From assembly GCF_000025985.1 (NCBI RefSeq), contig NC_003228.3, positions 2,604,001 to 2,668,000 on the forward strand: a stretch of DNA of 64,000 nucleotides. The letters run 5' to 3'. Under the pieces are notes generated by a model. The model ran no database searches. It was not told the origin of the DNA and saw only the letters and a list, made by a program, of their open reading frames with translations. The DNA comes from Bacteroides fragilis NCTC 9343 (lineage in GTDB: Bacteria; Bacteroidota; Bacteroidia; Bacteroidales; Bacteroidaceae). The translations under genes and the position numbers were made by a program. Below, piece after piece: positions 1 through 64,000 of the stretch. Position 1 is the first letter of the stretch. Every line of letters starts with the position of its first letter.

Positions 1-1
1 G

Positions 2-502
<501 letters not shown>

Positions 503-513
503 AATAAGGAATC

Positions 514-759
514 ATGAAAGAACTGCATTTGAATATTGTATCGCCGGAAAAAGAGGTCTTTAATGGTGAAGTGAAGAGTGTTACCCTTCCGGGCACCAGT
601 GGAGTCTTTTCTATTCTGCCGCAGCATGCACCGATTGTTTCTTCCCTGCAAGAAGGGACAGTCAGTTACACGACAACGGATGGCGAAGAGCATACGCTGG
701 ATATTCACAGCGGTTTTGTGGAGCTAAGCAATGGTGAAGCTTCCGTTTGCGTATCCTGA
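514..759 (+). CDS. atpC: ATP synthase F1 subunit epsilon, short form
   Basis: Epsilon subunit of the F1 central stalk, 81 residues. It contains the N-terminal beta-sandwich (start MKELHLNIVSPEK, middle FSILPQHAPIVS) that binds gamma and the c-ring. It stops where the two C-terminal helices of the usual 130-140-residue protein would begin. In many bacteria those helices inhibit ATP hydrolysis, so this subunit probably cannot do that. The stop lies 33 bases before the next start and no frame continuation was noticed, so the short form looks natural rather than frameshifted. Confidence 0.93.
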   Translation: MKELHLNIVSPEKEVFNGEVKSVTLPGTSGVFSILPQHAPIVSSLQEGTVSYTTTDGEEHTLDIHSGFVELSNGEASVCVS

Positions 760-792
760 GCCTTGATCTCCGCACAATAATCTGTTTTTACT

Positions 793-1221
793 ATGAATAT
801 GAGCATCACAAAACGCAATTTTCTGGGTTATCTCAGCATCCTTACTCTTGTAGGGGGAGGATTGGGAGCCTTGGTCTTGCATTATCTGGAACCCGGACAT
901 TATTTCGGAGGTTATCCGTTGATACCGGTGTACTTTTATATATTCGGTGTATTTTATATTTATATGTTTGATGCCTGCAGGCGTCATGCACCGGAGAAGA
1001 TGGTGATGCTCTTTTTAGTGGCAAAAGTATTGAAAATGATTGTATCAGTTTTCTTACTAATCATTTATTGTGTGGCTGTGCCCGATTCCGCTATTGAATT
1101 TCTATTGACATTCCTGGCGTTCTATCTGGGCTATCTTATATATGAAAGCTGGTTTTTCTTCGTTTTCGAGTGGAATCAGAAACTTAAAAAGAAATCAAAA
1201 AAATATGAAACAGTTGCGTAA
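793..1221 (+). CDS. AtpI-like four-helix membrane protein of the atp operon
   Basis: A 142-residue hydrophobic protein encoded between atpC and atpB. Four likely transmembrane helices are visible at about residues 9-29, 38-60, 71-95 and 100-125, followed by a Lys-rich cytoplasmic tail. Size, topology and position beside the Fo genes resemble AtpI, which helps c-ring assembly or cation supply in other bacteria. That role is inferred from context, not from a clear motif. The ATG at 793 was used; one at 799 is also possible. Its end overlaps the atpB start by 17 bases, which suggests translational coupling. Confidence 0.7.
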   Translation: MNMSITKRNFLGYLSILTLVGGGLGALVLHYLEPGHYFGGYPLIPVYFYIFGVFYIYMFDACRRHAPEKMVMLFLVAKVLKMIVSVFLLIIYCVAVPDSAIEFLLTFLAFYLGYLIYESWFFFVFEWNQKLKKKSKKYETVA

Positions 1222-2356
1222 CATAGTTGCCGGAATGCTTGTCTTGATAGGAGGAATGTTGCCTGCTACAACCTTTGCACAGGAGCCTGTACCGGGTGAT
1301 ACCACCGCTACTTTGCAGCAGGAGATTATTGTAGGTAAAGACACAATCAATCAGGAAGCTAATCAGGTAGATGTAAAAGGCATTGTGTTCGGCCATATTG
1401 GAGATTCTTACGAGTGGCATATCACGAATATAGGAAAAACTTCGATTTGCATTCCGTTGCCGATTATCGTGTATAGCGAAACTTCTGGTTGGCATGCTTT
1501 TCTGTCTTCGCGCCTAGAAGAGAATGGCGGCAAATACGAGGGATTTTATATAGCTCCTGCCGGGAGCAAGTATGAGGGGAAAGTAGTAGAACGTAATGCG
1601 ACGGGAGAGGAAGTACGTCCGTGGGATATTTCCATTACAAAGGTAACTTTGTCTCTCTTTATCAATAGCGCTATTTTGCTGGCGATCATTCTGAGTGTAG
1701 CGCATTGGTATCGCAAACGTGAACAGGGTGCATATGCTCCGGGAGGATTTATCGGATTTATGGAGATGTTTATTATGATGGTTCATGATGATGTGATTAA
1801 GAGTTGTGTGGGACCCAACTATAAAAAGTTTGCTCCCTATCTGCTCACAGCCTTTTTCTTCATTTTCATTAACAATATTATGGGACTGATCCCCATCTTT
1901 CCCGGAGGAGCGAATGTAACCGGAAATATTGCCATAACATTGGTATTAGCTTTATTCACATTCGTTATTGTTAATATATTCGGAACAAAACACTATTGGA
2001 AAGATATTTTCTGGCCTGATGTTCCCTGGTGGCTGAAGGTACCTATACCCATGATGCCGTTTATCGAATTTTTCGGTGTATTTACCAAACCGTTTGCCTT
2101 GATGATCCGTCTGTTTGCCAACATGTTGTCCGGACACATGGCCATGTTAGTGCTTACCTGCCTGATATTTATATCGGCAAGCATGGGACCGGCTATCAAT
2201 GGTTCGCTTACGGTGGCTTCCGTATTATTCAACATCTTTATGAATTTGCTGGAAGTGTTGGTTGCCTTTATTCAGGCTTATGTGTTCACGATGTTATCTG
2301 CTGTATTCATCGGACTGGCCCAGGAAGGCGGTAAAAAAGAAGAAGTAAAAGAATAA
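1205..2356 (+). CDS. atpB: ATP synthase Fo subunit a with N-terminal extension
   Basis: Subunit a forms the proton half-channels beside the c-ring. The chosen ATG at 1205 gives 383 residues starting MKQLRNIVAGML, which looks like a signal peptide ending near TFAQ; the frame is open upstream to 1142 but that start would sit deep inside the preceding gene. About 125 extracytoplasmic residues come before the first core helix. The core contains NNIMGLIP and the IRLFANMLSGH helix with the essential stator arginine. Subunit a is about 270 residues in E. coli, so the extension is substantial. High confidence in function, moderate in the start. Confidence 0.94.
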   Translation: MKQLRNIVAGMLVLIGGMLPATTFAQEPVPGDTTATLQQEIIVGKDTINQEANQVDVKGIVFGHIGDSYEWHITNIGKTSICIPLPIIVYSETSGWHAFLSSRLEENGGKYEGFYIAPAGSKYEGKVVERNATGEEVRPWDISITKVTLSLFINSAILLAIILSVAHWYRKREQGAYAPGGFIGFMEMFIMMVHDDVIKSCVGPNYKKFAPYLLTAFFFIFINNIMGLIPIFPGGANVTGNIAITLVLALFTFVIVNIFGTKHYWKDIFWPDVPWWLKVPIPMMPFIEFFGVFTKPFALMIRLFANMLSGHMAMLVLTCLIFISASMGPAINGSLTVASVLFNIFMNLLEVLVAFIQAYVFTMLSAVFIGLAQEGGKKEEVKE

Positions 2357-2361
2357 TATAA

Positions 2362-2640
<279 letters not shown>

Positions 2641-2655
2641 TAAACAAGGAAGATT

Positions 2656-3153
2656 ATGTCATTGTTACTACCCGATAGTGGCCTGATATTCTGGATGCTC
2701 CTTTCTTTTGGAATTGTATTCGCAGTATTGGCAAAATACGGCTTCCCCGTCATTATTAAGATGGTGGAAGGCCGTAAAACCTACATTGACGAATCATTGG
2801 AGGTAGCCAGAGAAGCAAACGCCCAGTTGTCACGACTGAAAGAGGAGGGCGAAGCTATTGTGGCTGCCGCTAACAAGGAACAGGGACGTATCATGAAAGA
2901 GGCTATGCAGGAACGTGAAAAGATTATTTACGAGGCCCGCAAACAAGCTGAAATAGCTGCTCAGAAGGAACTGGATGAAGTGAAACGACAGATTCAGATT
3001 GAAAAAGACGAAGCCATACGTGATATCCGTCGGCAGGTAGCTCTGCTTTCTGTGGATATAGCCGAGAAGGTCATTCGCAAAAATCTGGATGATAAACAAG
3101 AGCAGATGGGAATGATTGACCGTATGCTTGATGAAGTATTAACGAAGAACTAA
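2656..3153 (+). CDS. atpF: ATP synthase Fo subunit b
   Basis: Peripheral-stalk subunit b, 165 residues. An N-terminal membrane helix (about residues 7-28, ending KYGFPVI) is followed by a long charged alpha-helical region rich in Glu, Lys and Arg (about 35-145) that would dimerise and reach subunit delta. Length and layout are normal for the family. It lies 15 bases after atpE and 9 bases before atpH, in line with cotranscription. Confidence 0.95.
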
Positions 3154-3162
3154 CAGAAGAAG

Positions 3163-3723
3163 ATGGAAGTCGGAATAATTTCAATGCGGTATGCGAAAGC
3201 TCTGATGGCTTATGCTGAAGAGAGAGGAGCGGAGGAGAGGCTTTATCATGAGCTTGTCACACTGGCGCACAGTTTCCGTACTGTGAAGGGATTTTGTGCC
3301 GTGCTTGACAATCCTATTGTTTCTGTTAACGAAAAGTTTAATCTGATCTGTACGGCAGCCGATGGGGACCATAAACCGAGTGAAGAATTTATTCGTTTCA
3401 TTCGGTTGGTACTCAAGGAGAGAAGGGAGACCTATCTGCAATTTATGAGTCTGATGTATCTGGATCTTTACCGGAAGAAGAAACACATCGGTGTAGGGAA
3501 ACTGATCACTGCTGTTCCGGTAGACAAAGCTACAGAAGAGCGTATCCGACAAACTGCTGCACATATTTTGCATGCATATATGGAGTTGGAAACAGTGGTT
3601 GACCCTTCTATAGAAGGCGGCTTCGTTTTCGATATTAACGATTACCGACTGGATGCCAGTATCGCTACACAGTTGAAGAAAGTCAAACAACAATTCATTG
3701 ATAAGAATCGAAGAATTGTATAA
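3163..3723 (+). CDS. atpH: ATP synthase F1 subunit delta
   Basis: Delta (OSCP-like) subunit linking the peripheral stalk to the top of F1, 186 residues. The N-terminal helical part starts with the family-typical SMRYAKALMAYAEERG, and the C-terminal part contains VDPSIEGGFVFDINDYRLDA, a variant of the conserved delta signature. Standard length. It is placed directly between atpF and atpA with 9- and 13-base gaps. Confidence 0.94.
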   Translation: MEVGIISMRYAKALMAYAEERGAEERLYHELVTLAHSFRTVKGFCAVLDNPIVSVNEKFNLICTAADGDHKPSEEFIRFIRLVLKERRETYLQFMSLMYLDLYRKKKHIGVGKLITAVPVDKATEERIRQTAAHILHAYMELETVVDPSIEGGFVFDINDYRLDASIATQLKKVKQQFIDKNRRIV

Positions 3724-3736
3724 TTAGTGAAAAATT

Positions 3737-5320
3737 ATGTCTGAAAATATAAGAGTAAGCGAAGTATCCGACATTCTGCGGCAGCAGCTTGAAGGGATCG
3801 AGACCAAAGTGCAGCTTGACGAAATAGGTACGGTGCTACAGGTAAGCGATGGTGTAGTGCGTATTTATGGTCTACGCAATGCCGAGGCCAACGAACTACT
3901 TGAATTTGACAATGGTATCAAGGCCATTGTGATGAACTTGGAAGAAGATAATGTAGGTGCCGTGTTGCTGGGACCGACGGATAAAATCAAGGAGGGATTT
4001 ACGGTGAAACGTACCAAGCGAATTGCTTCTATCCGTGTGGGAGAAAGTATGTTGGGACGCGTTATCGACCCGTTGGGTGAACCATTGGATGGAAAAGGGC
4101 TGATAGGAGGTGAACTTTATGAAATGCCGCTGGAGCGTAAAGCTCCCGGGGTCATCTATCGTCAGCCGGTGAATCAACCTTTGCAAACGGGTCTGAAGGC
4201 TGTTGATGCAATGATCCCTATCGGTCGTGGACAGCGTGAGCTGATAATCGGTGACCGACAGACGGGTAAGACATCGATAGCCATTGATACGATCATCAAT
4301 CAGCGAAGTAATTATGAAGCAGGTGATCCTGTATATTGTATTTATGTAGCTATCGGACAAAAAGGTTCCACGGTAGCTTCTATCGTAAACACCTTACGCC
4401 AATATGGTGCGATGGATTATACTATTGTGGTGGCGGCTACAGCTGGAGACCCGGCTGCATTGCAATATTTTGCTCCGTTTGCGGGGGCTGCCATCGGTGA
4501 GTATTTTCGTGATACCGGCCGACATGCACTGGTTGTTTATGATGATTTGTCGAAACAAGCAGTATCTTACCGTGAAGTGTCTTTGATTCTCCGTCGCCCC
4601 TCGGGACGTGAAGCCTATCCGGGCGATATTTTCTATTTACACTCCCGTTTGCTGGAGCGTGCAGCCAAGATTATTAATCAGGAAGAAGTGGCCCGTGAGA
4701 TGAACGATTTGCCCGAAAGCCTGAAAGGTAAAGTGAAAGGTGGAGGTTCGCTGACAGCATTGCCTATTATTGAAACTCAGGCCGGAGACGTTTCTGCCTA
4801 TATTCCGACTAATGTGATCTCTATTACAGACGGTCAGATATTCCTTGATACGGATTTATTCAATCAAGGTAATCGTCCGGCTATTAATGTAGGTATATCG
4901 GTTTCCCGTGTGGGAGGTAATGCGCAGATTAAGGCTATGAAGAAAGTGGCCGGTACATTGAAAATCGATCAGGCACAATATCGCGAATTGGAAGCATTCT
5001 CCAAATTTAGTGGAGATATGGATCCGGTTACCGCACTGACCATTGACAAGGGGCAGAAAAACGCCCGTTTGCTGGTTCAGCCCCAATACTCTCCAATGCC
5101 GGTAGAGAAGCAGATTGCCATTCTCTATTGCGGTATCCACGGATTATTGCGAAATGTTCCGTTGGATAAGGTAGAAGATTTTGAAGCAGCGTTCCTCAAT
5201 ACACTCGCTCTCGATCATCAGGCGGATGTGCTGGATGTATTGAAAACCGGAGTGATCAATGACGAGGTAACGAAGGCCATTGAAGAAACGGCGGCAATGG
5301 TTGCCAAACAGTATAGTTAA
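3737..5320 (+). CDS. atpA: ATP synthase F1 subunit alpha
   Basis: Non-catalytic nucleotide-binding alpha subunit of F1, 527 residues. The N-terminal beta-barrel is followed by the nucleotide-binding domain with Walker [10 protein letters not shown] (residues 172-180) and the alpha-type segment [17 protein letters not shown], then a C-terminal helical domain. Full length with no visible defect. It lies 13 bases after atpH and 21 before atpG. Confidence 0.97.
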
Positions 5321-5341
5321 TTATAAATCATTTAGAAGATT

Positions 5342-6214
5342 ATGGCTTCACTAAAAGAAGTAAAAACCAGAATAAATTCGGTACAAAGTACCCGAAAAAT
5401 CACTTCAGCAATGAAGATGGTGGCTTCTGCCAAGTTACACAAGGCGCAGGGAGCCATTGAGAATATGTTGCCTTATCAGAGGAAGTTGAATAAGATTCTG
5501 ACTAACTTTCTGAGTGCTGATCTTCCGGTAGAGTCTCCGTTCTGTGTGGAACGTCCCGTCAAGCGGGTCGCTATTGTGGCTTTTTCTTCCAACAGTTCTT
5601 TATGCGGTGCTTTCAATGCGAATGTACTGAAAATGTTTTTGCAGACGGTGGGAGAATATCGCGAGTTGGGACAAGATAATATCCTGATCTATCCGGTGGG
5701 CAAAAAAATAGAGGAGGCTGTCAAGAAGTTAGGATTCTTTCCTCAAGGCAGTTATCAGAAGTTGGCAGATAAACCGTCGTATGATGAAGCCGCTGCATTG
5801 GCCAAATTGTTGATGGAACTTTTTCTGGAAAAAAATATCGACCGTGTGGAATTGATTTATCACCATTTCAAGTCAATGGGGGTACAAGAACTGTTGCGTG
5901 AAAGATATTTACCGATTGACTTGTCTGCCGTTCAAAATGACGAAGAGAGAGGTGGAGTAGTGAATGACTATATCATAGAACCTTCTGCAGCTCAATTGAT
6001 AGCAGACTTGATTCCGCAGGTGTTGAGTCAGAAGATATTTACAGCTGCTCTCGATTCTAATGCATCCGAACATGCTGCACGTACTTTGGCTATGCAGATA
6101 GCGACGGACAATGCCAACGAACTGATTCAGGAGTTGACAAAGCAGTATAATAAAACCCGCCAGCAGGCCATTACAAATGAATTGCTCGATATTGTAGGTG
6201 GCAGTATGGCATAG
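5342..6214 (+). CDS. atpG: ATP synthase F1 subunit gamma
   Basis: Central rotor shaft of F1, 290 residues. The N-terminal helix carries RINSVQSTRKITSAMKMVA and the C-terminal helix carries the ARTLAMQIATDNANELI block; these pair into the coiled coil that turns inside the alpha/beta ring. It is the last gene of the operon and is followed by a strong hairpin at 6233-6292. Normal length. Confidence 0.96.
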   Translation: MASLKEVKTRINSVQSTRKITSAMKMVASAKLHKAQGAIENMLPYQRKLNKILTNFLSADLPVESPFCVERPVKRVAIVAFSSNSSLCGAFNANVLKMFLQTVGEYRELGQDNILIYPVGKKIEEAVKKLGFFPQGSYQKLADKPSYDEAAALAKLLMELFLEKNIDRVELIYHHFKSMGVQELLRERYLPIDLSAVQNDEERGGVVNDYIIEPSAAQLIADLIPQVLSQKIFTAALDSNASEHAARTLAMQIATDNANELIQELTKQYNKTRQQAITNELLDIVGGSMA

Positions 6215-6232
6215 ATTTCCACACCAAAGTAT

Positions 6233-6292
6233 ACAAAGGTCACGGAATGGTTATTAATGAAAAGTTGATAACCTTCATTCCGTGACCTTTGT
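6233..6292 (+). terminator. Long hairpin ending the atp operon
   Basis: A perfect 17-bp inverted repeat (6233-6249 with 6276-6292, arm acaaaggtcacggaatg) encloses a second 6-bp stem (ggttat 6249-6254 with ataacc 6268-6273). It lies 18 bases after the atpG stop. No long T-run follows, so it may act as a terminator, an RNA-stabilising 3' end, or both. Confidence 0.75.
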
Positions 6293-6322
6293 GGTTTCTA
6301 CCGTGAAATAACTTATTATTAT

Positions 6323-6354
6323 ATTGCTTTCTTCTTTCTTTTGCTTTAACTTTG
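6323..6354 (+). promoter_or_regulatory. Bacteroides-type promoter for the helicase gene
   Basis: The -7 box TAACTTTG (6347-6354) matches TAnnTTTG exactly. A TTG at 6323-6325 lies 21 bases upstream, a fair -33 element. Transcription would start near 6361, about 10 bases before the ATG at 6372. This supports that start over the TTG at 6324. Confidence 0.6.
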
Positions 6355-6371
6355 TCGCAAAGTATTATTGC

Positions 6372-8906
6372 ATGGAAGAGAACCACGAAATAGAATTAGC
6401 CTGGCAAGTCATTGAAAATACCGGTACGCATCTTTTTCTGACAGGAAAGGCCGGAACCGGAAAAACAACTTTTCTCCGTCGGTTAAAAGAACTTACCCCA
6501 AAGCGTATGGTAGTGGTTGCACCTACGGGGATTGCTGCCATTAATGCCGGAGGTGTCACTATACACTCCTTTTTTCAGTTGAACTTCGCACCTTACATTC
6601 CGGAAAGCACATTTAATTCTGCTCAGCAAGGTTTTCATAAATTCGGAAAAGAAAAAATCAATATTATCCGTAGTATGGACTTGTTGGTGATCGATGAAAT
6701 CAGTATGGTACGTGCCGATCAACTGGATGCAATTGATGCTGTACTGCGTCGGTATCGTGATCGCTCGAAACCTTTCGGCGGTGTTCAGCTCCTGATGATA
6801 GGCGACTTGCAGCAATTGGCTCCCGTGGTGAAAGAAGAGGACTGGAGCCTGTTGAGCTCTTACTATGATACAGCATTTTTCTTTGGCAGTCATTCACTGA
6901 AAGAGACGGAATATATCACGATAGAGTTAAAGAAAGTCTATCGGCAAAGTGATATGGAATTTGTCGGATTATTGAATAAAATCAGAGAGAAAGAGGCAGA
7001 CGACGCTGTTCTGGAAGAATTGAACAAACGTTATCTTCCGGGATTCCGTCCGAGAGAGGAAGAAGGATATATCCGACTGACTACACATAACTATCAGGCT
7101 CAGCAATATAACGACCGACAACTGCTTTCTCTTTCAGGAAGAGCTTTCAGTTTCCAGGCGAAGGTGGAAGGCACTTTTCCGGAATCGGCATACCCGGCTG
7201 ATGAAATGCTTACCGTTAAGGAAGGGGCTCAGATAATGTTTATTAAAAACGATTCTTCCGGTGAACATCGATATTATAATGGAATGATCGGTTTGGTTAC
7301 GGCTGTCAGTAAAGATGGCATCCGGGTGAAAGGGAACGGAGAATCACAGGACTTTCTGCTTGAAACCGAAGAATGGACAAATAGTAAATACAGCCTGAAT
7401 CCGCAGACGAAAGAGATTACCGAAGAGGTGGAAGGTACTTTCCGGCAATATCCCATTCGTCTGGCATGGGCAATAACCATCCATAAAAGCCAGGGGTTAA
7501 CTTTCGAACGTGCAATCATTGATGCAAATGCCTCTTTTGCCCATGGACAGGTTTATGTCGCTCTGAGTCGTTGTAAGTCGCTTCAGGGATTGGTGCTTAG
7601 TTCTCCTTTAAGGCGAGAGTCCATTATCAGTGACGATACGATTGATGAATTTACCCGTAATGCCGGAGAGATGACTCCCGACAAGCATAAATTGGCTCTA
7701 TTGCGTCAACATTACTTCTATGAATTGTTGTGCGAACAGTTTGATTTTCATCCGATTGAACAGCATTTTTTACGTTTGCTTCGCTTGCTTGACGAGCATT
7801 TATATCGTCTCTATCCAAAGTTGTTGGAACGATATAAGACAACTGCCGATCTGTATAAAACGCAGATAATGAAAGTCGCCGATACATTTAAACTGCAATA
7901 TTCTGCCCTATTGATGGGGGCTGAAGATTATACCGCCAACCCGAAATTGAATGAACGGGTTATGGCCGGTGCCCACTATTTCCGTCAACATCTGGAAGAT
8001 TTATTAACTCCGCTGATTACTTCTACAAAAGTAGAAACGGATAATAAAGAACTGAAAAAGAAATTCTCCGAAGCGGCAGATGCAATGAAGACAGCATTGC
8101 ACGTAAAGCTGGGGACCTTGTGCTATACTGAGAAAGAAGGTTTTTCTGTTTCCGCATTTCTAAAACAGAAGGCTGTTCTTACGTTATCTGTTTCGGGAGG
8201 AGAAGCTGCGTCTTCTTCCGGAAGATCGGAGCGTAAATCCCGGACAGCCGAGAAAATAGAAGTACCGACTGATATTCTTCATCCGGAATTATATAAGCAA
8301 TTGATTGCCTGGAGAAATTCTGAAGCTGCAAAAGCTGGTTTGCCTGTATATACCATCATACAGCAGAAAGCAATTCTGGGTATTGTAAACCTCTTGCCGA
8401 ATGATGCGGCTTCACTGATACGTATTCCGTATTTCGGAAAACGCGGTGCCGAAAAATACGGTGATGCCTTGCTTGAAATGGTGAACCGATACGTAGAGGA
8501 GCATGGCATAGAACGTCCGCAAATGCCAACAGCGACGTTGACTGTCAATAATGGGATTAAAACGTCGAAAGAGCCCAAACCTTTAAAAGAGGCTAAATCG
8601 GTGAAAGAACCGAAGCCTGATACCAAAGAGGTAACGTATCGTCTTTTCAGGCAGGGGAAGAGTATTGAAGAAATAGCCAAGGAACGCGAGCTGGTTTCCG
8701 GAACCATAGCGGGACATCTGGAACACTATGTACGCTCTGGTGAAGTTAAAATAGAGCAGTTGGTGGCAAGAGAGAAAATCACGAAAATCATCCGTTACGT
8801 ACAGGCCCATGGAAGTGATAAAGGACTGACGGTTATTAAAGCAGCTTTGGGGGATGATGTCTCATATGCAGATATAAGGTTGGTACTTGCTGCCGGAATA
8901 AAATAG
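6372..8906 (+). CDS. PIF1/RecD-like DNA helicase with HRDC and HTH C-terminal modules
   Basis: An 844-residue superfamily 1 helicase, probably acting in genome maintenance. Walker A is GKAGTGKTT (residues 25-33) and Walker B is VIDEIS (106-111). GDLQQLAP and the C-terminal motor motif VYVALSRCKSLQGL are as in PIF1/RecD2 enzymes. Residues about 640-720 resemble an HRDC nucleic-acid-binding domain (LHPELYKQLIAWRN) and the last about 100 residues form a helicase-associated helix-turn-helix region (GKSIEEIAKE, SGTIAGHLEHYVRSGE). Monocistronic, with its own promoter. Substrate preference cannot be read from the sequence. Confidence 0.88.
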   Translation: MEENHEIELAWQVIENTGTHLFLTGKAGTGKTTFLRRLKELTPKRMVVVAPTGIAAINAGGVTIHSFFQLNFAPYIPESTFNSAQQGFHKFGKEKINIIRSMDLLVIDEISMVRADQLDAIDAVLRRYRDRSKPFGGVQLLMIGDLQQLAPVVKEEDWSLLSSYYDTAFFFGSHSLKETEYITIELKKVYRQSDMEFVGLLNKIREKEADDAVLEELNKRYLPGFRPREEEGYIRLTTHNYQAQQYNDRQLLSLSGRAFSFQAKVEGTFPESAYPADEMLTVKEGAQIMFIKNDSSGEHRYYNGMIGLVTAVSKDGIRVKGNGESQDFLLETEEWTNSKYSLNPQTKEITEEVEGTFRQYPIRLAWAITIHKSQGLTFERAIIDANASFAHGQVYVALSRCKSLQGLVLSSPLRRESIISDDTIDEFTRNAGEMTPDKHKLALLRQHYFYELLCEQFDFHPIEQHFLRLLRLLDEHLYRLYPKLLERYKTTADLYKTQIMKVADTFKLQYSALLMGAEDYTANPKLNERVMAGAHYFRQHLEDLLTPLITSTKVETDNKELKKKFSEAADAMKTALHVKLGTLCYTEKEGFSVSAFLKQKAVLTLSVSGGEAASSSGRSERKSRTAEKIEVPTDILHPELYKQLIAWRNSEAAKAGLPVYTIIQQKAILGIVNLLPNDAASLIRIPYFGKRGAEKYGDALLEMVNRYVEEHGIERPQMPTATLTVNNGIKTSKEPKPLKEAKSVKEPKPDTKEVTYRLFRQGKSIEEIAKERELVSGTIAGHLEHYVRSGEVKIEQLVAREKITKIIRYVQAHGSDKGLTVIKAALGDDVSYADIRLVLAAGIK

Positions 8907-8937
8907 TCATATTAATTTCAAGAGAGTGTTTCATAAC

Positions 8938-9019
8938 TCACCACAGGGGTACACAGAGTCACACAGAGTAAGCTTAATCTATTCTATTTATCTGTGTGAA
9001 TCCGTGTAATCTGTGGTGA
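8938..9019. repeat. Imperfect palindrome, dispersed intergenic element (copy 1)
   Basis: Arms 8938-8970 and 8989-9019 pair imperfectly, from tcaccacag/ctgtggtga inwards. It lies between two convergent genes and could terminate transcription in both directions. A related palindrome with the same CACCACAG ends occurs at 48743-48795, so it looks like a repeated genomic element. Confidence 0.65.
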
Positions 9020-9063
9020 ATACGGGTTTCGATACCCCTTCATTAAATGATTGATCCGGTAAA

Positions 9064-9420
9064 TTATAACAAAACTTCTTCTATCAATGCTTTTAACTGG
9101 GTTTTATTCATAGTTCCTAATTTCATACTTGGTTTTCCTCCCATCGGACAAAGCAACAGGTTAGGGATTGTACGAATGGCAAAAGCAGCCTCCAGTTCCG
9201 GTTCCTGATCTACATCCACTTTATAAATATCTATTTTCCCATCATATTCTACAGCCAGTTGGTCGAGTATAGGTGACAGGGCTTTGCAATATACACACCA
9301 GGGAGCATGAAAATCTACCAGGCAAGGTTTATCACCTTTAAAATCCCATTTATTCGGGTATTCTTGGAATTCGGCCACTTTCTCTACGAAGCTTTCTTTT
9401 GTTAAATCAATGACTTTCAT
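9064..9420 (-). CDS. Thioredoxin-family protein
   Basis: A 118-residue thioredoxin fold without a signal peptide, so probably a cytoplasmic dithiol reductase. The redox motif is WCVYC (Cys42 and Cys45) after VDFHAP, and the cis-proline loop is TIPNLLL (Pro86). The CVYC centre differs from the classical CGPC, so redox potential or partner choice may differ. It stands alone, convergent with the helicase gene. A -7 box lies at 9465-9472. I cannot tell whether it is the main thioredoxin. Confidence 0.9.
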   Translation of the reverse strand: MKVIDLTKESFVEKVAEFQEYPNKWDFKGDKPCLVDFHAPWCVYCKALSPILDQLAVEYDGKIDIYKVDVDQEPELEAAFAIRTIPNLLLCPMGGKPSMKLGTMNKTQLKALIEEVLL

Positions 9421-9464
9421 ATTTTTACTTTTTTAGTGATTACTTATTTATTTCTTTGATGTTG

Positions 9465-9472
9465 CAAAGATA
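9465..9472 (-). promoter_or_regulatory. -7 box for the thioredoxin gene
   Basis: CAAAGATA on the plus strand reads TATCTTTG on the minus strand, an exact TAnnTTTG match about 45 bases upstream of the ATG. No clear -33 TTTG was seen. Confidence 0.5.
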
Positions 9473-9620
9473 GGAAGATAGATCTTATTGTCAGATAGCT
9501 ATTTCTCCTATTATATTAGCAATTCTTCCTTGTCCCGTTTTTTCTGCTTTCTAATAACTTTCTAATCTTATCTGAGTATCTTATAATTGCTTTCAAACGG
9601 TTTGCTTCATGGGGGAGTTG

Positions 9621-9628
9621 TACTTTTG
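9621..9628 (+). promoter_or_regulatory. -7 box for the metal-efflux operon
   Basis: TACTTTTG is an exact TAnnTTTG match 20 bases ahead of the first efflux gene. TTTG at 9601-9604 may be the -33 element, although the 16-base spacing is short. Confidence 0.5.
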
Positions 9629-9648
9629 CTTCCAAAATAACAAGGACT

Positions 9649-10911
9649 ATGATCAGAAAGTTTTTTATTCTCTTTTTTCTTGGCTTTTTCGGATTTGCCG
9701 AAGCCCAACAGCCGTCCGTCGGCTTGACTCTGAAGGAGGCAGAGCAACGTTTCCTGAAATGTAATTTATCCCTATTGGCCGAGCGCTACAATGTAGACAT
9801 CGCACAAGCCAGGTTGCTTCAGGCCGGACTGTTCGATAATCCGGTAATTTCATTCGAACAAAATGTGTATAACCGATTGAATGGAAAGTACTTTGACTTC
9901 GGCAAAAAAGGCGAGTCGGTAGTCGAAATAGAGCAGGTGATACGCCTTGCCGGACAACGGAATAAGCAGATACGGTTGGAAAAGATAAACAAGGAAATTG
10001 CCGGTTATCAGTTCGAAGAAGTGATGAAGACTTTACGCCAGGAACTTGGCGAGGCATTTACAGAAGTTTTCTATCTCTCAAAGTCATTGTCTGTTTATGA
10101 TAAAGAAATCAATTCGCTGGAGCATTTGCTGACAGGTATAAAAGAGCAGCATGCAAAGGGAAATATCTCTTTAATGGAAATGGCGAGACTCGAGTCTATG
10201 CTGCTTTCTCTGAAGAAAGACAAGAACGAATGCGAAAGCAACTATTTGTCCCGGAGAGGAGAATTGAATCTGTTACTGAATCTGCCTGCCGACTTTCGGA
10301 CAGAGCCTGTAATAGATGAAGGAGATCTTCGACAATTAAACATGGACCGGTTGTCTTATGCCGATTTACAAGAGAGGGTACACGGGAGACCTGACCAGAA
10401 GTTGGCACGCAGCTGTGTCACTGCTTCGCAAGCCGATCTGAAATTGCAGAAGGCGTTGGCTTTTCCGGAATTCGCAGTAAAAGGTAGTTATGATCGCCAA
10501 GGTAATTTTATTAATAACTACTTTGCAATCGGATTCAGTATGTCGGTACCTATCTTTAACCGTAACCAGGGGAATATTAAAATGGCCCGTTTCAATCTTC
10601 TGAAGGCGGATCGGGAGCAAGAGTATTCCCGAAATAAAGCCGAGGCCGAACTATACGCAGCTTATACTGCTTTAGAGAAAGCATGTCAGTTGTATCAGTC
10701 GACTGATATGGGACTGGAACAGAATTTTGAGAAACTGATAGCCGGAGCCAACGAGAACTTTATCAAACGTAACATCAGTCTTTTAGAATTCATCGACTTT
10801 TATGATAGCTACAAAGAGACTTGCATCCGGCTTTACGAAATCAAGAAAAACGTACTGCTCGGTATAGAGAACCTGAATGCGGTGGCCGGACAACCTATTT
10901 TTAACTACTAA
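9649..10911 (+). CDS. TolC-family outer-membrane factor (CzcC-like)
   Basis: A 420-residue outer-membrane channel protein with a signal peptide ending near AEAQ. It has long alternating helices and the repeated layout of TolC/CzcC proteins, with two halves each carrying LKxAE/ALxxA-type helices. SMSVPIFNRNQGNIKMAR in the second half is the typical beta-strand-to-helix junction. It starts the operon, 13 bases before the adaptor gene, and should dock on the RND pump to export metal ions. Assignment to the heavy-metal class comes from the neighbouring pump. Confidence 0.88.
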   Translation: MIRKFFILFFLGFFGFAEAQQPSVGLTLKEAEQRFLKCNLSLLAERYNVDIAQARLLQAGLFDNPVISFEQNVYNRLNGKYFDFGKKGESVVEIEQVIRLAGQRNKQIRLEKINKEIAGYQFEEVMKTLRQELGEAFTEVFYLSKSLSVYDKEINSLEHLLTGIKEQHAKGNISLMEMARLESMLLSLKKDKNECESNYLSRRGELNLLLNLPADFRTEPVIDEGDLRQLNMDRLSYADLQERVHGRPDQKLARSCVTASQADLKLQKALAFPEFAVKGSYDRQGNFINNYFAIGFSMSVPIFNRNQGNIKMARFNLLKADREQEYSRNKAEAELYAAYTALEKACQLYQSTDMGLEQNFEKLIAGANENFIKRNISLLEFIDFYDSYKETCIRLYEIKKNVLLGIENLNAVAGQPIFNY

Positions 10912-10924
10912 ATCCATATAATTT

Positions 10925-12016
10925 ATGAATTGGACAAAATACCTTCCATGCCTATTGATTTTGGGTATGGGGAGTGGTTGCTCATCAGAAGTGAAGCACC
11001 CCGGAGAAAATCAAGATCTGTGTCTGACAGACAGTTTACTGAAAATAGTTTCCGTCGATACGGTGCATCTGCATGATGTGGCAGATGAATTGACTTTGAA
11101 CGGACGTGTTACTTTTAATCAGGAACAGGTGGCACACGTCTATCCGATGTTTGGCGGAACAGTGACGGAGCTTCGCGCTGAAGTTGGGGATTATGTGAGA
11201 AAAGGAGACATACTTGCCATATTGCGTAGCGGTGAAGTGGCCGATTACGAAAGACAGATGAAAGAGGCGGAGCAGCAGGTGATTATTGCCCGCAGAAATG
11301 TAAATGCTACCCGGGATATGTTCGATTCCGGGTTGGCATCCGATAAAGATGTATTGCAGGCACGTCAGGAATTGATCAATGCTGAAGCGGAAGAGAATCG
11401 CATCAAAGAAATTTTTTCCATAAATAACTTTAGCGGCCGGTCATTCTATGAAGTCAAATCTCCCGTTAGCGGTTTTATTGTGGAAAAGAGTGTGAGCAGA
11501 AATATGCAGCTTCGTCCCGATCAGGGTGAGGAGATATTTACTGTCTCCGGTCTGGAGCATGTATGGGTGATGGCAGATGTTTATGAAAGCGACATCAGTA
11601 AAGTAGCAGAAGGAGCATCGGTACATATCACTACGCTGGCATATCCGGGTAAGGTGTTCTCCGGAAATATAGATAAAGTATACCACATGTTGAATACTGA
11701 AAGTAAGACAATGAACGTACGGGTAAAGCTGTGTAACGAAGACTATCTGCTGAAGCCGGGTATGTTCACCACGGTCAATGTTGAGTGCAAATCTTCCGGG
11801 AAACAGATGCCTCGGATCAATGCACATGCCTTGATATTTGAAGGAGGTAAGAATTACGTCGTAACCGTCACCCCCGACAACCGCCTGAAAGTGAAAGAAG
11901 TCGATGTATACAAACGGCAGAATCAGGAATGCTATGTCCGTTCCGGACTTTCCGAGGGTGACAGAGTGCTGAATCAGAATGTATTATTGGTCTACAATAG
12001 TTTAAATGCAGACTAA
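10925..12016 (+). CDS. RND efflux periplasmic adaptor lipoprotein (CzcB/CusB-like)
   Basis: A 363-residue membrane-fusion protein. Its N-terminus ends in a lipobox with Cys19 (GMGSGC), so it is lipid-anchored. A biotinyl-lipoyl-like domain carries EVGDYVRKGDILAIL, followed by a helical hairpin (about 95-150) and a beta-barrel domain with VWVMADVYESDISKV. It bridges the TolC-type channel and the CzcA-type pump encoded on either side. Family level is clear; metal specificity is not visible here. Confidence 0.9.
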   Translation: MNWTKYLPCLLILGMGSGCSSEVKHPGENQDLCLTDSLLKIVSVDTVHLHDVADELTLNGRVTFNQEQVAHVYPMFGGTVTELRAEVGDYVRKGDILAILRSGEVADYERQMKEAEQQVIIARRNVNATRDMFDSGLASDKDVLQARQELINAEAEENRIKEIFSINNFSGRSFYEVKSPVSGFIVEKSVSRNMQLRPDQGEEIFTVSGLEHVWVMADVYESDISKVAEGASVHITTLAYPGKVFSGNIDKVYHMLNTESKTMNVRVKLCNEDYLLKPGMFTTVNVECKSSGKQMPRINAHALIFEGGKNYVVTVTPDNRLKVKEVDVYKRQNQECYVRSGLSEGDRVLNQNVLLVYNSLNAD

Positions 12017-12031
12017 AAACGGAAGAATACT

Positions 12032-15000
12032 ATGCATAAGTTTATAGACAATATTGTGGCATTTTCGTTGAAAAATAAGTTCTTCATCTTTTTTTGTACG
12101 ACGATTGCCGTCATTGCCGGTGTGGTTTCGTTCAAGCATACACCGATAGATGCATTTCCCGATGTGACGAATACGAAAGTGACCATCATTACCCAATGGG
12201 CGGGACGCAGTGCGGAAGAGGTGGAGAAGTTCATTACGATTCCGGTGGAGATAGCCATGAACTCGGTACAGAAGAAGACGGACATCCGTTCGACAACCCT
12301 ATTCGGACTGTCGGTCATCAATGTGTTGTTTGAAGATCATGTGGATGATTTTGTTGCCCGTCAGCAGGTATACAATTTATTGAATGACGCAGATCTTCCG
12401 GATGGGGTGACTCCGGAAGTACAACCTCTTTACGGACCTACGGGTGAGATTTACCGTTATACTTTGCGAAGTGACAAACGGAGTGTACGCGAACTGAAAA
12501 CGATTCAGGATTGGGTGATCGACCGTAACTTGCGTGCCGTATCGGGAGTGGCGGATATTGTCAGTTTCGGCGGGGAAGTGAAGACTTTTGAAGTCAGTGT
12601 CAATCCGAATCAGTTAATCAATTATGGCATCACTTCGCTTGAACTTTATGATGCCATAGCGAAAAGCAATATCAATGTCGGGGGAGATGTGATTACCAAA
12701 AGTTCGCAGGCCTATGTTGTGAGAGGTATCGGATTGATTAATGACTTGGAAGAACTGCGGAACATTGTAGTAAAAAACATTAATGGGACTCCCATACTGG
12801 TGAAAAATCTGGCCGATGTACGCGAATCATGTTTACCCCGTTTGGGCCAGGTGGGGCGTATGGATGAAGATGATGTAGTGGAAGGCATTGTGGTGATGCG
12901 CAAAGGAGAGAATCCGGGAGAAGTCATATCCGGGTTGAAAGCGAAAATAGACGAACTGAATGAGAATATCCTGCCGTCGGATGTGGAGATCGTACCTTTC
13001 TATGACCGGGAAGATCTGGTGGATCTTGCAGTTCATACGGTGACACACAATTTGGTAGAGGGCATATTGCTGGTAACTTTCATTGTATTAATTTTTATGG
13101 CAGACTGGCGGACGACGGCAGTAGTTGCGGTCATTATACCGTTAGCCCTGTTATTTGCTTTTATCTGCTTGCACATAATGGGGATGTCTGCCAACCTGCT
13201 TTCAATGGGAGCTATTGATTTTGGGATCATTATAGACGGAGCGGTAGTGATGGTGGAGGGAATATTCGTTGCCCTCGACCGAAAAGCGAAAGAGGTGGGA
13301 ATGCCCGTATTCAACAGGATGTCAAAAATGGGCCTGATCCGAAGTACAGCCAAAGAAAAGGCCAAAGCTGTCTTTTTTTCTAAGCTGATTATCATTACAG
13401 CGCTGATTCCCATCTTTTCGTTTCAAAAAGTAGAAGGAAAAATGTTTTCTCCTTTGGCCTATACTCTGGGATTTGCTTTACTGGGAGCATTGATTTTCAC
13501 ATTGACGCTGGTTCCGGTCATGTCGTCTATTCTTTTGAAGAAGAATGTGCGTGAGAGAAGTAATTTTCTGGTGCACTTTATCAGAGAAAAGAGTGCGGCT
13601 TTGTTTGCGATCTTTCATGCCCATCGTAAATTGTCTATCGGATTGGCTTCTTTGGCAGGAGGAGTCGGTCTGTTTCTCTATTCGTTTCTGGGAATGGAAT
13701 TTTTGCCGCAGTTGAATGAAGGGGCTATTTATATTCGCGCTACCCTTCCGCAGAGCATTTCTTTGGATGAGTCAGTATCCCTTGCCAATAGAATGCGCAG
13801 AGAATTACTGGCATTTCCCGAGGTAAGACAGGTGCTTTCGCAAACCGGGCGTCCGAATGACGGAACCGATGCCACCGGTTTTTATAATGTGGAGTTTCAT
13901 GTCGATATTTTCCCGGAGAAGGAGTGGGAAAGCGGACTTAGCAAAGGACAACTGATTGAGAAAATGCAATCTGCCCTTGCTCTTTATCCCGGCACCGATT
14001 TTAATTTCTCGCAGCCGATCACTGACAATGTAGAGGAAGCGGCTTCGGGTGTAAAAGGATCTATTGCCGTTAAAGTTTTCGGCAAAGACTTATATGAAGC
14101 GGAGAAACTGGCTGTGCAGATCGACAAAGTATTGGGAACCGTACAAGGTATCGAGGATTTGGGAGTGATCCGCAACATTGGCCAGCCGGAACTTCGCATC
14201 GAGTTGAATGAAAAGCAACTGGCGCGTTACGGTGTGTCTAAAGAGAACGTGCAGTCTATTATCGAGATGGCTATAGGAGGTAAATCGGCCTCCCTGCTTT
14301 ATGAAGACGAGCGTAAATTCAATATCATGGTGCGTTACAATGAAGAGTTTCGCCGGAACGAAGAGCAAATAGGTAAGATTCTGGTACCCGCAATGGATGG
14401 TACGATGATACCGATCAAAGAGCTGGCGGATATCCGGACTATTACGGGACCTCTACTTATATTCCGTGACAGTCATGCCCGTTTTTGTGCCGTTAAGTTC
14501 TCCGTACGCGGACGTGCTATGGGGTCTGCTGTCGCCGAAGCACAAAAGAAAGTGGCGGCTTCGGTACATCTGCCGGACGGATATACGCTGAAATGGACCG
14601 GAGATTTTGAAAATCAGCAACGTGCCAGTAAGCGGCTTGCCCAGGTGGTTCCTGTCAGCATTGCCATTATTTTTGTCATTCTCTTCATCCTTTTTTCGAA
14701 TGCGAGAGATGCAGGCTTGGTGCTACTGAATGTGCCGTTTGCAGCTGCCGGGGGAATTATTGCTTTGTTGATTACCCATTTCAACTTTTCGATTTCTGCG
14801 GGGATCGGTTTCATTGCCCTGTTCGGTATCTGCATCCAGAATGGAGTGATTATGATCTCGGGCATTAAATCGAACGTACGTTCACACATACCTTTATCGG
14901 AAGCTGTAAAGAATACCGTCCGTTCGCGTGTTCGTCCGGTCGTGATGACGGCTGCTATGGCTGCCATCGGATTAATGCCGGCCGCCTTGAGTCATGGCAT

Positions 15001-15157
15001 CGGTTCTGAGTCGCAACGCCCGCTTGCCATTGTCATTATCGGGGGCGTATTGTGCGATACTTTCTTTACTCTATTCATTTTTCCGTTGATTGTAGAAGTT
15101 ATTTATGGTAAAACGTTGTATGATAAAGAGGGTAAATTGCGGCAAAGACGAGTGTAA
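12032..15157 (+). CDS. CzcA-type heavy-metal RND efflux pump
   Basis: A 1041-residue inner-membrane proton antiporter with the RND layout: helix 1 at the N-terminus, two large periplasmic loops and two blocks of membrane helices. The fourth-helix segment AIDFGIIIDGAVVMVEG keeps the Asp-x5-Asp-x6-Glu pattern of CzcA's proton relay. Monovalent-metal CusA pumps instead carry an A-type first position. This favours divalent ions such as Zn, Co, Ni or Cd (inference). It is last of the efflux trio and is followed within 34 bases by a two-component system. Confidence 0.9.
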   Translation: MHKFIDNIVAFSLKNKFFIFFCTTIAVIAGVVSFKHTPIDAFPDVTNTKVTIITQWAGRSAEEVEKFITIPVEIAMNSVQKKTDIRSTTLFGLSVINVLFEDHVDDFVARQQVYNLLNDADLPDGVTPEVQPLYGPTGEIYRYTLRSDKRSVRELKTIQDWVIDRNLRAVSGVADIVSFGGEVKTFEVSVNPNQLINYGITSLELYDAIAKSNINVGGDVITKSSQAYVVRGIGLINDLEELRNIVVKNINGTPILVKNLADVRESCLPRLGQVGRMDEDDVVEGIVVMRKGENPGEVISGLKAKIDELNENILPSDVEIVPFYDREDLVDLAVHTVTHNLVEGILLVTFIVLIFMADWRTTAVVAVIIPLALLFAFICLHIMGMSANLLSMGAIDFGIIIDGAVVMVEGIFVALDRKAKEVGMPVFNRMSKMGLIRSTAKEKAKAVFFSKLIIITALIPIFSFQKVEGKMFSPLAYTLGFALLGALIFTLTLVPVMSSILLKKNVRERSNFLVHFIREKSAALFAIFHAHRKLSIGLASLAGGVGLFLYSFLGMEFLPQLNEGAIYIRATLPQSISLDESVSLANRMRRELLAFPEVRQVLSQTGRPNDGTDATGFYNVEFHVDIFPEKEWESGLSKGQLIEKMQSALALYPGTDFNFSQPITDNVEEAASGVKGSIAVKVFGKDLYEAEKLAVQIDKVLGTVQGIEDLGVIRNIGQPELRIELNEKQLARYGVSKENVQSIIEMAIGGKSASLLYEDERKFNIMVRYNEEFRRNEEQIGKILVPAMDGTMIPIKELADIRTITGPLLIFRDSHARFCAVKFSVRGRAMGSAVAEAQKKVAASVHLPDGYTLKWTGDFENQQRASKRLAQVVPVSIAIIFVILFILFSNARDAGLVLLNVPFAAAGGIIALLITHFNFSISAGIGFIALFGICIQNGVIMISGIKSNVRSHIPLSEAVKNTVRSRVRPVVMTAAMAAIGLMPAALSHGIGSESQRPLAIVIIGGVLCDTFFTLFIFPLIVEVIYGKTLYDKEGKLRQRRV

Positions 15158-15161
15158 ACAG

Positions 15162-15169
15162 TATATTTG
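15162..15169 (+). promoter_or_regulatory. Probable independent promoter for the regulator pair
   Basis: TATATTTG, an exact -7 match, lies just after the pump gene stop. TTG at 15137-15139 may be its -33 element. It would let the regulator and kinase be made without the pump. Confidence 0.45.
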
Positions 15170-15191
15170 CCACTTTAAAAACTAAAGAAGG

Positions 15192-15866
15192 ATGGCTAAG
15201 ATATTATTGGTAGAAGATGAAGTGAATATAGCTTCGTTTATAGAACGGGGTTTGAAGGAGTTTGGACATTCTGTGTCGGTGGCTAATGACGGTGATGCCG
15301 GATGGGAACTCATCCGGCAAGAAGCATTCGACCTGTTGATCCTGGATATTATCATGCCTAAGATGAACGGTCTGGAGCTATGCCGGCTTTATCGGCAGCA
15401 ATACGGTTATCTCACCCCGGTTATAATGTTGACTGCATTGGGCACCACGGAGGATATCGTGAAAGGGCTCGATTCGGGGGCGGATGACTATTTGGTGAAA
15501 CCATTCAGCTTTCAGGAACTGGAGGCGCGCATCAAGGCCATCCTGCGCAGAGGGCGGGAAGACTCTGTCCAGCAGCTGGTATGTGATGATCTGGTGCTTA
15601 ACTGCAACACCCGCCGTGCCAGACGCAAGGAGGTGGAGATAGAACTCACTGTTAAGGAGTACCGCTTGCTGGAGTATTTCATGACCCATCAAGGCATGGT
15701 GCTTTCGCGCCTGACATTATTGAAAGATGTATGGGATAAGAATTTCGATACGAATACCAATGTGGTAGATGTTTATGTGAACTATCTTCGTGGTAAAATA
15801 GATAAGGAGCATGACAAGAAATTGATTCATACGGTGGTAGGTTCGGGATATATCATGTATGCTTAA
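15192..15866 (+). CDS. OmpR-family response regulator
   Basis: A 224-residue DNA-binding regulator. The receiver domain (1-120) shows the acidic pair VEDE near the N-terminus, the phosphoacceptor Asp in LLILDIIMP, and the conserved Lys in YLVKPFSF. The C-terminal winged helix carries ELTVKEYRLLEYF and ends HTVVGSGYIMYA. It lies 34 bases after the RND pump and 17 before its kinase, so metal-responsive control of the efflux operon is likely (inference from position). Confidence 0.93.
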   Translation: MAKILLVEDEVNIASFIERGLKEFGHSVSVANDGDAGWELIRQEAFDLLILDIIMPKMNGLELCRLYRQQYGYLTPVIMLTALGTTEDIVKGLDSGADDYLVKPFSFQELEARIKAILRRGREDSVQQLVCDDLVLNCNTRRARRKEVEIELTVKEYRLLEYFMTHQGMVLSRLTLLKDVWDKNFDTNTNVVDVYVNYLRGKIDKEHDKKLIHTVVGSGYIMYA

Positions 15867-15883
15867 CTTTAACAAGCCAGGCT

Positions 15884-17221
15884 ATGAAAATAGGACGTAA
15901 AATCGCACTCTTTTATACGTTGGTAACGGTACTGACCACCATGGCAGTTATCGGAGTGTTCTACCTGTTCAGTTCAAGGTATATCGATGGGTTGTACAGG
16001 TCATACCTTCGGGAAAAAGCTTTTCTGACCGCTCAGAAACACTGGGAGCGAGATGAAGTGGATGAGCAAAGCTATCAGACCATTCAACGGAAGTATGATG
16101 AGCTGCTGCCGGAGGCCAAAGAGATTTTGTTGGATATGGATAGTGATGCCGTGGTGCGTGATACGCTGAATAAATATCTTTCCGCCAGCCAGCAGAAGCA
16201 GCTTCTCGAGTCAAAAGAGATGTCATCGGTCTCTTTCGTATATCAGGATATGCTGGGAGCCGCACTATACTATCCCGATAATGAAGGCAATTTTATCGTA
16301 ATTATCATGTCGCATAACAGTTATGGGGTCAAGATACAAGAACACTTGCTGCTCTTATCCGCCTTTCTGGTATTATGCAGCTCGGTATTGATCTTTTTCA
16401 TCGGACAACTCTATTCTACGAGAATATTGATTCCCTTGCAGCACGTCCTGTTACAGTTGAAACAGATCCGCGGCAACAGTCTGAACCGCAGATTGAAGAC
16501 CACCGGCAATAAAGATGAACTGGACCATCTGATAGAAACCTTAAACAGTATGCTCGACCGTATCGATACGGCATTTAGAGCAGAAAAATCATTTGTCAGC
16601 CATGCTTCTCACGAACTGAATAATCCTATTACCGCCATTCAGGGTGAATGTGAAATAAGTCTCCTGAAAGAACGGAGTACCGATGAGTACATCGAAGCAC
16701 TCCGGCGGATAGCCGGGGAAAGTAAACGCCTGTCCAATCTGATCAGGCATCTGCTGTTTCTGTCGAGACAGGAAGAGGACATCCGGAAGAATAACGTAGA
16801 AGAGATTCGTCTGGCAGACCTGTTGGAAGAGGCTGGAGCTGCTAACCCGCGCATCCGGCTGCAATATCCGGAAGATGCCGCAAGGTACGCTGTGGTCAGT
16901 GCCAGCCCTTACTTGTTTAAAATAGCCTTGCAAAACGTGATAGACAATGCCTGCAAGTATTCGCAAGGCGAGGTGCTTATCAGGCTTTACAAGGAAGATG
17001 AGCGATGGGGGATAGCTGTCAAAGATTCCGGAATCGGCATCCCGGCGGATGAAATGGAACTTATCTTCCAGTCATTCTACCGGGGAAGTAATACGAGAGA
17101 ATACGTCGGTCAAGGGATCGGGTTAAGTCTTTCCATGAAAATCTTTTCTGTCTACAGGGGTAAGGTCAGCATTCGTTCCGAAGAAGGGAAGGGGACGGAA
17201 GTGAGAGTTGTCTTCGCATAA
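15884..17221 (+). CDS. Sensor histidine kinase
   Basis: A 445-residue membrane kinase. Membrane helices at about 10-31 and 152-173 flank a periplasmic sensor domain of some 120 residues. A HAMP linker follows, then the dimerisation domain with the phosphoacceptor His in SHASHELNNPITAI. The catalytic domain has NVIDNACKYS (N box), VKDSGIGIP (G1) and GQGIGLSLS (G2). It pairs with the regulator 17 bases upstream. The sensed ligand is unknown; metal is suggested by the adjacent pump. Confidence 0.93.
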   Translation: MKIGRKIALFYTLVTVLTTMAVIGVFYLFSSRYIDGLYRSYLREKAFLTAQKHWERDEVDEQSYQTIQRKYDELLPEAKEILLDMDSDAVVRDTLNKYLSASQQKQLLESKEMSSVSFVYQDMLGAALYYPDNEGNFIVIIMSHNSYGVKIQEHLLLLSAFLVLCSSVLIFFIGQLYSTRILIPLQHVLLQLKQIRGNSLNRRLKTTGNKDELDHLIETLNSMLDRIDTAFRAEKSFVSHASHELNNPITAIQGECEISLLKERSTDEYIEALRRIAGESKRLSNLIRHLLFLSRQEEDIRKNNVEEIRLADLLEEAGAANPRIRLQYPEDAARYAVVSASPYLFKIALQNVIDNACKYSQGEVLIRLYKEDERWGIAVKDSGIGIPADEMELIFQSFYRGSNTREYVGQGIGLSLSMKIFSVYRGKVSIRSEEGKGTEVRVVFA

Positions 17222-17404
17222 TATACGATTTACTTTTCCGGGGAAGTGCGGATACACACGTATGTATGTTTCCCATTAGTGTTAGTCCGTTAAAATATCA
17301 CAATAAGAAAATGTTTCTTGCAATTGCAGCATCAATAAGAGTCCATCTGTGTTTTTACATAGGTATTGTATTCTTAATGGAGTATTTTAAAAAATGCAAG
17401 AACT

Positions 17405-18079
17405 ATGTCACTGAGTAATCTGCTAATTATATTCTCTTCCTCTTTTATGGCTTTGTTTCCCGTGGTGAATCCTTTGGGAAACGGTTTTGTGGTGAATGGC
17501 TTTTTTACCGACCTGGATCCCAAGCAGCGGAAAACCGCCATCCGGAAACTGATTCTTAACTTTATAATAATCGGTGTGGGTACTTTGGTCATAGGCCACC
17601 TGTTTTTGTTAATGTTCGGACTGGCCATCCCTGTCATTCAGTTGGGCGGTGGGATACTTATCTGTAAAACGGCCATGGAGTTGCTCGGCGATTCTAACTC
17701 CCCGGATCAGGAAGAATCGAGCCGGAACATGGATAGCCTCAAATGGAAGAATATAGAACAGAAGATATTTTATCCCATCACGTTTCCCATCAGCATCGGT
17801 CCGGGCAGTATATCCGTTATATTTACTCTGATGGCTTCTGCCAGCGTCAAAGGTAAATTGTTGCAAACCGGAATCAATTATTTTGTGATCGCACTTGTTA
17901 TAGTTTGTATGGCAGCCATACTTTATATCTTTCTTTCCCAAGGGCAAAGAATTATTCAGAAACTCGGGCCGGTAGGGAATCAGATCATTAACAAGCTCGT
18001 TGCCTTTTTTACATTCTGCATCGGCATACAGATTTCCGTGACAGGTATATCTCAGATATTTCATTTGAGTATCTTATGA
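17405..18079 (+). CDS. MarC-family integral membrane protein
   Basis: A 224-residue protein with about six hydrophobic helices and the family blocks ALFPVVNPLGN near the N-terminus and FPISIGPGSISV in the middle. MarC/UPF0056 proteins are inner-membrane proteins of unsettled function; an early link to multiple antibiotic resistance was not upheld. The gene stands alone between the efflux regulators and the esterase. The upstream 183 bases show no clear promoter. Confidence 0.88.
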   Translation: MSLSNLLIIFSSSFMALFPVVNPLGNGFVVNGFFTDLDPKQRKTAIRKLILNFIIIGVGTLVIGHLFLLMFGLAIPVIQLGGGILICKTAMELLGDSNSPDQEESSRNMDSLKWKNIEQKIFYPITFPISIGPGSISVIFTLMASASVKGKLLQTGINYFVIALVIVCMAAILYIFLSQGQRIIQKLGPVGNQIINKLVAFFTFCIGIQISVTGISQIFHLSIL

Positions 18080-18268
18080 TTACAGCCGTTACAGAGCGGC
18101 TGCGGCAGCCGGCAATGATATTTACCCGTTTCTATCCGTTTGTCCGGATCAGTATGAGCAACATACGGTTCATGATGAAAACGAATATATACCATTGTCA
18201 GACTCTGGAAAAATGCAGTGGCACTTTAAGGGGGAGGAGGCATAATTATTAAGGATTGAGTCCTTTGT

Positions 18269-20020
18269 TTATAAGTAGCCTTTCAGCACTTTTGCGATGC
18301 GTTTGTATCCTTCGGCATTCGGGTGAAGCCCGTCACGGAACAGTGAATGGTCTATTGTTCCGTCTTTATGCGTCAGTTGCGGAGCAAGATTAATGAAAGT
18401 ACAATCTTTGCCGTTCAGTCGCTCTTGCAATGCCGCATCTATTTGGGCAATGCGGGTTTCCATCTCTTTTCTCGGCAGGATGCCCATCACGCAGAGTTTT
18501 GCACGGGGTTGACGCTCGCGAATCGCTTTTACGACCCGGCAGATTCCCTCTATGACTTCGTCGTCGGTGTTGAACAAGAGATTGTTGGTGCCTATCAGCA
18601 GGAAAATGTTCTGTGCCTGAAAACCGTCCAGCTCACCGTGGTAGATACGCCACAGTACATTTTCTGTTTTGTCCCAGCCAAATCCGAGGTTACGAACTCG
18701 CTTTCCTTTGAAAAGTCTATCCCAGGATTCTGTTCCAAACTGATTGTGTGCAATAGGTTCGCCTCCCCAGAAATGCGTGATCGAGTTGCCGATCATCACC
18801 ACTTCGGGAGCACTTTGCTTATTTAGTTTCAAGATCTCTTCGTGGCGTCCGTACCAGTCGTATGGATCTCTTTGCTGCTTGCAAGGGATACATGAAGTAG
18901 GCCCTTCACTCTCTTCGTGTAAGATCTCACCTATCTTCTTCCGGTAACTGTCCGCATATTGCTGCATACCCAGGTCGGTGGAATGAACACCGTCTACCAT
19001 GGCATCCATCGGCATACCGATTTCTTCCTTGGTCAGATAATAGACAGTAGGAACCTGCTCTTTTTGCAGCGTCTCGTATGCCTTGCGTAGTTCTGCATTG
19101 GCCACACGATAGGATTCCTCCGCGCTTTCGGAACTGAATTCATTGCTATATCCGTCGTGTTCTACCAACAGGATGGGGGCCTGGCTCTTTTCACGAAGTT
19201 TTTTCACTCCCTCCAAAGTGCGTTGGTACACTACGGCCGATGCTTCTTTTCCTGCCAGATTGGGCATGCAGTCAATGATATATAGCCGTGCATCGATCTC
19301 TGACAGAAGATCGAAGAGTGCTTCTTCCAGTTTTCCGTTGCCGGAGAACCCCAGATTGATGACCGGATGTCCCAACTTCCGGTTCAGTATATTGCCCCAT
19401 GCCATGCCAGGACGCGAAGCACAGGCTCCTTGCGCAATGGAAGTGCCGTATATGACCAGAGGCTTTTCTTGTGAAACCGGAAGAAAACGGAAAGAAGCGT
19501 CGGCAGGAACACCTATCTCCATCCATGATACACTGTTGTATAGCGGCAGGAATAGTTGGTATTCAAATTCGTTGCCGGATTTAGCCGCGTATGAAAGTCC
19601 CCTGAAATTGTAGACAATGGTGTCTCCCATGGAATAATTTCCGGCACACCAGCGTTCTTGCCCGTTATTGTCTGTAGCATACAGATCGATGCCCGAAACT
19701 CCCGTAGCCGGCATATGGGGCATAGAGAGTCCGCCTTTTACTACGTAGCGAACCTTTATTTCGGATGCGTTGGAACGGAAGGCGACAGACAGCCCTGCGC
19801 TTTGCCGCGACAAATCCCATAAAGGCTTGCGTACTTTATCTTCTGCCCTTTGCGGGAGGCGGGCATAAGAATCTTTCAGTTCGTCCTGCCATGCTTGTCC
19901 GCGTACTGTATGAAAGTCTTGTTTGAGTGGATCTGCCCATTTGTATTGTGCCTGTAGAGAAGCGCACCCCAGAAAAAGGGCTAAAAGGGAAAGTTGGAGT
20001 CTGGTAGTTTTCATGATCAT
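18269..20020 (-). CDS. Exported protein with two tandem SGNH hydrolase domains
   Basis: A 583-residue secreted protein with a signal peptide (residues about 1-25, ending LQAQ). Residues 60-180 form a beta-rich N-terminal domain. The first SGNH hydrolase domain has Ser194 in YGTSIAQG and a DGVH catalytic pair near 347. A second follows with IGNSITHFWGG near 407-417, IGTNN, and DGLHPN near 565. Each half therefore keeps a Ser and an Asp-x-x-His. Such enzymes remove acyl or acetyl groups from lipids or glycans; the substrate is unknown. An alternative start is the ATG two codons downstream. Confidence 0.85.
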   Translation of the reverse strand: MIMKTTRLQLSLLALFLGCASLQAQYKWADPLKQDFHTVRGQAWQDELKDSYARLPQRAEDKVRKPLWDLSRQSAGLSVAFRSNASEIKVRYVVKGGLSMPHMPATGVSGIDLYATDNNGQERWCAGNYSMGDTIVYNFRGLSYAAKSGNEFEYQLFLPLYNSVSWMEIGVPADASFRFLPVSQEKPLVIYGTSIAQGACASRPGMAWGNILNRKLGHPVINLGFSGNGKLEEALFDLLSEIDARLYIIDCMPNLAGKEASAVVYQRTLEGVKKLREKSQAPILLVEHDGYSNEFSSESAEESYRVANAELRKAYETLQKEQVPTVYYLTKEEIGMPMDAMVDGVHSTDLGMQQYADSYRKKIGEILHEESEGPTSCIPCKQQRDPYDWYGRHEEILKLNKQSAPEVVMIGNSITHFWGGEPIAHNQFGTESWDRLFKGKRVRNLGFGWDKTENVLWRIYHGELDGFQAQNIFLLIGTNNLLFNTDDEVIEGICRVVKAIRERQPRAKLCVMGILPRKEMETRIAQIDAALQERLNGKDCTFINLAPQLTHKDGTIDHSLFRDGLHPNAEGYKRIAKVLKGYL

Positions 20021-20086
20021 TGAGTATTAGGGGATATAAATGTAATCATTCTATCTTGAATATGCAATCAACCGATGTAATCGTAG

Positions 20087-20178
20087 ACGAGTTGTACAAC
20101 TGGTACACGACGAGTTGTGCAACTGGTGATGTACGAGTTGTACAACTCGTATGTGCCGGGATGTATAGCTGGTATGTG
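20087..20178. repeat. 23-bp tandem repeat with palindromic core
   Basis: Units start at 20087, 20110 and 20133, with a decayed fourth at 20156. The unit is about acgagttgtacaactggta; its core gttgtacaac is a perfect palindrome. It lies in the 188-base gap between cobI and the SGNH hydrolase gene. Confidence 0.85.
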
Positions 20179-20208
20179 ATTGGTCGGGAACTTTAACGAG
20201 GTGTAACC

Positions 20209-20916
20209 TTATCCGAATCTGATAATCATTACCGAGAAATAAGGGTATCTTTTTTCCCGAAGTTCTTCGGTGGAGCAAGAGTAGTATTCCTTCTCGGTCC
20301 CTACATTTTCAAAGTAGTGGTATTGGTATTCCGGATGGTTAATTATACATTGGTGTACCTCGTCTATACATTGCGATAGCTTCATTATGACCACTACCGT
20401 CTGATGTTTCAGGTAGTCGTCCAGTTCTTTAGCGGTGACGTGACCCGGTATCACGATCAGCCGCTCTTCCTGACTGACAATATGCAGGCCCGCCATCGCT
20501 CCGGAAGCAATAAAAGCGGGAATACCGGCAATCTGTTCAACGGGGATGTCGTCTTGTTGCAGCTTGTCGTAGATGTAGTGGATGGAAGAGTAAAGACCCG
20601 CATCTCCTTCGGCCACAATTACGACGTTTTGTCCCTCTGCACGGAGTATTTTGCTGCTTTCATATACAGCTTCATAAGATCTTAATGCCAGTGTCCTGTC
20701 CTTGTCCATAGGAAGCCGGAAACACTGTACGGTGTCCGAGAATCCGAGAGTGTTCAGGATGGAGAGTGCCCGTGAAGAGGACTTGCCGTCTTGAGTCATG
20801 GTGGCCGGACAGAAGATGCAATCGGCTCCTTGCAGTGCTTTGAGTCCTTTCAATGTAATCAGATCCGGTTCTCCGGGGCCTAAAGATACGAAACGTATGG
20901 GATGTGTAGTTATCAT
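20209..20916 (-). CDS. cobI: Precorrin-2 C20-methyltransferase
   Basis: A 235-residue SAM-dependent methyltransferase of corrin-ring synthesis, which methylates precorrin-2 (or cobalt-factor II) at C20. Motifs of the tetrapyrrole methylase family are visible: VSLGPGEPDLITLKG near the N-terminus, VIVAEGDAGLYSS in the middle and the AGIPAFIASGAMAG loop. Normal length. No other cob/cbi gene lies in the window, but it diverges from a BtuFCD-like importer, supporting a corrinoid role for both. CbiL (anaerobic pathway) is the same family and cannot be separated from CobI by eye. Confidence 0.85.
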   Translation of the reverse strand: MITTHPIRFVSLGPGEPDLITLKGLKALQGADCIFCPATMTQDGKSSSRALSILNTLGFSDTVQCFRLPMDKDRTLALRSYEAVYESSKILRAEGQNVVIVAEGDAGLYSSIHYIYDKLQQDDIPVEQIAGIPAFIASGAMAGLHIVSQEERLIVIPGHVTAKELDDYLKHQTVVVIMKLSQCIDEVHQCIINHPEYQYHYFENVGTEKEYYSCSTEELREKRYPYFSVMIIRFG

Positions 20917-20946
20917 TTGTTATCGGTTTATCATCTTAATGTTCTG

Positions 20947-20954
20947 CAAAAGTG
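20947..20954 (-). promoter_or_regulatory. Possible -7 box for cobI
   Basis: CAAAAGTG on plus reads CACTTTTG on minus, one mismatch to TAnnTTTG, about 30 bases upstream of the cobI start. Confidence 0.35.
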
Positions 20955-20988
20955 AGGAAAATATCCCTATGAAACAAGAATTATTAAG

Positions 20989-20996
20989 TATCTTTG
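20989..20996 (+). promoter_or_regulatory. -7 box for the btuFCD-like operon
   Basis: TATCTTTG, an exact -7 match, would start transcription near 21003 and give a leader of about 27 bases. The gap is too short for a cobalamin riboswitch and no B12-box-like sequence was seen. Confidence 0.55.
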
Positions 20997-21029
20997 ACCG
21001 CTGTAATCTGAATTAAAAGACAAATAACG

Positions 21030-22178
21030 ATGAAACAATTCCTGATCGGATGCGCACTGCTGGCCTGTATCTCTTTAGCCGGTTGTCGTTCGAAGAACAA
21101 CCAGAATGTAACGATAGTAACCGGTGAGGTGTCCGATACATCTTCTGTCCGTATCACACCAGTTTATGCCAAAGGTTTTAAAGTGACCTATACTCCTACA
21201 TGCCGCTTGGTCGATATCAGCGATCCGCAGAAAGAAGGAGGTGAATCTTTTCATTACGCTCTTGTGCCCGGAGGGACGAAACCTGAAAATATTCCTGCCG
21301 GCTATACAGTGATAGAGACTCCTGTGAAGAGTGTTATCTGTATGACTTCCTTGCAGTTATCCAACTTTATTAAACTGGATGCTTTAAGTCATGTAGTGGG
21401 TATCACGAGCACCCGTCATCTCTTCAACAAAGAAATGAACGAACGCTTGAAGCAGGGTAAAACGGCTAAGATAGGTATCGAGGGGAACTTTGATAATGAA
21501 GTGATCATGAGTGTGAATCCCGATGTCATCTTCATTTCTCCTTTCAAGCGCGGCGGATACGATGCCATGCGTGAAGTGGGCATTCCGCTGGTGCCGCATT
21601 TGGGATACAAAGAGATGACTCCGTTGGGACAGGCCGAATGGATTAAGTTTATCGGACTTTTCATCGGAGAGGAAGAGACTGCCAACCGGAAATTTGCAGC
21701 CATAGAAAAGCATTATAATGAATTGAAAGAAAGGGTTGCCCATGTAAAGAAGCGTCCGGTGGTGTTCAGTGGAGAGATCCGCGGGGGCAACTGGTATGCC
21801 GTGGGCGGTAAAAGTTTTCTGGCACAGCTCTTTCGTGATGCAGGTGCCGATTATTTTCTGAAAGACGATCCCCGGTCGGGAGGTGTCACACTCGACTTCG
21901 AAACAGTGTACAGCCAGGCGGAAAGTGCCGACTATTGGCGTATTGTCAATAGTTTCGACGGGACTTTCTCTTATGATGTATTGAAGAGTGAAGATCCGAG
22001 ATATGCCGATTTTCGTGCTTTCCGTGAGAAAGGGGTGATATATTGCAACATGCGTGAAAAGCCGTTTTATGAAAGTATGCCTACCCAGCCGGAAGTGGTA
22101 CTGGAAGATTTGATTAAGGCTTTTCATCCGGACTTGTTGCCCGATTATACGCCTGTCTATTACGAACGACTCAATTAA
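21030..22178 (+). CDS. BtuF-like ABC-transporter substrate-binding lipoprotein
   Basis: A 382-residue lipoprotein; the signal ends at Cys19 in SLAGCRSK. The rest is a helical-backbone two-lobe binding protein: VKSVICMTSLQLSNFIKLDA begins lobe one, and IEGNFDNEVIMSVNPDVIFIS is the classical block of the BtuF/FhuD family. It should deliver a corrinoid, haem or siderophore to the permease encoded 8 bases downstream. Corrinoid is favoured by the divergent cobI gene; the sequence alone does not decide. Confidence 0.87.
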   Translation: MKQFLIGCALLACISLAGCRSKNNQNVTIVTGEVSDTSSVRITPVYAKGFKVTYTPTCRLVDISDPQKEGGESFHYALVPGGTKPENIPAGYTVIETPVKSVICMTSLQLSNFIKLDALSHVVGITSTRHLFNKEMNERLKQGKTAKIGIEGNFDNEVIMSVNPDVIFISPFKRGGYDAMREVGIPLVPHLGYKEMTPLGQAEWIKFIGLFIGEEETANRKFAAIEKHYNELKERVAHVKKRPVVFSGEIRGGNWYAVGGKSFLAQLFRDAGADYFLKDDPRSGGVTLDFETVYSQAESADYWRIVNSFDGTFSYDVLKSEDPRYADFRAFREKGVIYCNMREKPFYESMPTQPEVVLEDLIKAFHPDLLPDYTPVYYERLN

Positions 22179-22186
22179 TCTGTCCG

Positions 22187-23224
22187 ATGAAACGACCGAC
22201 AATACCTCTTATGCTGCTTATAGCCGCATCTATTTTTGTCTTTTTTCTGCTGAATCTGCTTCTGGGCTCGGTTTCCATTCCCATCGGTTCGGTATGGAAC
22301 ATACTTTGGGGCGGAACGGATGAATCCGTTATCTGGCAAAATATCATCTGGAAGTCACGGGTACCGCAGGCTTTGACCGCTTTGGTGGCGGGTGCCGGAC
22401 TTTCTATCAGTGGCTTGCAGATGCAGACCGTATTTCGTAATCCGCTGGCAGGACCTTCTGTACTTGGTATCAGTTCCGGTGCCAGCCTGGGAGTGGCTTT
22501 CGTGGTATTGTTGTCCGGAGCATTTGGAGGCGTGGCACTTAGCAAATTGGGATATATGGGCGAGGTGGCTCTTTCGTTGGCGGCCGTTATCGGTGCCCTG
22601 TCGGTGATGGCGCTTATTGTGTATGTATCCCAAAAAGTGAAAGGAAATGTAACTTTGTTGATTATCGGTGTGATGATTGGCTATGTGGCGAGTGCCGTTA
22701 TCGGTGTACTCAAATATTTTAGTGTGGAAGAAGACATCCGCGCTTACGTCATTTGGGGGTTGGGTAGCTTTGCCCGCGTCTCCGGTGATCAGATGACCTT
22801 GTTCGTCTGTATCATGGTTGTGCTGATTCCGCTCTCTTTCCTGTTGATTAAAACCATGAATCTGATGCTGCTTGGCGATGGGTATGCACGTAACTTGGGA
22901 TTGAACATCAAGCGTGCCCGCCTGTTGGTCATTTCATGTTCGGGAGTGCTTGTGGCCATCGTGACCGCTTATTGCGGACCGATTATGTTCATTGGTTTGG
23001 CGGTTCCTCATCTTTGCCGTGCCATCTTTCATACCTCGGATCACCGCATCCTGATGCCGGCCACTTTGCTGGCAGGTGCTTCGTTGGCTTTGGTATGCAA
23101 TCTAGTTGCCCGCATGCCGGGCTTTGAGGGAGCTCTTCCGGTCAACTCCGTGACTGCTCTGGTAGGCGCGCCGGTCGTGGCATCAGTGTTGTTCCGTAAG
23201 CGTAAAAGTGAATTAAGTGAATAA
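22187..23224 (+). CDS. FecCD/BtuC-family ABC permease
   Basis: A 345-residue permease with about ten membrane helices. Family blocks are visible: RVPQALTALVAGAGLSISGLQMQTVFRNPLAGP near residue 60 (quoted here only as positions about 50-90), GLAVPHLCR in the coupling region and FRKR at the C-terminus. It forms the membrane channel for the binding protein upstream and the ATPase downstream; gaps are 8 and 6 bases, so the three genes form an operon. Confidence 0.9.
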   Translation: MKRPTIPLMLLIAASIFVFFLLNLLLGSVSIPIGSVWNILWGGTDESVIWQNIIWKSRVPQALTALVAGAGLSISGLQMQTVFRNPLAGPSVLGISSGASLGVAFVVLLSGAFGGVALSKLGYMGEVALSLAAVIGALSVMALIVYVSQKVKGNVTLLIIGVMIGYVASAVIGVLKYFSVEEDIRAYVIWGLGSFARVSGDQMTLFVCIMVVLIPLSFLLIKTMNLMLLGDGYARNLGLNIKRARLLVISCSGVLVAIVTAYCGPIMFIGLAVPHLCRAIFHTSDHRILMPATLLAGASLALVCNLVARMPGFEGALPVNSVTALVGAPVVASVLFRKRKSELSE

Positions 23225-23230
23225 AGAATC

Positions 23231-24259
23231 ATGAAGCAAAAAACCATTCATATAGAGAATCTTTCGATAGGCTACCTGGGTAAGACCGATGTTAAAGTTG
23301 TGGCCGATCGTATCAATGCCGGCATTAACTGTGGCGAACTGACTTGCCTGTTGGGAGCTAATGGAGTAGGGAAGTCCACCCTATTGCGTACACTTTCGGC
23401 ATTTCAACCTAAATTGGGGGGTAAGATAGAGATTGTGGGCAAGGAGATCGATGCATATACCGACAAGGAACTGTCAACCGTCATTAGCGTAGTGCTCACT
23501 GAGAAATGTGATATTCGCAATATGACGGTGCACGAGCTTGTAGGCTTGGGACGCAGTCCGTATACCGATTTTTGGGGAACACTTCGCGGAGAAGATAAGG
23601 AGGTGGTCGAACGTTCCATTGCTTTGGTGAAGATTCAGAACCTGGCACACCGCATGGTGCATACCCTGAGTGATGGTGAGCGACAGAAAGTGATGATTGC
23701 CAAAGCGCTGGCACAAGAGACTCCGGTGATCTTTCTGGACGAACCGACGGCATTTCTCGATTTCCCCAGTAAAGTGGAGATGATGCAGTTGCTTCATCGG
23801 TTGAGCCGCCAGACCAATAAAACGATTTTTCTTTCCACACATGATCTGGAGCTGGCTTTACAGATTGCCGATAAAATCTGGTTGATGGACAAGATGAACG
23901 GGGTGACTATCGGTACTCCGGAAGATCTGTCACTGAGTGGCAAACTGAGTAGTTTCTTTGCCCGTAAAGGCATTGTGTTCGATTTGGAGACGGGCTTGTT
24001 CCGGGTAGACAACGAATATACATCGCAGATACGCCTGGTGGGGCATGGACAGAAATATGCCATGGTGCGTAAAGCCCTGCAACGTAACGGGATTTTGGCT
24101 AATCGTACTGTCGAGTCGGATACCTACATCGAAACCGGTGATCTGAAAGACGGTAACGGATTCATCCTACATCCGCAGGAAGGGGAAGCCGTAACGCTGA
24201 ACAGCATTGAAGAACTGTTGGAGAGATTGCAGGCCGGGAGTGCCGAAAGAGCCGTTTAA
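23231..24259 (+). CDS. BtuD/FepC-like ABC ATPase with C-terminal extension
   Basis: A 342-residue ATPase. Walker A is LGANGVGKST (about residue 38), the signature is LSDGERQKV and Walker B is VIFLDEPTAFLD, with the switch His in STHDLE. Iron/B12 ATPases of this class are usually about 255 residues. Here an extra 85 residues follow with no motif I recognise (from about KYAMVRKALQRNG onward). The extension could be regulatory or help assembly. Last gene of the importer operon. Confidence 0.9.
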   Translation: MKQKTIHIENLSIGYLGKTDVKVVADRINAGINCGELTCLLGANGVGKSTLLRTLSAFQPKLGGKIEIVGKEIDAYTDKELSTVISVVLTEKCDIRNMTVHELVGLGRSPYTDFWGTLRGEDKEVVERSIALVKIQNLAHRMVHTLSDGERQKVMIAKALAQETPVIFLDEPTAFLDFPSKVEMMQLLHRLSRQTNKTIFLSTHDLELALQIADKIWLMDKMNGVTIGTPEDLSLSGKLSSFFARKGIVFDLETGLFRVDNEYTSQIRLVGHGQKYAMVRKALQRNGILANRTVESDTYIETGDLKDGNGFILHPQEGEAVTLNSIEELLERLQAGSAERAV

Positions 24260-24304
24260 CCGCTGAGGGGCATCCCAAGAACCCTTATCGTTCAGAATCT
24301 GGCA

Positions 24305-24341
24305 CAACAGCTCCGAAACGACTGCACCATGATGGCTGTTG
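24305..24341. terminator. Weak bidirectional hairpin between convergent genes
   Basis: caacagc (24305-24311) pairs with gctgttg (24335-24341). It lies in the 133-base gap between the importer operon and the convergent reductase gene. No T-run is present. Confidence 0.3.
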
Positions 24342-24392
24342 CCTGCTCCTGATAAATGGGAAATTACTTTTCTGCTCTCCTCTGCTGTGAAG

Positions 24393-25283
24393 TTAGAACA
24401 AAGAAGCCTCCATACCTTCTTCCAATGTGCGCGGGGTGTACCCGATTTCGGCTTTAGCCTTTTCGATACTTAATCCGCTGAAACGCGGGCGGGGAGTAAC
24501 CTCTTTCATTTCTTCGGTAGTGACAGGTTCGATCAATGAACGATCCAGTTTCAGAAAATCAGCCACCCGGTAGGCGATTTCGGCAATTGTGAGGCATTCG
24601 CTGCCGCAAATATGATAGATGCCGTTGGCTGTATGAAACATCAGCTTTTCTACTCCTACTGAAATATCTCCAACAAAGGTCGGTGTACGCCATTGATCGG
24701 ATACGACACGGATCGTTTCTCCGTTTCTCAACCGGTTGGCTACTAGCTGAAGGATGTTGCCATGCTGTCCCGGAAGGGCTTTTCCATAAACGACGACTAC
24801 ACGTACTATGGCATAATTACTACAAATGCTGGCTATAATCTTTTCGGCTTTCAGTTTCGTAACACCGTAATAATTCACCGGAATCGCTTCATCTTCTTCC
24901 TTGTAGAGCCGGGTGCTTTTACCGTCAAATACAAAGTCCGTGGAAAGATGGATGAAACGGCTGCCATACTGTTCGCAAACATGTGCTATCGTTTCGACTG
25001 CTGTAACATTTGTAGCTTCAGCTTCTGCATGATGGGTTTCGCAATAGTCCGGTACCGAAAGGGCAGAGGTGTTGATTACGATATCCGGCCGGCATTCTTT
25101 AAATAATTTCCGTACTTCATTTTCGTCCCGGATATCGGTACGTACGAAGCGATAATCTTTGCCGGGACAAATGTCATCTCTCAGCGAGCATCCTGTGACG
25201 TGGTATATAGGGTTAACCGATAAGTCATTCAGTATCCGGCGCCCCGTAAATCCATTGGCACCGATAATCAATATGTTTTTCAT
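24393..25283 (-). CDS. RmlD-like NAD(P)-dependent sugar-nucleotide reductase (SDR)
   Basis: A 296-residue short-chain dehydrogenase/reductase. The Rossmann motif is IIGANGFTGRRI at the N-terminus, with HLSTDFVFDG and the catalytic Tyr-x-x-x-Lys in YYGVTKLKAE. The pattern matches dTDP-4-dehydrorhamnose reductase and its relatives. No rfbABC-type genes are nearby, so rhamnose synthesis is only one option. It is the last gene of a five-gene minus-strand operon that begins with a sensor kinase, 12 bases after a small exported protein. Confidence 0.78.
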   Translation of the reverse strand: MKNILIIGANGFTGRRILNDLSVNPIYHVTGCSLRDDICPGKDYRFVRTDIRDENEVRKLFKECRPDIVINTSALSVPDYCETHHAEAEATNVTAVETIAHVCEQYGSRFIHLSTDFVFDGKSTRLYKEEDEAIPVNYYGVTKLKAEKIIASICSNYAIVRVVVVYGKALPGQHGNILQLVANRLRNGETIRVVSDQWRTPTFVGDISVGVEKLMFHTANGIYHICGSECLTIAEIAYRVADFLKLDRSLIEPVTTEEMKEVTPRPRFSGLSIEKAKAEIGYTPRTLEEGMEASLF

Positions 25284-25295
25284 TTCTTTCTTTTT

Positions 25296-25829
25296 TTAAT
25301 ATGGATAGTTGCGCCCCTGCTGGACTTCAATGCGGATACCGAAATTCCCATCGGAAGATTTCATCTCGAAAGCCCCTTTGAAGTTGTTCTTTTCCCATGG
25401 CATGGCGGCAGGGTTAGGGACTTTTTTGCCATCGGCATTATATTCCCCATACGTGTTCAGACGCATGCCGTTTTTCAGTTTAAACGATCCCATCTGGAGC
25501 TGTTGCGGAGACGAGAAGAAATCGTGTCCGCCCCAACCGAATCCGTATGAAAGGGAGGGAGTGAACACATTGGATAGTCCTTGTGTCATTATGACGTCCG
25601 GATTCAAACTGAAGATCCGGTTATAGTCTTTGCTTGCATCGGGTAATTCGAATTTATATTTCGGCAGTTTGGGAGGAGCTGCTATAAACAATCCCATATC
25701 GATCAGGAAATCTCCGTATTGCTTGACGGTAGAAGGCAAATGCCGGATGCTGTCGGAAGGTTGTTCCGACTGGGCAGAAAGTGAGGCCGTACTCAGTAAC
25801 AGCAGCAAAAAGAATATCAGCTTCTTCAT
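25296..25829 (-). CDS. Small exported protein of unknown function
   Basis: A 177-residue protein with a clear signal peptide (MKKLIFFLLLLLSTASLSAQ). The mature part is rich in Pro, Phe, Gly and Tyr and ends in alternating polar and aromatic stretches (MRLNTYGEYNADGK, NFGIRIEVQQGRNY) that suggest beta strands. I do not recognise a named domain. It shares its layout and the AQ(S/T)EQPxDSI N-terminus with the protein encoded just upstream, so the two may be related outer-membrane or periplasmic proteins controlled by the kinase and regulator of the same operon. Confidence 0.72.
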   Translation of the reverse strand: MKKLIFFLLLLLSTASLSAQSEQPSDSIRHLPSTVKQYGDFLIDMGLFIAAPPKLPKYKFELPDASKDYNRIFSLNPDVIMTQGLSNVFTPSLSYGFGWGGHDFFSSPQQLQMGSFKLKNGMRLNTYGEYNADGKKVPNPAAMPWEKNNFKGAFEMKSSDGNFGIRIEVQQGRNYPY

Positions 25830-25892
25830 ATCCGTTCTATGTTATCTTTCAAAACGCAAAGATATGAAAATAATCTGCTTGCCGTGAATCCT

Positions 25893-26684
25893 TTATTTCT
25901 TTTTTAGATGAATTACAGGGCCGAAAACAGGGTTCGTTTCCCAACGTCCTTTTACGGGATTGAATTCGTGGATGGCTCCGCCGGTAATGCCGAATTTACC
26001 ATTGAACATGTAGTCGACTGTTCCTCCGAAATGATTCTGCATATATAAGTCGGGGACCATATAGCCCTTCTTAGAGTTTCGTTGCCCGTTGAGCGAATAT
26101 TGGCCGAACACGTTCAGGTATAAATGGTCTGTAAGCCTGTAGGTAATTTTTCCGTGGATACCGGCATCAAAGCGCGAACCGGCCATCGGAGCCGTGGGGA
26201 TGCGAAGGCTTGGCAATGTATATTTAGCAACAAACACTCCTCCCGAAAAGATCCAGCGATCATTGGGAGAGAACGAGTAGGCAGCACCCGCCTTTACGAT
26301 GGTGCCTATGCTGAGATAGGTGTTATAATTGCTGAAAGTAGTGAGATTACTGTTGGGAGAAAGGTTGAAATTGTAATAACGGTCGTAATCCCAAATGAAG
26401 GGGTTGGAATAGGTCCCTAATTGAGGGACGATCCAACCGGACGGAATACTTTCCGGGTACGGTATACGGAAAGTCATACTGTCACCGGCTGCAGCTTGTC
26501 GGGTGTTGTCCGGAAGAGTACCGTCTGTTTGTATGTTTCTATCGTTGATATGCAGTCCCTGACGAATTTCAGGTACAGTTTCGCGATGCCCTTTGATACT
26601 GTCTTTCGGTTGTTCTGTTTGTGCACATACCATCACTGTAATGATTGACAGTATAAATGTGCAGTATATTCTATTCTTCATCAT
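25893..26684 (-). CDS. Exported beta-barrel-like protein of unknown function
   Basis: A 263-residue protein with a signal peptide ending near VCAQ. From about residue 95 it shows alternating amphipathic strands (YLSIGTIVKAGAAYSF, WIFSGGVFVAKY, ITYRLTDHLYLNVFGQYSL) that fit a small outer-membrane beta-barrel. After the signal it carries TEQPKDSIKG, close to SEQPSDSIRH of the next gene product. It starts 9 bases after the regulator gene, so the operon links sensing with surface proteins. Function not recognised. Confidence 0.7.
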   Translation of the reverse strand: MMKNRIYCTFILSIITVMVCAQTEQPKDSIKGHRETVPEIRQGLHINDRNIQTDGTLPDNTRQAAAGDSMTFRIPYPESIPSGWIVPQLGTYSNPFIWDYDRYYNFNLSPNSNLTTFSNYNTYLSIGTIVKAGAAYSFSPNDRWIFSGGVFVAKYTLPSLRIPTAPMAGSRFDAGIHGKITYRLTDHLYLNVFGQYSLNGQRNSKKGYMVPDLYMQNHFGGTVDYMFNGKFGITGGAIHEFNPVKGRWETNPVFGPVIHLKKK

Positions 26685-26693
26685 TCTGTGTAT

Positions 26694-27389
26694 TTAATTT
26701 AAGATCAGTTTATATCCTATCCCTCTGACATTGACAATGCGAATTCGCTCGTCGGCTGACAGTTTATGGCGGAGCTTTGTGATGAAAACGTGTAAACTTC
26801 TTGAGTTAAAAAAGTTATCGTCTCCCCATAGGTCGAGTAATACATTCTGTGTGTTGACCACTTGATTCTGATTCTCGCAAAGTCGCTTCAGGATTTCCGA
26901 TTCCCGATGAGAAAGCTCCTGCTTCAATCCGGCATGTGTCAGTGTTTGTGCAAGAGAGTCGAACAAATAGTTGCCTATCTCAAACCGGGTGGTTGTTTTC
27001 TTTTCTTCATTGAAACTGAATGCTTTGCCAACCAATGCTTTGATGCGTATGATCAGCTCCTGCATGCCGAATGGCTTCTTCAGGTAGTCGTTGGCGCCTA
27101 GTTCGAAGCCTTCTACCACATCGTTAATAGCCGAACGTGCTGTCAGGAAAAGTACCGGTGTTTGTTTATCGGTCTGGCGGATACGTCTTACCATTTCAAA
27201 GCCATCCATGCGGGGCATCATTACATCGGCCACCAGCACGTCCGGACGAATATCGAAAAACATGCGTAATCCTTCTTCACCGTTGGCTGCAATAGTGAGA
27301 ATGAAGTCGTCCTCTTCGAGTGTGTCTTTGATAATCATGGCGAGGGTCAGTTCGTCCTCTGCCAACAATACTTTGATTTTCTCTTTCAT
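26694..27389 (-). CDS. OmpR-family response regulator
   Basis: A 231-residue regulator. The receiver domain has AEDE, phosphoacceptor Asp in DVLVADVMMPRMDG and Lys in YLKKPFGM. The winged-helix domain carries LSHRESEILKRL and ends VNVRGIGYKLIL. The start ATG overlaps the kinase stop by four bases (ATGA), showing tight coupling to its kinase. Candidate target sites are the ATAAC repeats between this operon and the divergent receptor gene. Confidence 0.92.
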   Translation of the reverse strand: MKEKIKVLLAEDELTLAMIIKDTLEEDDFILTIAANGEEGLRMFFDIRPDVLVADVMMPRMDGFEMVRRIRQTDKQTPVLFLTARSAINDVVEGFELGANDYLKKPFGMQELIIRIKALVGKAFSFNEEKKTTTRFEIGNYLFDSLAQTLTHAGLKQELSHRESEILKRLCENQNQVVNTQNVLLDLWGDDNFFNSRSLHVFITKLRHKLSADERIRIVNVRGIGYKLILN

Positions 27390-28963
27390 AACGTGATGGT
27401 GAATGTGCTACCGTGTCCGGGTTCGCTTTTTACACAAACTGTTCCGCCATGTTTTTCTATCATTGTTTTTACATAATAGAGTCCCAGTCCGTATCCTTTT
27501 ACGTTGTGCAGGTTACCGGTCGGTACGCGGTAGAATTTATCGAATATATGTTTTTGTTTCTCTTGTGCGATGCCTGTTCCTTCGTCGCTGACAGAAATTT
27601 CCACTTTTCCGTTATCTGCTGTTTCGCGGCAATGAATGCGGATGACGGCCTTTCCCGGTGAATATTTCACTGCATTGTCTATCAGGTTGCTCAATATATT
27701 GCTGAAGTGGGTCCGGTCGGCAAATACTGTAAGGTTTGCCGGTTCTACTCTATAGTCGATGTCAATCGGATTTTGTGCTTTGAGTTTATGCTGTTCTGTC
27801 AATGATTCAAGCAAAGTAGCAAGAGTTATTTCTTCCAGACGGAGTCGGAAGGTTTTGCGTTGTTCCATACTCATCGTCAGTATCTGTTCAACCAGTCCGC
27901 TAAGCCTTTGCAGTTGTTCCTGGCTGATACTTAAATATTTGTCCCGTTTGGCTTTTTCGTCAGCTTGTCCGAAGTTGAGTAAAGCATCGTTGGCTGCATA
28001 TGCCACGGCAATGGGAGTCTTTAGTTCATGGGTGATATTGTTGGTGAAGTCACTTTTCATCTCTTCCAGTGTTTTTTGTTTCAGCAATGTGCGGATCAGG
28101 AACCAGAAAGAGAATCCCAAAATCAACAGAATGACGAATGAAGTAATAAGTATTCCTGCCATCTGATGGACGATCACTCCTGCAACTGAATCCATCCGAA
28201 GGCGGTAGAGAGAATGGGAATGGATGTCGAAAGTGTAGTCGTACGTATGGGCATCCGGTCCGGGGATGTAGTTCGCCGTACCGCCCATTCCTAATGTATC
28301 GGTGAAAAGTAAACTGGAGTCAGGCGTATTGCCGAAATGCAGATATTCTATCCGATACGGCAGTGAGATTCCTCTTTCCTGTAAACTGAGTGTCAGCAGG
28401 CTATCGTATGATTGAAAATCAGGATCCATGATAACGTCAAGGCCGGAGTGCAATCCTCTTTGAAAGTAAGTGGCCAGTTCGAGCATGGTATTCTGATCTT
28501 TCAATAGTATGTCCAGCCCGCCTTTTGTTTGCAGCATGGCAGCTTTTACCTCCTGCGAAGTGGAATCTTGCGGAACTACTTTTATTTCTTTCTGATCATT
28601 ACGAACGACGATCAGGGTGTCCAGTTTCCGTTCGGTTTTGAGAATGGAATCTTGTTGTATTCCTCTACTTCCCGGAATCTTTTCTTTATGGACCATAGTG
28701 CTGCTGCGAACCAGTGTTCCACCTTCATCATTGTATCCGGCGGAAACAGAGATTTCACCATGATCTTGGTCATCCCGACGCATGCGTTCTATGCGTAACA
28801 TCATCTCATTGTAATCACTTGTGCGCATAGCCTCGATAATCGAATGTTCCATATCACTTTTCATGGTATGGTACATACTAACCAACCAGTATGCCTGGTA
28901 GGCAAAGATGGCCATCAGAGAAGCAATTACAAGTATGGCGATATGTTTGATTGGGAGTTTCAT
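27386..28963 (-). CDS. Sensor histidine kinase
   Basis: A 525-residue membrane kinase. Helices at about 8-28 and 268-292 bracket a 240-residue periplasmic sensor region with no domain I recognise. HisKA has the phosphoacceptor His in NNITHELKTPIAVAY; the ATPase domain has NLIDNAVKYS, SDEGTGIA and GYGLGLYYV. A -7-like TATCTTTG lies at 28971-28978 on the minus strand, almost at the start codon, so the transcript could be nearly leaderless. First gene of the five-gene operon. Confidence 0.92.
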   Translation of the reverse strand: MKLPIKHIAILVIASLMAIFAYQAYWLVSMYHTMKSDMEHSIIEAMRTSDYNEMMLRIERMRRDDQDHGEISVSAGYNDEGGTLVRSSTMVHKEKIPGSRGIQQDSILKTERKLDTLIVVRNDQKEIKVVPQDSTSQEVKAAMLQTKGGLDILLKDQNTMLELATYFQRGLHSGLDVIMDPDFQSYDSLLTLSLQERGISLPYRIEYLHFGNTPDSSLLFTDTLGMGGTANYIPGPDAHTYDYTFDIHSHSLYRLRMDSVAGVIVHQMAGILITSFVILLILGFSFWFLIRTLLKQKTLEEMKSDFTNNITHELKTPIAVAYAANDALLNFGQADEKAKRDKYLSISQEQLQRLSGLVEQILTMSMEQRKTFRLRLEEITLATLLESLTEQHKLKAQNPIDIDYRVEPANLTVFADRTHFSNILSNLIDNAVKYSPGKAVIRIHCRETADNGKVEISVSDEGTGIAQEKQKHIFDKFYRVPTGNLHNVKGYGLGLYYVKTMIEKHGGTVCVKSEPGHGSTFTITL

Positions 28964-29015
28964 GCAGGCAAAGATAATGGTTAACCTTTGTTGTTGTTAC
29001 ATCTGATAAGACTAA

Positions 29016-29066
29016 ATAACACTACCGATAACAGTAGATAACACTACATAAGTCGATGATAACGTA
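29016..29066. promoter_or_regulatory. ATAAC repeat cluster, possible response-regulator sites
   Basis: ATAACACTAC occurs at 29016-29025 and exactly again at 29038-29047. ATAACAGTAG at 29028-29037 and ATAACGTA at 29059-29066 are related. The repeats fill the gap between the kinase operon and the divergent outer-membrane protein gene, at spacings of 10-12 and 21-22 bases (one and two helical turns). Confidence 0.55.
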
Positions 29067-29121
29067 TTGTCTTGCCTTTTCTGCCGTACTTTGCAACTGT
29101 AACCCAAACAAGGAATAAAAA

Positions 29122-31239
29122 ATGAAACGAATTTACTTGACTTTTGTGTTTGCAGGTGCTGTCTGCTTTCAGGTAGCGGCACAGAACGCGGATGAAGATC
29201 GGATACTTTCTGCGGATAGTCTGATTACGATGGATGGACGTTTAGACAGTTTGTACAGATCCTTGCCCGAAGTGATGGTGGTAGGTGAACGTCCGGTGGT
29301 GAAAGCAATGCAGGGAAAACTTGTATATGATTTGCCTCGACTTATTCAGAATTTTGCAGTAGACAATGCATATGACGCGATAAAGGAACTCCCCGGAGTG
29401 AGCGAAATGAATGATAATCTGACTTTAGGAGGAAAAAGTGTTACGGTTGTATTGGATGGCAAAGTAACCACAATGACTCAGGAACAACTGAACACTCTTT
29501 TAAAAAGCATTCCTGCCGGGCGTATTGAAAAGGCCGAAGTGATGTATTCGGCTCCTGCACGTTATCAGGTGCGGGGGGCTATGATAAATATCTGCCTGAA
29601 ACAGGGAGACTTCGGGAAATCCACCTTGCAGGGTGAGTTTTTCAGTGATTATCGGCAAAAGCATTATGAATATTTGACTGAGCGTGCGAGCCTTCTGTAT
29701 TCGGAACATAAATTCTCTGCAGACTTTCTTTACTCTTACAGTCATGGGCGAAACTATTTCCTGACGGATAAAGAGGCTTTGCACGCTTTGTCAGATGGTA
29801 CGATACATCCCATAAGTACGAATGAATCTCAACGAAGCCGTTCGAATAGACACAACCTGCGTTTAGCCGGCGATTATGTATTTGCCGCAAACCATCAACT
29901 TAGTGTGACATACAATGCCCAATTTGTGAATGGTTTTAATCTGAGCACTGTAGACGGCACTCAAATTTCGAATGCCCGTACCCGTATGACCGACCAGCTC
30001 CATAATGCACGCCTCGATTATCATATGCCATTCGGATGGAAAGCCGGAGTGGAATATACTTATTATCATTCACCTTCTTCACAATTACTTCACAGTCGGA
30101 TGGGGAGTGATGAACTGGATTTTCGTGTTAAAGACTCTCAGCGTATCAATCGTTGGAAACTTTTCCTCTCCGGAGAACATGATCTGGGCAATGGGTGGGG
30201 AATGAATTATGGGGCAGTTTATACGACAAGTTTGGACAACAGCCATCAATATTATCATGACCCTGAAACTGATGAAATAATATCGGGAAATAGCAATATG
30301 AAGTCTCGTCGTCGGGAACAAACACTTAATTTTTACGCCGGATTTAACAAGGCTTTTGGTGATAAATTGTCTTTAGATGCCTCATTGGCTGCCGAACAAT
30401 TCCACACGACTGTATGGAATGAATGGAGCCTGTATCCGACTTTTAACATTAACTATGCTCCTGCACCGGGAAATGTATGGCAATTATCCCTCAGCAGTGA
30501 TAAAAGTTATCCCGATTACTGGGCTACTCAGGATGCAGTTTCTTATATGGGTGGAGGATATTCCGAGATTCACGGCAATCCTTATTTGAAACCTGAGATT
30601 AACTACCAGCTACAGTTGACTTATGTTTTAAACAGTAAATATATGTTTAATGCATGGTATAGTCATACTAAGGATAATGCAACACAAACCCTTTATCAAT
30701 CACCGGAGCGATTGGTTGAAATTTATAAGTATTTCAATTTTGATTTTGAACAGCAAGCCGGTGTACAGGCTGTTGTCCCATTTGCGATCGGACGCTGGCT
30801 GAAATCGCGTTTCACATTGACCGGCGTTTACGATCGTCAAAAAGACAGTGACTTTTGGGATATTCCTTTTGATCGGAAAGCATATTATGCGATGTTGAAT
30901 ATGAATCATACAGTGACTCTGTTCTCACATCCGGATATTAAGCTGATTGTGAGTGGAATGATACGCAGTAAGGCGATACAAGGCATCTATGATTTACCGG
31001 CATCCGGCAACTTGGACATAGCGCTCAGGTATGGTTTTGCCAATGGAAAGGCATTGCTGACTCTTCGATGTAATGACTTGCTTGAAACAGGGCAGATTTC
31101 ACCGCGAATTTATTATGCTATGCAGAACGTGACCAACCATTACTCTGCTTTCCGTGAATTTGGTGTTTCGCTTACCTATAAGTTTGGAGGCTATAAAGAG
31201 AAGAAACGGGAGGGAGTGGATACCTCACGTTTCAAATAG
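29122..31239 (+). CDS. TonB-dependent-receptor-like outer-membrane beta-barrel protein
   Basis: A 705-residue exported protein with a signal peptide ending near VAAQ. Residues about 60-160 look like a plug domain (AYDAIKELPGVSEMNDNLTLGGKSV, VVLDGK, IEKAEVMYSAPARYQVRGAMINI). The remaining about 540 residues are alternating barrel strands ending in FGVSLTYKFGGYKEKK. The usual carboxypeptidase-like N-terminal domain of SusC proteins is absent and no partner SusD is present, so it belongs to the outer-membrane beta-barrel family of Bacteroidota. It diverges from the kinase/regulator operon, which probably controls it. Ligand unknown. Confidence 0.83.
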   Translation: MKRIYLTFVFAGAVCFQVAAQNADEDRILSADSLITMDGRLDSLYRSLPEVMVVGERPVVKAMQGKLVYDLPRLIQNFAVDNAYDAIKELPGVSEMNDNLTLGGKSVTVVLDGKVTTMTQEQLNTLLKSIPAGRIEKAEVMYSAPARYQVRGAMINICLKQGDFGKSTLQGEFFSDYRQKHYEYLTERASLLYSEHKFSADFLYSYSHGRNYFLTDKEALHALSDGTIHPISTNESQRSRSNRHNLRLAGDYVFAANHQLSVTYNAQFVNGFNLSTVDGTQISNARTRMTDQLHNARLDYHMPFGWKAGVEYTYYHSPSSQLLHSRMGSDELDFRVKDSQRINRWKLFLSGEHDLGNGWGMNYGAVYTTSLDNSHQYYHDPETDEIISGNSNMKSRRREQTLNFYAGFNKAFGDKLSLDASLAAEQFHTTVWNEWSLYPTFNINYAPAPGNVWQLSLSSDKSYPDYWATQDAVSYMGGGYSEIHGNPYLKPEINYQLQLTYVLNSKYMFNAWYSHTKDNATQTLYQSPERLVEIYKYFNFDFEQQAGVQAVVPFAIGRWLKSRFTLTGVYDRQKDSDFWDIPFDRKAYYAMLNMNHTVTLFSHPDIKLIVSGMIRSKAIQGIYDLPASGNLDIALRYGFANGKALLTLRCNDLLETGQISPRIYYAMQNVTNHYSAFREFGVSLTYKFGGYKEKKREGVDTSRFK

Positions 31240-31265
31240 TTCTGTGTTCGAGAATTAAGGAGGTG

Positions 31266-33275
31266 TCATTGAACAGGTAAAATCACTGTTATTCTGATAC
31301 CTCCTGTATATGTTGGGTCAATGCTTATCTTTCCGGACAATCTGCGGATGATCAGTTGGCACAAATAAAGTCCCAATCCGTTACCCGGAGTGAATGCATT
31401 GAGCTTGGAGAATCGTTCGAAAACCTCCTTATGTTTGTCTGCCGGTATACCACATCCGGTATCTGTTACGCTTATATGAACTTGTTGGCGTGCTTCGTCG
31501 ATGTGACAATGGAGGGTGATAATGCCTTTTTCAGTGAACTTATTTGCATTGTTCAATAGATGCTCTATGACTAATGATAAATATTTCTCGTGTGTGGTCA
31601 GTATGATGGGGTGTTCCGGCAAGTCAATCCGATAGTCTATATCGGGTTTATGAGACCGATTTAATAATGTCATCTCTTGTATACAGATAGAATTAAGATT
31701 CGCTTCTTTGCAAGGTAACTTCTCTTGTGATACATCCAGACTGGATATTTCAAGCATATTATCGATTAATGAAGTAAGTAGAATTGTACTTTTCTGAATC
31801 TCTTGTGAAAAACCTTCACGGGTTTCTTTATCTATCTCATCATTGAATATCAAGTCGGAGAAACCTACAATCGAATTGAGTGGCGTACGTATCTCGTGGC
31901 AAATAGAGTTTATGAAAGCTGTCTTCATCTTTTCACTTTCTTCGGCTTTTTGCTTGAGGTTCCGGAGATGAAACTTCATCTTTTTCTCTTTTTTCAGGTC
32001 GTGATATAAATACAGACAGACAAAGATTACAATTATCAGAATGATAGACAGGCATATCACCAGAATACGTTTGTTTTTAATTTCAAGTTGTGACTTTTCA
32101 TTGTTCAACTTATTCACTTCATATTTTATCTGGAGTTCACCCAATTGCTTTTGCATATTTTCAGTAGTCAGCGAATCTTTATATTGAGTCGCTATTCTGA
32201 GGTATGCCAATGCCTCTTTGAAGTTACCCATGGCTTCGTAGGTTTGTGATTGAATGTCGTATAATCCCGGTAGATTGTTTGGGATTATTTCTTGTGCAAT
32301 TTGTATCAGACTATCATTAGCCACCAATGCTTTTTCATAATGGGGTTGGGGCTTTTGATTCAGATAATAGTTATCCATCGATAGAAAATAGTTATATCGA
32401 TCGTACGGATTGGTTAGCTTTTTGTTCAATTTAACTATTTGTTGCCAGTAATAATCCATTTTTTCGGGAGCCTCCGAAATGGCATTAGTCAATAGAGATG
32501 TATAAAAGCGTAATTCGTGTATCGCCATATTATAAAAAGGACGTTGTGTTTGATAGTGATCTTTGTAATATTGTTGTTGGGTTTGCAGATTCTCATCTAA
32601 AATCCGGATGGCTGAATCACATTTATTCAGCATACTGTATGTATTGGATAATTTCCAAACAATGATCGATACAAATAAGATTTGCTTTTCCGGAGGCAAT
32701 TGCTTAGATAAGTTCATTGCTGTTTCCAGATAGGGGAGTGCCTCCTTTATCATGTCATTGTAATGAAGGCTACCACCGGTGATGTAAGCTTGGGCGATTT
32801 TACTGTAAAGTGATGCTTCATCAGATTTCTTTTCTTCTATAAATTGCAATTCTTTTGTGATAGCTTCTTCTGTTTCATTGTGGCTGCATAGTGTATCGAA
32901 AAATCGCATTTGAAGGTAAGCCAATACAGGGGCTGTTTCTTGCGGCTCCCGGATTGCTTTTATCAGTTCCATATAATGATATGCTGAATCCATACGATAT
33001 TCTTTTGTCTCTCCGCATACAAGATCATTTAAGGCATTGAGCATACCCGATGTATCGCCAGCCTTTTGGGCTTCTCTATACATGTTGAGCAAATATGTCT
33101 TTTCATCAGGGGTTTCAAAACAAATGTCCGCCAGGTTTCGGTAAATATTGATTCGTTCTGCAGCTATTGTCGTTTGTTTTAATTGTAATAAAAGACTGTC
33201 TTTTGCATGGTAATCTATGGCCAATGCTATTCCGGTCCAGGCGCACAAGACTAAGAGGATTATATATCGCATCAT
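31266..33275 (-). CDS. TPR-containing sensor histidine kinase (orphan)
   Basis: A 669-residue protein. The signal peptide (about 1-19) is followed by about 370 residues of helical TPR-like repeats, which should be periplasmic. One membrane helix lies at about 402-424, then a short coiled coil (KMKFHLRNLKQKAEESEKM). HisKA has the phosphoacceptor His in INSICHEIRTPLNSIVGFS; the ATPase domain has LLNNANKFT, VTDTGCGIP and GNGLGLYLC. No response regulator is adjacent, so its partner is encoded elsewhere. Visibly AT-rich compared with its neighbours. Confidence 0.88.
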   Translation of the reverse strand: MMRYIILLVLCAWTGIALAIDYHAKDSLLLQLKQTTIAAERINIYRNLADICFETPDEKTYLLNMYREAQKAGDTSGMLNALNDLVCGETKEYRMDSAYHYMELIKAIREPQETAPVLAYLQMRFFDTLCSHNETEEAITKELQFIEEKKSDEASLYSKIAQAYITGGSLHYNDMIKEALPYLETAMNLSKQLPPEKQILFVSIIVWKLSNTYSMLNKCDSAIRILDENLQTQQQYYKDHYQTQRPFYNMAIHELRFYTSLLTNAISEAPEKMDYYWQQIVKLNKKLTNPYDRYNYFLSMDNYYLNQKPQPHYEKALVANDSLIQIAQEIIPNNLPGLYDIQSQTYEAMGNFKEALAYLRIATQYKDSLTTENMQKQLGELQIKYEVNKLNNEKSQLEIKNKRILVICLSIILIIVIFVCLYLYHDLKKEKKMKFHLRNLKQKAEESEKMKTAFINSICHEIRTPLNSIVGFSDLIFNDEIDKETREGFSQEIQKSTILLTSLIDNMLEISSLDVSQEKLPCKEANLNSICIQEMTLLNRSHKPDIDYRIDLPEHPIILTTHEKYLSLVIEHLLNNANKFTEKGIITLHCHIDEARQQVHISVTDTGCGIPADKHKEVFERFSKLNAFTPGNGLGLYLCQLIIRRLSGKISIDPTYTGGIRITVILPVQ

Positions 33276-33297
33276 ATTGTTTGTTGTTTGTAGGTAA

Positions 33298-33305
33298 CAA
33301 ATATA
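33298..33305 (-). promoter_or_regulatory. -7 box for the TPR sensor kinase
   Basis: CAAATATA on plus is TATATTTG on minus, an exact -7 match 22 bases ahead of the start codon. Confidence 0.45.
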
Positions 33306-33382
33306 CGCCTTTTTTCAATGGGAAATCCGTCAATCCTCCGGTATCTTTTTGCTCCCTACTAAAAAAAGGTAATAAAGTCAAC

Positions 33383-33410
33383 TTTGATATGGAGTTAATT
33401 GTTAATTTTG
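33383..33410 (+). promoter_or_regulatory. Promoter of fhs
   Basis: TAATTTTG (33403-33410) is an exact -7 match; TTTG at 33383-33386 may be -33, with a short 16-base spacer. Transcription would begin near 33417, which supports the ATG at 33444 as the fhs start. Confidence 0.5.
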
Positions 33411-33443
33411 CAACTCCATTTTAAAAACCTAAAAACTCCCGAT

Positions 33444-35111
33444 ATGAAATCAGACATAGAAATAGCACGTAGTGTTGAGTTGAAGAAAATAAAACAAGTA
33501 GCAGAAAGCATCGGCATTCCCCGCGATGAAGTAGAAAATTATGGTCGTTATATTGCCAAAATTCCCGAGTATCTGATTGATGAAGAGAAAGTAAAAAAGA
33601 GTAACCTGATTTTGGTTACTGCCATTACTGCAACCAAGGCGGGCATTGGTAAAACGACTGTTTCTATCGGTCTTGCGTTAGGACTGAATAAGATTGGCAA
33701 AAAAGCAATTGTCGCTTTGCGCGAACCTTCCTTGGGACCGTGCTTCGGAATGAAAGGAGGAGCGGCAGGAGGCGGTTATGCCCAGGTACTTCCGATGGAG
33801 AAGATTAATTTGCATTTTACCGGTGATTTTCATGCTATCACTTCTGCTCACAATATGATTTCCGCATTGCTGGATAATTATTTATACCAAAATCAATCTA
33901 AGGGTTTCGGTCTAAAAGAGATTCTTTGGCGTCGGGTACTTGATGTGAACGACCGTTCTTTACGGAATATCGTAGTTGGTCTAGGACCGAAGACCAACGG
34001 TATTACGCAGGAATCCGGATTTGATATTACTCCAGCATCAGAAATCATGGCAATTCTTTGTCTTTCAAAAGACGTGGATGATCTTCGCCGTCGAATTGAA
34101 AATATTCTTTTAGGATATACCTATGATAATAAACCGTTTACAGTTAAAGATCTGGGTGTGGCAGGAGCTATAACAGTTCTATTGAAAGATGCTATACATC
34201 CGAACCTGGTACAGACTACCGAAGGTACTGCCGCCTTTGTGCATGGAGGTCCATTTGCTAATATTGCTCATGGATGTAATTCTATATTAGCAACGAAGAT
34301 GGCAATGACTTTTGGTGATTATGTAATTACAGAGGCCGGTTTCGGTGCTGATTTGGGAGCAGAGAAATTCTACAATATTAAATGTCGCAAGAGTGGGTTG
34401 CAGCCGCGTTTGACAGTGATTGTGGCTACTGCGCAAGGACTTAAAATGCATGGGGGAGTTAGTCTCGATCGCATTAAGGAGCCAAACCTCGAAGGATTGA
34501 GAGAAGGTTTGCGTAATTTAGATAAGCATGTCCGCAATCTGCACTCGTTTGGTCAGACTGTTATTGTTGCTTTCAATAAGTTTGCCAGTGATACGGATGA
34601 AGAGATGGAGTTGCTTCGTGAGCACTGTGAGCAGTTGGGAGTAGGCTATGCTATCAATAATGCTTTTTCAGAAGGTGGTGAAGGCGCCGTCGATCTGGCG
34701 AATCTGGTGGTTGAGACAATTGAAAACAAACCATCCGAACCATTACAGTTTACCTATAATGATGAAGATAGTGTACAGCAGAAGATTGAGAAAGTCGCAA
34801 CCAATTTATACGGTGCAAGCGTTGTGACCTATAGCACATTGACCCGTAACAAGATTAAATTAATTGAAGAAATGGGAATCGGTCATTATCCTGTATGCAT
34901 TGCCAAAACGCAATATTCTTTTTCAGCCGATCCAAAAGTATATGGGGCAGTAGATAACTTTGAACTCCATATTAAAGATATCGTTATTAACAATGGAGCC
35001 GAAATGATTGTAGCGATTGCAGGTGAGATTATGCGTATGCCTGGTTTGCCAAAAGAGCCGCAAGCACTCCATATCGATATTGTGGATGGTAATATTGAAG
35101 GATTGAGCTAA
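33444..35111 (+). CDS. fhs: Formate-tetrahydrofolate ligase
   Basis: Makes 10-formyl-THF from formate, THF and ATP. The ATG at 33444 gives 555 residues (start [10 protein letters not shown]), the usual length; the frame is open upstream to 33399 but no promoter would precede that start. Nucleotide-binding region is [20 protein letters not shown], and [27 protein letters not shown] (around residues 105-130) is the family signature. With glyA 1.2 kb away it supplies one-carbon units. Monocistronic; a hairpin follows at 35193-35245. Confidence 0.96.
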
Positions 35112-35192
35112 ACTTTTCCATATACAGGAAGAGGTAGTTTCAAAAAAAACTGGAAATTGAGGATTTTATAGGTTAAAACTTCAAATATAAGA

Positions 35193-35245
35193 ATCCCCTT
35201 GTTCTAGCCTTGTATTGTAATAGATTAAAGCTAGAACGAGGGGAT
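35193..35245 (+). terminator. Hairpin terminator after fhs
   Basis: 16-base arms 35193-35208 and 35230-35245 (atccccttgttctagc) pair with a single G-T mismatch. It lies about 80 bases after the fhs stop. Confidence 0.7.
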
Positions 35246-35345
35246 CATTATATCCGAACCAGTAATATTGCCTCTTTTTTCTATTCTGAGATAGTTTCTT
35301 GGAGGCCCATAAATTTATTGTGATTCTTGGAGATTAGTCAAATAA

Positions 35346-35380
35346 ATCCCCGCTATTCTTTCTGAACGAATGGCGGGGAT
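35346..35380 (-). terminator. Hairpin terminator after the TapB-like gene
   Basis: atccccgc (35346-35353) pairs with gcggggat (35373-35380), with an inner attc/gaat stem. It lies 25 bases beyond the stop of the minus-strand gene. Together with the fhs hairpin it isolates two convergent units. Confidence 0.65.
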
Positions 35381-35404
35381 GACGGATATATAGAGTCCAG
35401 TGTG

Positions 35405-36115
35405 CTATTTTTTAATTCTTTCTAACACACTGTACGATTGTAGCTCCTTTTTATTATTATATTGTTCGGAACGGACAATACCAATATTGGGTGCATACCA
35501 TTCATATCCGTAACCCTTAATTGTTTCTTTCGGTGTCCAGATATTCATTTCATACTTTACTTTCGTACAATAAAATGCTCCAGCAGGAGTATTTACAGTT
35601 TCTGTAGTAACAAATTCTCTGTCGAAAACGGAGATTTCAGCCCGGTTGTTTTTATTTCCTTTTTGGTAAAGACGCAGAGTTCCGTCATCAAATTCGTCAT
35701 CGTCTCCCGGATTCATCGGATTAGAAAAGGCATCCGGATAATTCATTAAATCTCCCATCATATATACATCAGCGTTCATCATGTTGAGTGCTGTGGGGAA
35801 TGTTGCCACATCTCCCATACTCATAGAAAAATTTCCATCGCTACAACGAGCTACCATTTGTCCGGAATTGAGTGTTTTGCCTGCGGCATCAGCAAATGTA
35901 TAATTTGCTACTACCTCCATACCTGACGGATATTCATACGCCTGATCTACTCTGTAGACTAGGATATTAGTAAGTTTACCATCAGCAGTGTAGCAATTAC
36001 GGGTGATTTGTTCACCTTCTTGGTTGGGAAAAAAGAAGGCACAATCTTGATTTTGAGCCATAGCTCCGGCAGTAACCAATAAGGTTGCTGCGACCATTAG
36101 ATTTCTTATTTTCAT
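35405..36115 (-). CDS. Exported TapB/DUF3108-like protein
   Basis: A 236-residue protein with a signal peptide ending near GAMAQ. The mature part is mostly beta strands, with YTADGKLTNILVYRVDQ and a C-terminal block KVKYEMNIWTPKETIKGYGYEWYAPNIGIVRSEQYN, a pattern seen in the TapB/DUF3108 group of lipocalin-like exported proteins of Bacteroidota. Function unknown. It sits between the fhs and glyA genes but on its own transcript. The family label is tentative. Confidence 0.7.
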   Translation of the reverse strand: MKIRNLMVAATLLVTAGAMAQNQDCAFFFPNQEGEQITRNCYTADGKLTNILVYRVDQAYEYPSGMEVVANYTFADAAGKTLNSGQMVARCSDGNFSMSMGDVATFPTALNMMNADVYMMGDLMNYPDAFSNPMNPGDDDEFDDGTLRLYQKGNKNNRAEISVFDREFVTTETVNTPAGAFYCTKVKYEMNIWTPKETIKGYGYEWYAPNIGIVRSEQYNNKKELQSYSVLERIKK

Positions 36116-36298
36116 ATCAGTTTAGGTATTAAGTAAATATCATCTTCTTTTTTTAGTTACTTATCAACGGTTAACAGGAATGAAAGGTTTTGAGGGAGGT
36201 GTTAATGCGATGTTAAAAGAGCAAAAAAATGCCCGCAACTTTCTTCACAGAGAATTGCGAGCCCACGTATGTTATTGTTTAATACTAAAATGTGCTAT

Positions 36299-37579
36299 TT
36301 AATATGCGAAGATCGGATATTTTTCCATTGTCTTGTTGACACGTGCACGTACTTGTGCTATCACTTCTTCATTTTCTACGTTAGATAATACGGTTTCGAT
36401 CATTTCCGCGATTTCCAACATCAGATCTTCTTTTGCACCACGTGTTGTGATGGCAGGAGTACCCAAACGGATACCTGAAGTCTGGAATGCGGAACGACTA
36501 TCAAACGGAACCATATTTTTATTAACTGTTATATCAGCAGATACGAGTGCTTTTTCTGCAACCTTACCTGTTAGAGTAGGGTATTTACTACGCAAGTCAA
36601 CCAGCATGGAATGATTATCTGTGCCACCTGAAACAATAGTGAAACCACGGTCAATCAAGGCTTGTGCTAATACAGCGGCATTCTTTTGTACCTGTTTTTG
36701 ATATTCTTTATATTCGGGTTGCAAACATTCACCGAAAGCTACAGCTTTGGCTGCAATCACATGTTCCAACGGCCCTCCTTGTATTCCTGGGAATACAGCT
36801 GAGTCAAGTAGTTGAGACATCATCTTAATTTCTCCTTTCGGAGTTTTCTTTCCCCAAGGATTAGGAAAGTCTTTTCCCATCATGATTACGCCACCACGAG
36901 GTCCTCGGAGGGTCTTATGAGTGGTTGAAGTCACAATATGTGCATATTTCACAGGATTATCCAATAGACCGGCTGCAATTAACCCAGCAGGATGTGCCAT
37001 GTCGATCATGAGAATTGCTCCTACCTTGTCGGCAATTTCGCGCATACGTTTATAATCCCATTCACGAGAGTAGGCCGAACCGCCTCCAATGATCATTTTG
37101 GGCTTTTCACGCAATGCTACTTCCTCCATTTGATCGTAATCTACGCGCCCAGTTTCCTGTTTCAGATTATATTCGCAGGGAGTATAAATGATTCCCGAAG
37201 TGTTTACTAATGAACCATGTGAAAGGTGTCCTCCATGTGCCAGATTCAGCCCCATGAATTTATCTCCCGGATTCAGTACAGCCAGAAATACGGCTGCATT
37301 AGCCTGTGCTCCTGAGTGGGGTTGCACATTGGCCCATTCTGCACCAAAAATCTCTTTCAGGCGGTCAATGGCAATTTGTTCGCTTTGGTCTACCACTTCA
37401 CAGCCACCATAGTAGCGTTTACCCGGATATCCTTCCGCATATTTATTGGTAAGACAAGATCCCATTGCCTCCATCACCTGATCACTTACGAAATTTTCTG
37501 ATGCGATCAGCTCAATGCCTTTCAACTGACGTTGATGTTCTTTTTCGATAATATCGAAAATTAAATCGTCTCTTTTCAT
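36299..37579 (-). CDS. glyA: Serine hydroxymethyltransferase
   Basis: PLP enzyme interconverting serine plus THF with glycine plus 5,10-methylene-THF. 426 residues, normal length. Visible motifs are [29 protein letters not shown] and the PLP lysine Lys222 in [14 protein letters not shown]. Cytoplasmic. It has its own promoter. fhs nearby uses the same cofactor pool. Confidence 0.97.
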
Positions 37580-37634
37580 TATTTGTTATAATAAGATTAA
37601 AGTGTATCTTGAAACCTTTATTATTATAATCGCA

Positions 37635-37665
37635 CAAATTTAGATATTATTTAAAGAGTGTGCAA
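37635..37665 (-). promoter_or_regulatory. Promoter of glyA
   Basis: On the minus strand TAAATTTG (37642-37635) is an exact -7 box. TTG at 37665-37663 lies 20 bases upstream, the expected -33 position. About 55 bases precede the ATG. Confidence 0.65.
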
Positions 37666-37686
37666 CCTTTTTGAAGAAAAAGTTAT

Positions 37687-38415
37687 TTAAAATATAACTC
37701 CGAGTGAAAAACTAAGCACATTGTCACGACGTCGAAAGGTGATATTGCTTACTTCCGGTCTACCTTCCATATCTATATTATCGTATGTTACTGATTTTGA
37801 TAAATTGTGAAGCCCTTGCTCGTATCGAAAATCGAAAAAAATGCGGGAGATGTTGACACTAACGCCAATTACTGCACTGACATTGAAGGGATACAGCTTT
37901 TCGTGGATACCCTGTTGATCAAAGTTCTCAAAAGTGATTTTATTCTTCTTATTCCACAAGTATCTTAGTTTCGGTCCTGCAAAGAGAGACATTGTGTAAG
38001 GACCTTGTTTTACTACATGATAACCATATAGTAATGGAAAATCAATGCTGTGGATAGTGGAACTGACCGATGCATAGTCAGGTTCAATGTCGGGATGCTG
38101 TGAGCCGAGTTTATCGAAAGAAATCTCGCACCTGCTGATATTGTACGAGATTTCCGGTTGTATAAAATGCCTTTTCATGTTCAAGCGCATAAAGAGAGCA
38201 CCGAAATATCCTATTTTGTAGTTGTTCTGAATTTCGTCAATGGTTACATCTTTAATTTTCAGATCAGAAACCAGAAACATAGAAGAGTTGAATCCACCCC
38301 TGATTCCTACATTTATTTTGCGGTCATCCGGGTGTCTTTCCTTTTTATGATTGTCTTCCCCATAAGCGGCAAAAGCAATCCATATCGATATAAAAAGGAG
38401 AACTATTCGTTTCAC
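37687..38415 (-). CDS. PorT-like outer-membrane beta-barrel protein (GTG start)
   Basis: A 242-residue protein when read from the GTG at 38415. That GTG overlaps the stop of the preceding gene as GTGA, and it places the signal peptide (VKRIVLLFISIWIAFAAYG) at the N-terminus; the longer TTG frame to 38439 would bury it. The mature part shows paired strands (NVGIRGGFNSSMF, HFIQPEISYNIS, MSLFAGPKLRYLW, RDNVLSFSLGVIF) of the outer-membrane barrel class often called PorT-like. Function unknown. Translationally coupled to the flavin reductase. Confidence 0.8.
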   Translation of the reverse strand: MKRIVLLFISIWIAFAAYGEDNHKKERHPDDRKINVGIRGGFNSSMFLVSDLKIKDVTIDEIQNNYKIGYFGALFMRLNMKRHFIQPEISYNISRCEISFDKLGSQHPDIEPDYASVSSTIHSIDFPLLYGYHVVKQGPYTMSLFAGPKLRYLWNKKNKITFENFDQQGIHEKLYPFNVSAVIGVSVNISRIFFDFRYEQGLHNLSKSVTYDNIDMEGRPEVSNITFRRRDNVLSFSLGVIF

Positions 38416-38993
38416 TTTGTTTTCTTTTCTACTGACCAACCGAATTTTCCTATCTTTTCTCCTAAATTATAATATCCTCCGTGTACATATACAAGCGGAT
38501 TTGCTTCTGCCAGTTCCAACTTTCCGGTTTCCCGGTTTAGATGACGATCATCTGCACGGATGTTTACTACGTCAGAAATAAACATGTCATGTGATCCCAG
38601 AGATACGATTTCTTTCACACGGCATTCAATACAAAGGGGAGATTCTTCAATGAGAGGTGCATTCACTACAGAACATTTGCCCGGGGTTAGTTTCATTTCT
38701 TCAAACTTATGATAATCCTTCCCTGAACGTACCCCACACCAATCTGTTGCGAATGCCATATCCCGGGTTGTTAAATTGATCACAAATTCCATATTCTTTT
38801 TTATAATAGGATAAGAATGACGTTCGGGACGAACAGAAATGTAACACATCGGCGGATTGGTACAAATGGTTCCGGTCCATGCCACCGTAAGTATATTGTA
38901 TTCGCTTTCATCGCTTCCGCAACTTACCAATACGGCAGGCAACGGATAAATCAGAGTTCCGGGCTTCCAGTCTTGCTTCATCTTTTTATTCAC
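38412..38993 (-). CDS. Flavin reductase-family protein (FMN-binding split barrel)
   Basis: A 193-residue cytoplasmic protein. It shows LPAVLVSCGSDESEYNILTVAWTGTICTNPP at the N-terminus (about residues 18-48) and ISVRPERHSYPII, EFVINLTT, GVRSGKDYHKFE, all typical of the flavin-reductase-like FMN-binding split-barrel family. Substrate unknown. It begins 73 bases after pyrI, behind a perfect 10-bp hairpin, and overlaps the next gene by four bases. Confidence 0.85.
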   Translation of the reverse strand: MNKKMKQDWKPGTLIYPLPAVLVSCGSDESEYNILTVAWTGTICTNPPMCYISVRPERHSYPIIKKNMEFVINLTTRDMAFATDWCGVRSGKDYHKFEEMKLTPGKCSVVNAPLIEESPLCIECRVKEIVSLGSHDMFISDVVNIRADDRHLNRETGKLELAEANPLVYVHGGYYNLGEKIGKFGWSVEKKTK

Positions 38994-39007
38994 TTTATAT
39001 GTTACGA

Positions 39008-39053
39008 GCTACGAGTTACGTCCGACATCGTTTAGCGGTCTAGAACTCGTAGC
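39008..39053 (-). terminator. Hairpin after pyrI
   Basis: gctacgagtt (39008-39017) and aactcgtagc (39044-39053) form a perfect 10-bp stem in the gap between pyrI and the flavin reductase gene. It likely reduces read-through from pyrBI. Confidence 0.55.
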
Positions 39054-39066
39054 TTGCAGTGCATAA

Positions 39067-39528
39067 CTAAATGATTGTAATATCTTCTCTTTTTTGTTCT
39101 TTCTCGCAGTAATGACATTTTATAACACAATTGTCTTTGTCGATCACATGAAATAAAGTAGCCATCGGTTCATTATTCGTGATACATTTGGGATTAGCAC
39201 ATTTTACGATAGCTTTTAACTCGTCAGGCATTCGCACTTCTTTTTTTTCTACTACTTCGTAATCACGGATGATGTTCAGTTTCACATGAGGGGCTACTAC
39301 GGAAATTCGATTGATTTCTTCGTCACAGAAAAATTTATCGGCAATCTTGATGATTCCTTTCTTACCTAGTTTTTTACTGTCCAAATTGAATCCGATAGTA
39401 ATATTAGTCGTCATGTGTTCCAATCCGAGCAATGAAACTACCGTAAAAAGTTTCTCTGAAGGTATATGATCGATAACAGTGCCATTTTTCAGTGCGGCCA
39501 CCTGTAATGCTTGTTTATTCTCGCTCAT
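39067..39528 (-). CDS. pyrI: Aspartate carbamoyltransferase regulatory chain
   Basis: A 153-residue regulatory subunit that binds CTP/ATP and tunes PyrB. The N-terminal allosteric domain starts [16 protein letters not shown]. The C-terminal zinc domain has Cys pairs in [10 protein letters not shown] and IKCHYCEK. It lies 4 bases after pyrB, so the two chains are made together. Normal length. Confidence 0.96.
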
Positions 39529-39532
39529 GATT

Positions 39533-40459
39533 TTATAAAATATCTTGTAAAGTGATTCCTAATACATCGCAAAGTATAGCTTGACGGGCATAGAGTCCAT
39601 TTTGCGCTTGTTGAAAATAATAAGCTTTCGGACTGTCATCCACATCATAAGCAATTTCATTGACACGTGGTAACGGATGAAGAATACGAAGGTTAGAACG
39701 AGTATTTTCAAGCATTTTCGCTTTAAGGATATATACGTTTTTTACCCGTTCATATTCCATTAGATCAGTGAAACGTTCACGTTGTACGCGGGTCATGTAA
39801 AGGATATCAGCATCCTTAATTACCTCTTCGTTAAAGTCCGTATGCTCTACATATTTTATATTGTGCTCTTTGCAATATATTTTATATTCTTCCGGCATTT
39901 TCAGTTCCTCGGGGGCAATAAAGTGGAAAGTCGGGTTAAAGTGGCGCATAGCCATCAGTAAAGAGTGTACGGTACGTCCGTATTTCAAATCACCTACCAA
40001 ATAGATATTCAGATTCTCCAGTGTACCTTGTGTTTTATATATAGAATAGAGATCGAGCATCGTTTGCGAAGGATGCTGGTTGGCTCCGTCTCCGGCATTT
40101 ACGATAGGTACCGGAGCCACTTCACTTGCATAGCGTGCTGCTCCTTCCAGATAATGTCTCATAACAATCACATCAGCGTAATTACTCACCATCATAATGG
40201 TATCTTTCAGAGTCTCCCCCTTGGATGAACTGGTGGCTTTGGGATCCGAAAATCCGATTACCCGTGCGCCTAGTCGATTGGCAGCAGTTTCGAAACTTAG
40301 TCGGGTACGCGTAGAAGGTTCAAAGAACAGGGTAGCGACTACTTTGCCTTCCAATAACCGGCGGTTGGGATTCTTTTCAAATTGTTTCGCCATTTCGAGC
40401 ATATAGAGAATTTTCTCCCTCGAATGCTCCGCTATGGTTACTAAACTTCTGTTTTCCAT
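39533..40459 (-). CDS. pyrB: Aspartate carbamoyltransferase catalytic chain
   Basis: First committed step of pyrimidine synthesis: carbamoyl phosphate plus aspartate gives carbamoyl aspartate. 308 residues. The carbamoyl-phosphate loop is [13 protein letters not shown] (STRTR at 49-53), with the mobile loop [23 protein letters not shown] and HPLPRVNEI near the end. First gene of the pyrBI operon. A near-consensus -7 box TATCTTTA lies at 40507-40500 on the minus strand. Confidence 0.97.
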
Positions 40460-40499
40460 ATCGTTATATGTTTATTGATATATCCTTTATTTCGGTTTG

Positions 40500-40507
40500 T
40501 AAAGATA
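40500..40507 (-). promoter_or_regulatory. Possible -7 box for pyrBI
   Basis: TAAAGATA on plus reads TATCTTTA on minus, one mismatch from TAnnTTTG, 41 bases ahead of pyrB. Confidence 0.4.
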
Positions 40508-40593
40508 CGAAGAAAAAAATAGGTTCTGCAAGATTTTCATCGTCTTTTTATGAGTAATTCCACTACTATGATTATTTATATTTTGCATAATTA

Positions 40594-40625
40594 TTTGGAA
40601 AATATGCGCAAAAGTATTACCTTTG
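40594..40625 (+). promoter_or_regulatory. Strong promoter upstream of the lysO leader
   Basis: TTTG (-33, 40594-40597), a 20-base spacer and TACCTTTG (-7, 40618-40625) are an ideal Bacteroides promoter. Transcription would start near 40632, leaving a leader of about 260 bases before the first lysO gene. Confidence 0.75.
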
Positions 40626-40631
40626 CACTGT

Positions 40632-40890
40632 AATTAATGAATAATATGAACCGATTGTTTACTACATATAGCATACATAATGCCGTGCAAGAAAATAAGA
40701 TTCTGTACGGACACTGCATTGTGCATGTACATTGGTTTAGCGGATTTATCTGAATTACTCCCTGTTTTGTAGTTTGATTTATCTCTTTTCGTTCACTTAT
40801 TAATATAAGGTGAAAGAGAGGATCTGTCCGGCAGCTTATACATAAAAGTTGCCAGGGAGTGCATTGTGTAACTTTTTAAAATATACGAGT
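40632..40890 (+). other. Long leader of the lysO genes
   Basis: The 431-base gap between pyrB and lysO holds two divergent promoters and this leader. It contains a 35-codon ORF, the palindromic tgcattgtgca near 40716, and a hairpin with ggcagctt and aagttgcc arms near 40832-40855 just ahead of the start. No match to the lysine riboswitch pattern was seen by eye. It may be regulatory RNA. Confidence 0.4.
40646..40753 (+). CDS. Possible 35-residue leader peptide
   Basis: An ATG 14 bases after the predicted transcription start opens a 35-codon frame (MNRLFTTYSIHNAVQENK at its start) ending TGA at 40753. It has four His and an aromatic-rich second half (HCIVHVHWFSGFI). It could be a translated leader controlling lysO, or chance; no homologue is known to me. 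Confidence 0.3.
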   Translation: MNRLFTTYSIHNAVQENKILYGHCIVHVHWFSGFI

Positions 40891-41169
40891 ATGTTTTCCA
40901 TTATATCTATCATGTTTTTAGGTATTGGCATCGGTTATTTGCTGCGTAACCTGAAATTTCTGGAGAAAGTAGAAAAGAGTACTTCGCTTACGATATTCCT
41001 GCTACTTTTCGTGCTGGGCCTTTCGATAGGCTCCAATAGTTTAATCGTAAATAATCTGGGTAAATTCGGATGGCAAGCCATTGTGTTGGCTACTTCAAGT
41101 ATCTTGGGCAGCATGTTGGCTTCTTTTCTCGTATTACGCCTGTTTTTCAAGAAAGGAGGAAAGTCATGA
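40891..41169 (+). CDS. LysO-family exporter, N-terminal part as a separate gene
   Basis: A 92-residue protein from the ATG at 40891 with three hydrophobic helices (MFSIISIMFLGIGIGYLL, LTIFLLLFVLGLSIG, IVLATSSILGSMLASFLVL). It corresponds to the first third of the lysine exporter LysO (YbjE/DUF340). The upstream TTG at 40849 is a less likely start. Its stop overlaps the next start as ATGA, so the two halves are probably translated together and assemble into one transporter. Confidence 0.75.
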   Translation: MFSIISIMFLGIGIGYLLRNLKFLEKVEKSTSLTIFLLLFVLGLSIGSNSLIVNNLGKFGWQAIVLATSSILGSMLASFLVLRLFFKKGGKS

Positions 41170-41786
41170 AAAGCAGTCTAATTGTTGTTGCATTTTTCTG
41201 TATAGGTTGTCTGGTCGGAATCTTCAATGATTTCCAGTTTGACATGCACAATCTTTCTATGTACATACTTTATGCGTTGATGTTGCAGGTTGGCATCAGT
41301 ATCGGGAGCAATAAGAATCTGAAATTTCTGATCAAAAGCCTACGTCCCAATATGCTTTTAGTGCCGATAGCTACCATTGTCGGAACTCTTCTTTTTTCAG
41401 CTTTTGCCAGTTTATTGCTGAGTCAGTGGAGTGTATTCGATTGTATGGCGGTAGGAAGCGGATTTGCTTATTATTCCCTTTCATCTATTTTGATTACTCA
41501 ATTCAAAGAGGCTTCTGTCGGATTACAGTTGGCAACAGAGCTTGGCACTATTGCTTTGCTGGCTAATATCTTCCGTGAGATGATGGCATTGCTGGGTGCA
41601 CCGTTAATCCGAAAATACTTTGGAAAACTGGCACCAATTTCTGCAGCCGGAGTAAATTCAATGGATGTATTGTTGCCATCCATCACCCTTTATTCCGGAA
41701 AGGATATGATACCCGTTGCCATTTTTCATGGTATTCTCATTGATATGAGTGTACCTTTCTTTGTTTCATTGTTCTGCAGTTTATAG
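41166..41786 (+). CDS. LysO-family exporter, C-terminal part as a separate gene
   Basis: A 206-residue membrane protein with about six helices. Motifs ALMLQVGISIGSN, AVGSGFAYYSLSSILI, LGTIALLANIFREMMALLGAPLI and GVNSMDVLLPSI are those of the LysO/DUF340 C-terminal region. In E. coli one chain of about 300 residues carries both parts and exports lysine. Here they are two coupled genes. Substrate is inferred from the family. Confidence 0.82.
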   Translation: MKSSLIVVAFFCIGCLVGIFNDFQFDMHNLSMYILYALMLQVGISIGSNKNLKFLIKSLRPNMLLVPIATIVGTLLFSAFASLLLSQWSVFDCMAVGSGFAYYSLSSILITQFKEASVGLQLATELGTIALLANIFREMMALLGAPLIRKYFGKLAPISAAGVNSMDVLLPSITLYSGKDMIPVAIFHGILIDMSVPFFVSLFCSL

Positions 41787-42716
41787 TCATATTTCTTCAT
41801 TAACTATCTCCCAGCCATTAATCTTGATAATGACCGGGATGTAGTTATCGAAGGATATTTCAATGGTGAAATCATGGTTATGCTCAAAATCAATATTGGG
41901 ATTTCCGCCTATAAGTTTACCAATAAGATTCTCATCATAGCGGATTGTACCAGTTTTGTCGGCAATTCGCAGCCAGGGTTCTCTATCCTTTTCCAGCCTC
42001 ATTACATTGAAGTCGGCAATCAACGGATTTGATTGTTCCGATGATGCTTCATAAATGGGAATATAGGTTATCCGGTCATCATCGGAGAATTGTGAATCAT
42101 ATCCATACTTACCGTTATTATCCTCTATATAAATGTTGTCACTTCTATCTTGATTCAAATTATGAGCAATAACCCGGATATGATTCGTCATTTGTTTCAA
42201 GTTTATCAATACGATTGTTTTTTCTTTACTGTTAAGCTCCACTATATCGTGCATACCATGATAGAGCAGTTTGGGCTGATTGGTTACCTGGTTGTCCTCC
42301 TGACGTTTTACAGATAGAAAGAAATCATCGATATAAGTTTTCCTCGGCACACATTCAGAAGTCTGATAAGTACTTTTATCATAGCCACCCCATGCTACAA
42401 ATTGGTAACTGCCCTGTTTGTAAGGCAGCTCCATGACATAATCGTCGTTGATTGAAGTCATAGAATCGTTTACCTGAGAGATAAAAAGTCCTTTTTCATC
42501 GAATATGAAAACAGCCAATCGATCAACACCTTGCGCAGTGCTCAGTCTTGAGTCTGCATTTGTATCATAGCTGAATTTGAGAGCCAGCCCTCCATCATCC
42601 CGGGGACATCCGGACATATCTTCCCGGATACAATTCGTGAGTACGAAATGCAATATAATGAATATGAATACTCTGAATCCGGCTTCTATCTTGCAGGTAA
42701 ACATTCTGTGGGGCAT
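41787..42716 (-). CDS. FimB/Mfa2-family fimbrial anchor lipoprotein
   Basis: A 309-residue lipoprotein with a lipobox near LTNCIRED. GLALKFSYD followed by VDRLAVFIFDEKGLFI is the typical FimB/Mfa2 start, two transthyretin-like domains being expected. Such proteins anchor the fimbrial shaft to the outer membrane and limit its length. It lies 11 bases after the major pilin gene. The exact start is uncertain: the first ATG gives a long N-region before the hydrophobic core. Confidence 0.82.
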   Translation of the reverse strand: MPHRMFTCKIEAGFRVFIFIILHFVLTNCIREDMSGCPRDDGGLALKFSYDTNADSRLSTAQGVDRLAVFIFDEKGLFISQVNDSMTSINDDYVMELPYKQGSYQFVAWGGYDKSTYQTSECVPRKTYIDDFFLSVKRQEDNQVTNQPKLLYHGMHDIVELNSKEKTIVLINLKQMTNHIRVIAHNLNQDRSDNIYIEDNNGKYGYDSQFSDDDRITYIPIYEASSEQSNPLIADFNVMRLEKDREPWLRIADKTGTIRYDENLIGKLIGGNPNIDFEHNHDFTIEISFDNYIPVIIKINGWEIVNEEI

Positions 42717-42727
42717 TAATTAGCTGG

Positions 42728-44107
42728 TTATAAATCGTGATCTTCTTCAATCACCTCCCAAGGGATAATCTGGATGTCGACCCCAATCCATGAATTAGGC
42801 TTGATTGGTTCTCCTCTGTCAAAATTGTCCGAAGGATTTCCCGGTGCTTGTATAGAATTGATGTTGATCTTGAAATATTGGTTTCTGTAGATATTATAAG
42901 GAGCCTGCGGTGTGACTGCGTCACCGTTAACAAAAATATGATAGTAACACAATCCGTTGCTATACGTATTCTCCGATAATAGGTAGATCCCATTGATAGA
43001 TGGCATTTGCGGAGTATTCGCGGCACATAGCTCCGCAAACTTTTCTGCCGTAGGTCCATCTATAAAGTAATTGGCAACACCATCGGCAGTCCGCACGACA
43101 AAGAATGTTTTATCCACCGGTTTCGGATTGACGATGATTTCAAAATCAGCCGCAACTGTAGGGGGATTTTTTTTGGCAGATATGATGTTAGTGGGTGTAA
43201 ATACCCCGCTGACACTGATAAAAGTTGCTGCATCCACATTGGATGTACCCGAAATATACTGGAATGCATTTTCCGTAGCATAAGAAAAAGAGGTAGGCAC
43301 ATCAGCCGAAGCATAAACGTTGATGGCATCTGTTCCCCTCGTAAAATCTTCTGCGGTATAATTAGCCCAATTATAGTCTTTGATGAGAGCGTCTCTGTTA
43401 TCCTGAATAAAGTAGAATTTTTTATTCAGGTTTCTCCAGCCGAACTTCAGATCTGTCATCGTTCCGCCTCCGTTCACCACAAAGCTCTGTGATTGGAACA
43501 CCGCCGCTTTTGCAGTGACGCGATTCACAGAAATGGTTATGTGATTGTTTTCGGCTTCACTTTTCTTCTCATATAAATCAGCAGCGGGCGTAAGGGTCGG
43601 ATAAGCACTATTGAACATGACAAATCCATTTGTTTGATCCGCCAATTTTGTTATTTCTTGTGTGAAATCTTTATAGCTGAATGCACCCAATCCGTTAGAA
43701 GTAATATAGTTCACTATTTCTGCATTAAGGTTTACTCCCGCAAAAATATATTTATCCGTCTTTTTAGTGCTGATCGGTTGGCTGGTCATCCAGGTAGAAC
43801 TCCCGGCTGGTTTCTGTGTGAGTGTACCTCCTGCGACCGTAAATTCAGCTACAGTAGGTGTATTGGGAGATTCTGCGTCATAAATAAACACATGTAAGGA
43901 TTTCACAGTGTTTTCCGCTGCAATTCCCGGATCTGTAGATACTGCACGTGTCTTCGATGCGTGGGGAATGTTGATGGAAAAAGAGGCATATGCATCCGGG
44001 GCAATTACGTCCGGATTCCTGGACTGGTCAACCCAATCATTGTCATTGCTGCATGCAGCCATAGTCAATGCAACCAGTGTAGTCATAAAGATTTTACTTG
44101 TTTTCAT
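42728..44107 (-). CDS. Mfa1-family major fimbrial subunit lipoprotein
   Basis: A 459-residue pilin precursor. The signal ends in a lipobox (VALTMAACSNDND). A FimA/Mfa1 N-terminal domain follows (VKSLHVFIYDAE) and a C-terminal domain ends WIGVDIQIIPWEVIEEDHDL, which would include the donor strand exposed after protease cleavage. These pilins polymerise by strand exchange after lipid-chain removal by an arginine-type protease. Followed 11 bases later by the anchor gene. A -7 box lies at 44151-44158. Confidence 0.85.
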   Translation of the reverse strand: MKTSKIFMTTLVALTMAACSNDNDWVDQSRNPDVIAPDAYASFSINIPHASKTRAVSTDPGIAAENTVKSLHVFIYDAESPNTPTVAEFTVAGGTLTQKPAGSSTWMTSQPISTKKTDKYIFAGVNLNAEIVNYITSNGLGAFSYKDFTQEITKLADQTNGFVMFNSAYPTLTPAADLYEKKSEAENNHITISVNRVTAKAAVFQSQSFVVNGGGTMTDLKFGWRNLNKKFYFIQDNRDALIKDYNWANYTAEDFTRGTDAINVYASADVPTSFSYATENAFQYISGTSNVDAATFISVSGVFTPTNIISAKKNPPTVAADFEIIVNPKPVDKTFFVVRTADGVANYFIDGPTAEKFAELCAANTPQMPSINGIYLLSENTYSNGLCYYHIFVNGDAVTPQAPYNIYRNQYFKININSIQAPGNPSDNFDRGEPIKPNSWIGVDIQIIPWEVIEEDHDL

Positions 44108-44150
44108 TATCTTTTTATTTAGGTGGATATACTACATTTTTTTCAGATAA

Positions 44151-44158
44151 CAAATATA
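44151..44158 (-). promoter_or_regulatory. -7 box for the major fimbrial gene
   Basis: CAAATATA on plus is TATATTTG on minus, an exact -7 match 43 bases ahead of the ATG. The 234-base gap to the divergent regulator also holds an 8-bp inverted pair (caatccct 44224-44231, agggattg 44271-44278) and gtttcg/cgaaac at 44282-44298. Confidence 0.5.
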
Positions 44159-44341
44159 CCTTCCAGACAACAACGATTTGTGACTTTAAAAATGTATTTA
44201 TAAACAAAAAGTGTCTATTGAAGCAATCCCTGCAAAAGAAAGCTCTGATAATGCAACGCACCGTCATCAAAGGGATTGTTCGTTTCGATAGGCGAAACAA
44301 AAGTTACAGATTACTTGTTTACAGATAAAAATATAAAAACA

Positions 44342-45304
44342 ATGATTATGCGTAATATAAATACAGATTTAATAGATGCAATGAAAATATACTTACCCAA
44401 GGGGAATAATCTTGCAAATGCGCTGATGGATATTCTTTACCTTGGCAAAGAAGCTACTTACAGGCGGTTGCGGGGTGAAGTACCGTTCACTTTTGCCGAA
44501 GTTGCCACCATATCTCAACACATGGGCATCTCTCTTGATAAAATAGTAGGGGCCGATTTGAATGACAACGCTATTGTTAATCTGAATATGTTGCAATGCC
44601 AACGCCCTACGGAGACCTATTATTCTATTATCGATTCGTATATAAAGTTGTTCGGTCAATTGATTGAACGGGAAAGTTCGGAAAGAAGCACCTCTTCAAA
44701 TACCGTTCCACAAACCCTGTATTTAAAGTATGAAGCCTTATCCAAATTCCAACTTTTCAAATGGATTTACCAGCATGAAAGTACATATGCAGGCAGACAT
44801 TATGAAGATTTGGAGATTCCAGAAAAATTGATTGACAAGCAAAAAGAATTTGTAAATCTGTCTCAGCTATTCCAGTCAACCAATTATATATGGGATAAAG
44901 AGATATTTATCAGATTGGTCAATGAGGTCAAGTTTTTCTTAAATATCAATCTGATATCAGAAGACAGTGTAAAAAGAATAAAAAAGGAATTATTGATATT
45001 GCTGAATGAATTGGAAAAAATTTCAGCTCAGGGAAAATATTCATCCGGAAAAGATGTGAAAATATATATATCCGATATCAATTTTGAGTCTACATATAGT
45101 TATGTAGAAACAGATATTTACCATCAATGCCTGATAGGGGTCTTTTCCATTAATTCCATAACTTCGAAAGATGATTTTCTATTTCAGCACTTGAAGCTAT
45201 GGATACAGTCATTAAAGAAGTATTCAACTTTGATTTCGCAGAGTGGCGAGGTTCAGCGAATCCATTTCTTTAACCGGCAACAAGAACTGGTGAAAAGTTT
45301 ATGA
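44342..45304 (+). CDS. Putative transcriptional regulator of the fimbrial locus
   Basis: A 320-residue cytoplasmic protein read from ATG 44342 (start MIMRNINTDL). Residues about 15-75 look like a helix-turn-helix domain of the Cro/C1 type (NLANALMDILYLGKEATYRRLRG, FAEVATISQHMGISLDKIVG). The remainder is helical and AT-rich without a domain I know. Divergent from the pilin genes and directly ahead of a tip-like gene, it probably controls fimbrial expression. This is inference from position and the HTH-like segment. Confidence 0.65.
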   Translation: MIMRNINTDLIDAMKIYLPKGNNLANALMDILYLGKEATYRRLRGEVPFTFAEVATISQHMGISLDKIVGADLNDNAIVNLNMLQCQRPTETYYSIIDSYIKLFGQLIERESSERSTSSNTVPQTLYLKYEALSKFQLFKWIYQHESTYAGRHYEDLEIPEKLIDKQKEFVNLSQLFQSTNYIWDKEIFIRLVNEVKFFLNINLISEDSVKRIKKELLILLNELEKISAQGKYSSGKDVKIYISDINFESTYSYVETDIYHQCLIGVFSINSITSKDDFLFQHLKLWIQSLKKYSTLISQSGEVQRIHFFNRQQELVKSL

Positions 45305-45483
45305 CGAAGTTTCGAAAATAGATACACGTCTTTACACACATTTCCGATTGTTGCATAATTGGACAATAAATTCATGTGAGATGTGATAATAGAAAAATCT
45401 TTGTTTACACCATTCATTAAACGCCACGGATTCTTTCCTGAAAAAGTCCATCTTTGTATCTGAGAAAATAAACCTAAGCCCTA

Positions 45484-47655
45484 ATGAAAAAATTAATGGT
45501 AATTCTGATAACCGGCCTTTTATATATGTCGTGTACCGACAGTATGGAAGTGTCCGGAGATGCAGATAGAAATAATACAGAGGATGTATCGGTAAGGTTA
45601 GTGATAACCATACCGGCCTCCACTACATATGCCCGGACGCGAGGAACATTTGCGACGACCGATCATGAGTCTAAAATCAGTGAGATTCAAGTGTTAGTGT
45701 TTGAAGAAGGTAAATATAAGTACCGTGTACCCGGCATATCCATCAACAACACTTCATCCGCTGCTTCTTTTAAAGCTTTATTAAAATCAAGCAGTTCGCC
45801 TTTAAAATTACTCATATTGGCCAATGCTACCGATGCGGTAATAGCCAATGAGCCTTCGGTGGATGATAGCGAAGATTTGGTGAAAAAGAACATCAATCTC
45901 CGGTTCAACAATATCACTTCCGATTTTCCAATGTATGGGGAGTATGAATTGCCCGGAGGATTAGAAGCAACGGTTATAAATAATATTACCGGAATAAAGA
46001 TGTTACGTTCCATTGCCCGGGTAGACGTGAAAGCTACGGAAGTGGCAAACTTTAAGCTGTCAGGGGTGAAAGCATATCGTGCCAATGACCACTTACAGAT
46101 AATACCCGATGAAACTGGAGTCGTCAGGGTTACGCTTCCGAGCGTACCTGCCGGAAGTTCCGGAAATGTAAACAGTATCCTGTATCCTGTACCTACTGAG
46201 AACCTGAATGAATTTTCAGCCCAACTTTATTTGCCTGAAGCCGATTCACCAACTCCGGACAACCGGGTAAGTCAGGCAACCTGTATTGTTGTAGAGGGTT
46301 ATTATGAAGGGAGTGATCAACCGGGTTACTACCGTATGGATTTTGATCCCGATAATGTTGAAAATGCTTTCGGGAAAGTACTTCGTAATCATAAGTACAT
46401 ATTCAATATAAAGAAGGTCTCAGGTCCGGGGTGGGGTAGTCCGGACGAAGCGGCGAATAATCGTTCCGCCCATATCGTAGCCGAAGTACAGGCTTGGGAT
46501 GATTACACCATTGATATGAATTTTGATGGAGAACATCATTTTGGAGTGTCGACCCGGGAAATTGTTCTCAAGAACAAAGCAGGTTCCGCAGGCATTATCA
46601 ACGTAAGTACCGATCTTCCAGACTATACCTTACAATGGGCCGATGCCGCAGGAACTCCCACAGGAACCGGAAGTCAGTCATTGGCAAATGAATACTTTAC
46701 TGTAACAAAAGCTCAAAATGGAAGTCAGTTAGTGATTACGGCTCTGCAGAGTAATTCGACGAATGATACTAGCCGAATTCAAAATTTTGTCATCACAGCC
46801 CACCGTTGGCGTATTCTGGTGAATATTCAGCAAAAATATGATGTGGCCGCTTATCAGACAATTCATCTTCTAACGTTCAATGCCGGGTTGGGATATCTGG
46901 GAACGAACATTATTGGTTCCGGCAGTGCCGAAGCGCGTGCAACCGGTCTTCGAGGTATATTGAATAATCAAAATAATTTCGGTCCGACCGGAACTGTTGA
47001 ATGTGGAGGTTATAATCTGATAGGTGTAAATGCCAACTATAATAACTTAACCGATGCTCTTTTTGCCTCTTTTGATGTTGTCTATGTCCATTATATGGGC
47101 AATCTGTTGTTCGGTACCTCGGATGCACAAAAAGCTCATAACTGGGTGAAATCGAAAAAGAATCGTGTATTGATTGTTTCTTATGATGCTCTGGATGTCA
47201 GCCAGAATTTATTAAAAGAGATATTGGGCGGGAATAACGGCATTTCTTTTTTAACGAGTAATACCGGTCCCTATCCTTTGGCAACTCCAGAGAATGGTAA
47301 CAGCTACTTTAGCACTACCGGTCCTTTTACCAGTGCCCCATATACTCCTATCAATACCGACTTCTCTTTACGCAATTATGATGCTTATCATGGCGAAATA
47401 CAGCTCAACACGGAAGCATCCAAAGGCATTACTCCTATATTGATGGGACCTGCGGGAGGTATTGTTTTAGGCATTGATTATTCAAGGAGAATCGTTTATT
47501 GGGGTGATACGGATATAGGTAGTTCGGCGTCCAGTTCGACGTCAACTACCGATAACCGTATAAACAATAATTCCGGGACCATTAATAATAATGCGTCCAA
47601 ACTCATAGCTAATGTTTTTGCCTGGATAGTAGAAACTGTACTATATGGAGAGTAA
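45484..47655 (+). CDS. Fimbrillin-like lipoprotein with extra C-terminal domain, possible tip subunit
   Basis: A 723-residue lipoprotein (signal ending LLYMSCTDS). Residues 35-340 resemble a FimA/Mfa-type pilin (RLVITIPAST, ISEIQVLVFEEGKY, WDDYTIDMNFDGE). Residues about 340-450 are beta-rich. From about 455 a new domain begins (TIHLLTFNAGLGYLG) with FDVVYVHYMGNLLF, NRVLIVSYDAL, RRIVYWGDTDIG and ANVFAWIVETV, which alternates strands and helices like a Rossmann/GATase-type fold. Such large subunits often sit at fimbrial tips. A Ser/Thr/Asn-rich linker occurs near 680-700. Function inferred. Confidence 0.68.
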   Translation: MKKLMVILITGLLYMSCTDSMEVSGDADRNNTEDVSVRLVITIPASTTYARTRGTFATTDHESKISEIQVLVFEEGKYKYRVPGISINNTSSAASFKALLKSSSSPLKLLILANATDAVIANEPSVDDSEDLVKKNINLRFNNITSDFPMYGEYELPGGLEATVINNITGIKMLRSIARVDVKATEVANFKLSGVKAYRANDHLQIIPDETGVVRVTLPSVPAGSSGNVNSILYPVPTENLNEFSAQLYLPEADSPTPDNRVSQATCIVVEGYYEGSDQPGYYRMDFDPDNVENAFGKVLRNHKYIFNIKKVSGPGWGSPDEAANNRSAHIVAEVQAWDDYTIDMNFDGEHHFGVSTREIVLKNKAGSAGIINVSTDLPDYTLQWADAAGTPTGTGSQSLANEYFTVTKAQNGSQLVITALQSNSTNDTSRIQNFVITAHRWRILVNIQQKYDVAAYQTIHLLTFNAGLGYLGTNIIGSGSAEARATGLRGILNNQNNFGPTGTVECGGYNLIGVNANYNNLTDALFASFDVVYVHYMGNLLFGTSDAQKAHNWVKSKKNRVLIVSYDALDVSQNLLKEILGGNNGISFLTSNTGPYPLATPENGNSYFSTTGPFTSAPYTPINTDFSLRNYDAYHGEIQLNTEASKGITPILMGPAGGIVLGIDYSRRIVYWGDTDIGSSASSSTSTTDNRINNNSGTINNNASKLIANVFAWIVETVLYGE

Positions 47656-47658
47656 CTA

Positions 47659-48609
47659 TTACTCTCCGAGTTTAGCAAGCAGATCGTATGAAGGTGCGAA
47701 AAACAGGGTTCCTGTTATCGGAGTGCTGAAGTCCAGTAAACGGTCGGTGTTTCCCACAGGGTCACCGATAAACATATTCTCCAACATTTTGTGGGTGGTG
47801 CTGAAGGTACTTGCATAGCCGATAAAATATGTTCCGTATTCTCCTTTCGAAGTATTGGCAAACGGCATATTGGCACGTACTATTTTCAAGTCGTCTCCAA
47901 TATTAGTGACAGCGTTGTGTGCATTTTGCGGCTTTTCCTCGTCCGACAATTCCACATCATTGTATTTATGACGGCCGATTACCTTTTCCTGGGCTTCGAC
48001 CGGAAGTGAATTCCATGTAGTCATGTCGTGAATGTATTTTTGTACGAAGACGTAACTGCCACCGATAAAGTCCGGGTCCTCGTCACCTATCACCGCAAAA
48101 TGATAGGGATTCTCATCTACTGCCGGATTTTCGGTACCGTCCACAAAACCGATGATTGCTTTTCCATCCATATACCTGAATCCATGAGTTTCATCGATTG
48201 AATCTACAACCCCTTTCAGCTTTTCGTCGATAATGGAGGCAAACTCAAAGCAGAGTCCCATCTGTTTTGCCCGGATGTGTAGAAGAATATCACCGGGGGT
48301 TGAAACCGCAATATATTTAGCTCCTTTAATTGTTTCAAAAGTCTTTAATTCCTTAGGATTGCCCTGCTCTGGAAAAAGTTGTTTCCAAGCATCAGCTCCG
48401 AATCCGATCGTACAACTGAATTGCATTTCGGGAAATCGGTTACGCATACTGCGTATCAGTGCGGAAAAGTTAGCACATAGATCTTTTACTTGTTTTATAG
48501 TGTTATCCGATTGTTTCAGCCCGTAGACAATGAAGATAGCGTTTTCGCCTTGTTTTCCAGTTACATCTTGTGGAATATTTCCACCGAATAATTCTTGATG
48601 TGAATTCAT
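47659..48609 (-). CDS. DyP-type haem peroxidase
   Basis: A 316-residue dye-decolorising peroxidase. Visible are the GxxDG motif in GFVDGTENP (distal Asp), a likely proximal haem His in QNAHNAV, and the catalytic Arg in IVRANMPF. There is no signal peptide, so it should be cytoplasmic. It stands alone and converges with the fimbrial tip-like gene, separated by only 3 bases. Roles in peroxide removal or haem handling are possible; the sequence does not choose. Confidence 0.9.
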   Translation of the reverse strand: MNSHQELFGGNIPQDVTGKQGENAIFIVYGLKQSDNTIKQVKDLCANFSALIRSMRNRFPEMQFSCTIGFGADAWKQLFPEQGNPKELKTFETIKGAKYIAVSTPGDILLHIRAKQMGLCFEFASIIDEKLKGVVDSIDETHGFRYMDGKAIIGFVDGTENPAVDENPYHFAVIGDEDPDFIGGSYVFVQKYIHDMTTWNSLPVEAQEKVIGRHKYNDVELSDEEKPQNAHNAVTNIGDDLKIVRANMPFANTSKGEYGTYFIGYASTFSTTHKMLENMFIGDPVGNTDRLLDFSTPITGTLFFAPSYDLLAKLGE

Positions 48610-48742
48610 AATTTCTTATATTTTTTTAAGTTGTTGTTTATGGTAGTCGGTCAGATTTGATTTTATCATTCCGTTTATTGTCTTCTTTATACATTATATA
48701 ACTTAAAAAACATAAGATAAGTTCACTCGGAGATTTGTTTTT

Positions 48743-48795
48743 GTTCACCACAGGATACACTGGCAAATTTGCTTTGTGTAAACTCTGTGGTGAAC
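48743..48795. repeat. Palindrome, dispersed intergenic element (copy 2)
   Basis: gttcaccacag (48743-48753) and ctgtggtgaac (48785-48795) form a perfect 11-bp stem. A TACAC/GTGTA pair continues inside. The ends match those of the element at 8938-9019. It lies downstream of the SusD gene. Confidence 0.65.
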
Positions 48796-48829
48796 TTATC
48801 ATATTACGTTTTTTATACGTTTAGCGGTA

Positions 48830-50914
48830 TCATTCAAGCGCTTTGCCTGTGCCGGCAGGCCAATATGGATTTTGATACATCATAGATGTATTGATATCCT
48901 CCGGATTGGTGGCCGACAATTGCAAGTCCTGTAAGCCGAGTGGTTCCAGATAATAAGCTTTTTTCCAGGTATATCCGTCATAAAGCTGATTATTGGTTTG
49001 TGTCCTACGCAATGGCCGTACGTATTTCCCGTCCGATTTTGGCGACATGTTGGCAGACGTGCTGCCATCAGCTACCACCGCGGATTTTTCATTGCCGTCT
49101 TTATCTACGGTTGTGTAAAGTTTATAGGCTTCATCCCAAAAGTTAATGCCCTCCACAATATATGGCTCCGTAAATAGCCGGTCCCAAGAGCGCCATCTTT
49201 TCAGGTCATCCCAGCGCATGCCTTCGGCAATAAATTCGCAGCGACGTTCGCGACGTATGTTGTAAAGTGTAGCGTCCACCATCCGGTCTCCTGAGTAAAC
49301 TCCCAGATCGTCTTCGCGCCCCAGATCCGTGCGGGCGATTGTCTTCTGATAGTCTTCATCGACACCGGCACGTCTGCGTATGGCTTTCCAATATTCCTGT
49401 GCCTTGCTGTCCAGCGTACCATTCTTCTCATAACAAGCCTCTATGTAGTTAAGATATGCTTCGGAAGCACGGAAAATAGGACAGGCATTGGTCCCCAGCA
49501 GTTCGTCCGACTTACTTTGTTCGTCATCATACGGATAGAACTTACGGGAACGATAACCGGTGATATCACGTGTCTGTTCCTGATCACTGATTACAGTAGA
49601 TTTTACCCAAGGTACCGGTACCGGAGTTGTCACAGTGTTTCCCGCCTGATCCTTATTGTAATTTTTCACTGTATCCGCTCTTTCATCTGTCATCCAGGCA
49701 TCTTTTTCTCCCCATACAAACAATTGCAAGCGCTCGTCGCGGTCTTTCTTTTCGTCAGACACCGTTCTGTCATCAATAGTACTATTACTTGCATAAATAG
49801 GCAGACCGTCTTTCATCAGGAATGTTTTGATCAACGAACGTGTCAGTCCGGTACGATCTCCGTTTTTAAGGCGGGCCCCCACACAATGCGACACGGTAAG
49901 TGACAGGTTATACTGTTTCCACAACAGTACTTCTTCCACATTCGAAAGATCCGGTTGACTGAACATTTCAAAATAAGGATTCCATCCATAAAGTGTATTG
50001 TATGGAGGATTCATTACATGCGAGTTCTCTGCCAATTGAACATGGTCTGCAACAGCTACCGCTGCCTGCATTGCCTCGGTCAGGAAGAAGTTTATTTCGC
50101 CAGCAATATCGAATGTTTTTCCACTGTTATAACTCATGGCGGCTCCGGGCCATGTGGGATCGCCGGGTACGCGTCCCGTTCCCTGATGATATTTTTCAAA
50201 AGTTGCTTCAAACAGTGCAACTCTTGATTTCAGCACTAATGCAGCCTGTTTGTTGATGCGTTGGTTATTCTGAAAACCACGTTCCTTCAGTCGACTGACA
50301 GCTTCGTCAAGATCTTTTAGGATGAAACGTGCCACTTCATTGCGCGGGGCACGCTGACTTTTTTTGATCAGTGTTTCCGAATCATCCGGCAATACTTCGG
50401 TAATGATGGGATAATCACCGAAACGTACCAATGCGTTATAATATGCCAACGCACGGAAAAAATAGGCTTCTCCGATGTATTGCTTTAACAGTTCTGCATC
50501 TCCGGGGATTGTACCTTCTTTTTCTTTAGGTAATACTTTCTCAAAAAGATAATTCCATACCCGAATACGATTCAGAGGTTCCTGAATATTCTTCCCTTCG
50601 GGTACTTGCTTATTTCCCGCAAAATAATCCAGGTTTCCGTCATCACTCAATAAATTGTCAGTGTTCGCATCATTTCGTACCACTCCGGAGTTCCATGCTC
50701 TTTGGTGATACATTTTAGTCGTATTTGAGTTTTCAAGGTAGTCATCGTAATAATTGATAACATAGCTTCCCACTTGATCTACAGTGTTGAAGTAATCTTC
50801 CGGAGTGATGTCACTGATGGGCGAACGATCCAGAAAATCATTACACGAAGTCAGTGCCAATCCGCCCATTCCGATTAATGAGCAGAAATAAATATGTTTC
50901 AGTTTTATTTTCAT
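48830..50914 (-). CDS. SusD/RagB-family nutrient-binding lipoprotein
   Basis: A 694-residue surface lipoprotein read from ATG 50914. Lipobox is LALTSCNDF, followed by the family start FLDRSPISDITPEDYFNT. TPR-like helices include EAYFFRALAYYNALVRFGDYP, and RRERRCEFIAEGMRWDDLKRWR is the conserved C-terminal block. It caps the SusC channel encoded 16 bases upstream and binds the ligand. At 694 residues it is longer than the usual 500-600. No glycosidase, sulfatase or anti-sigma gene is nearby. Confidence 0.93.
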   Translation of the reverse strand: MKIKLKHIYFCSLIGMGGLALTSCNDFLDRSPISDITPEDYFNTVDQVGSYVINYYDDYLENSNTTKMYHQRAWNSGVVRNDANTDNLLSDDGNLDYFAGNKQVPEGKNIQEPLNRIRVWNYLFEKVLPKEKEGTIPGDAELLKQYIGEAYFFRALAYYNALVRFGDYPIITEVLPDDSETLIKKSQRAPRNEVARFILKDLDEAVSRLKERGFQNNQRINKQAALVLKSRVALFEATFEKYHQGTGRVPGDPTWPGAAMSYNSGKTFDIAGEINFFLTEAMQAAVAVADHVQLAENSHVMNPPYNTLYGWNPYFEMFSQPDLSNVEEVLLWKQYNLSLTVSHCVGARLKNGDRTGLTRSLIKTFLMKDGLPIYASNSTIDDRTVSDEKKDRDERLQLFVWGEKDAWMTDERADTVKNYNKDQAGNTVTTPVPVPWVKSTVISDQEQTRDITGYRSRKFYPYDDEQSKSDELLGTNACPIFRASEAYLNYIEACYEKNGTLDSKAQEYWKAIRRRAGVDEDYQKTIARTDLGREDDLGVYSGDRMVDATLYNIRRERRCEFIAEGMRWDDLKRWRSWDRLFTEPYIVEGINFWDEAYKLYTTVDKDGNEKSAVVADGSTSANMSPKSDGKYVRPLRRTQTNNQLYDGYTWKKAYYLEPLGLQDLQLSATNPEDINTSMMYQNPYWPAGTGKALE

Positions 50915-50930
50915 AATTTGTCTGGTAAAA

Positions 50931-53900
50931 TTAGAAGTTAACATTTAAGCCGATAGAAATCGTTCTTTGCAAGGGATAGAGCTTACCGTCTCCCCAGTCG
51001 CTACCCAATAATTCCGGATCAAATACTCCGCTGATTCCCGAAAAGGTAACCAGATTGTCTCCGGACACATAAACACGCACCGATTCCATTGCCGCTTTTC
51101 GAGTCCATGTTTTAGGCAGAGTATAACCTATCTGAGCATTCTTCAGGCGGCAATATGCAGCATTCTGAAGATATCCGCTTTGTACTTTCTGGTTTTTATC
51201 CGTATTAAAATAGGGTTTGGGGTAATAAGCATTGGTGTTTGCACCGAGTGGATCGCCTTCAGGACGCCAATAATCCATATGTTCTTTGAATGCAGTCGAT
51301 TGCCACAATCCTCCATTGGCCCCCCAGAAGTATGGCCCGTCCAACCAATAATCCCTTTTCATTACCCCTTGCAGGAACACCGAAAAGTCGAATCCTTTCC
51401 ATGCCCCGGTCAACGTCAAACCGAAATTATATCTTGGGGTGTTGTTACCGATTATTGTCAGGTCACCATGATCTTCCAAAGTATTCGAACCATTGTTGAC
51501 ACCTTCTTTTCCATCAAGATTGGCATACATAACGTCACCGGCTCCCCAGTTCGTCCCCCAGTTTGGGGTACCTCCATTGGCCAAGTGTGCATTCATTTCT
51601 TCCTGGGTTTGTGCAATACCGACCGTTTTGTATCCCCAGATGTCACCCAATATTTGTCCATTATAGTATACATCCGAAGAGAGTGAGTTCGTAGGATTCG
51701 GATATCTCAATATTTTACGCTTCCCGTCAGATAAAACAAATCGTGCACTATAATCAAATTCACTGATGCGATCTCTCCATGAAAGTTCCAACTCCCAACC
51801 GTATGACTTCATATCACAGTTGTTCACTTGGGGAGGTAGGGCCCCTAACACGGGAGGTAATATAGGAGCCGGACCGATCATATCGTATGTATAACGGTTA
51901 TAATAGCCGACCGATCCTGTCAGACGGTTATCGAGTAAACCGAAATCCAAACCAATGTCCCATGATTCAATGGTTTCCCAGGTCATCAGTGAATTGACGA
52001 TACCCGGAAGTTGGGCAGTGTTTTGCTTTTTACTGTCGATCAACCATCCCGAATTGGCAGATCCCGTAATCATATTCTGGTAAAACGGATACCAGGCATT
52101 GGCCTTATCCGTGTTGTTGTTACCAAGCTGCCCCCAAGAACCTCTTAACTTCAAAGTGCCGATAACACCGGCCAATGGACGGAAGAAGTCTTCGCGTGCA
52201 ATATTCCATCCGGCGGAGAATGACGGAAACAACCCCCAGCGCTTATCGCCAACAAATCGTGAAGAACCGTCATAACGCAGATTGGCTTCTAACATATACC
52301 GTTCTTTATAGTTGTAGTTCACACGCCCGAAGAAACCGGCAATTGCTCTTTCACGTGCCCATGCATTTGCTTTCTGATTGTCCTGTGTCAATCCTAAAGA
52401 AGGGACATTCGAGCTGATCAGGTCGGTTCCAAACCCGGTCATTCCGCTTGGCCGGAAGAGTTCGGCATTGAAACCGCCCATCACTTTAAAATAATGATTA
52501 CCGATTGTTTTTGCATAGTCACTATAAATGTTTCCGGAGAAATAATCTTCATCTTCACGTTCGTCCTGAACCTCCGAATACCCTGCTGCTCCACCGTTCC
52601 ATGACAATAAATAAGGTTTATTGTTTACGTCATATCCATAGATCGGTAATACAGCCCAGTGTTGTTTTCGCGTATACGTACGCATGCTTCCTTCTACTAC
52701 GATTCGCCAGTCTTTAACGGGCTCGAAGATGGCTTGCAGCTGATTGGTATACCAATTTCTTTGACTGGTTTGTACGCCTCCCTCTTCCAATTGGATGATT
52801 TCCATGTTGGGCATATAATGGCCGTTTGGATCCATTGGAGCGCAAGTGGGCCAGCGACGGGCAATGTTATGAAAAAACGCACCTGTCATGTAGGTGGGAC
52901 GGTCATAATCCTCACGGGTCCATTTGCTTGTATAGTTCAATGTGACCCATTCCGCAGGTTTTGCCGAAATTTTGGCGTTCATCGTATAGCGGTTGAAGTT
53001 ATCTTCGCCATGCCTGATAAGGCCGTTCTGATTCAGGAAGCTGCCACTGATCATATAGGTCAGTTTCTCAGTTCCTCCACTGATACTCAGGTTGTGTTCC
53101 GTAGAAGGCGTCCAGCTCTTATAGAACTCTTTGAACCAGTCTGTATTGGCAAAAGATCCTGCATAGCTTTTCCATTTGCCGTCCGGTCCGGCCTCCACTC
53201 CATAATATTCGGGAGTAGAAGGGTCGGTAAATTTTCCGTTTTGGAAGTCCAGGATATTTTGCAATGCTTTTTCATCAAAGGTAGGAGATTCTCCACCATT
53301 GGTCGAAGCCCGGTTAAAGTATTGTGCAAAAGTGTAAGAATCCACCATATCGGGCAACTGAATAGCATCTGAGAAACGCACATTACCCGAATAGTTTACA
53401 CGGGTTTTACCACTCTTGCCACTCTTCGTAGTAATCAGGATGACTCCGAATGCCGCACGTGCACCATAGATTGATGAAGAGGCTGCGTCTTTCAGTACAG
53501 ATACCGATTCAATATCGTTTGGGTTAACAGTGTTCATGTCTCCTTCGATTCCGTCGATCAATACCAGCGGACTGCTACTCGATCCGTCACTTATCGTACC
53601 CGCTCCACGGATATTCACGTTTAGTTTGCCATCCAACGTGCCACCGCTACTTCCTACAGACATATTTAGTCCGGGAATAACCCCTTGTAATGCTTGTGAC
53701 ACATTTTGTACGGGACGTGATTCCAGAACGTCTGCATTGACCATGCTTACAGATCCGGTAACGTTTACTTTCTTTTGTGAGCCGTAACCCACTACTACCA
53801 CTTCGTCCAATTGTTTTGAATCTTCCTGCATAGTGATATGGAGTTCCTTTCCGGTCACTTCCATGATAATGGTTTTATAACCGATAAATGAAAACTCAAG

Positions 53901-54200
53901 GAGAGCTTTTGGGGGAGTGTCAATTGAGAATTTTCCATCCAGGTCAGTGATGGTTCCGGTATTGGTGCCCTGCACTTTTACGGAAACTCCAATAAGAGGC
54001 TCACCCGTGTTGTCGATGATAACACCGGTGGTCTTCACTGTTTGCTGTTGTATACTTGCAGTCTCTTGTGTTTTGTAAGTATCGGCTTTTGCTTGTACGG
54101 GCAGCACGCAGCACAGTAATAAAGTTGCGGCTGCTGTTTTCAGGCAGTGTTTTTCCCATACTCTTGTAAACCTTAAGGATAGGTTACTTTTTTTCGTCAT
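50931..54200 (-). CDS. SusC/RagA-family TonB-linked outer-membrane transporter
   Basis: A 1089-residue transporter. The signal peptide (about 20-40, LLLCCVLPVQAKA) is followed by a carboxypeptidase-like domain (TTGVIIDNTGEPLIGVSVKV), the TonB-box-like DEVVVVGYGSQKK, a plug domain with PLVLIDGIEGD, VSVLKDAASSSIYGARAAFGVILI, and a 22-strand barrel ending RTISIGLNVNF. Paired with SusD downstream. With no degradative enzymes beside it, the substrate may be a small glycan, peptide or other nutrient. Confidence 0.95.
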   Translation of the reverse strand: MTKKSNLSLRFTRVWEKHCLKTAAATLLLCCVLPVQAKADTYKTQETASIQQQTVKTTGVIIDNTGEPLIGVSVKVQGTNTGTITDLDGKFSIDTPPKALLEFSFIGYKTIIMEVTGKELHITMQEDSKQLDEVVVVGYGSQKKVNVTGSVSMVNADVLESRPVQNVSQALQGVIPGLNMSVGSSGGTLDGKLNVNIRGAGTISDGSSSSPLVLIDGIEGDMNTVNPNDIESVSVLKDAASSSIYGARAAFGVILITTKSGKSGKTRVNYSGNVRFSDAIQLPDMVDSYTFAQYFNRASTNGGESPTFDEKALQNILDFQNGKFTDPSTPEYYGVEAGPDGKWKSYAGSFANTDWFKEFYKSWTPSTEHNLSISGGTEKLTYMISGSFLNQNGLIRHGEDNFNRYTMNAKISAKPAEWVTLNYTSKWTREDYDRPTYMTGAFFHNIARRWPTCAPMDPNGHYMPNMEIIQLEEGGVQTSQRNWYTNQLQAIFEPVKDWRIVVEGSMRTYTRKQHWAVLPIYGYDVNNKPYLLSWNGGAAGYSEVQDEREDEDYFSGNIYSDYAKTIGNHYFKVMGGFNAELFRPSGMTGFGTDLISSNVPSLGLTQDNQKANAWARERAIAGFFGRVNYNYKERYMLEANLRYDGSSRFVGDKRWGLFPSFSAGWNIAREDFFRPLAGVIGTLKLRGSWGQLGNNNTDKANAWYPFYQNMITGSANSGWLIDSKKQNTAQLPGIVNSLMTWETIESWDIGLDFGLLDNRLTGSVGYYNRYTYDMIGPAPILPPVLGALPPQVNNCDMKSYGWELELSWRDRISEFDYSARFVLSDGKRKILRYPNPTNSLSSDVYYNGQILGDIWGYKTVGIAQTQEEMNAHLANGGTPNWGTNWGAGDVMYANLDGKEGVNNGSNTLEDHGDLTIIGNNTPRYNFGLTLTGAWKGFDFSVFLQGVMKRDYWLDGPYFWGANGGLWQSTAFKEHMDYWRPEGDPLGANTNAYYPKPYFNTDKNQKVQSGYLQNAAYCRLKNAQIGYTLPKTWTRKAAMESVRVYVSGDNLVTFSGISGVFDPELLGSDWGDGKLYPLQRTISIGLNVNF

Positions 54201-54440
54201 AAATAAAATAGGTTTGAGTTAAACATGTTTTTCAGTTTTCTACTTCTTTTACTACTCCATTCTTGCTTCCGAATCGGAGTCTAGTTAGTTTTTACTTCTT
54301 CTACTTTTTCATAATTTTTCTTTTAGGTGATACAATTATTGGGTTTCTCTGAAAAGAAACTAATGGATGAAATAGACAAAGATTATGCCAGCTGTGAAAG
54401 AATCGTATGAGCCGCTAATGAAGTATAATTTGGGGATAAG

Positions 54441-54482
54441 CATGTGGAATTTGCCACATGTTTGTGGAATAATTCCACAAAC
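54441..54482. promoter_or_regulatory. Double palindrome upstream of the PepSY-like gene
   Basis: catgtgg (54441-54447) pairs with ccacatg (54454-54460), and gtttgtggaat (54460-54470) pairs perfectly with attccacaaac (54472-54482). TGTGGAAT occurs at 54443 and 54463, 20 bases apart. This looks like two adjacent operator sites in the 336-base gap between SusC and the divergent gene. The rest of that gap shows nothing I can name. Confidence 0.6.
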
Positions 54483-54536
54483 AAAATACTCCTCTTATTG
54501 TTACTTATCAAACTTGAAATTAAAAAGAACCTCATT

Positions 54537-55025
54537 ATGAAAAAGCTTAAATTTAATTTGTTGACAGGATTGCTGTTGCTGATTTCCGTCTCTGTTTTTG
54601 CAGCCGGCTTTCCACCTCCCGATAAAGTACAGGAGACCTTTCAGAAAATGTATCCCAAAGTTACTACAGTTGATTGGCAACGAAAGGGAGACTATCACAT
54701 TGCCGATATCAGGGTGGACGGACGGGAATTAAACGTCTGGTTTAGTGATAAGGGCAAATGGTTGATGACGGAGGTAGATGTCGAAACTCTGGAGGCTGTT
54801 CCTGCCGCTGTGGCAAAGGCCTTTATGCAAAGTACGATGGCATCTATGCAGCTGGAAGATGTAAGAATCATCACTTTCCCTAAGCAGCCGGCGGTAATTG
54901 TGATAGAAGTGGAAGAGTATAATACAGACACTGAGTTTCAGTTGTTTTATGCTCCGGACGGCAAACTGTTGCAGACCCTTAACGTGAGCGATACCGGAGG
55001 AGAGATTTACCCGGGATTGTTTTAG
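54537..55025 (+). CDS. PepSY-like exported protein
   Basis: A 162-residue protein from ATG 54537; the frame is open upstream to 54444 but the signal peptide (MKKLKFNLLTGLLLLISVSVFA) starts here. The mature part has two similar halves, PDKVQETFQKMYPKVTTVDWQ with ELNVWFSDKGKWL, and VPAAVAKAF with EFQLFYAPDGKLL. These are PepSY-like folds common in Bacteroides periplasmic proteins that may bind or inhibit other proteins. Role unknown. Single gene with the double palindrome about 55 bases upstream. Confidence 0.78.
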   Translation: MKKLKFNLLTGLLLLISVSVFAAGFPPPDKVQETFQKMYPKVTTVDWQRKGDYHIADIRVDGRELNVWFSDKGKWLMTEVDVETLEAVPAAVAKAFMQSTMASMQLEDVRIITFPKQPAVIVIEVEEYNTDTEFQLFYAPDGKLLQTLNVSDTGGEIYPGLF

Positions 55026-55112
55026 GCAAAGTTTGTGGAGATGATGTCGGGTATTATGCCTCTGTCGATTTTTAGATATGATCCGTAACAATATCGGTTA
55101 ATCAGTCATGAA

Positions 55113-56396
55113 TCAATATATAAGCTGACGAAAGTTACTCACGATATGATGAGTTATCATGTTATTATATTGAGGGTTGAGTGCATGTTCATCGGCTGAT
55201 CGGCAGACAATATGCAAATCATCTCCTTTGATTACCGCTGAAGGATAATTTCTTGAATATAATTCATTTGTAGAGCAAGCCACCATTCCGGCAAAACACC
55301 AGTCTACGCAATTCCTTGAAAAATGAAGTTGCAACCGGTGTCGTTCATTATTAGGTAATCCATATCTCTTTATATTTGATAAAGAGCTGACACGTCTCAT
55401 AGAGTCTGTGGCCTGATTGGACACTAACCAATAAAATCTTGTCAGTTCATCATATATGATAAAGAATTTCAGATGTCCGCCGGGAAATGGGATATATGAA
55501 ATCTTTTGTCCGGAAGGGGTGTGCTCCAATGAGGGAATCATACTTTGGTCGTCTTGTATTTCTATTTTAAAGAGGTGTGCATAATTGACACCTCCTGTAT
55601 GGGCTCTTAGAAAAAGATGAAAAACTTCTTTCAAATCAGTATGCCAAATATGGTCTTTATCTACAAATTTAACTACATTTGCTTCAAGCCAGCCTAGGGG
55701 AGCATTGTTGATACCTGTCGCTATTTCCTTGGGCTTATTGGTTTCACAATCATAAAACGGAATGCCGAAAAAATCCAATTTGGCTCCATCAAACACTTCC
55801 TTATAAATAAATTTTTCAGATCTGCTCCATGAAGATGCAAGGCAAAGATTGTCCTCGACACAAGCCCGAAACAGCGTAGGGGATAATCCGGCTACGTCCC
55901 ATCCTGTCACTTCGTTCAATCGGCAACGTTGCTCCATGGCTAAATATACATTCCCATTGGAAAAAAGGACATTGCAGGCTGAAGAATGCCACTTTTCTCC
56001 GTGGGTGAGGAAATAGGTGTCAGACCAGCTTTCACCATTATCTTCCGATTTCATGATACAAATATCCCCGGCATGCCCGATCAGGTAGATGCTGTTACCT
56101 ATTGTGAACAGACGTGCATGCCAAAACGGGAAATTTTGAACGAAAGTCCATTTCTGTCCATTATCATCAGAAATGAATATTTTCCCTTGTCCAAATCTGC
56201 TTCCACCAGCTCTGGATGACTTATGGCCCTCTATACTTTTTACACCTTCTCCTCCTAAATCGAAAGAAACTATTAAACGTCCCGTTGGTGTGACAATAAT
56301 GGAAGGCGTATAACAAAAAATCTTTGATGCGTCAGGAGAGGTGTAAATCGTATTTTCAGTAGTGGCTATCTGCATATAGTTCATAAGGCTTGACAT
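55113..56396 (-). CDS. Asp-box (sialidase-fold) protein without signal peptide
   Basis: About 427 residues when read from ATG 56396; ATGs at 56384, 56375 or 56429 are also possible, and all overlap the upstream gene. Two Asp-boxes are visible, SDDNGQKW and SEDNGESW, plus a weak third (SRNCVDW). PSIIVTPTGRLIVSFD resembles the first blade of sialidase-like propellers. There is no signal peptide, so it should be cytoplasmic, unlike host-foraging sialidases. Third gene of a tight operon with a CMP-sugar synthetase and a kinase-phosphatase fusion. Activity unknown. Confidence 0.65.
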   Translation of the reverse strand: MSSLMNYMQIATTENTIYTSPDASKIFCYTPSIIVTPTGRLIVSFDLGGEGVKSIEGHKSSRAGGSRFGQGKIFISDDNGQKWTFVQNFPFWHARLFTIGNSIYLIGHAGDICIMKSEDNGESWSDTYFLTHGEKWHSSACNVLFSNGNVYLAMEQRCRLNEVTGWDVAGLSPTLFRACVEDNLCLASSWSRSEKFIYKEVFDGAKLDFFGIPFYDCETNKPKEIATGINNAPLGWLEANVVKFVDKDHIWHTDLKEVFHLFLRAHTGGVNYAHLFKIEIQDDQSMIPSLEHTPSGQKISYIPFPGGHLKFFIIYDELTRFYWLVSNQATDSMRRVSSLSNIKRYGLPNNERHRLQLHFSRNCVDWCFAGMVACSTNELYSRNYPSAVIKGDDLHIVCRSADEHALNPQYNNMITHHIVSNFRQLIY

Positions 56397-57657
56397 TCCA
56401 GGCAGAGCAAGTCCAGAATGAATCACCATCGTTTTTATCAAAAATACAAAGTCCTCCCGGAGCCACTTTTATTTTATGCTCTTGGGCGAACTTCTCAAAA
56501 TCTCCCGTCAAATAGGGAGCAAAGCGTATAATCCCATTAGAAGTGACAAGTAAAGTTGTCTGATGAGGTATCACAGTCTTCTCTGCGAAATCCAGCCAAG
56601 TATGAATGATTTGGTCCGGATCTACTTTCCATCCATCAGGTACAACTGCATTTTTATCCCAATCTTCAATTATTTTTTTCCCTTTTTCGATATTTCCATT
56701 TCCTAAACGTAACCTCACTTCTTCTTCCGTTTTATTTTCGTCAACACCATAGTCGATCTCGACAAAAGCGTTTAATGGAGAAATATCTGAATCCAGACCG
56801 ATGGTCTGAACAGCTAACCGGGCTGTCTGCATGGTACGCAAAAGTGGAGCCGCATAGATTACGTCAGGGATCATATCATGTTCTTTTAAATATCTTCCAA
56901 TACTTCTTCCCTTAAATTCTTCGACTAATGGTAGATCGGTTTTTGCTCCGACTCTTGTCGGAGTTTCTTCCGGGCGAAACGTATTCCCATGACGGGCTAT
57001 GATAAGTCTGGTTCTCATTGGTTCTATTTGTTTAAAAGTGGTACAAATTCGTTTATATTCAGGCAATAAATATTGAAGGGTTTTGCTTCTTTCCTCAATA
57101 TAATATGGAGGTATATAACGTTTCCTGTTTTTCGCTCGCCTCCTGGCTTCTTCTTCCGGGATAAAAATAAAATTAAAGTGAACTTCGTATCCCTCAGACA
57201 ATAACAGATTAAATAAATCAATGTGTTGGGAGAGCGCAGACGAATGATCGAATATAATCAAATACTTATTTTCTATAGCTCTCTTAAGTAATTCATAACC
57301 GGCGATCCTTGCAGAAAGCTCCCATCTTTTGAATGCTTCTTCCGCATGGTTGACCTCTTCTCTAATATAGGGTAAACGCTCGTTTTCCATGATTGCATCA
57401 AATCCAATATAGATTGCACTTGAATTTTCAGGCATAGCAAGCAGTTTTTTGCAAAAAGTCGATTTGCCTGCCCCCGGAACTCCACTGACATTTATTAAAG
57501 CTGGTATTTCCCGGGGAATTCCTTTTTGCAAATATTCATCAATGATTTCCTCGTACACGGCAGCAATTTCCTCCTTATCAACTCCGTCAGGTATCGTCTC
57601 TTTTATATTACTGTAAGAATAACCGGTTATGCTGATCGCTATATCTTCCATTTTCAT
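56356..57657 (-). CDS. Fusion of a P-loop kinase and a histidine-phosphatase domain
   Basis: A 433-residue two-domain protein. Residues 50-210 are a zeta-toxin/AAA_33-type small-molecule kinase with Walker A GVPGAGKST (59-67) and IIFDHSSAL. Residues 216-430 are a phosphoglycerate-mutase-like domain with RHG (222-224), Arg274 in LLRTMQTA and Glu300. The second catalytic His, normally in an SHG motif, is Asn374 (TSNGIIR), so the phosphatase may be inactive. The order recalls PFK2/FBPase2, but no evidence shows that substrate. Its ATG overlaps the stop of the upstream gene (ATGA). Confidence 0.8.
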   Translation of the reverse strand: MKMEDIAISITGYSYSNIKETIPDGVDKEEIAAVYEEIIDEYLQKGIPREIPALINVSGVPGAGKSTFCKKLLAMPENSSAIYIGFDAIMENERLPYIREEVNHAEEAFKRWELSARIAGYELLKRAIENKYLIIFDHSSALSQHIDLFNLLLSEGYEVHFNFIFIPEEEARRRAKNRKRYIPPYYIEERSKTLQYLLPEYKRICTTFKQIEPMRTRLIIARHGNTFRPEETPTRVGAKTDLPLVEEFKGRSIGRYLKEHDMIPDVIYAAPLLRTMQTARLAVQTIGLDSDISPLNAFVEIDYGVDENKTEEEVRLRLGNGNIEKGKKIIEDWDKNAVVPDGWKVDPDQIIHTWLDFAEKTVIPHQTTLLVTSNGIIRFAPYLTGDFEKFAQEHKIKVAPGGLCIFDKNDGDSFWTCSAWNVKPYELYADSHY

Positions 57658-58484
57658 TCCGGTGAAAGATTGAATTCTCCAAATTCGGCGATTATTTTTT
57701 CAGCTCTTTCGATATCTTCCGGTGAATCAACTCCGGACATGGATTTACGGTTTCTATAGTCTACATCTATCATTTTTACAGGTATCCTGTTATGTAAAAA
57801 TCTCATTTGCTCTAATCCTTCAGGAAGCTCATAAGGAGAAGCTTCTACTTCAAAATATTTTTTGAGCGCGTCGTAAGTATACGAATAAAGTCCGATATGA
57901 CGTCTGACAGGAGATTTATCAAGAATTTTTCTGACCTTTTCTTCATTTCTTATCACGGGAATCATAGCTTTACTGAATGCAAGCGCGTATCCAAATTTAT
58001 CGACTTCAACCGTTGTCCCGCTATATGGTGTGATTTTCTTTGATTCTTTCATCCGGTCATACTCTTCCCAAGATAAATGAAGGCTGGGAGTGAAGACCTG
58101 TCCTTCCTTATCATTTTTCCAAGCTTCAATCAACTGTTCTATAAACCAGGGTGGGCATAACGGATTGTCTCCTTGCAGATTGACTATAAAATCCGGTTTC
58201 TCAGCAATTTTGGTTGTGACATCCCAGCATCTTTCTGTTCCACTTTTGCAGTTCTCGGAAGTCATCATTACAGCTATATTATTCTCCTTGCAGAAATTAA
58301 CGATTTTTTCGTGGTCTGTTGCGACGATGTAATTGCATCCTTCTACCTTATTACAAACATAGTTGGCAATCTCTGCAACGCGCAAAACCATTTCTTTTCC
58401 TGCTATTTTCACTAAGGGCTTCTCCGGCAAACGGGTTGACGCAAACCTTGAAGGTATAATAATTAAAATCTTATTTTTCTTCAT
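57654..58484 (-). CDS. KdsB-like CMP-sugar synthetase (divergent paralogue)
   Basis: A 276-residue cytidylyltransferase of the KdsB family, expected to join CTP to an acidic sugar such as Kdo. Visible are IIPSRFASTRLPEKPL, SGTER (81-85), QGDNP (104-108, usually QGDEP), RHIGLYSY and GVDSPED (251-257, metal-binding Asp). It is longer than the usual 250 residues, and the E-to-N change plus location away from lipid A genes suggest a second copy with another sugar. First gene of the three-gene operon. A possible -7 box CACTTTTG lies at 58532-58525. Confidence 0.8.
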   Translation of the reverse strand: MKKNKILIIIPSRFASTRLPEKPLVKIAGKEMVLRVAEIANYVCNKVEGCNYIVATDHEKIVNFCKENNIAVMMTSENCKSGTERCWDVTTKIAEKPDFIVNLQGDNPLCPPWFIEQLIEAWKNDKEGQVFTPSLHLSWEEYDRMKESKKITPYSGTTVEVDKFGYALAFSKAMIPVIRNEEKVRKILDKSPVRRHIGLYSYTYDALKKYFEVEASPYELPEGLEQMRFLHNRIPVKMIDVDYRNRKSMSGVDSPEDIERAEKIIAEFGEFNLSPE

Positions 58485-58648
58485 ACTATAATTGTTTATG
58501 ATATTAAAAACTATTTTGATTTAACAAAAGTGTTTATCAGTTGACAATATTCCCTCTTTTTCTATGCATTAAGTATGATAGCTCAATGCTATTGAAAGAT
58601 TAACATAATGGGACATCGTACAAGCTTAACCGATAAAAGTTGCAAGTT

Positions 58649-58780
58649 ATGGAAAATCTTTCAGATGACAAAGAACGTGAGCAAAAACATTCTTTTCGTC
58701 CTATATTTAAACACATCTGTTGGTTGGAAGCCAAATTTCCGGCATGGAGGATCGATAGGCTGAATTGTGGATTCTTTTAG
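58649..58780 (+). CDS. Possible 43-residue ORF or gene remnant
   Basis: ATG to TAG, 43 codons, beginning MENLSDDKEREQKHSF and containing WLEAKFPAWRIDRL. Composition is protein-like, but no promoter or ribosome site is evident and I recognise no family. It could be the 5' fragment of a lost gene. Confidence 0.25.
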   Translation: MENLSDDKEREQKHSFRPIFKHICWLEAKFPAWRIDRLNCGFF

Positions 58781-58948
58781 AAATAGAGGACAGGCCTTGT
58801 GGCACTGATTCCGGCAAAACGATTTTGAACAGACCCGGCAGAATCTCTATGACTTCAGATAAGAACTTATTTCTTTAATATAATAATGTATCTTCCCGGA
58901 TACTACGTTCTACTCTTAATGACTCTTCCGAAAGCTTGTATCCGAGAG

Positions 58949-59025
58949 GGGTGTAGCCCTACCATTACTTAGGTATAGCTATCCGGTCATTAGGGTTACA
59001 CCCTTTGCTCCGGATAGCTACACCC
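58949..59025. repeat. Interlocked inverted repeats
   Basis: tagctatccgg (58976-58986) pairs perfectly with ccggatagcta (59010-59020). gtgtagccct (58951-58960) pairs with agggttacac (58992-59001) with one G-T. gggtgtagc (58949-58957) can instead pair with gctacaccc (59017-59025). The pairings compete or cross, as in a switchable or pseudoknotted RNA. Confidence 0.6.
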
Positions 59026-59244
59026 ATACAAGATATATAGTTAAGCTCACATACCATACAAATATTAAGATCATAGGAATAGATCTTGTGCTCCCTTTAC
59101 AGAACTTTCCCGTAGCAAGATGTTTGTCTAGTTTGTATCAGTTTGTGGGAAACAGGAGTGTTTCGAAACACACATTCTGTATATTCCTCATGATCAGTCA
59201 TTTATGATTTTTCTGGAAAAACATGCTCCGGAAGGCCCTTTTTG

Positions 59245-59292
59245 TTTGGCAGTCTCTGCGTAAAAGCGGACATTTGCATTGTTGATCAACAA
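59245..59292 (+). promoter_or_regulatory. Possible promoter and palindrome ahead of the HU gene
   Basis: TTTG at 59245-59248 and ACATTTG ending at 59276 are spaced like -33/-7. A 14-base perfect palindrome ttgttgatcaacaa covers 59279-59292, where transcription would begin, and could be an operator. Confidence 0.4.
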
Positions 59293-59340
59293 AACGAGAG
59301 TAAAAAAATGAAATTTAAATCTTAAAAAAAGAAACGTAGT

Positions 59341-59808
59341 ATGAGTGTAATTTTTAAAACAGTAAAGCGCCCGTCAGATCCGCGCGTTGAGAATTCTCCC
59401 AAAAGGTATTATCCGCAACTTATCACACTGGGAAGGTCGGTTGACTTAAAGTTTATTGCACAAAAGATTCAGGACCGTTCGTCACTTTCGGTAGGTGATA
59501 TTAAGAGTACGATTCAGAATTTTGTAGAGAAACTGAAAGAGCAGTTGCTGGAAGGCAAAGCGGTAAATATCGAGGGATTGGGTGTATTTATGTTGGCTGC
59601 CAAATCGAAAGGCTCCGAAAAACAAGAGGACATCACTGCTAAAAGCGTGGATAGTGTGCGTATCTATTTTCAGGCTAATAAAGAACTGAAAATTACTAAA
59701 ACAGCTACCCGTGCAGGTGAGAAGCTGGACCTGATCAGTCTGGATGATTATCTGAAAGGGGCGGCCGATGGAGGAAACGGAGATATCGTGGATGACCCCA
59801 CAGCCTAA
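59341..59808 (+). CDS. HU-family DNA-binding protein, Bacteroidota type
   Basis: A 155-residue nucleoid-type protein. The N-terminal helices and beta-arm region resemble HU/IHF (LKFIAQKIQDRSSLSVGDIKST, VNIEGLGVFMLAAKSKG), with an extended C-terminus (TRAGEKLDLISLDDYLKG) not present in classical 90-residue HU. Such proteins are common in Bacteroides and may shape local DNA; targets are unknown. Single gene with a strong terminator. Confidence 0.85.
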   Translation: MSVIFKTVKRPSDPRVENSPKRYYPQLITLGRSVDLKFIAQKIQDRSSLSVGDIKSTIQNFVEKLKEQLLEGKAVNIEGLGVFMLAAKSKGSEKQEDITAKSVDSVRIYFQANKELKITKTATRAGEKLDLISLDDYLKGAADGGNGDIVDDPTA

Positions 59809-59869
59809 ATCAATCGATAGGCTGGCTGTGGCGCCGCAGCCAACGGACGGATAAAGGGCATGAGTGTAT

Positions 59870-59918
59870 GGCTTCCGGTTGGTTCCTCAATAAACGGGAA
59901 CGACCGGAAGCCTTTTTT
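59870..59918 (+). terminator. Intrinsic terminator of the HU gene
   Basis: Arms 59870-59886 and 59896-59912 (ggcttccggttggttcc) form a long GC-rich stem with two mismatches, followed by six T. A clear rho-independent terminator. Confidence 0.85.
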
Positions 59919-59961
59919 GCTTCGCTTAGACTTTTTTGTGTGCAAACATGGAAAAGAACGC

Positions 59962-59991
59962 TTGTCAGATGGACGGGAATGATTATCTTTG
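59962..59991 (+). promoter_or_regulatory. Promoter of the PBP1A-like gene
   Basis: TATCTTTG (59984-59991) is an exact -7 box and TTG (59962-59964) lies 19 bases upstream. The start near 59998 supports the ATG at 60019. Confidence 0.65.
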
Positions 59992-60018
59992 CAACTTCGA
60001 ATAAAACTACGGAATAAA

Positions 60019-62352
60019 ATGATTAAAAAGATAGTAAAAGGCCTTTGGGTTTTCTTTGCACTGATGGTGCTGGCAGGAATTGCAGTGTTTGCCTCTATCG
60101 CTTACGGATGGATTGGATATATGCCTCCTGTAGAAGAACTGGAAAACCCGAATTACAAATTTGCCACCGAAATTCTTTCGGAGGATGGCAAGGTTTTGGG
60201 TACGTGGTCGCTTAGTAAGGAAAATCGTGTATACACCTCTTATAATGAACTTTCACCTAACATTGTCAATGCGTTGATCGCCACGGAGGACGTTCGCTTT
60301 ACCGAACATTCGGGTATCGACGCCAAAGCGCTGATACGTGCTGTGGTAAAGCGTGGATTGCTGATGCAGAAAAATGCAGGTGGAGGTAGTACGCTTTCAC
60401 AACAGCTCGCCAAGCAATTGTTTACGGACGAAGTTGCCAGAAATACGTTGCAGCGCCTGTTTCAGAAGCCGATAGAGTGGGTGATTGCCGTAAAACTGGA
60501 ACGTTATTATACAAAGGAAGAAATTTTGAGTATGTATCTCAATAAATTTGACTTCCTGAATAATGCAGTAGGAATTAAAACGGCTTCATATACCTATTTC
60601 GGATGCGAACCCAAAGATCTGAAAATAGAACAGGCTGCTACGCTGATCGGTATGTGTAAAAACCCTTCGCTTTACAATCCGGTGCGCTTCAACGAGCGTT
60701 CGCGCGGACGACGGAATACAGTGCTAGATCAAATGAGAAAGGCCGGATATATCACAGCGGAAGAGTGTGATTCGTTGCAGAATCTGCCGTTGGAATTGGT
60801 ATATCACCGGGTGGATCACAAAGAAGGATTGGCAACTTATTTCCGCGAATATCTACGTGGTGTGATGACTGCTCCTAAACCGGTCCGCAGCAATTATCGT
60901 GGCTGGCAAATGCAGAAATTTTATGAAGATTCGATCGACTGGGAAATGAATCCATTGTATGGTTGGTGTGAGAAGAATAAGAAAAAGGACGGTTCAAACT
61001 ATAACATTTATACGGATGGACTGAAAATTTATACAACTATCAACTCACACATGCAGCGCTATGCCGAGGAAGCAGTGGAAGAACATGTTGGGGAGTACTT
61101 GCAACCTTTGTTTTTCAAAGAGAAGAAAGGACGCAAAAAGGCACCATACAGTAATCAGCTGACTCAAGAGGAAATTGACCGCATCCTGGACAGGGCTGTG
61201 AAACAGACTTCCCGTTATCAAACGATGAAGGAAGCCGGCATTTCGGAAGCGGAAATCAAAAAAGCATTCAATAAGCCGGAATCTATGTCGGTGTTCACTT
61301 GGCATGGTGTGAAAGACACTATAATGTCCCCAATGGACTCTATCCGATATTATAAGCACTTCCTGCGTGCAGGATTTATGTCGATGGACCCCATAAACGG
61401 GCAAGTAAAGGCATATGTAGGTGGTCCGAACTACACTTATTTTCAATATGACATGGCAATGGTGGGACGTCGTCAAGTGGGATCTACCATTAAACCGTAT
61501 CTGTATGCATTGGCTATGGAAAACGGATTCTCACCTTGTGACGAGACACGTAATGTAGAAATCACTCTAATTGATGAAAATGGAAAACCTTGGTCACCCA
61601 AAAACACTTCAAAAGGACATTATGGTGAAATGGTGACTTTGAAATGGGGACTTGCAAACTCAAATAACTGGATTTCGGCATACTTGATGAGTAAACTGAA
61701 TCCGTATGCTTTGGCACGTTTGATTCACTCTTTCGGCGTACGCAATAAAGAAATTCAACCTACAGTCTCTCTCTGCCTCGGTCCGTGTGAGATTTCGGTG
61801 GGAGAGATGGTAAGTGCATATACGGCATTTGCCAATAAGGGAATCCGGGTGGCTCCATTGTTTGTGACTAAAATAGAGGATAGCGAAGGCAATGTATTGG
61901 CTACCTTCTCGCCACAGATGGAAGAGGTGATCAGTGCATCGAGTGCTTATAAGATGTTGGTAATGTTGCGTGCCGTAATCAATGAAGGTACAGGAGGACG
62001 TGTCCGCAGGTATGGAATAACTGCCGATATGGGTGGTAAGACCGGAACGACTAACCGCAACTCGGACGGATGGTTCATGGGATTCACCCCTTCACTGGTA
62101 TCCGGATGCTGGGTAGGCGGTGAAGAACGTGATATCCATTTCGATACAATGACTTATGGTCAGGGGGCTTCTCTGGCATTGCCTATCTGGACAAAATATA
62201 TGCATAAGGTGTATGCCGACCAGACATTGGGATATGATCCGAAAGAGACTTTTAAATTGCCTGACGGATTTGACCCGTGCAAAGACTTCAGTATTTCGGG
62301 AGATAGCATTATAGATGAACCGGAATCAGGGTTGGACGATTTGTTTAATTAA
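60019..62352 (+). CDS. Class A penicillin-binding protein (transglycosylase/transpeptidase)
   Basis: A 777-residue bifunctional peptidoglycan synthase. One N-terminal membrane helix (about 6-30) is followed by the GT51 domain with the catalytic Glu in EDVRFTEHSG (90-99) and GGSTLSQQLAKQLF (122 onward). The transpeptidase domain has active Ser in GSTIKPY (about 491), SNN (about 548) and KTGTTNR (about 674). It polymerises and cross-links glycan strands in the periplasm and is a beta-lactam target. The frame is open upstream to 59989 but the promoter overlaps that region. Confidence 0.94.
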   Translation: MIKKIVKGLWVFFALMVLAGIAVFASIAYGWIGYMPPVEELENPNYKFATEILSEDGKVLGTWSLSKENRVYTSYNELSPNIVNALIATEDVRFTEHSGIDAKALIRAVVKRGLLMQKNAGGGSTLSQQLAKQLFTDEVARNTLQRLFQKPIEWVIAVKLERYYTKEEILSMYLNKFDFLNNAVGIKTASYTYFGCEPKDLKIEQAATLIGMCKNPSLYNPVRFNERSRGRRNTVLDQMRKAGYITAEECDSLQNLPLELVYHRVDHKEGLATYFREYLRGVMTAPKPVRSNYRGWQMQKFYEDSIDWEMNPLYGWCEKNKKKDGSNYNIYTDGLKIYTTINSHMQRYAEEAVEEHVGEYLQPLFFKEKKGRKKAPYSNQLTQEEIDRILDRAVKQTSRYQTMKEAGISEAEIKKAFNKPESMSVFTWHGVKDTIMSPMDSIRYYKHFLRAGFMSMDPINGQVKAYVGGPNYTYFQYDMAMVGRRQVGSTIKPYLYALAMENGFSPCDETRNVEITLIDENGKPWSPKNTSKGHYGEMVTLKWGLANSNNWISAYLMSKLNPYALARLIHSFGVRNKEIQPTVSLCLGPCEISVGEMVSAYTAFANKGIRVAPLFVTKIEDSEGNVLATFSPQMEEVISASSAYKMLVMLRAVINEGTGGRVRRYGITADMGGKTGTTNRNSDGWFMGFTPSLVSGCWVGGEERDIHFDTMTYGQGASLALPIWTKYMHKVYADQTLGYDPKETFKLPDGFDPCKDFSISGDSIIDEPESGLDDLFN

Positions 62353-62365
62353 TGTAATGTGAGCG

Positions 62366-62734
62366 ATGCACTCCTGTCTGATTTGTATAGGAAGCAATTA
62401 TAACCGGAAGGAGAATCTCCTTCTGGCTCGTAGGAGACTGACGGCTCTGTTCCCCTCTATCCGTTTTACGGGTGAGCAGGAGACAAGGCCGTTATTCTTT
62501 CGTAACCCGGCACTATTCTCTAACCAAATGGCCCGTTTCTATACCGATGCAGATGCTGAACGGGTAGTGAAGGAGTTGAAAACAATCGAAAGAGAGGCCG
62601 GCAGGGAGCAGGAAGATAAAAAGAAAGAAAAGGTATGCCTGGATATTGATCTGCTTGTTTTTGATGACCGGATCTTGAGGCCGGAAGATCTGCAAAGAGA
62701 ATATGTTCGCAAAGGACTTGAAGAATTGAAGTAG
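62366..62734 (+). CDS. folK: FolK-like HPPK, short form
   Basis: 6-hydroxymethyl-7,8-dihydropterin pyrophosphokinase, the folate-pathway step before sulfonamide-sensitive DHPS. 122 residues against a usual 155-165. The start has ICIGSNYNRKENL, the middle FRNPALFSNQMARFYT, and VCLDIDLLVFDDRIL keeps the Asp-x-Asp metal pair. The usual R-x-D-x-D-x-D pattern and the C-terminal PHP block are reduced or absent, so activity is uncertain. It starts 13 bases after the PBP gene, probably cotranscribed. Confidence 0.7.
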   Translation: MHSCLICIGSNYNRKENLLLARRRLTALFPSIRFTGEQETRPLFFRNPALFSNQMARFYTDADAERVVKELKTIEREAGREQEDKKKEKVCLDIDLLVFDDRILRPEDLQREYVRKGLEELK

Positions 62735-62796
62735 CCCTCTCGGGCTCACAACTAAATATAAGAATATATGAGTTTTTTACAGAAAAATAGTTTATT

Positions 62797-64000
62797 ATGA
62801 ACCGGACACTACAACCCGAAATTCAGGAACTGGTCCAATTTAATATTCTTCCTCCGGTGCGTACTGTCATGCCGAATGGAGTGCCGTTGACAATTATCAA
62901 CGCAGGTGAACAGGATGTGGTACGTGTCGATATTTTGTTTGGAGGCGGACGATGGCAACAATCACAAAAACTGCAGGCATTATTTGCCAATCGCATGTTA
63001 CGTGAAGGATCCCGAAAATATACAGCGGCGGAGATAGCCGAAAAGTTGGATTATTATGGAGCATGGCTTGAATTGTCCAGTTCGGCGGAATATGCATATA
63101 TCACACTGTATTCGTTAAATAAGTATTTTGCCGAAACGCTCGATGTACTCGAATCGATCATAAAAGAACCTCTCTTCCCGGAAAAAGAACTGGGTACGGT
63201 AATAGATGCCAATATTCAGCAATATCAGGTAAATGCATCAAAAGTAGATTTTCTGGCACATAGAAGTTTATTGAGAGCACTTTACGGAGAGGAGCATCCG
63301 TGTGGACGCTATGTGGAAGAAATGGACTATCATCATATCACTCCGGCTTTATTACGCGAGTTTTATGATACATATTATCATTCGGGAAATTGCTATGTTT
63401 ACCTTTCCGGTAAAGTGACGGACGAGATTACCCACCGTATAGAAGCCGCTTTCGGTACGACACATTTTGGAAATCATCAGCAAGTGGCGGTCAAGAAAGA
63501 TTTTACATTTGTTAGCATACCCGAGAAACGCCTTTTCATAGAGAGAGAAGATGCGATGCAGAGTGCAGTAAAGCTGGGTACAACTACTATTATGAGGACA
63601 CATCCGGACTATCTGAAACTCCGGGTACTGATCACTCTGTTCGGAGGATATTTTGGAAGCAGACTGATGTCTAATATCCGGGAAGAGAAAGGGTACACGT
63701 ATGGGATTTCGGCCGGAATCATGTTTTATCCGGGCAGCGGTTTGCTGGGTATCAGTACAGAAACAGCTAATGAATATGTAGAACCTCTGATACAGGAAGT
63801 CTACAAAGAGATTGATAAGTTGCAGAATGACAAAGTAACTCCGGAAGAACTGGCCATGGTGCGCAACTATATGCTTGGAGAAATGTGCCGTAATTATGAG
63901 TCGCCTTTCTCACTGGCAGATGCCTGGATGTTTATTCTGACATCAGGTCTGGACGATGATTATTTTGCCCGTTCGCTACAAGCTGTGAAAGAGGTTACCC
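62797..64000 (+). CDS. M16-family peptidase-like protein without HxxEH (3' end outside window)
   Basis: The frame runs open from ATG 62797 to the window end, over 400 codons (start MNRTLQPEIQELVQFN). M16 features are visible: TVMPNGVPLTII, YYHSGNCYVYLSGKV, and the C-terminal REEKGYTYGISAG block with FGSRLMSNI. Where active M16 enzymes have HxxEH, this protein reads ANRMLREGSRKY, so the zinc site is missing. Such chains usually pair with an active subunit or act as chaperone-like partners. No active partner is seen in the window. Confidence 0.85.
   Translation, partial: MNRTLQPEIQELVQFNILPPVRTVMPNGVPLTIINAGEQDVVRVDILFGGGRWQQSQKLQALFANRMLREGSRKYTAAEIAEKLDYYGAWLELSSSAEYAYITLYSLNKYFAETLDVLESIIKEPLFPEKELGTVIDANIQQYQVNASKVDFLAHRSLLRALYGEEHPCGRYVEEMDYHHITPALLREFYDTYYHSGNCYVYLSGKVTDEITHRIEAAFGTTHFGNHQQVAVKKDFTFVSIPEKRLFIEREDAMQSAVKLGTTTIMRTHPDYLKLRVLITLFGGYFGSRLMSNIREEKGYTYGISAGIMFYPGSGLLGISTETANEYVEPLIQEVYKEIDKLQNDKVTPEELAMVRNYMLGEMCRNYESPFSLADAWMFILTSGLDDDYFARSLQAVKEVT

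Follow-up and report, generated by a model that had tools for sequence, protein, structure and literature searches.

The window analysed here, a stretch of 64,000 nucleotides from the genome of Bacteroides fragilis NCTC 9343, harbours an operon of three minus-strand genes together with a gene-poor stretch and several genes which served as synteny markers:

55113..56375, minus strand: gene 3, cytoplasmic sialidase-fold protein, 420 aa
56356..57657, minus strand: gene 2, P-loop kinase domain (approximately residues 1-206) joined to a histidine phosphatase domain (approximately 214-429), 433 aa
57654..58484, minus strand: gene 1, divergent KdsB-type CMP-sugar synthetase (TIGR00466), 276 aa
58485..59340: stretch poor in genes, upstream of the operon
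59341..59808, plus strand: HU-family DNA-binding protein (PF18291), synteny marker
59989..62352, plus strand: gene which we take, from its sequence type, to encode a penicillin-binding protein (PBP), synteny marker
62366..62734, plus strand: FolK-like (HPPK) gene (PF01288), synteny marker
62735..62796: 62-bp spacer, the site of canonical kdsB in relatives
62797..64000, plus strand: gene presumably encoding an M16-type peptidase, truncated at the end of the window, synteny marker

All three ORFs of the operon lie where the first-pass annotation had placed them, and the ATGA overlap of genes 1 and 2 at 57654-57657 was found as described there. Genes 2 and 3 overlap as well, yet the extent of this overlap is 56356-56375 and not 56356-56396, the probable start of gene 3 being the ATG at 56375; since its closest relatives start in the same column as this ATG, gene 3 is probably 420 aa long. 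The operon is indeed AT-rich, with GC contents of 0.385, 0.392 and 0.401 for its genes versus 0.428 for the window; the values for the SusC/SusD genes are 0.454/0.446 and that for the PBP gene is 0.441. The neighbouring stretch 58485-59340 is gene-poor, as had been noted. An invertible promoter or an RNA within it was considered and rejected, as only one imperfect 15-nt inverted repeat was detected and the Rfam search of positions 54000-59400 gave no match up to E 0.1. A sigma-70-type scan of the same 54000-59400 region returned 24 promoter-like sites versus 14.8 (sd 4.4) in shuffled sequences, with a consensus that may not fit Bacteroides; since the promoters of Bacteroides are of another type, nothing is deduced from this count.

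The product of gene 1 matches the Pfam family CTP_transf_3 with 132.9 bits and passes TIGR00466 narrowly (159 bits, cut-off 155.2). It is the only match to TIGR00466 in the genome, and the idea of a second KdsB beside a normal one was rejected. Two matches were obtained with PF02348, namely gene 1 and a 223-aa ORF (L002), the product of which we take to be a CMP-sialate-type synthetase, and two with NF003952, the better of which (E 1.9e-80) fits gene 1. At E values up to 1e-20, 122 of 158 genomes of the genus contained a match, one each. Two of these were of the gene 1 type, that of the window itself (100%) and that of strain S82, while the remaining 120 showed 33-40% identity, the level of canonical KdsB copies; as this search passed over a distant second KdsB in one genome (G018) that another search had revealed, very distant copies may be missed. 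According to the first-pass annotation, its reading would be refuted if the protein were the only KdsB of the genome, with normal Kdo activity, and the first half of this is what the PF02348, TIGR00466 and genus searches found.

Like canonical Bacteroides KdsB, gene 1 scores over the TIGR00466 cut-off and its alignment retains the metal-binding pair Asp106 and Asp253, the phosphate-binding Lys22, His196 and Glu225-Gln226; the Asp pair and the Lys are named for KdsB in passages of PMC3149649. Unlike the canonical enzyme, which is about 250 aa long, it comprises 276 aa, is only 35-38% identical to the copies of five genus loci, occupies another locus and shares an operon with a kinase-phosphatase gene. 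The QGDNP motif pointed out earlier is present and, together with FSK, replaces QGDEP/FSR in 16 of 16 aligned members of the gene 1 subfamily. In a 27-row tree, gene 1 and the other KdsB proteins of the genus fell into separate starred clades, in agreement with this cytidylyltransferase forming a divergent subfamily.

In all five same-genus loci examined, canonical kdsB is located between the FolK-like and M16 genes, with the PBP gene nearby. Gene 1 lacks this position, and from the FolK-like/M16 locus of both the window and S82 kdsB alone is gone, the operon lying ∼4 kb from the empty slot. The comparison of the 62-bp spacer with five relatives yielded no significant kdsB remnant, and none is claimed, since shuffled spacers reached equal scores in 11, 42, 107, 310 and 341 of 500 trials. 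No synteny marker was found within the 3.7 kb of the single locus from the same family but another genus (L063). Judging by the locus comparison, B. fragilis appears to have lost canonical kdsB.

KdsA and KdsC are encoded in the genome with scores over their cut-offs. The Kdo transferase WaaA is encoded as well, and its presence agrees with that of an over-cut-off KdsB in 12 of 12 genomes. With gene 1 as the sole KdsB found and with KdsA, KdsC and WaaA all encoded, the simplest role for it is the ordinary activation of Kdo, and the need for an additional pathway dedicated to some unusual sugar was not supported. On sequence grounds, CMP-Kdo, or a closely related Kdo variant, is the most likely product of the gene 1 enzyme; the enzyme was probably imported from outside and is most likely a xenologous replacement of canonical kdsB. 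The best explanation of the locus as a whole, which we consider probable, is that a capsule-type KdsB of xenologous origin replaced the lost gene and would now activate Kdo for LPS, with gene 3 loosely linked. The synthesis of CMP-Kdo is a core step in building the envelopes of most Gram-negative bacteria and has been discussed as a target for antibiotics, and a model gut symbiont using a distant relative of the enzyme, encoded near the old site of the lost gene, would represent a clean case of core-gene displacement.

As had been suspected, the gene 3 protein is cytoplasmic, and the sialidase fold spans its full length; as to the Asp-box assignment, however, BNR-type families of Pfam remain below threshold (BNR_2, 15.5 vs 31.4 bits; BNR, 12.9 vs 27). 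GH33 sialidases (e.g. NanA) and human cytosolic Neu2 share this fold, and Neu2 also the lack of a signal peptide, whereas identity to them is about 15%. The RIP motif of sialidases includes an Arg; in the corresponding region, placed by eye, 17 of 17 aligned family members have Tyr-Thr/Ser-Pro, and gene 3 reads CYTP, without the Arg. Members of the family were named from Planctomycetes, rhizobia and Paenibacillus, and since the latter, to our knowledge, makes no Kdo, the tie of gene 3 to the sugar is weak. Gene 3 would be a glycosidase-like protein, loosely linked.

In S82, KdsB is 99% identical (dN/dS 0.044) and the phosphatase is kept (dN/dS 0.082), so that, as far as the coding sequences tell, both are under purifying selection between the two strains; meanwhile, S82 lacks the kinase domain as well as the greater part of gene 3, and on account of the former loss the kinase half looks dispensable. 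It may be asked whether the kinase half and gene 3 hitchhiked along with gene 1, out of a capsule locus, and have little present role. The AT-richness of the operon, the losses in S82 and the scattered occurrence of the gene 3 family would suit such an origin. However, the 433-aa fusion represents two clusters, which comprise 1569 and 1059 sequences, and hence is widely kept, and Sinorhizobium plasmids retain a gene 3 homologue beside a KdsB gene, as a convergent pair, so that we hold this alternative to be rather unlikely, though less so than the others.

Gene 2 was confirmed as a fusion of a P-loop kinase with a histidine phosphatase (Pfam Zeta_toxin/AAA_33 and His_Phos_1), the phosphatase half matching PF00300 with 45.5 bits (cut-off 21.7). 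Arg222, His223 and Gly224 (RHG), Arg274 and Glu300 are present in 29 of 29 aligned phosphatase members. A second His takes part in catalysis by histidine phosphatases; at its expected position all 29 members have Asn374 instead, while a more distant relative from Mesorhizobium has His. The protein has PF00300 and the histidine phosphatase fold and falls outside the HAD-type KdsC family, from which it differs in fold even though the reaction proposed for it from context, the dephosphorylation of Kdo-8-phosphate, is the same. Phosphatases of this family are also fused to KdsB (P0025) and to a YhcH-type domain (P0006). From gene context and these fusions only, the phosphatase half may act on Kdo-8-phosphate. 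Under the displacement scenario it would dephosphorylate this ulosonic acid immediately ahead of activation, as a duplicate of KdsC or a backup for it; since KdsC is still present, a second phosphatase of this kind would not be needed, and the Asn at the place of the second His likewise speaks against this role. As for the kinase half, it would either work against the phosphatase or supply the pathway.

The layout of gene 2, an N-terminal P-loop kinase followed by a C-terminal histidine phosphatase, is that of PFKFB (6-phosphofructo-2-kinase/fructose-2,6-bisphosphatase), which raises the idea of a control device that makes and destroys phosphorylated Kdo or a signal and so sets the flux into CMP-Kdo. 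The best rows of the whole-chain Foldseek search were PFKFB2/3, and a kinase-phosphatase 45% identical to gene 2 (P0005) exists elsewhere. Nevertheless, the TM-scores of these rows are only 0.36-0.40, the kinase resembles Zeta_toxin/AAA_33 and not 6PF2K (PF01591, absent from the Pfam families found for gene 2 at E up to 1, where HMMER filters drop most weak matches), and S82 does without the kinase. Moreover, both parts are found in only five of 53 homologues (P0001-P0005), in one of which the kinase part is altered, and a sixth is matched through its kinase only, in a search blind to proteins shorter than 0.55 of the query length. Such a control device seems doubtful. Gene 2 further differs from PFKFB in the Asn that replaces the second phosphatase His, and there is no sign of a fructose substrate. 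Equally speculative is the broader proposal that SNG-type histidine phosphatases are an unrecognised, non-orthologous family of Kdo-8-phosphate phosphatases accompanying capsule-type KdsB, that the cassette took over an essential LPS step in B. fragilis and that the fused kinase provides PFKFB-like push-pull control of Kdo activation.

Co-occurrence of the families in other genomes, proposed earlier as a check, was found in Hirschia, Novosphingobium, the fusion P0025 and Sinorhizobium. In Hirschia and on two Novosphingobium plasmids, relatives of the phosphatase directly follow kdsB, and on pLA5 of Novosphingobium kdsA and kpsF belong to the same run, unlike in the B. fragilis operon; among plasmid records with KdsB-like matches, the phosphatase family adjoins in only 3 of 26. 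These capsule-type manno-octulosonate cytidylyltransferases share the starred clade and the FSK motif of gene 1, whereas their identity to it is 39-43%, they read QGDAP, and the phosphatase next to them has no kinase domain. No KdsC-like gene was matched at E up to 0.01 in seven of seven fetched plasmid stretches (four KdsC queries, controls positive), although in the Hirschia stretch a hydrolase annotated as HAD-like, at a distance of 12 kb from kdsB, was not hit by these queries. This absence lends only weak support, since the KpsF-KdsB-KdsA sets of Palleronia and Bacillus velezensis, which possess neither type of phosphatase, were also included.

The exchange of QGDEP/FSR for QGDNP/FSK could mean a different sugar, and an operon that activates a Kdo-like ulosonic acid (modified Kdo, 8-amino-Kdo or a nonulosonic acid), replacing Kdo in the LPS core or decorating a capsule, would fit the invariance of both motifs in the subfamily, the shared operon and the missing canonical enzyme, but it is the least probable of the alternatives, given the ordinary kinds of KdsA, KdsC and WaaA, the canonical Asp pair, His196 and Glu225-Gln226 of gene 1, and the Kdo-making kdsA and kpsF beside kdsB-phosphatase on pLA5. 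The operon also draws attention to an unassigned family of phosphatases and to a fusion of kinase and phosphatase that would be connected with the activation of ulosonic acids. In accordance with the first-pass annotation, no described pathway with this set of genes was found in the literature among the matches listed; nor does the term “histidine phosphatase” occur in the papers that two of these listings gave, or “kds” in the main text of two B. fragilis transposon papers and the B. thetaiotaomicron LOS paper.

A phage origin was rejected, as the kinase domain gave no phage match at E up to 1e-3, no relative of the KdsB alignment was confirmed in viral contigs, and the KdsB proteins encoded in four phage records are 32-35% identical. 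As to the wider distribution, gene 1 was matched in one of 393 genomes of the order (E up to 1e-70), gene 3 in one of 335 of the phylum (E up to 1e-40) and the fusion in at least one of 201 of the family, among the matches listed, to which S82 does not belong. The phosphatase profile scored 395 bits in the genome of the window and 53.8 in the next best of 395 genomes, so that occurrences within the phylum are too few for statistics on co-occurrence. Further afield, a gene 3 family member (P0067) and a gene 1 family member (P0215) seem to come from the same genome.

Gene 1 is probably a xenologous replacement of the lost canonical kdsB, activating Kdo for LPS. It belongs to a group of three minus-strand genes spanning positions 58484-55113 of the window, which are AT-rich (GC 0.385-0.401 vs 0.428 for the window):

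From 58484, minus strand: gene 1, KdsB-type cytidylyltransferase, 276 aa
Minus strand: gene 2, P-loop kinase-histidine phosphatase fusion, 433 aa, ATGA overlap with gene 1
To 55113, minus strand: gene 3, sialidase-fold protein, 420 aa from ATG 56375 (most likely the start), 20-bp overlap with gene 2

The profile search of the genome revealed gene 1 as the sole TIGR00466 match (158.5 bits; curated cut-off 155.2 bits), and KdsA, KdsC and WaaA were all found as well. Among relatives, 34 of 41 genomes contained a match over the cut-off, including 20 of 25 same-genus genomes (own included), of which 18 scored at least 204 bits and NCTC 9343 and its sister strain S82 ∼158 bits. A search of 158 genus genomes with the gene 1 protein gave one match each in 122 (E ≤ 1e-20), with an identity of 100% in NCTC 9343, 99% in S82 and 33-40% in the other 120, the latter being the level of the canonical KdsB copies examined; no match at this threshold was obtained in 36, including 22 below the quality bar (90% completeness, 5% contamination). 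WaaA was present in 9 of the 12 genomes searched for it, all nine with an over-cut-off KdsB, while neither was detected in same-genus genomes G016, G020 and G024 (94, 90 and 99% complete), the envelopes of which appear, judging by gene content, as if Kdo-free. A KdsC match over cut-off persists in two of these three.

In all five same-genus loci examined (L088-L090, L093 and L094, from genomes G021, G003, G001, G1104 and G1067), canonical kdsB is flanked on one side by the M16 peptidase gene and on the other by the FolK-like gene (on the opposite strand in G003), with PBP adjoining, although PBP is only partial in two loci and HU was seen in L088 alone. None of these neighbour genes was seen in a sixth, same-family locus of 3.7 kb (L063). 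The window and S82 have kept the M16, FolK-like and PBP neighbours, kdsB alone being gone; 62 bp are left at the slot in the window, where an old kdsB remnant received no statistical support. The divergent operon is located ∼4 kb from the empty slot, across the HU and PBP genes, a distance so short that kdsB loss and operon gain may have been linked.

The best 120 of 7521 gene 1 homologues are mostly 59-86% identical to it and bear names from several phyla. When gene 1, 14 of these homologues and P0025 (a KdsB-phosphatase fusion found among the 53 gene 2 homologues) were aligned, Asp106, Asp253, Lys22, His196, Glu225 and Gln226 proved invariant (16/16), as did QGDNP and FSK; the Asp pair and the Lys are named for Aquifex KdsB in PMC3149649. 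In contrast, the motifs are QGDEP and FSR in three canonical Bacteroides copies, and QGDA and FSK in four alphaproteobacterial copies borne on plasmids, two of which (Sinorhizobium, Palleronia) lack the second Asp. In a 27-row tree, which leaves out E. coli KdsB and KpsU and has no row for two of eight intended loci, gene 1 and its homologues form a 12-row group (97/99), joined next by Hirschia and Novosphingobium (14 rows, 96/92), with the genus's canonical KdsB apart. Distant second KdsB-like genes, both with NGDEP, also group apart: by eye, L009 6261-6998 (G018) lies amid glycosyltransferase-like genes and L010 7103-7876 (G027) adjoins KdsA- and KpsF-like genes.

Relative to the window, S82 has two deletions: 589 bp at 57052-57640, which removes the kinase, and 1.15 kb at about 55078-56229, which removes most of gene 3. 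The phosphatase frame nevertheless remains open with its ATGA start unchanged (L008 9406-10904). Together with low dN/dS between the two strains (KdsB 0.044, phosphatase 0.082), these deletions from one strain make KdsB and the phosphatase look like the selected core.

Five of the 53 gene 2 homologues combine a kinase with the phosphatase, although the kinase portion of P0003 is altered; P0036 matches through the kinase alone and P0035 contains an acetyltransferase domain. The phosphatase of P0006, 66% identical, is fused to a domain of the YhcH type (PF04074), a family of sialic acid anomerases, and this fusion hints that an anomerase may act alongside the release of ulosonic acid. That the operon activates a Kdo-like but different ulosonic acid is unlikely. 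Sequence comparison demonstrates that gene 1 is the only KdsB found, that the canonical slot is empty, that the catalytic metal site is intact and that selection is purifying. The exotic extra sugar pathway envisaged in the first-pass annotation has some probability but is not required to explain the operon.

Under replacement of kdsB, gene 1 would make CMP-Kdo for LPS, the gene 2 phosphatase would act on Kdo-8-phosphate, and the kinase would oppose or feed this step. It seems rather doubtful that the phosphatase clade represents an unrecognised Kdo-8-phosphate phosphatase family paired with capsule-type KdsB, the fused kinase giving PFKFB-like control. Displacement of a core envelope gene is a real and informative case, the partner phosphatase being poorly known. 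The B. thetaiotaomicron LOS paper PMC5850320 reports Raetz lipid A pathway orthologues in the Bacteroides it surveyed and analysed NCTC 9343 lipid A, which agrees with CMP-Kdo being required.

KdsB-like matches occur in 26 plasmid records (20 among the matches listed), and a gene 2 phosphatase relative lies directly 3' of kdsB in Hirschia baltica and two Novosphingobium records, where the run on Novosphingobium pLA5 opens with kdsA, encoded on the other strand, and continues through kpsF, kdsB and the phosphatase to a capsule gene. A Mesorhizobium plasmid has a more distant phosphatase between kdsA and a kpsF-type gene, with His where the gene 2 clade has Asn. KdsC queries found no match in 7/7 plasmid stretches, which proves little, since the KpsF, KdsB and KdsA sets of Palleronia and Bacillus velezensis lack the gene 2-type phosphatase as well as KdsC. 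Such sets slightly lower our confidence both in the kdsB replacement and in the phosphatase family with PFKFB-like control; activation of a different ulosonic acid is rated marginally higher. On two related Sinorhizobium symbiosis plasmids (L084 14001-18121, L085 12103-16223), a gene 3 homologue (51% identical) and a KdsB gene sharing 35% identity with gene 1 are convergent, 180 bp apart; the pair has methyltransferase and CDP-alcohol phosphatidyltransferase genes as neighbours, and a C-P lyase (phn) cluster is close by. The B. velezensis genes stand in tandem (L095 6145-8580) on a 16-kb plasmid of this Gram-positive host from sea water, and a Kdo island is likewise reported for B. coahuilensis in PMC4744853.
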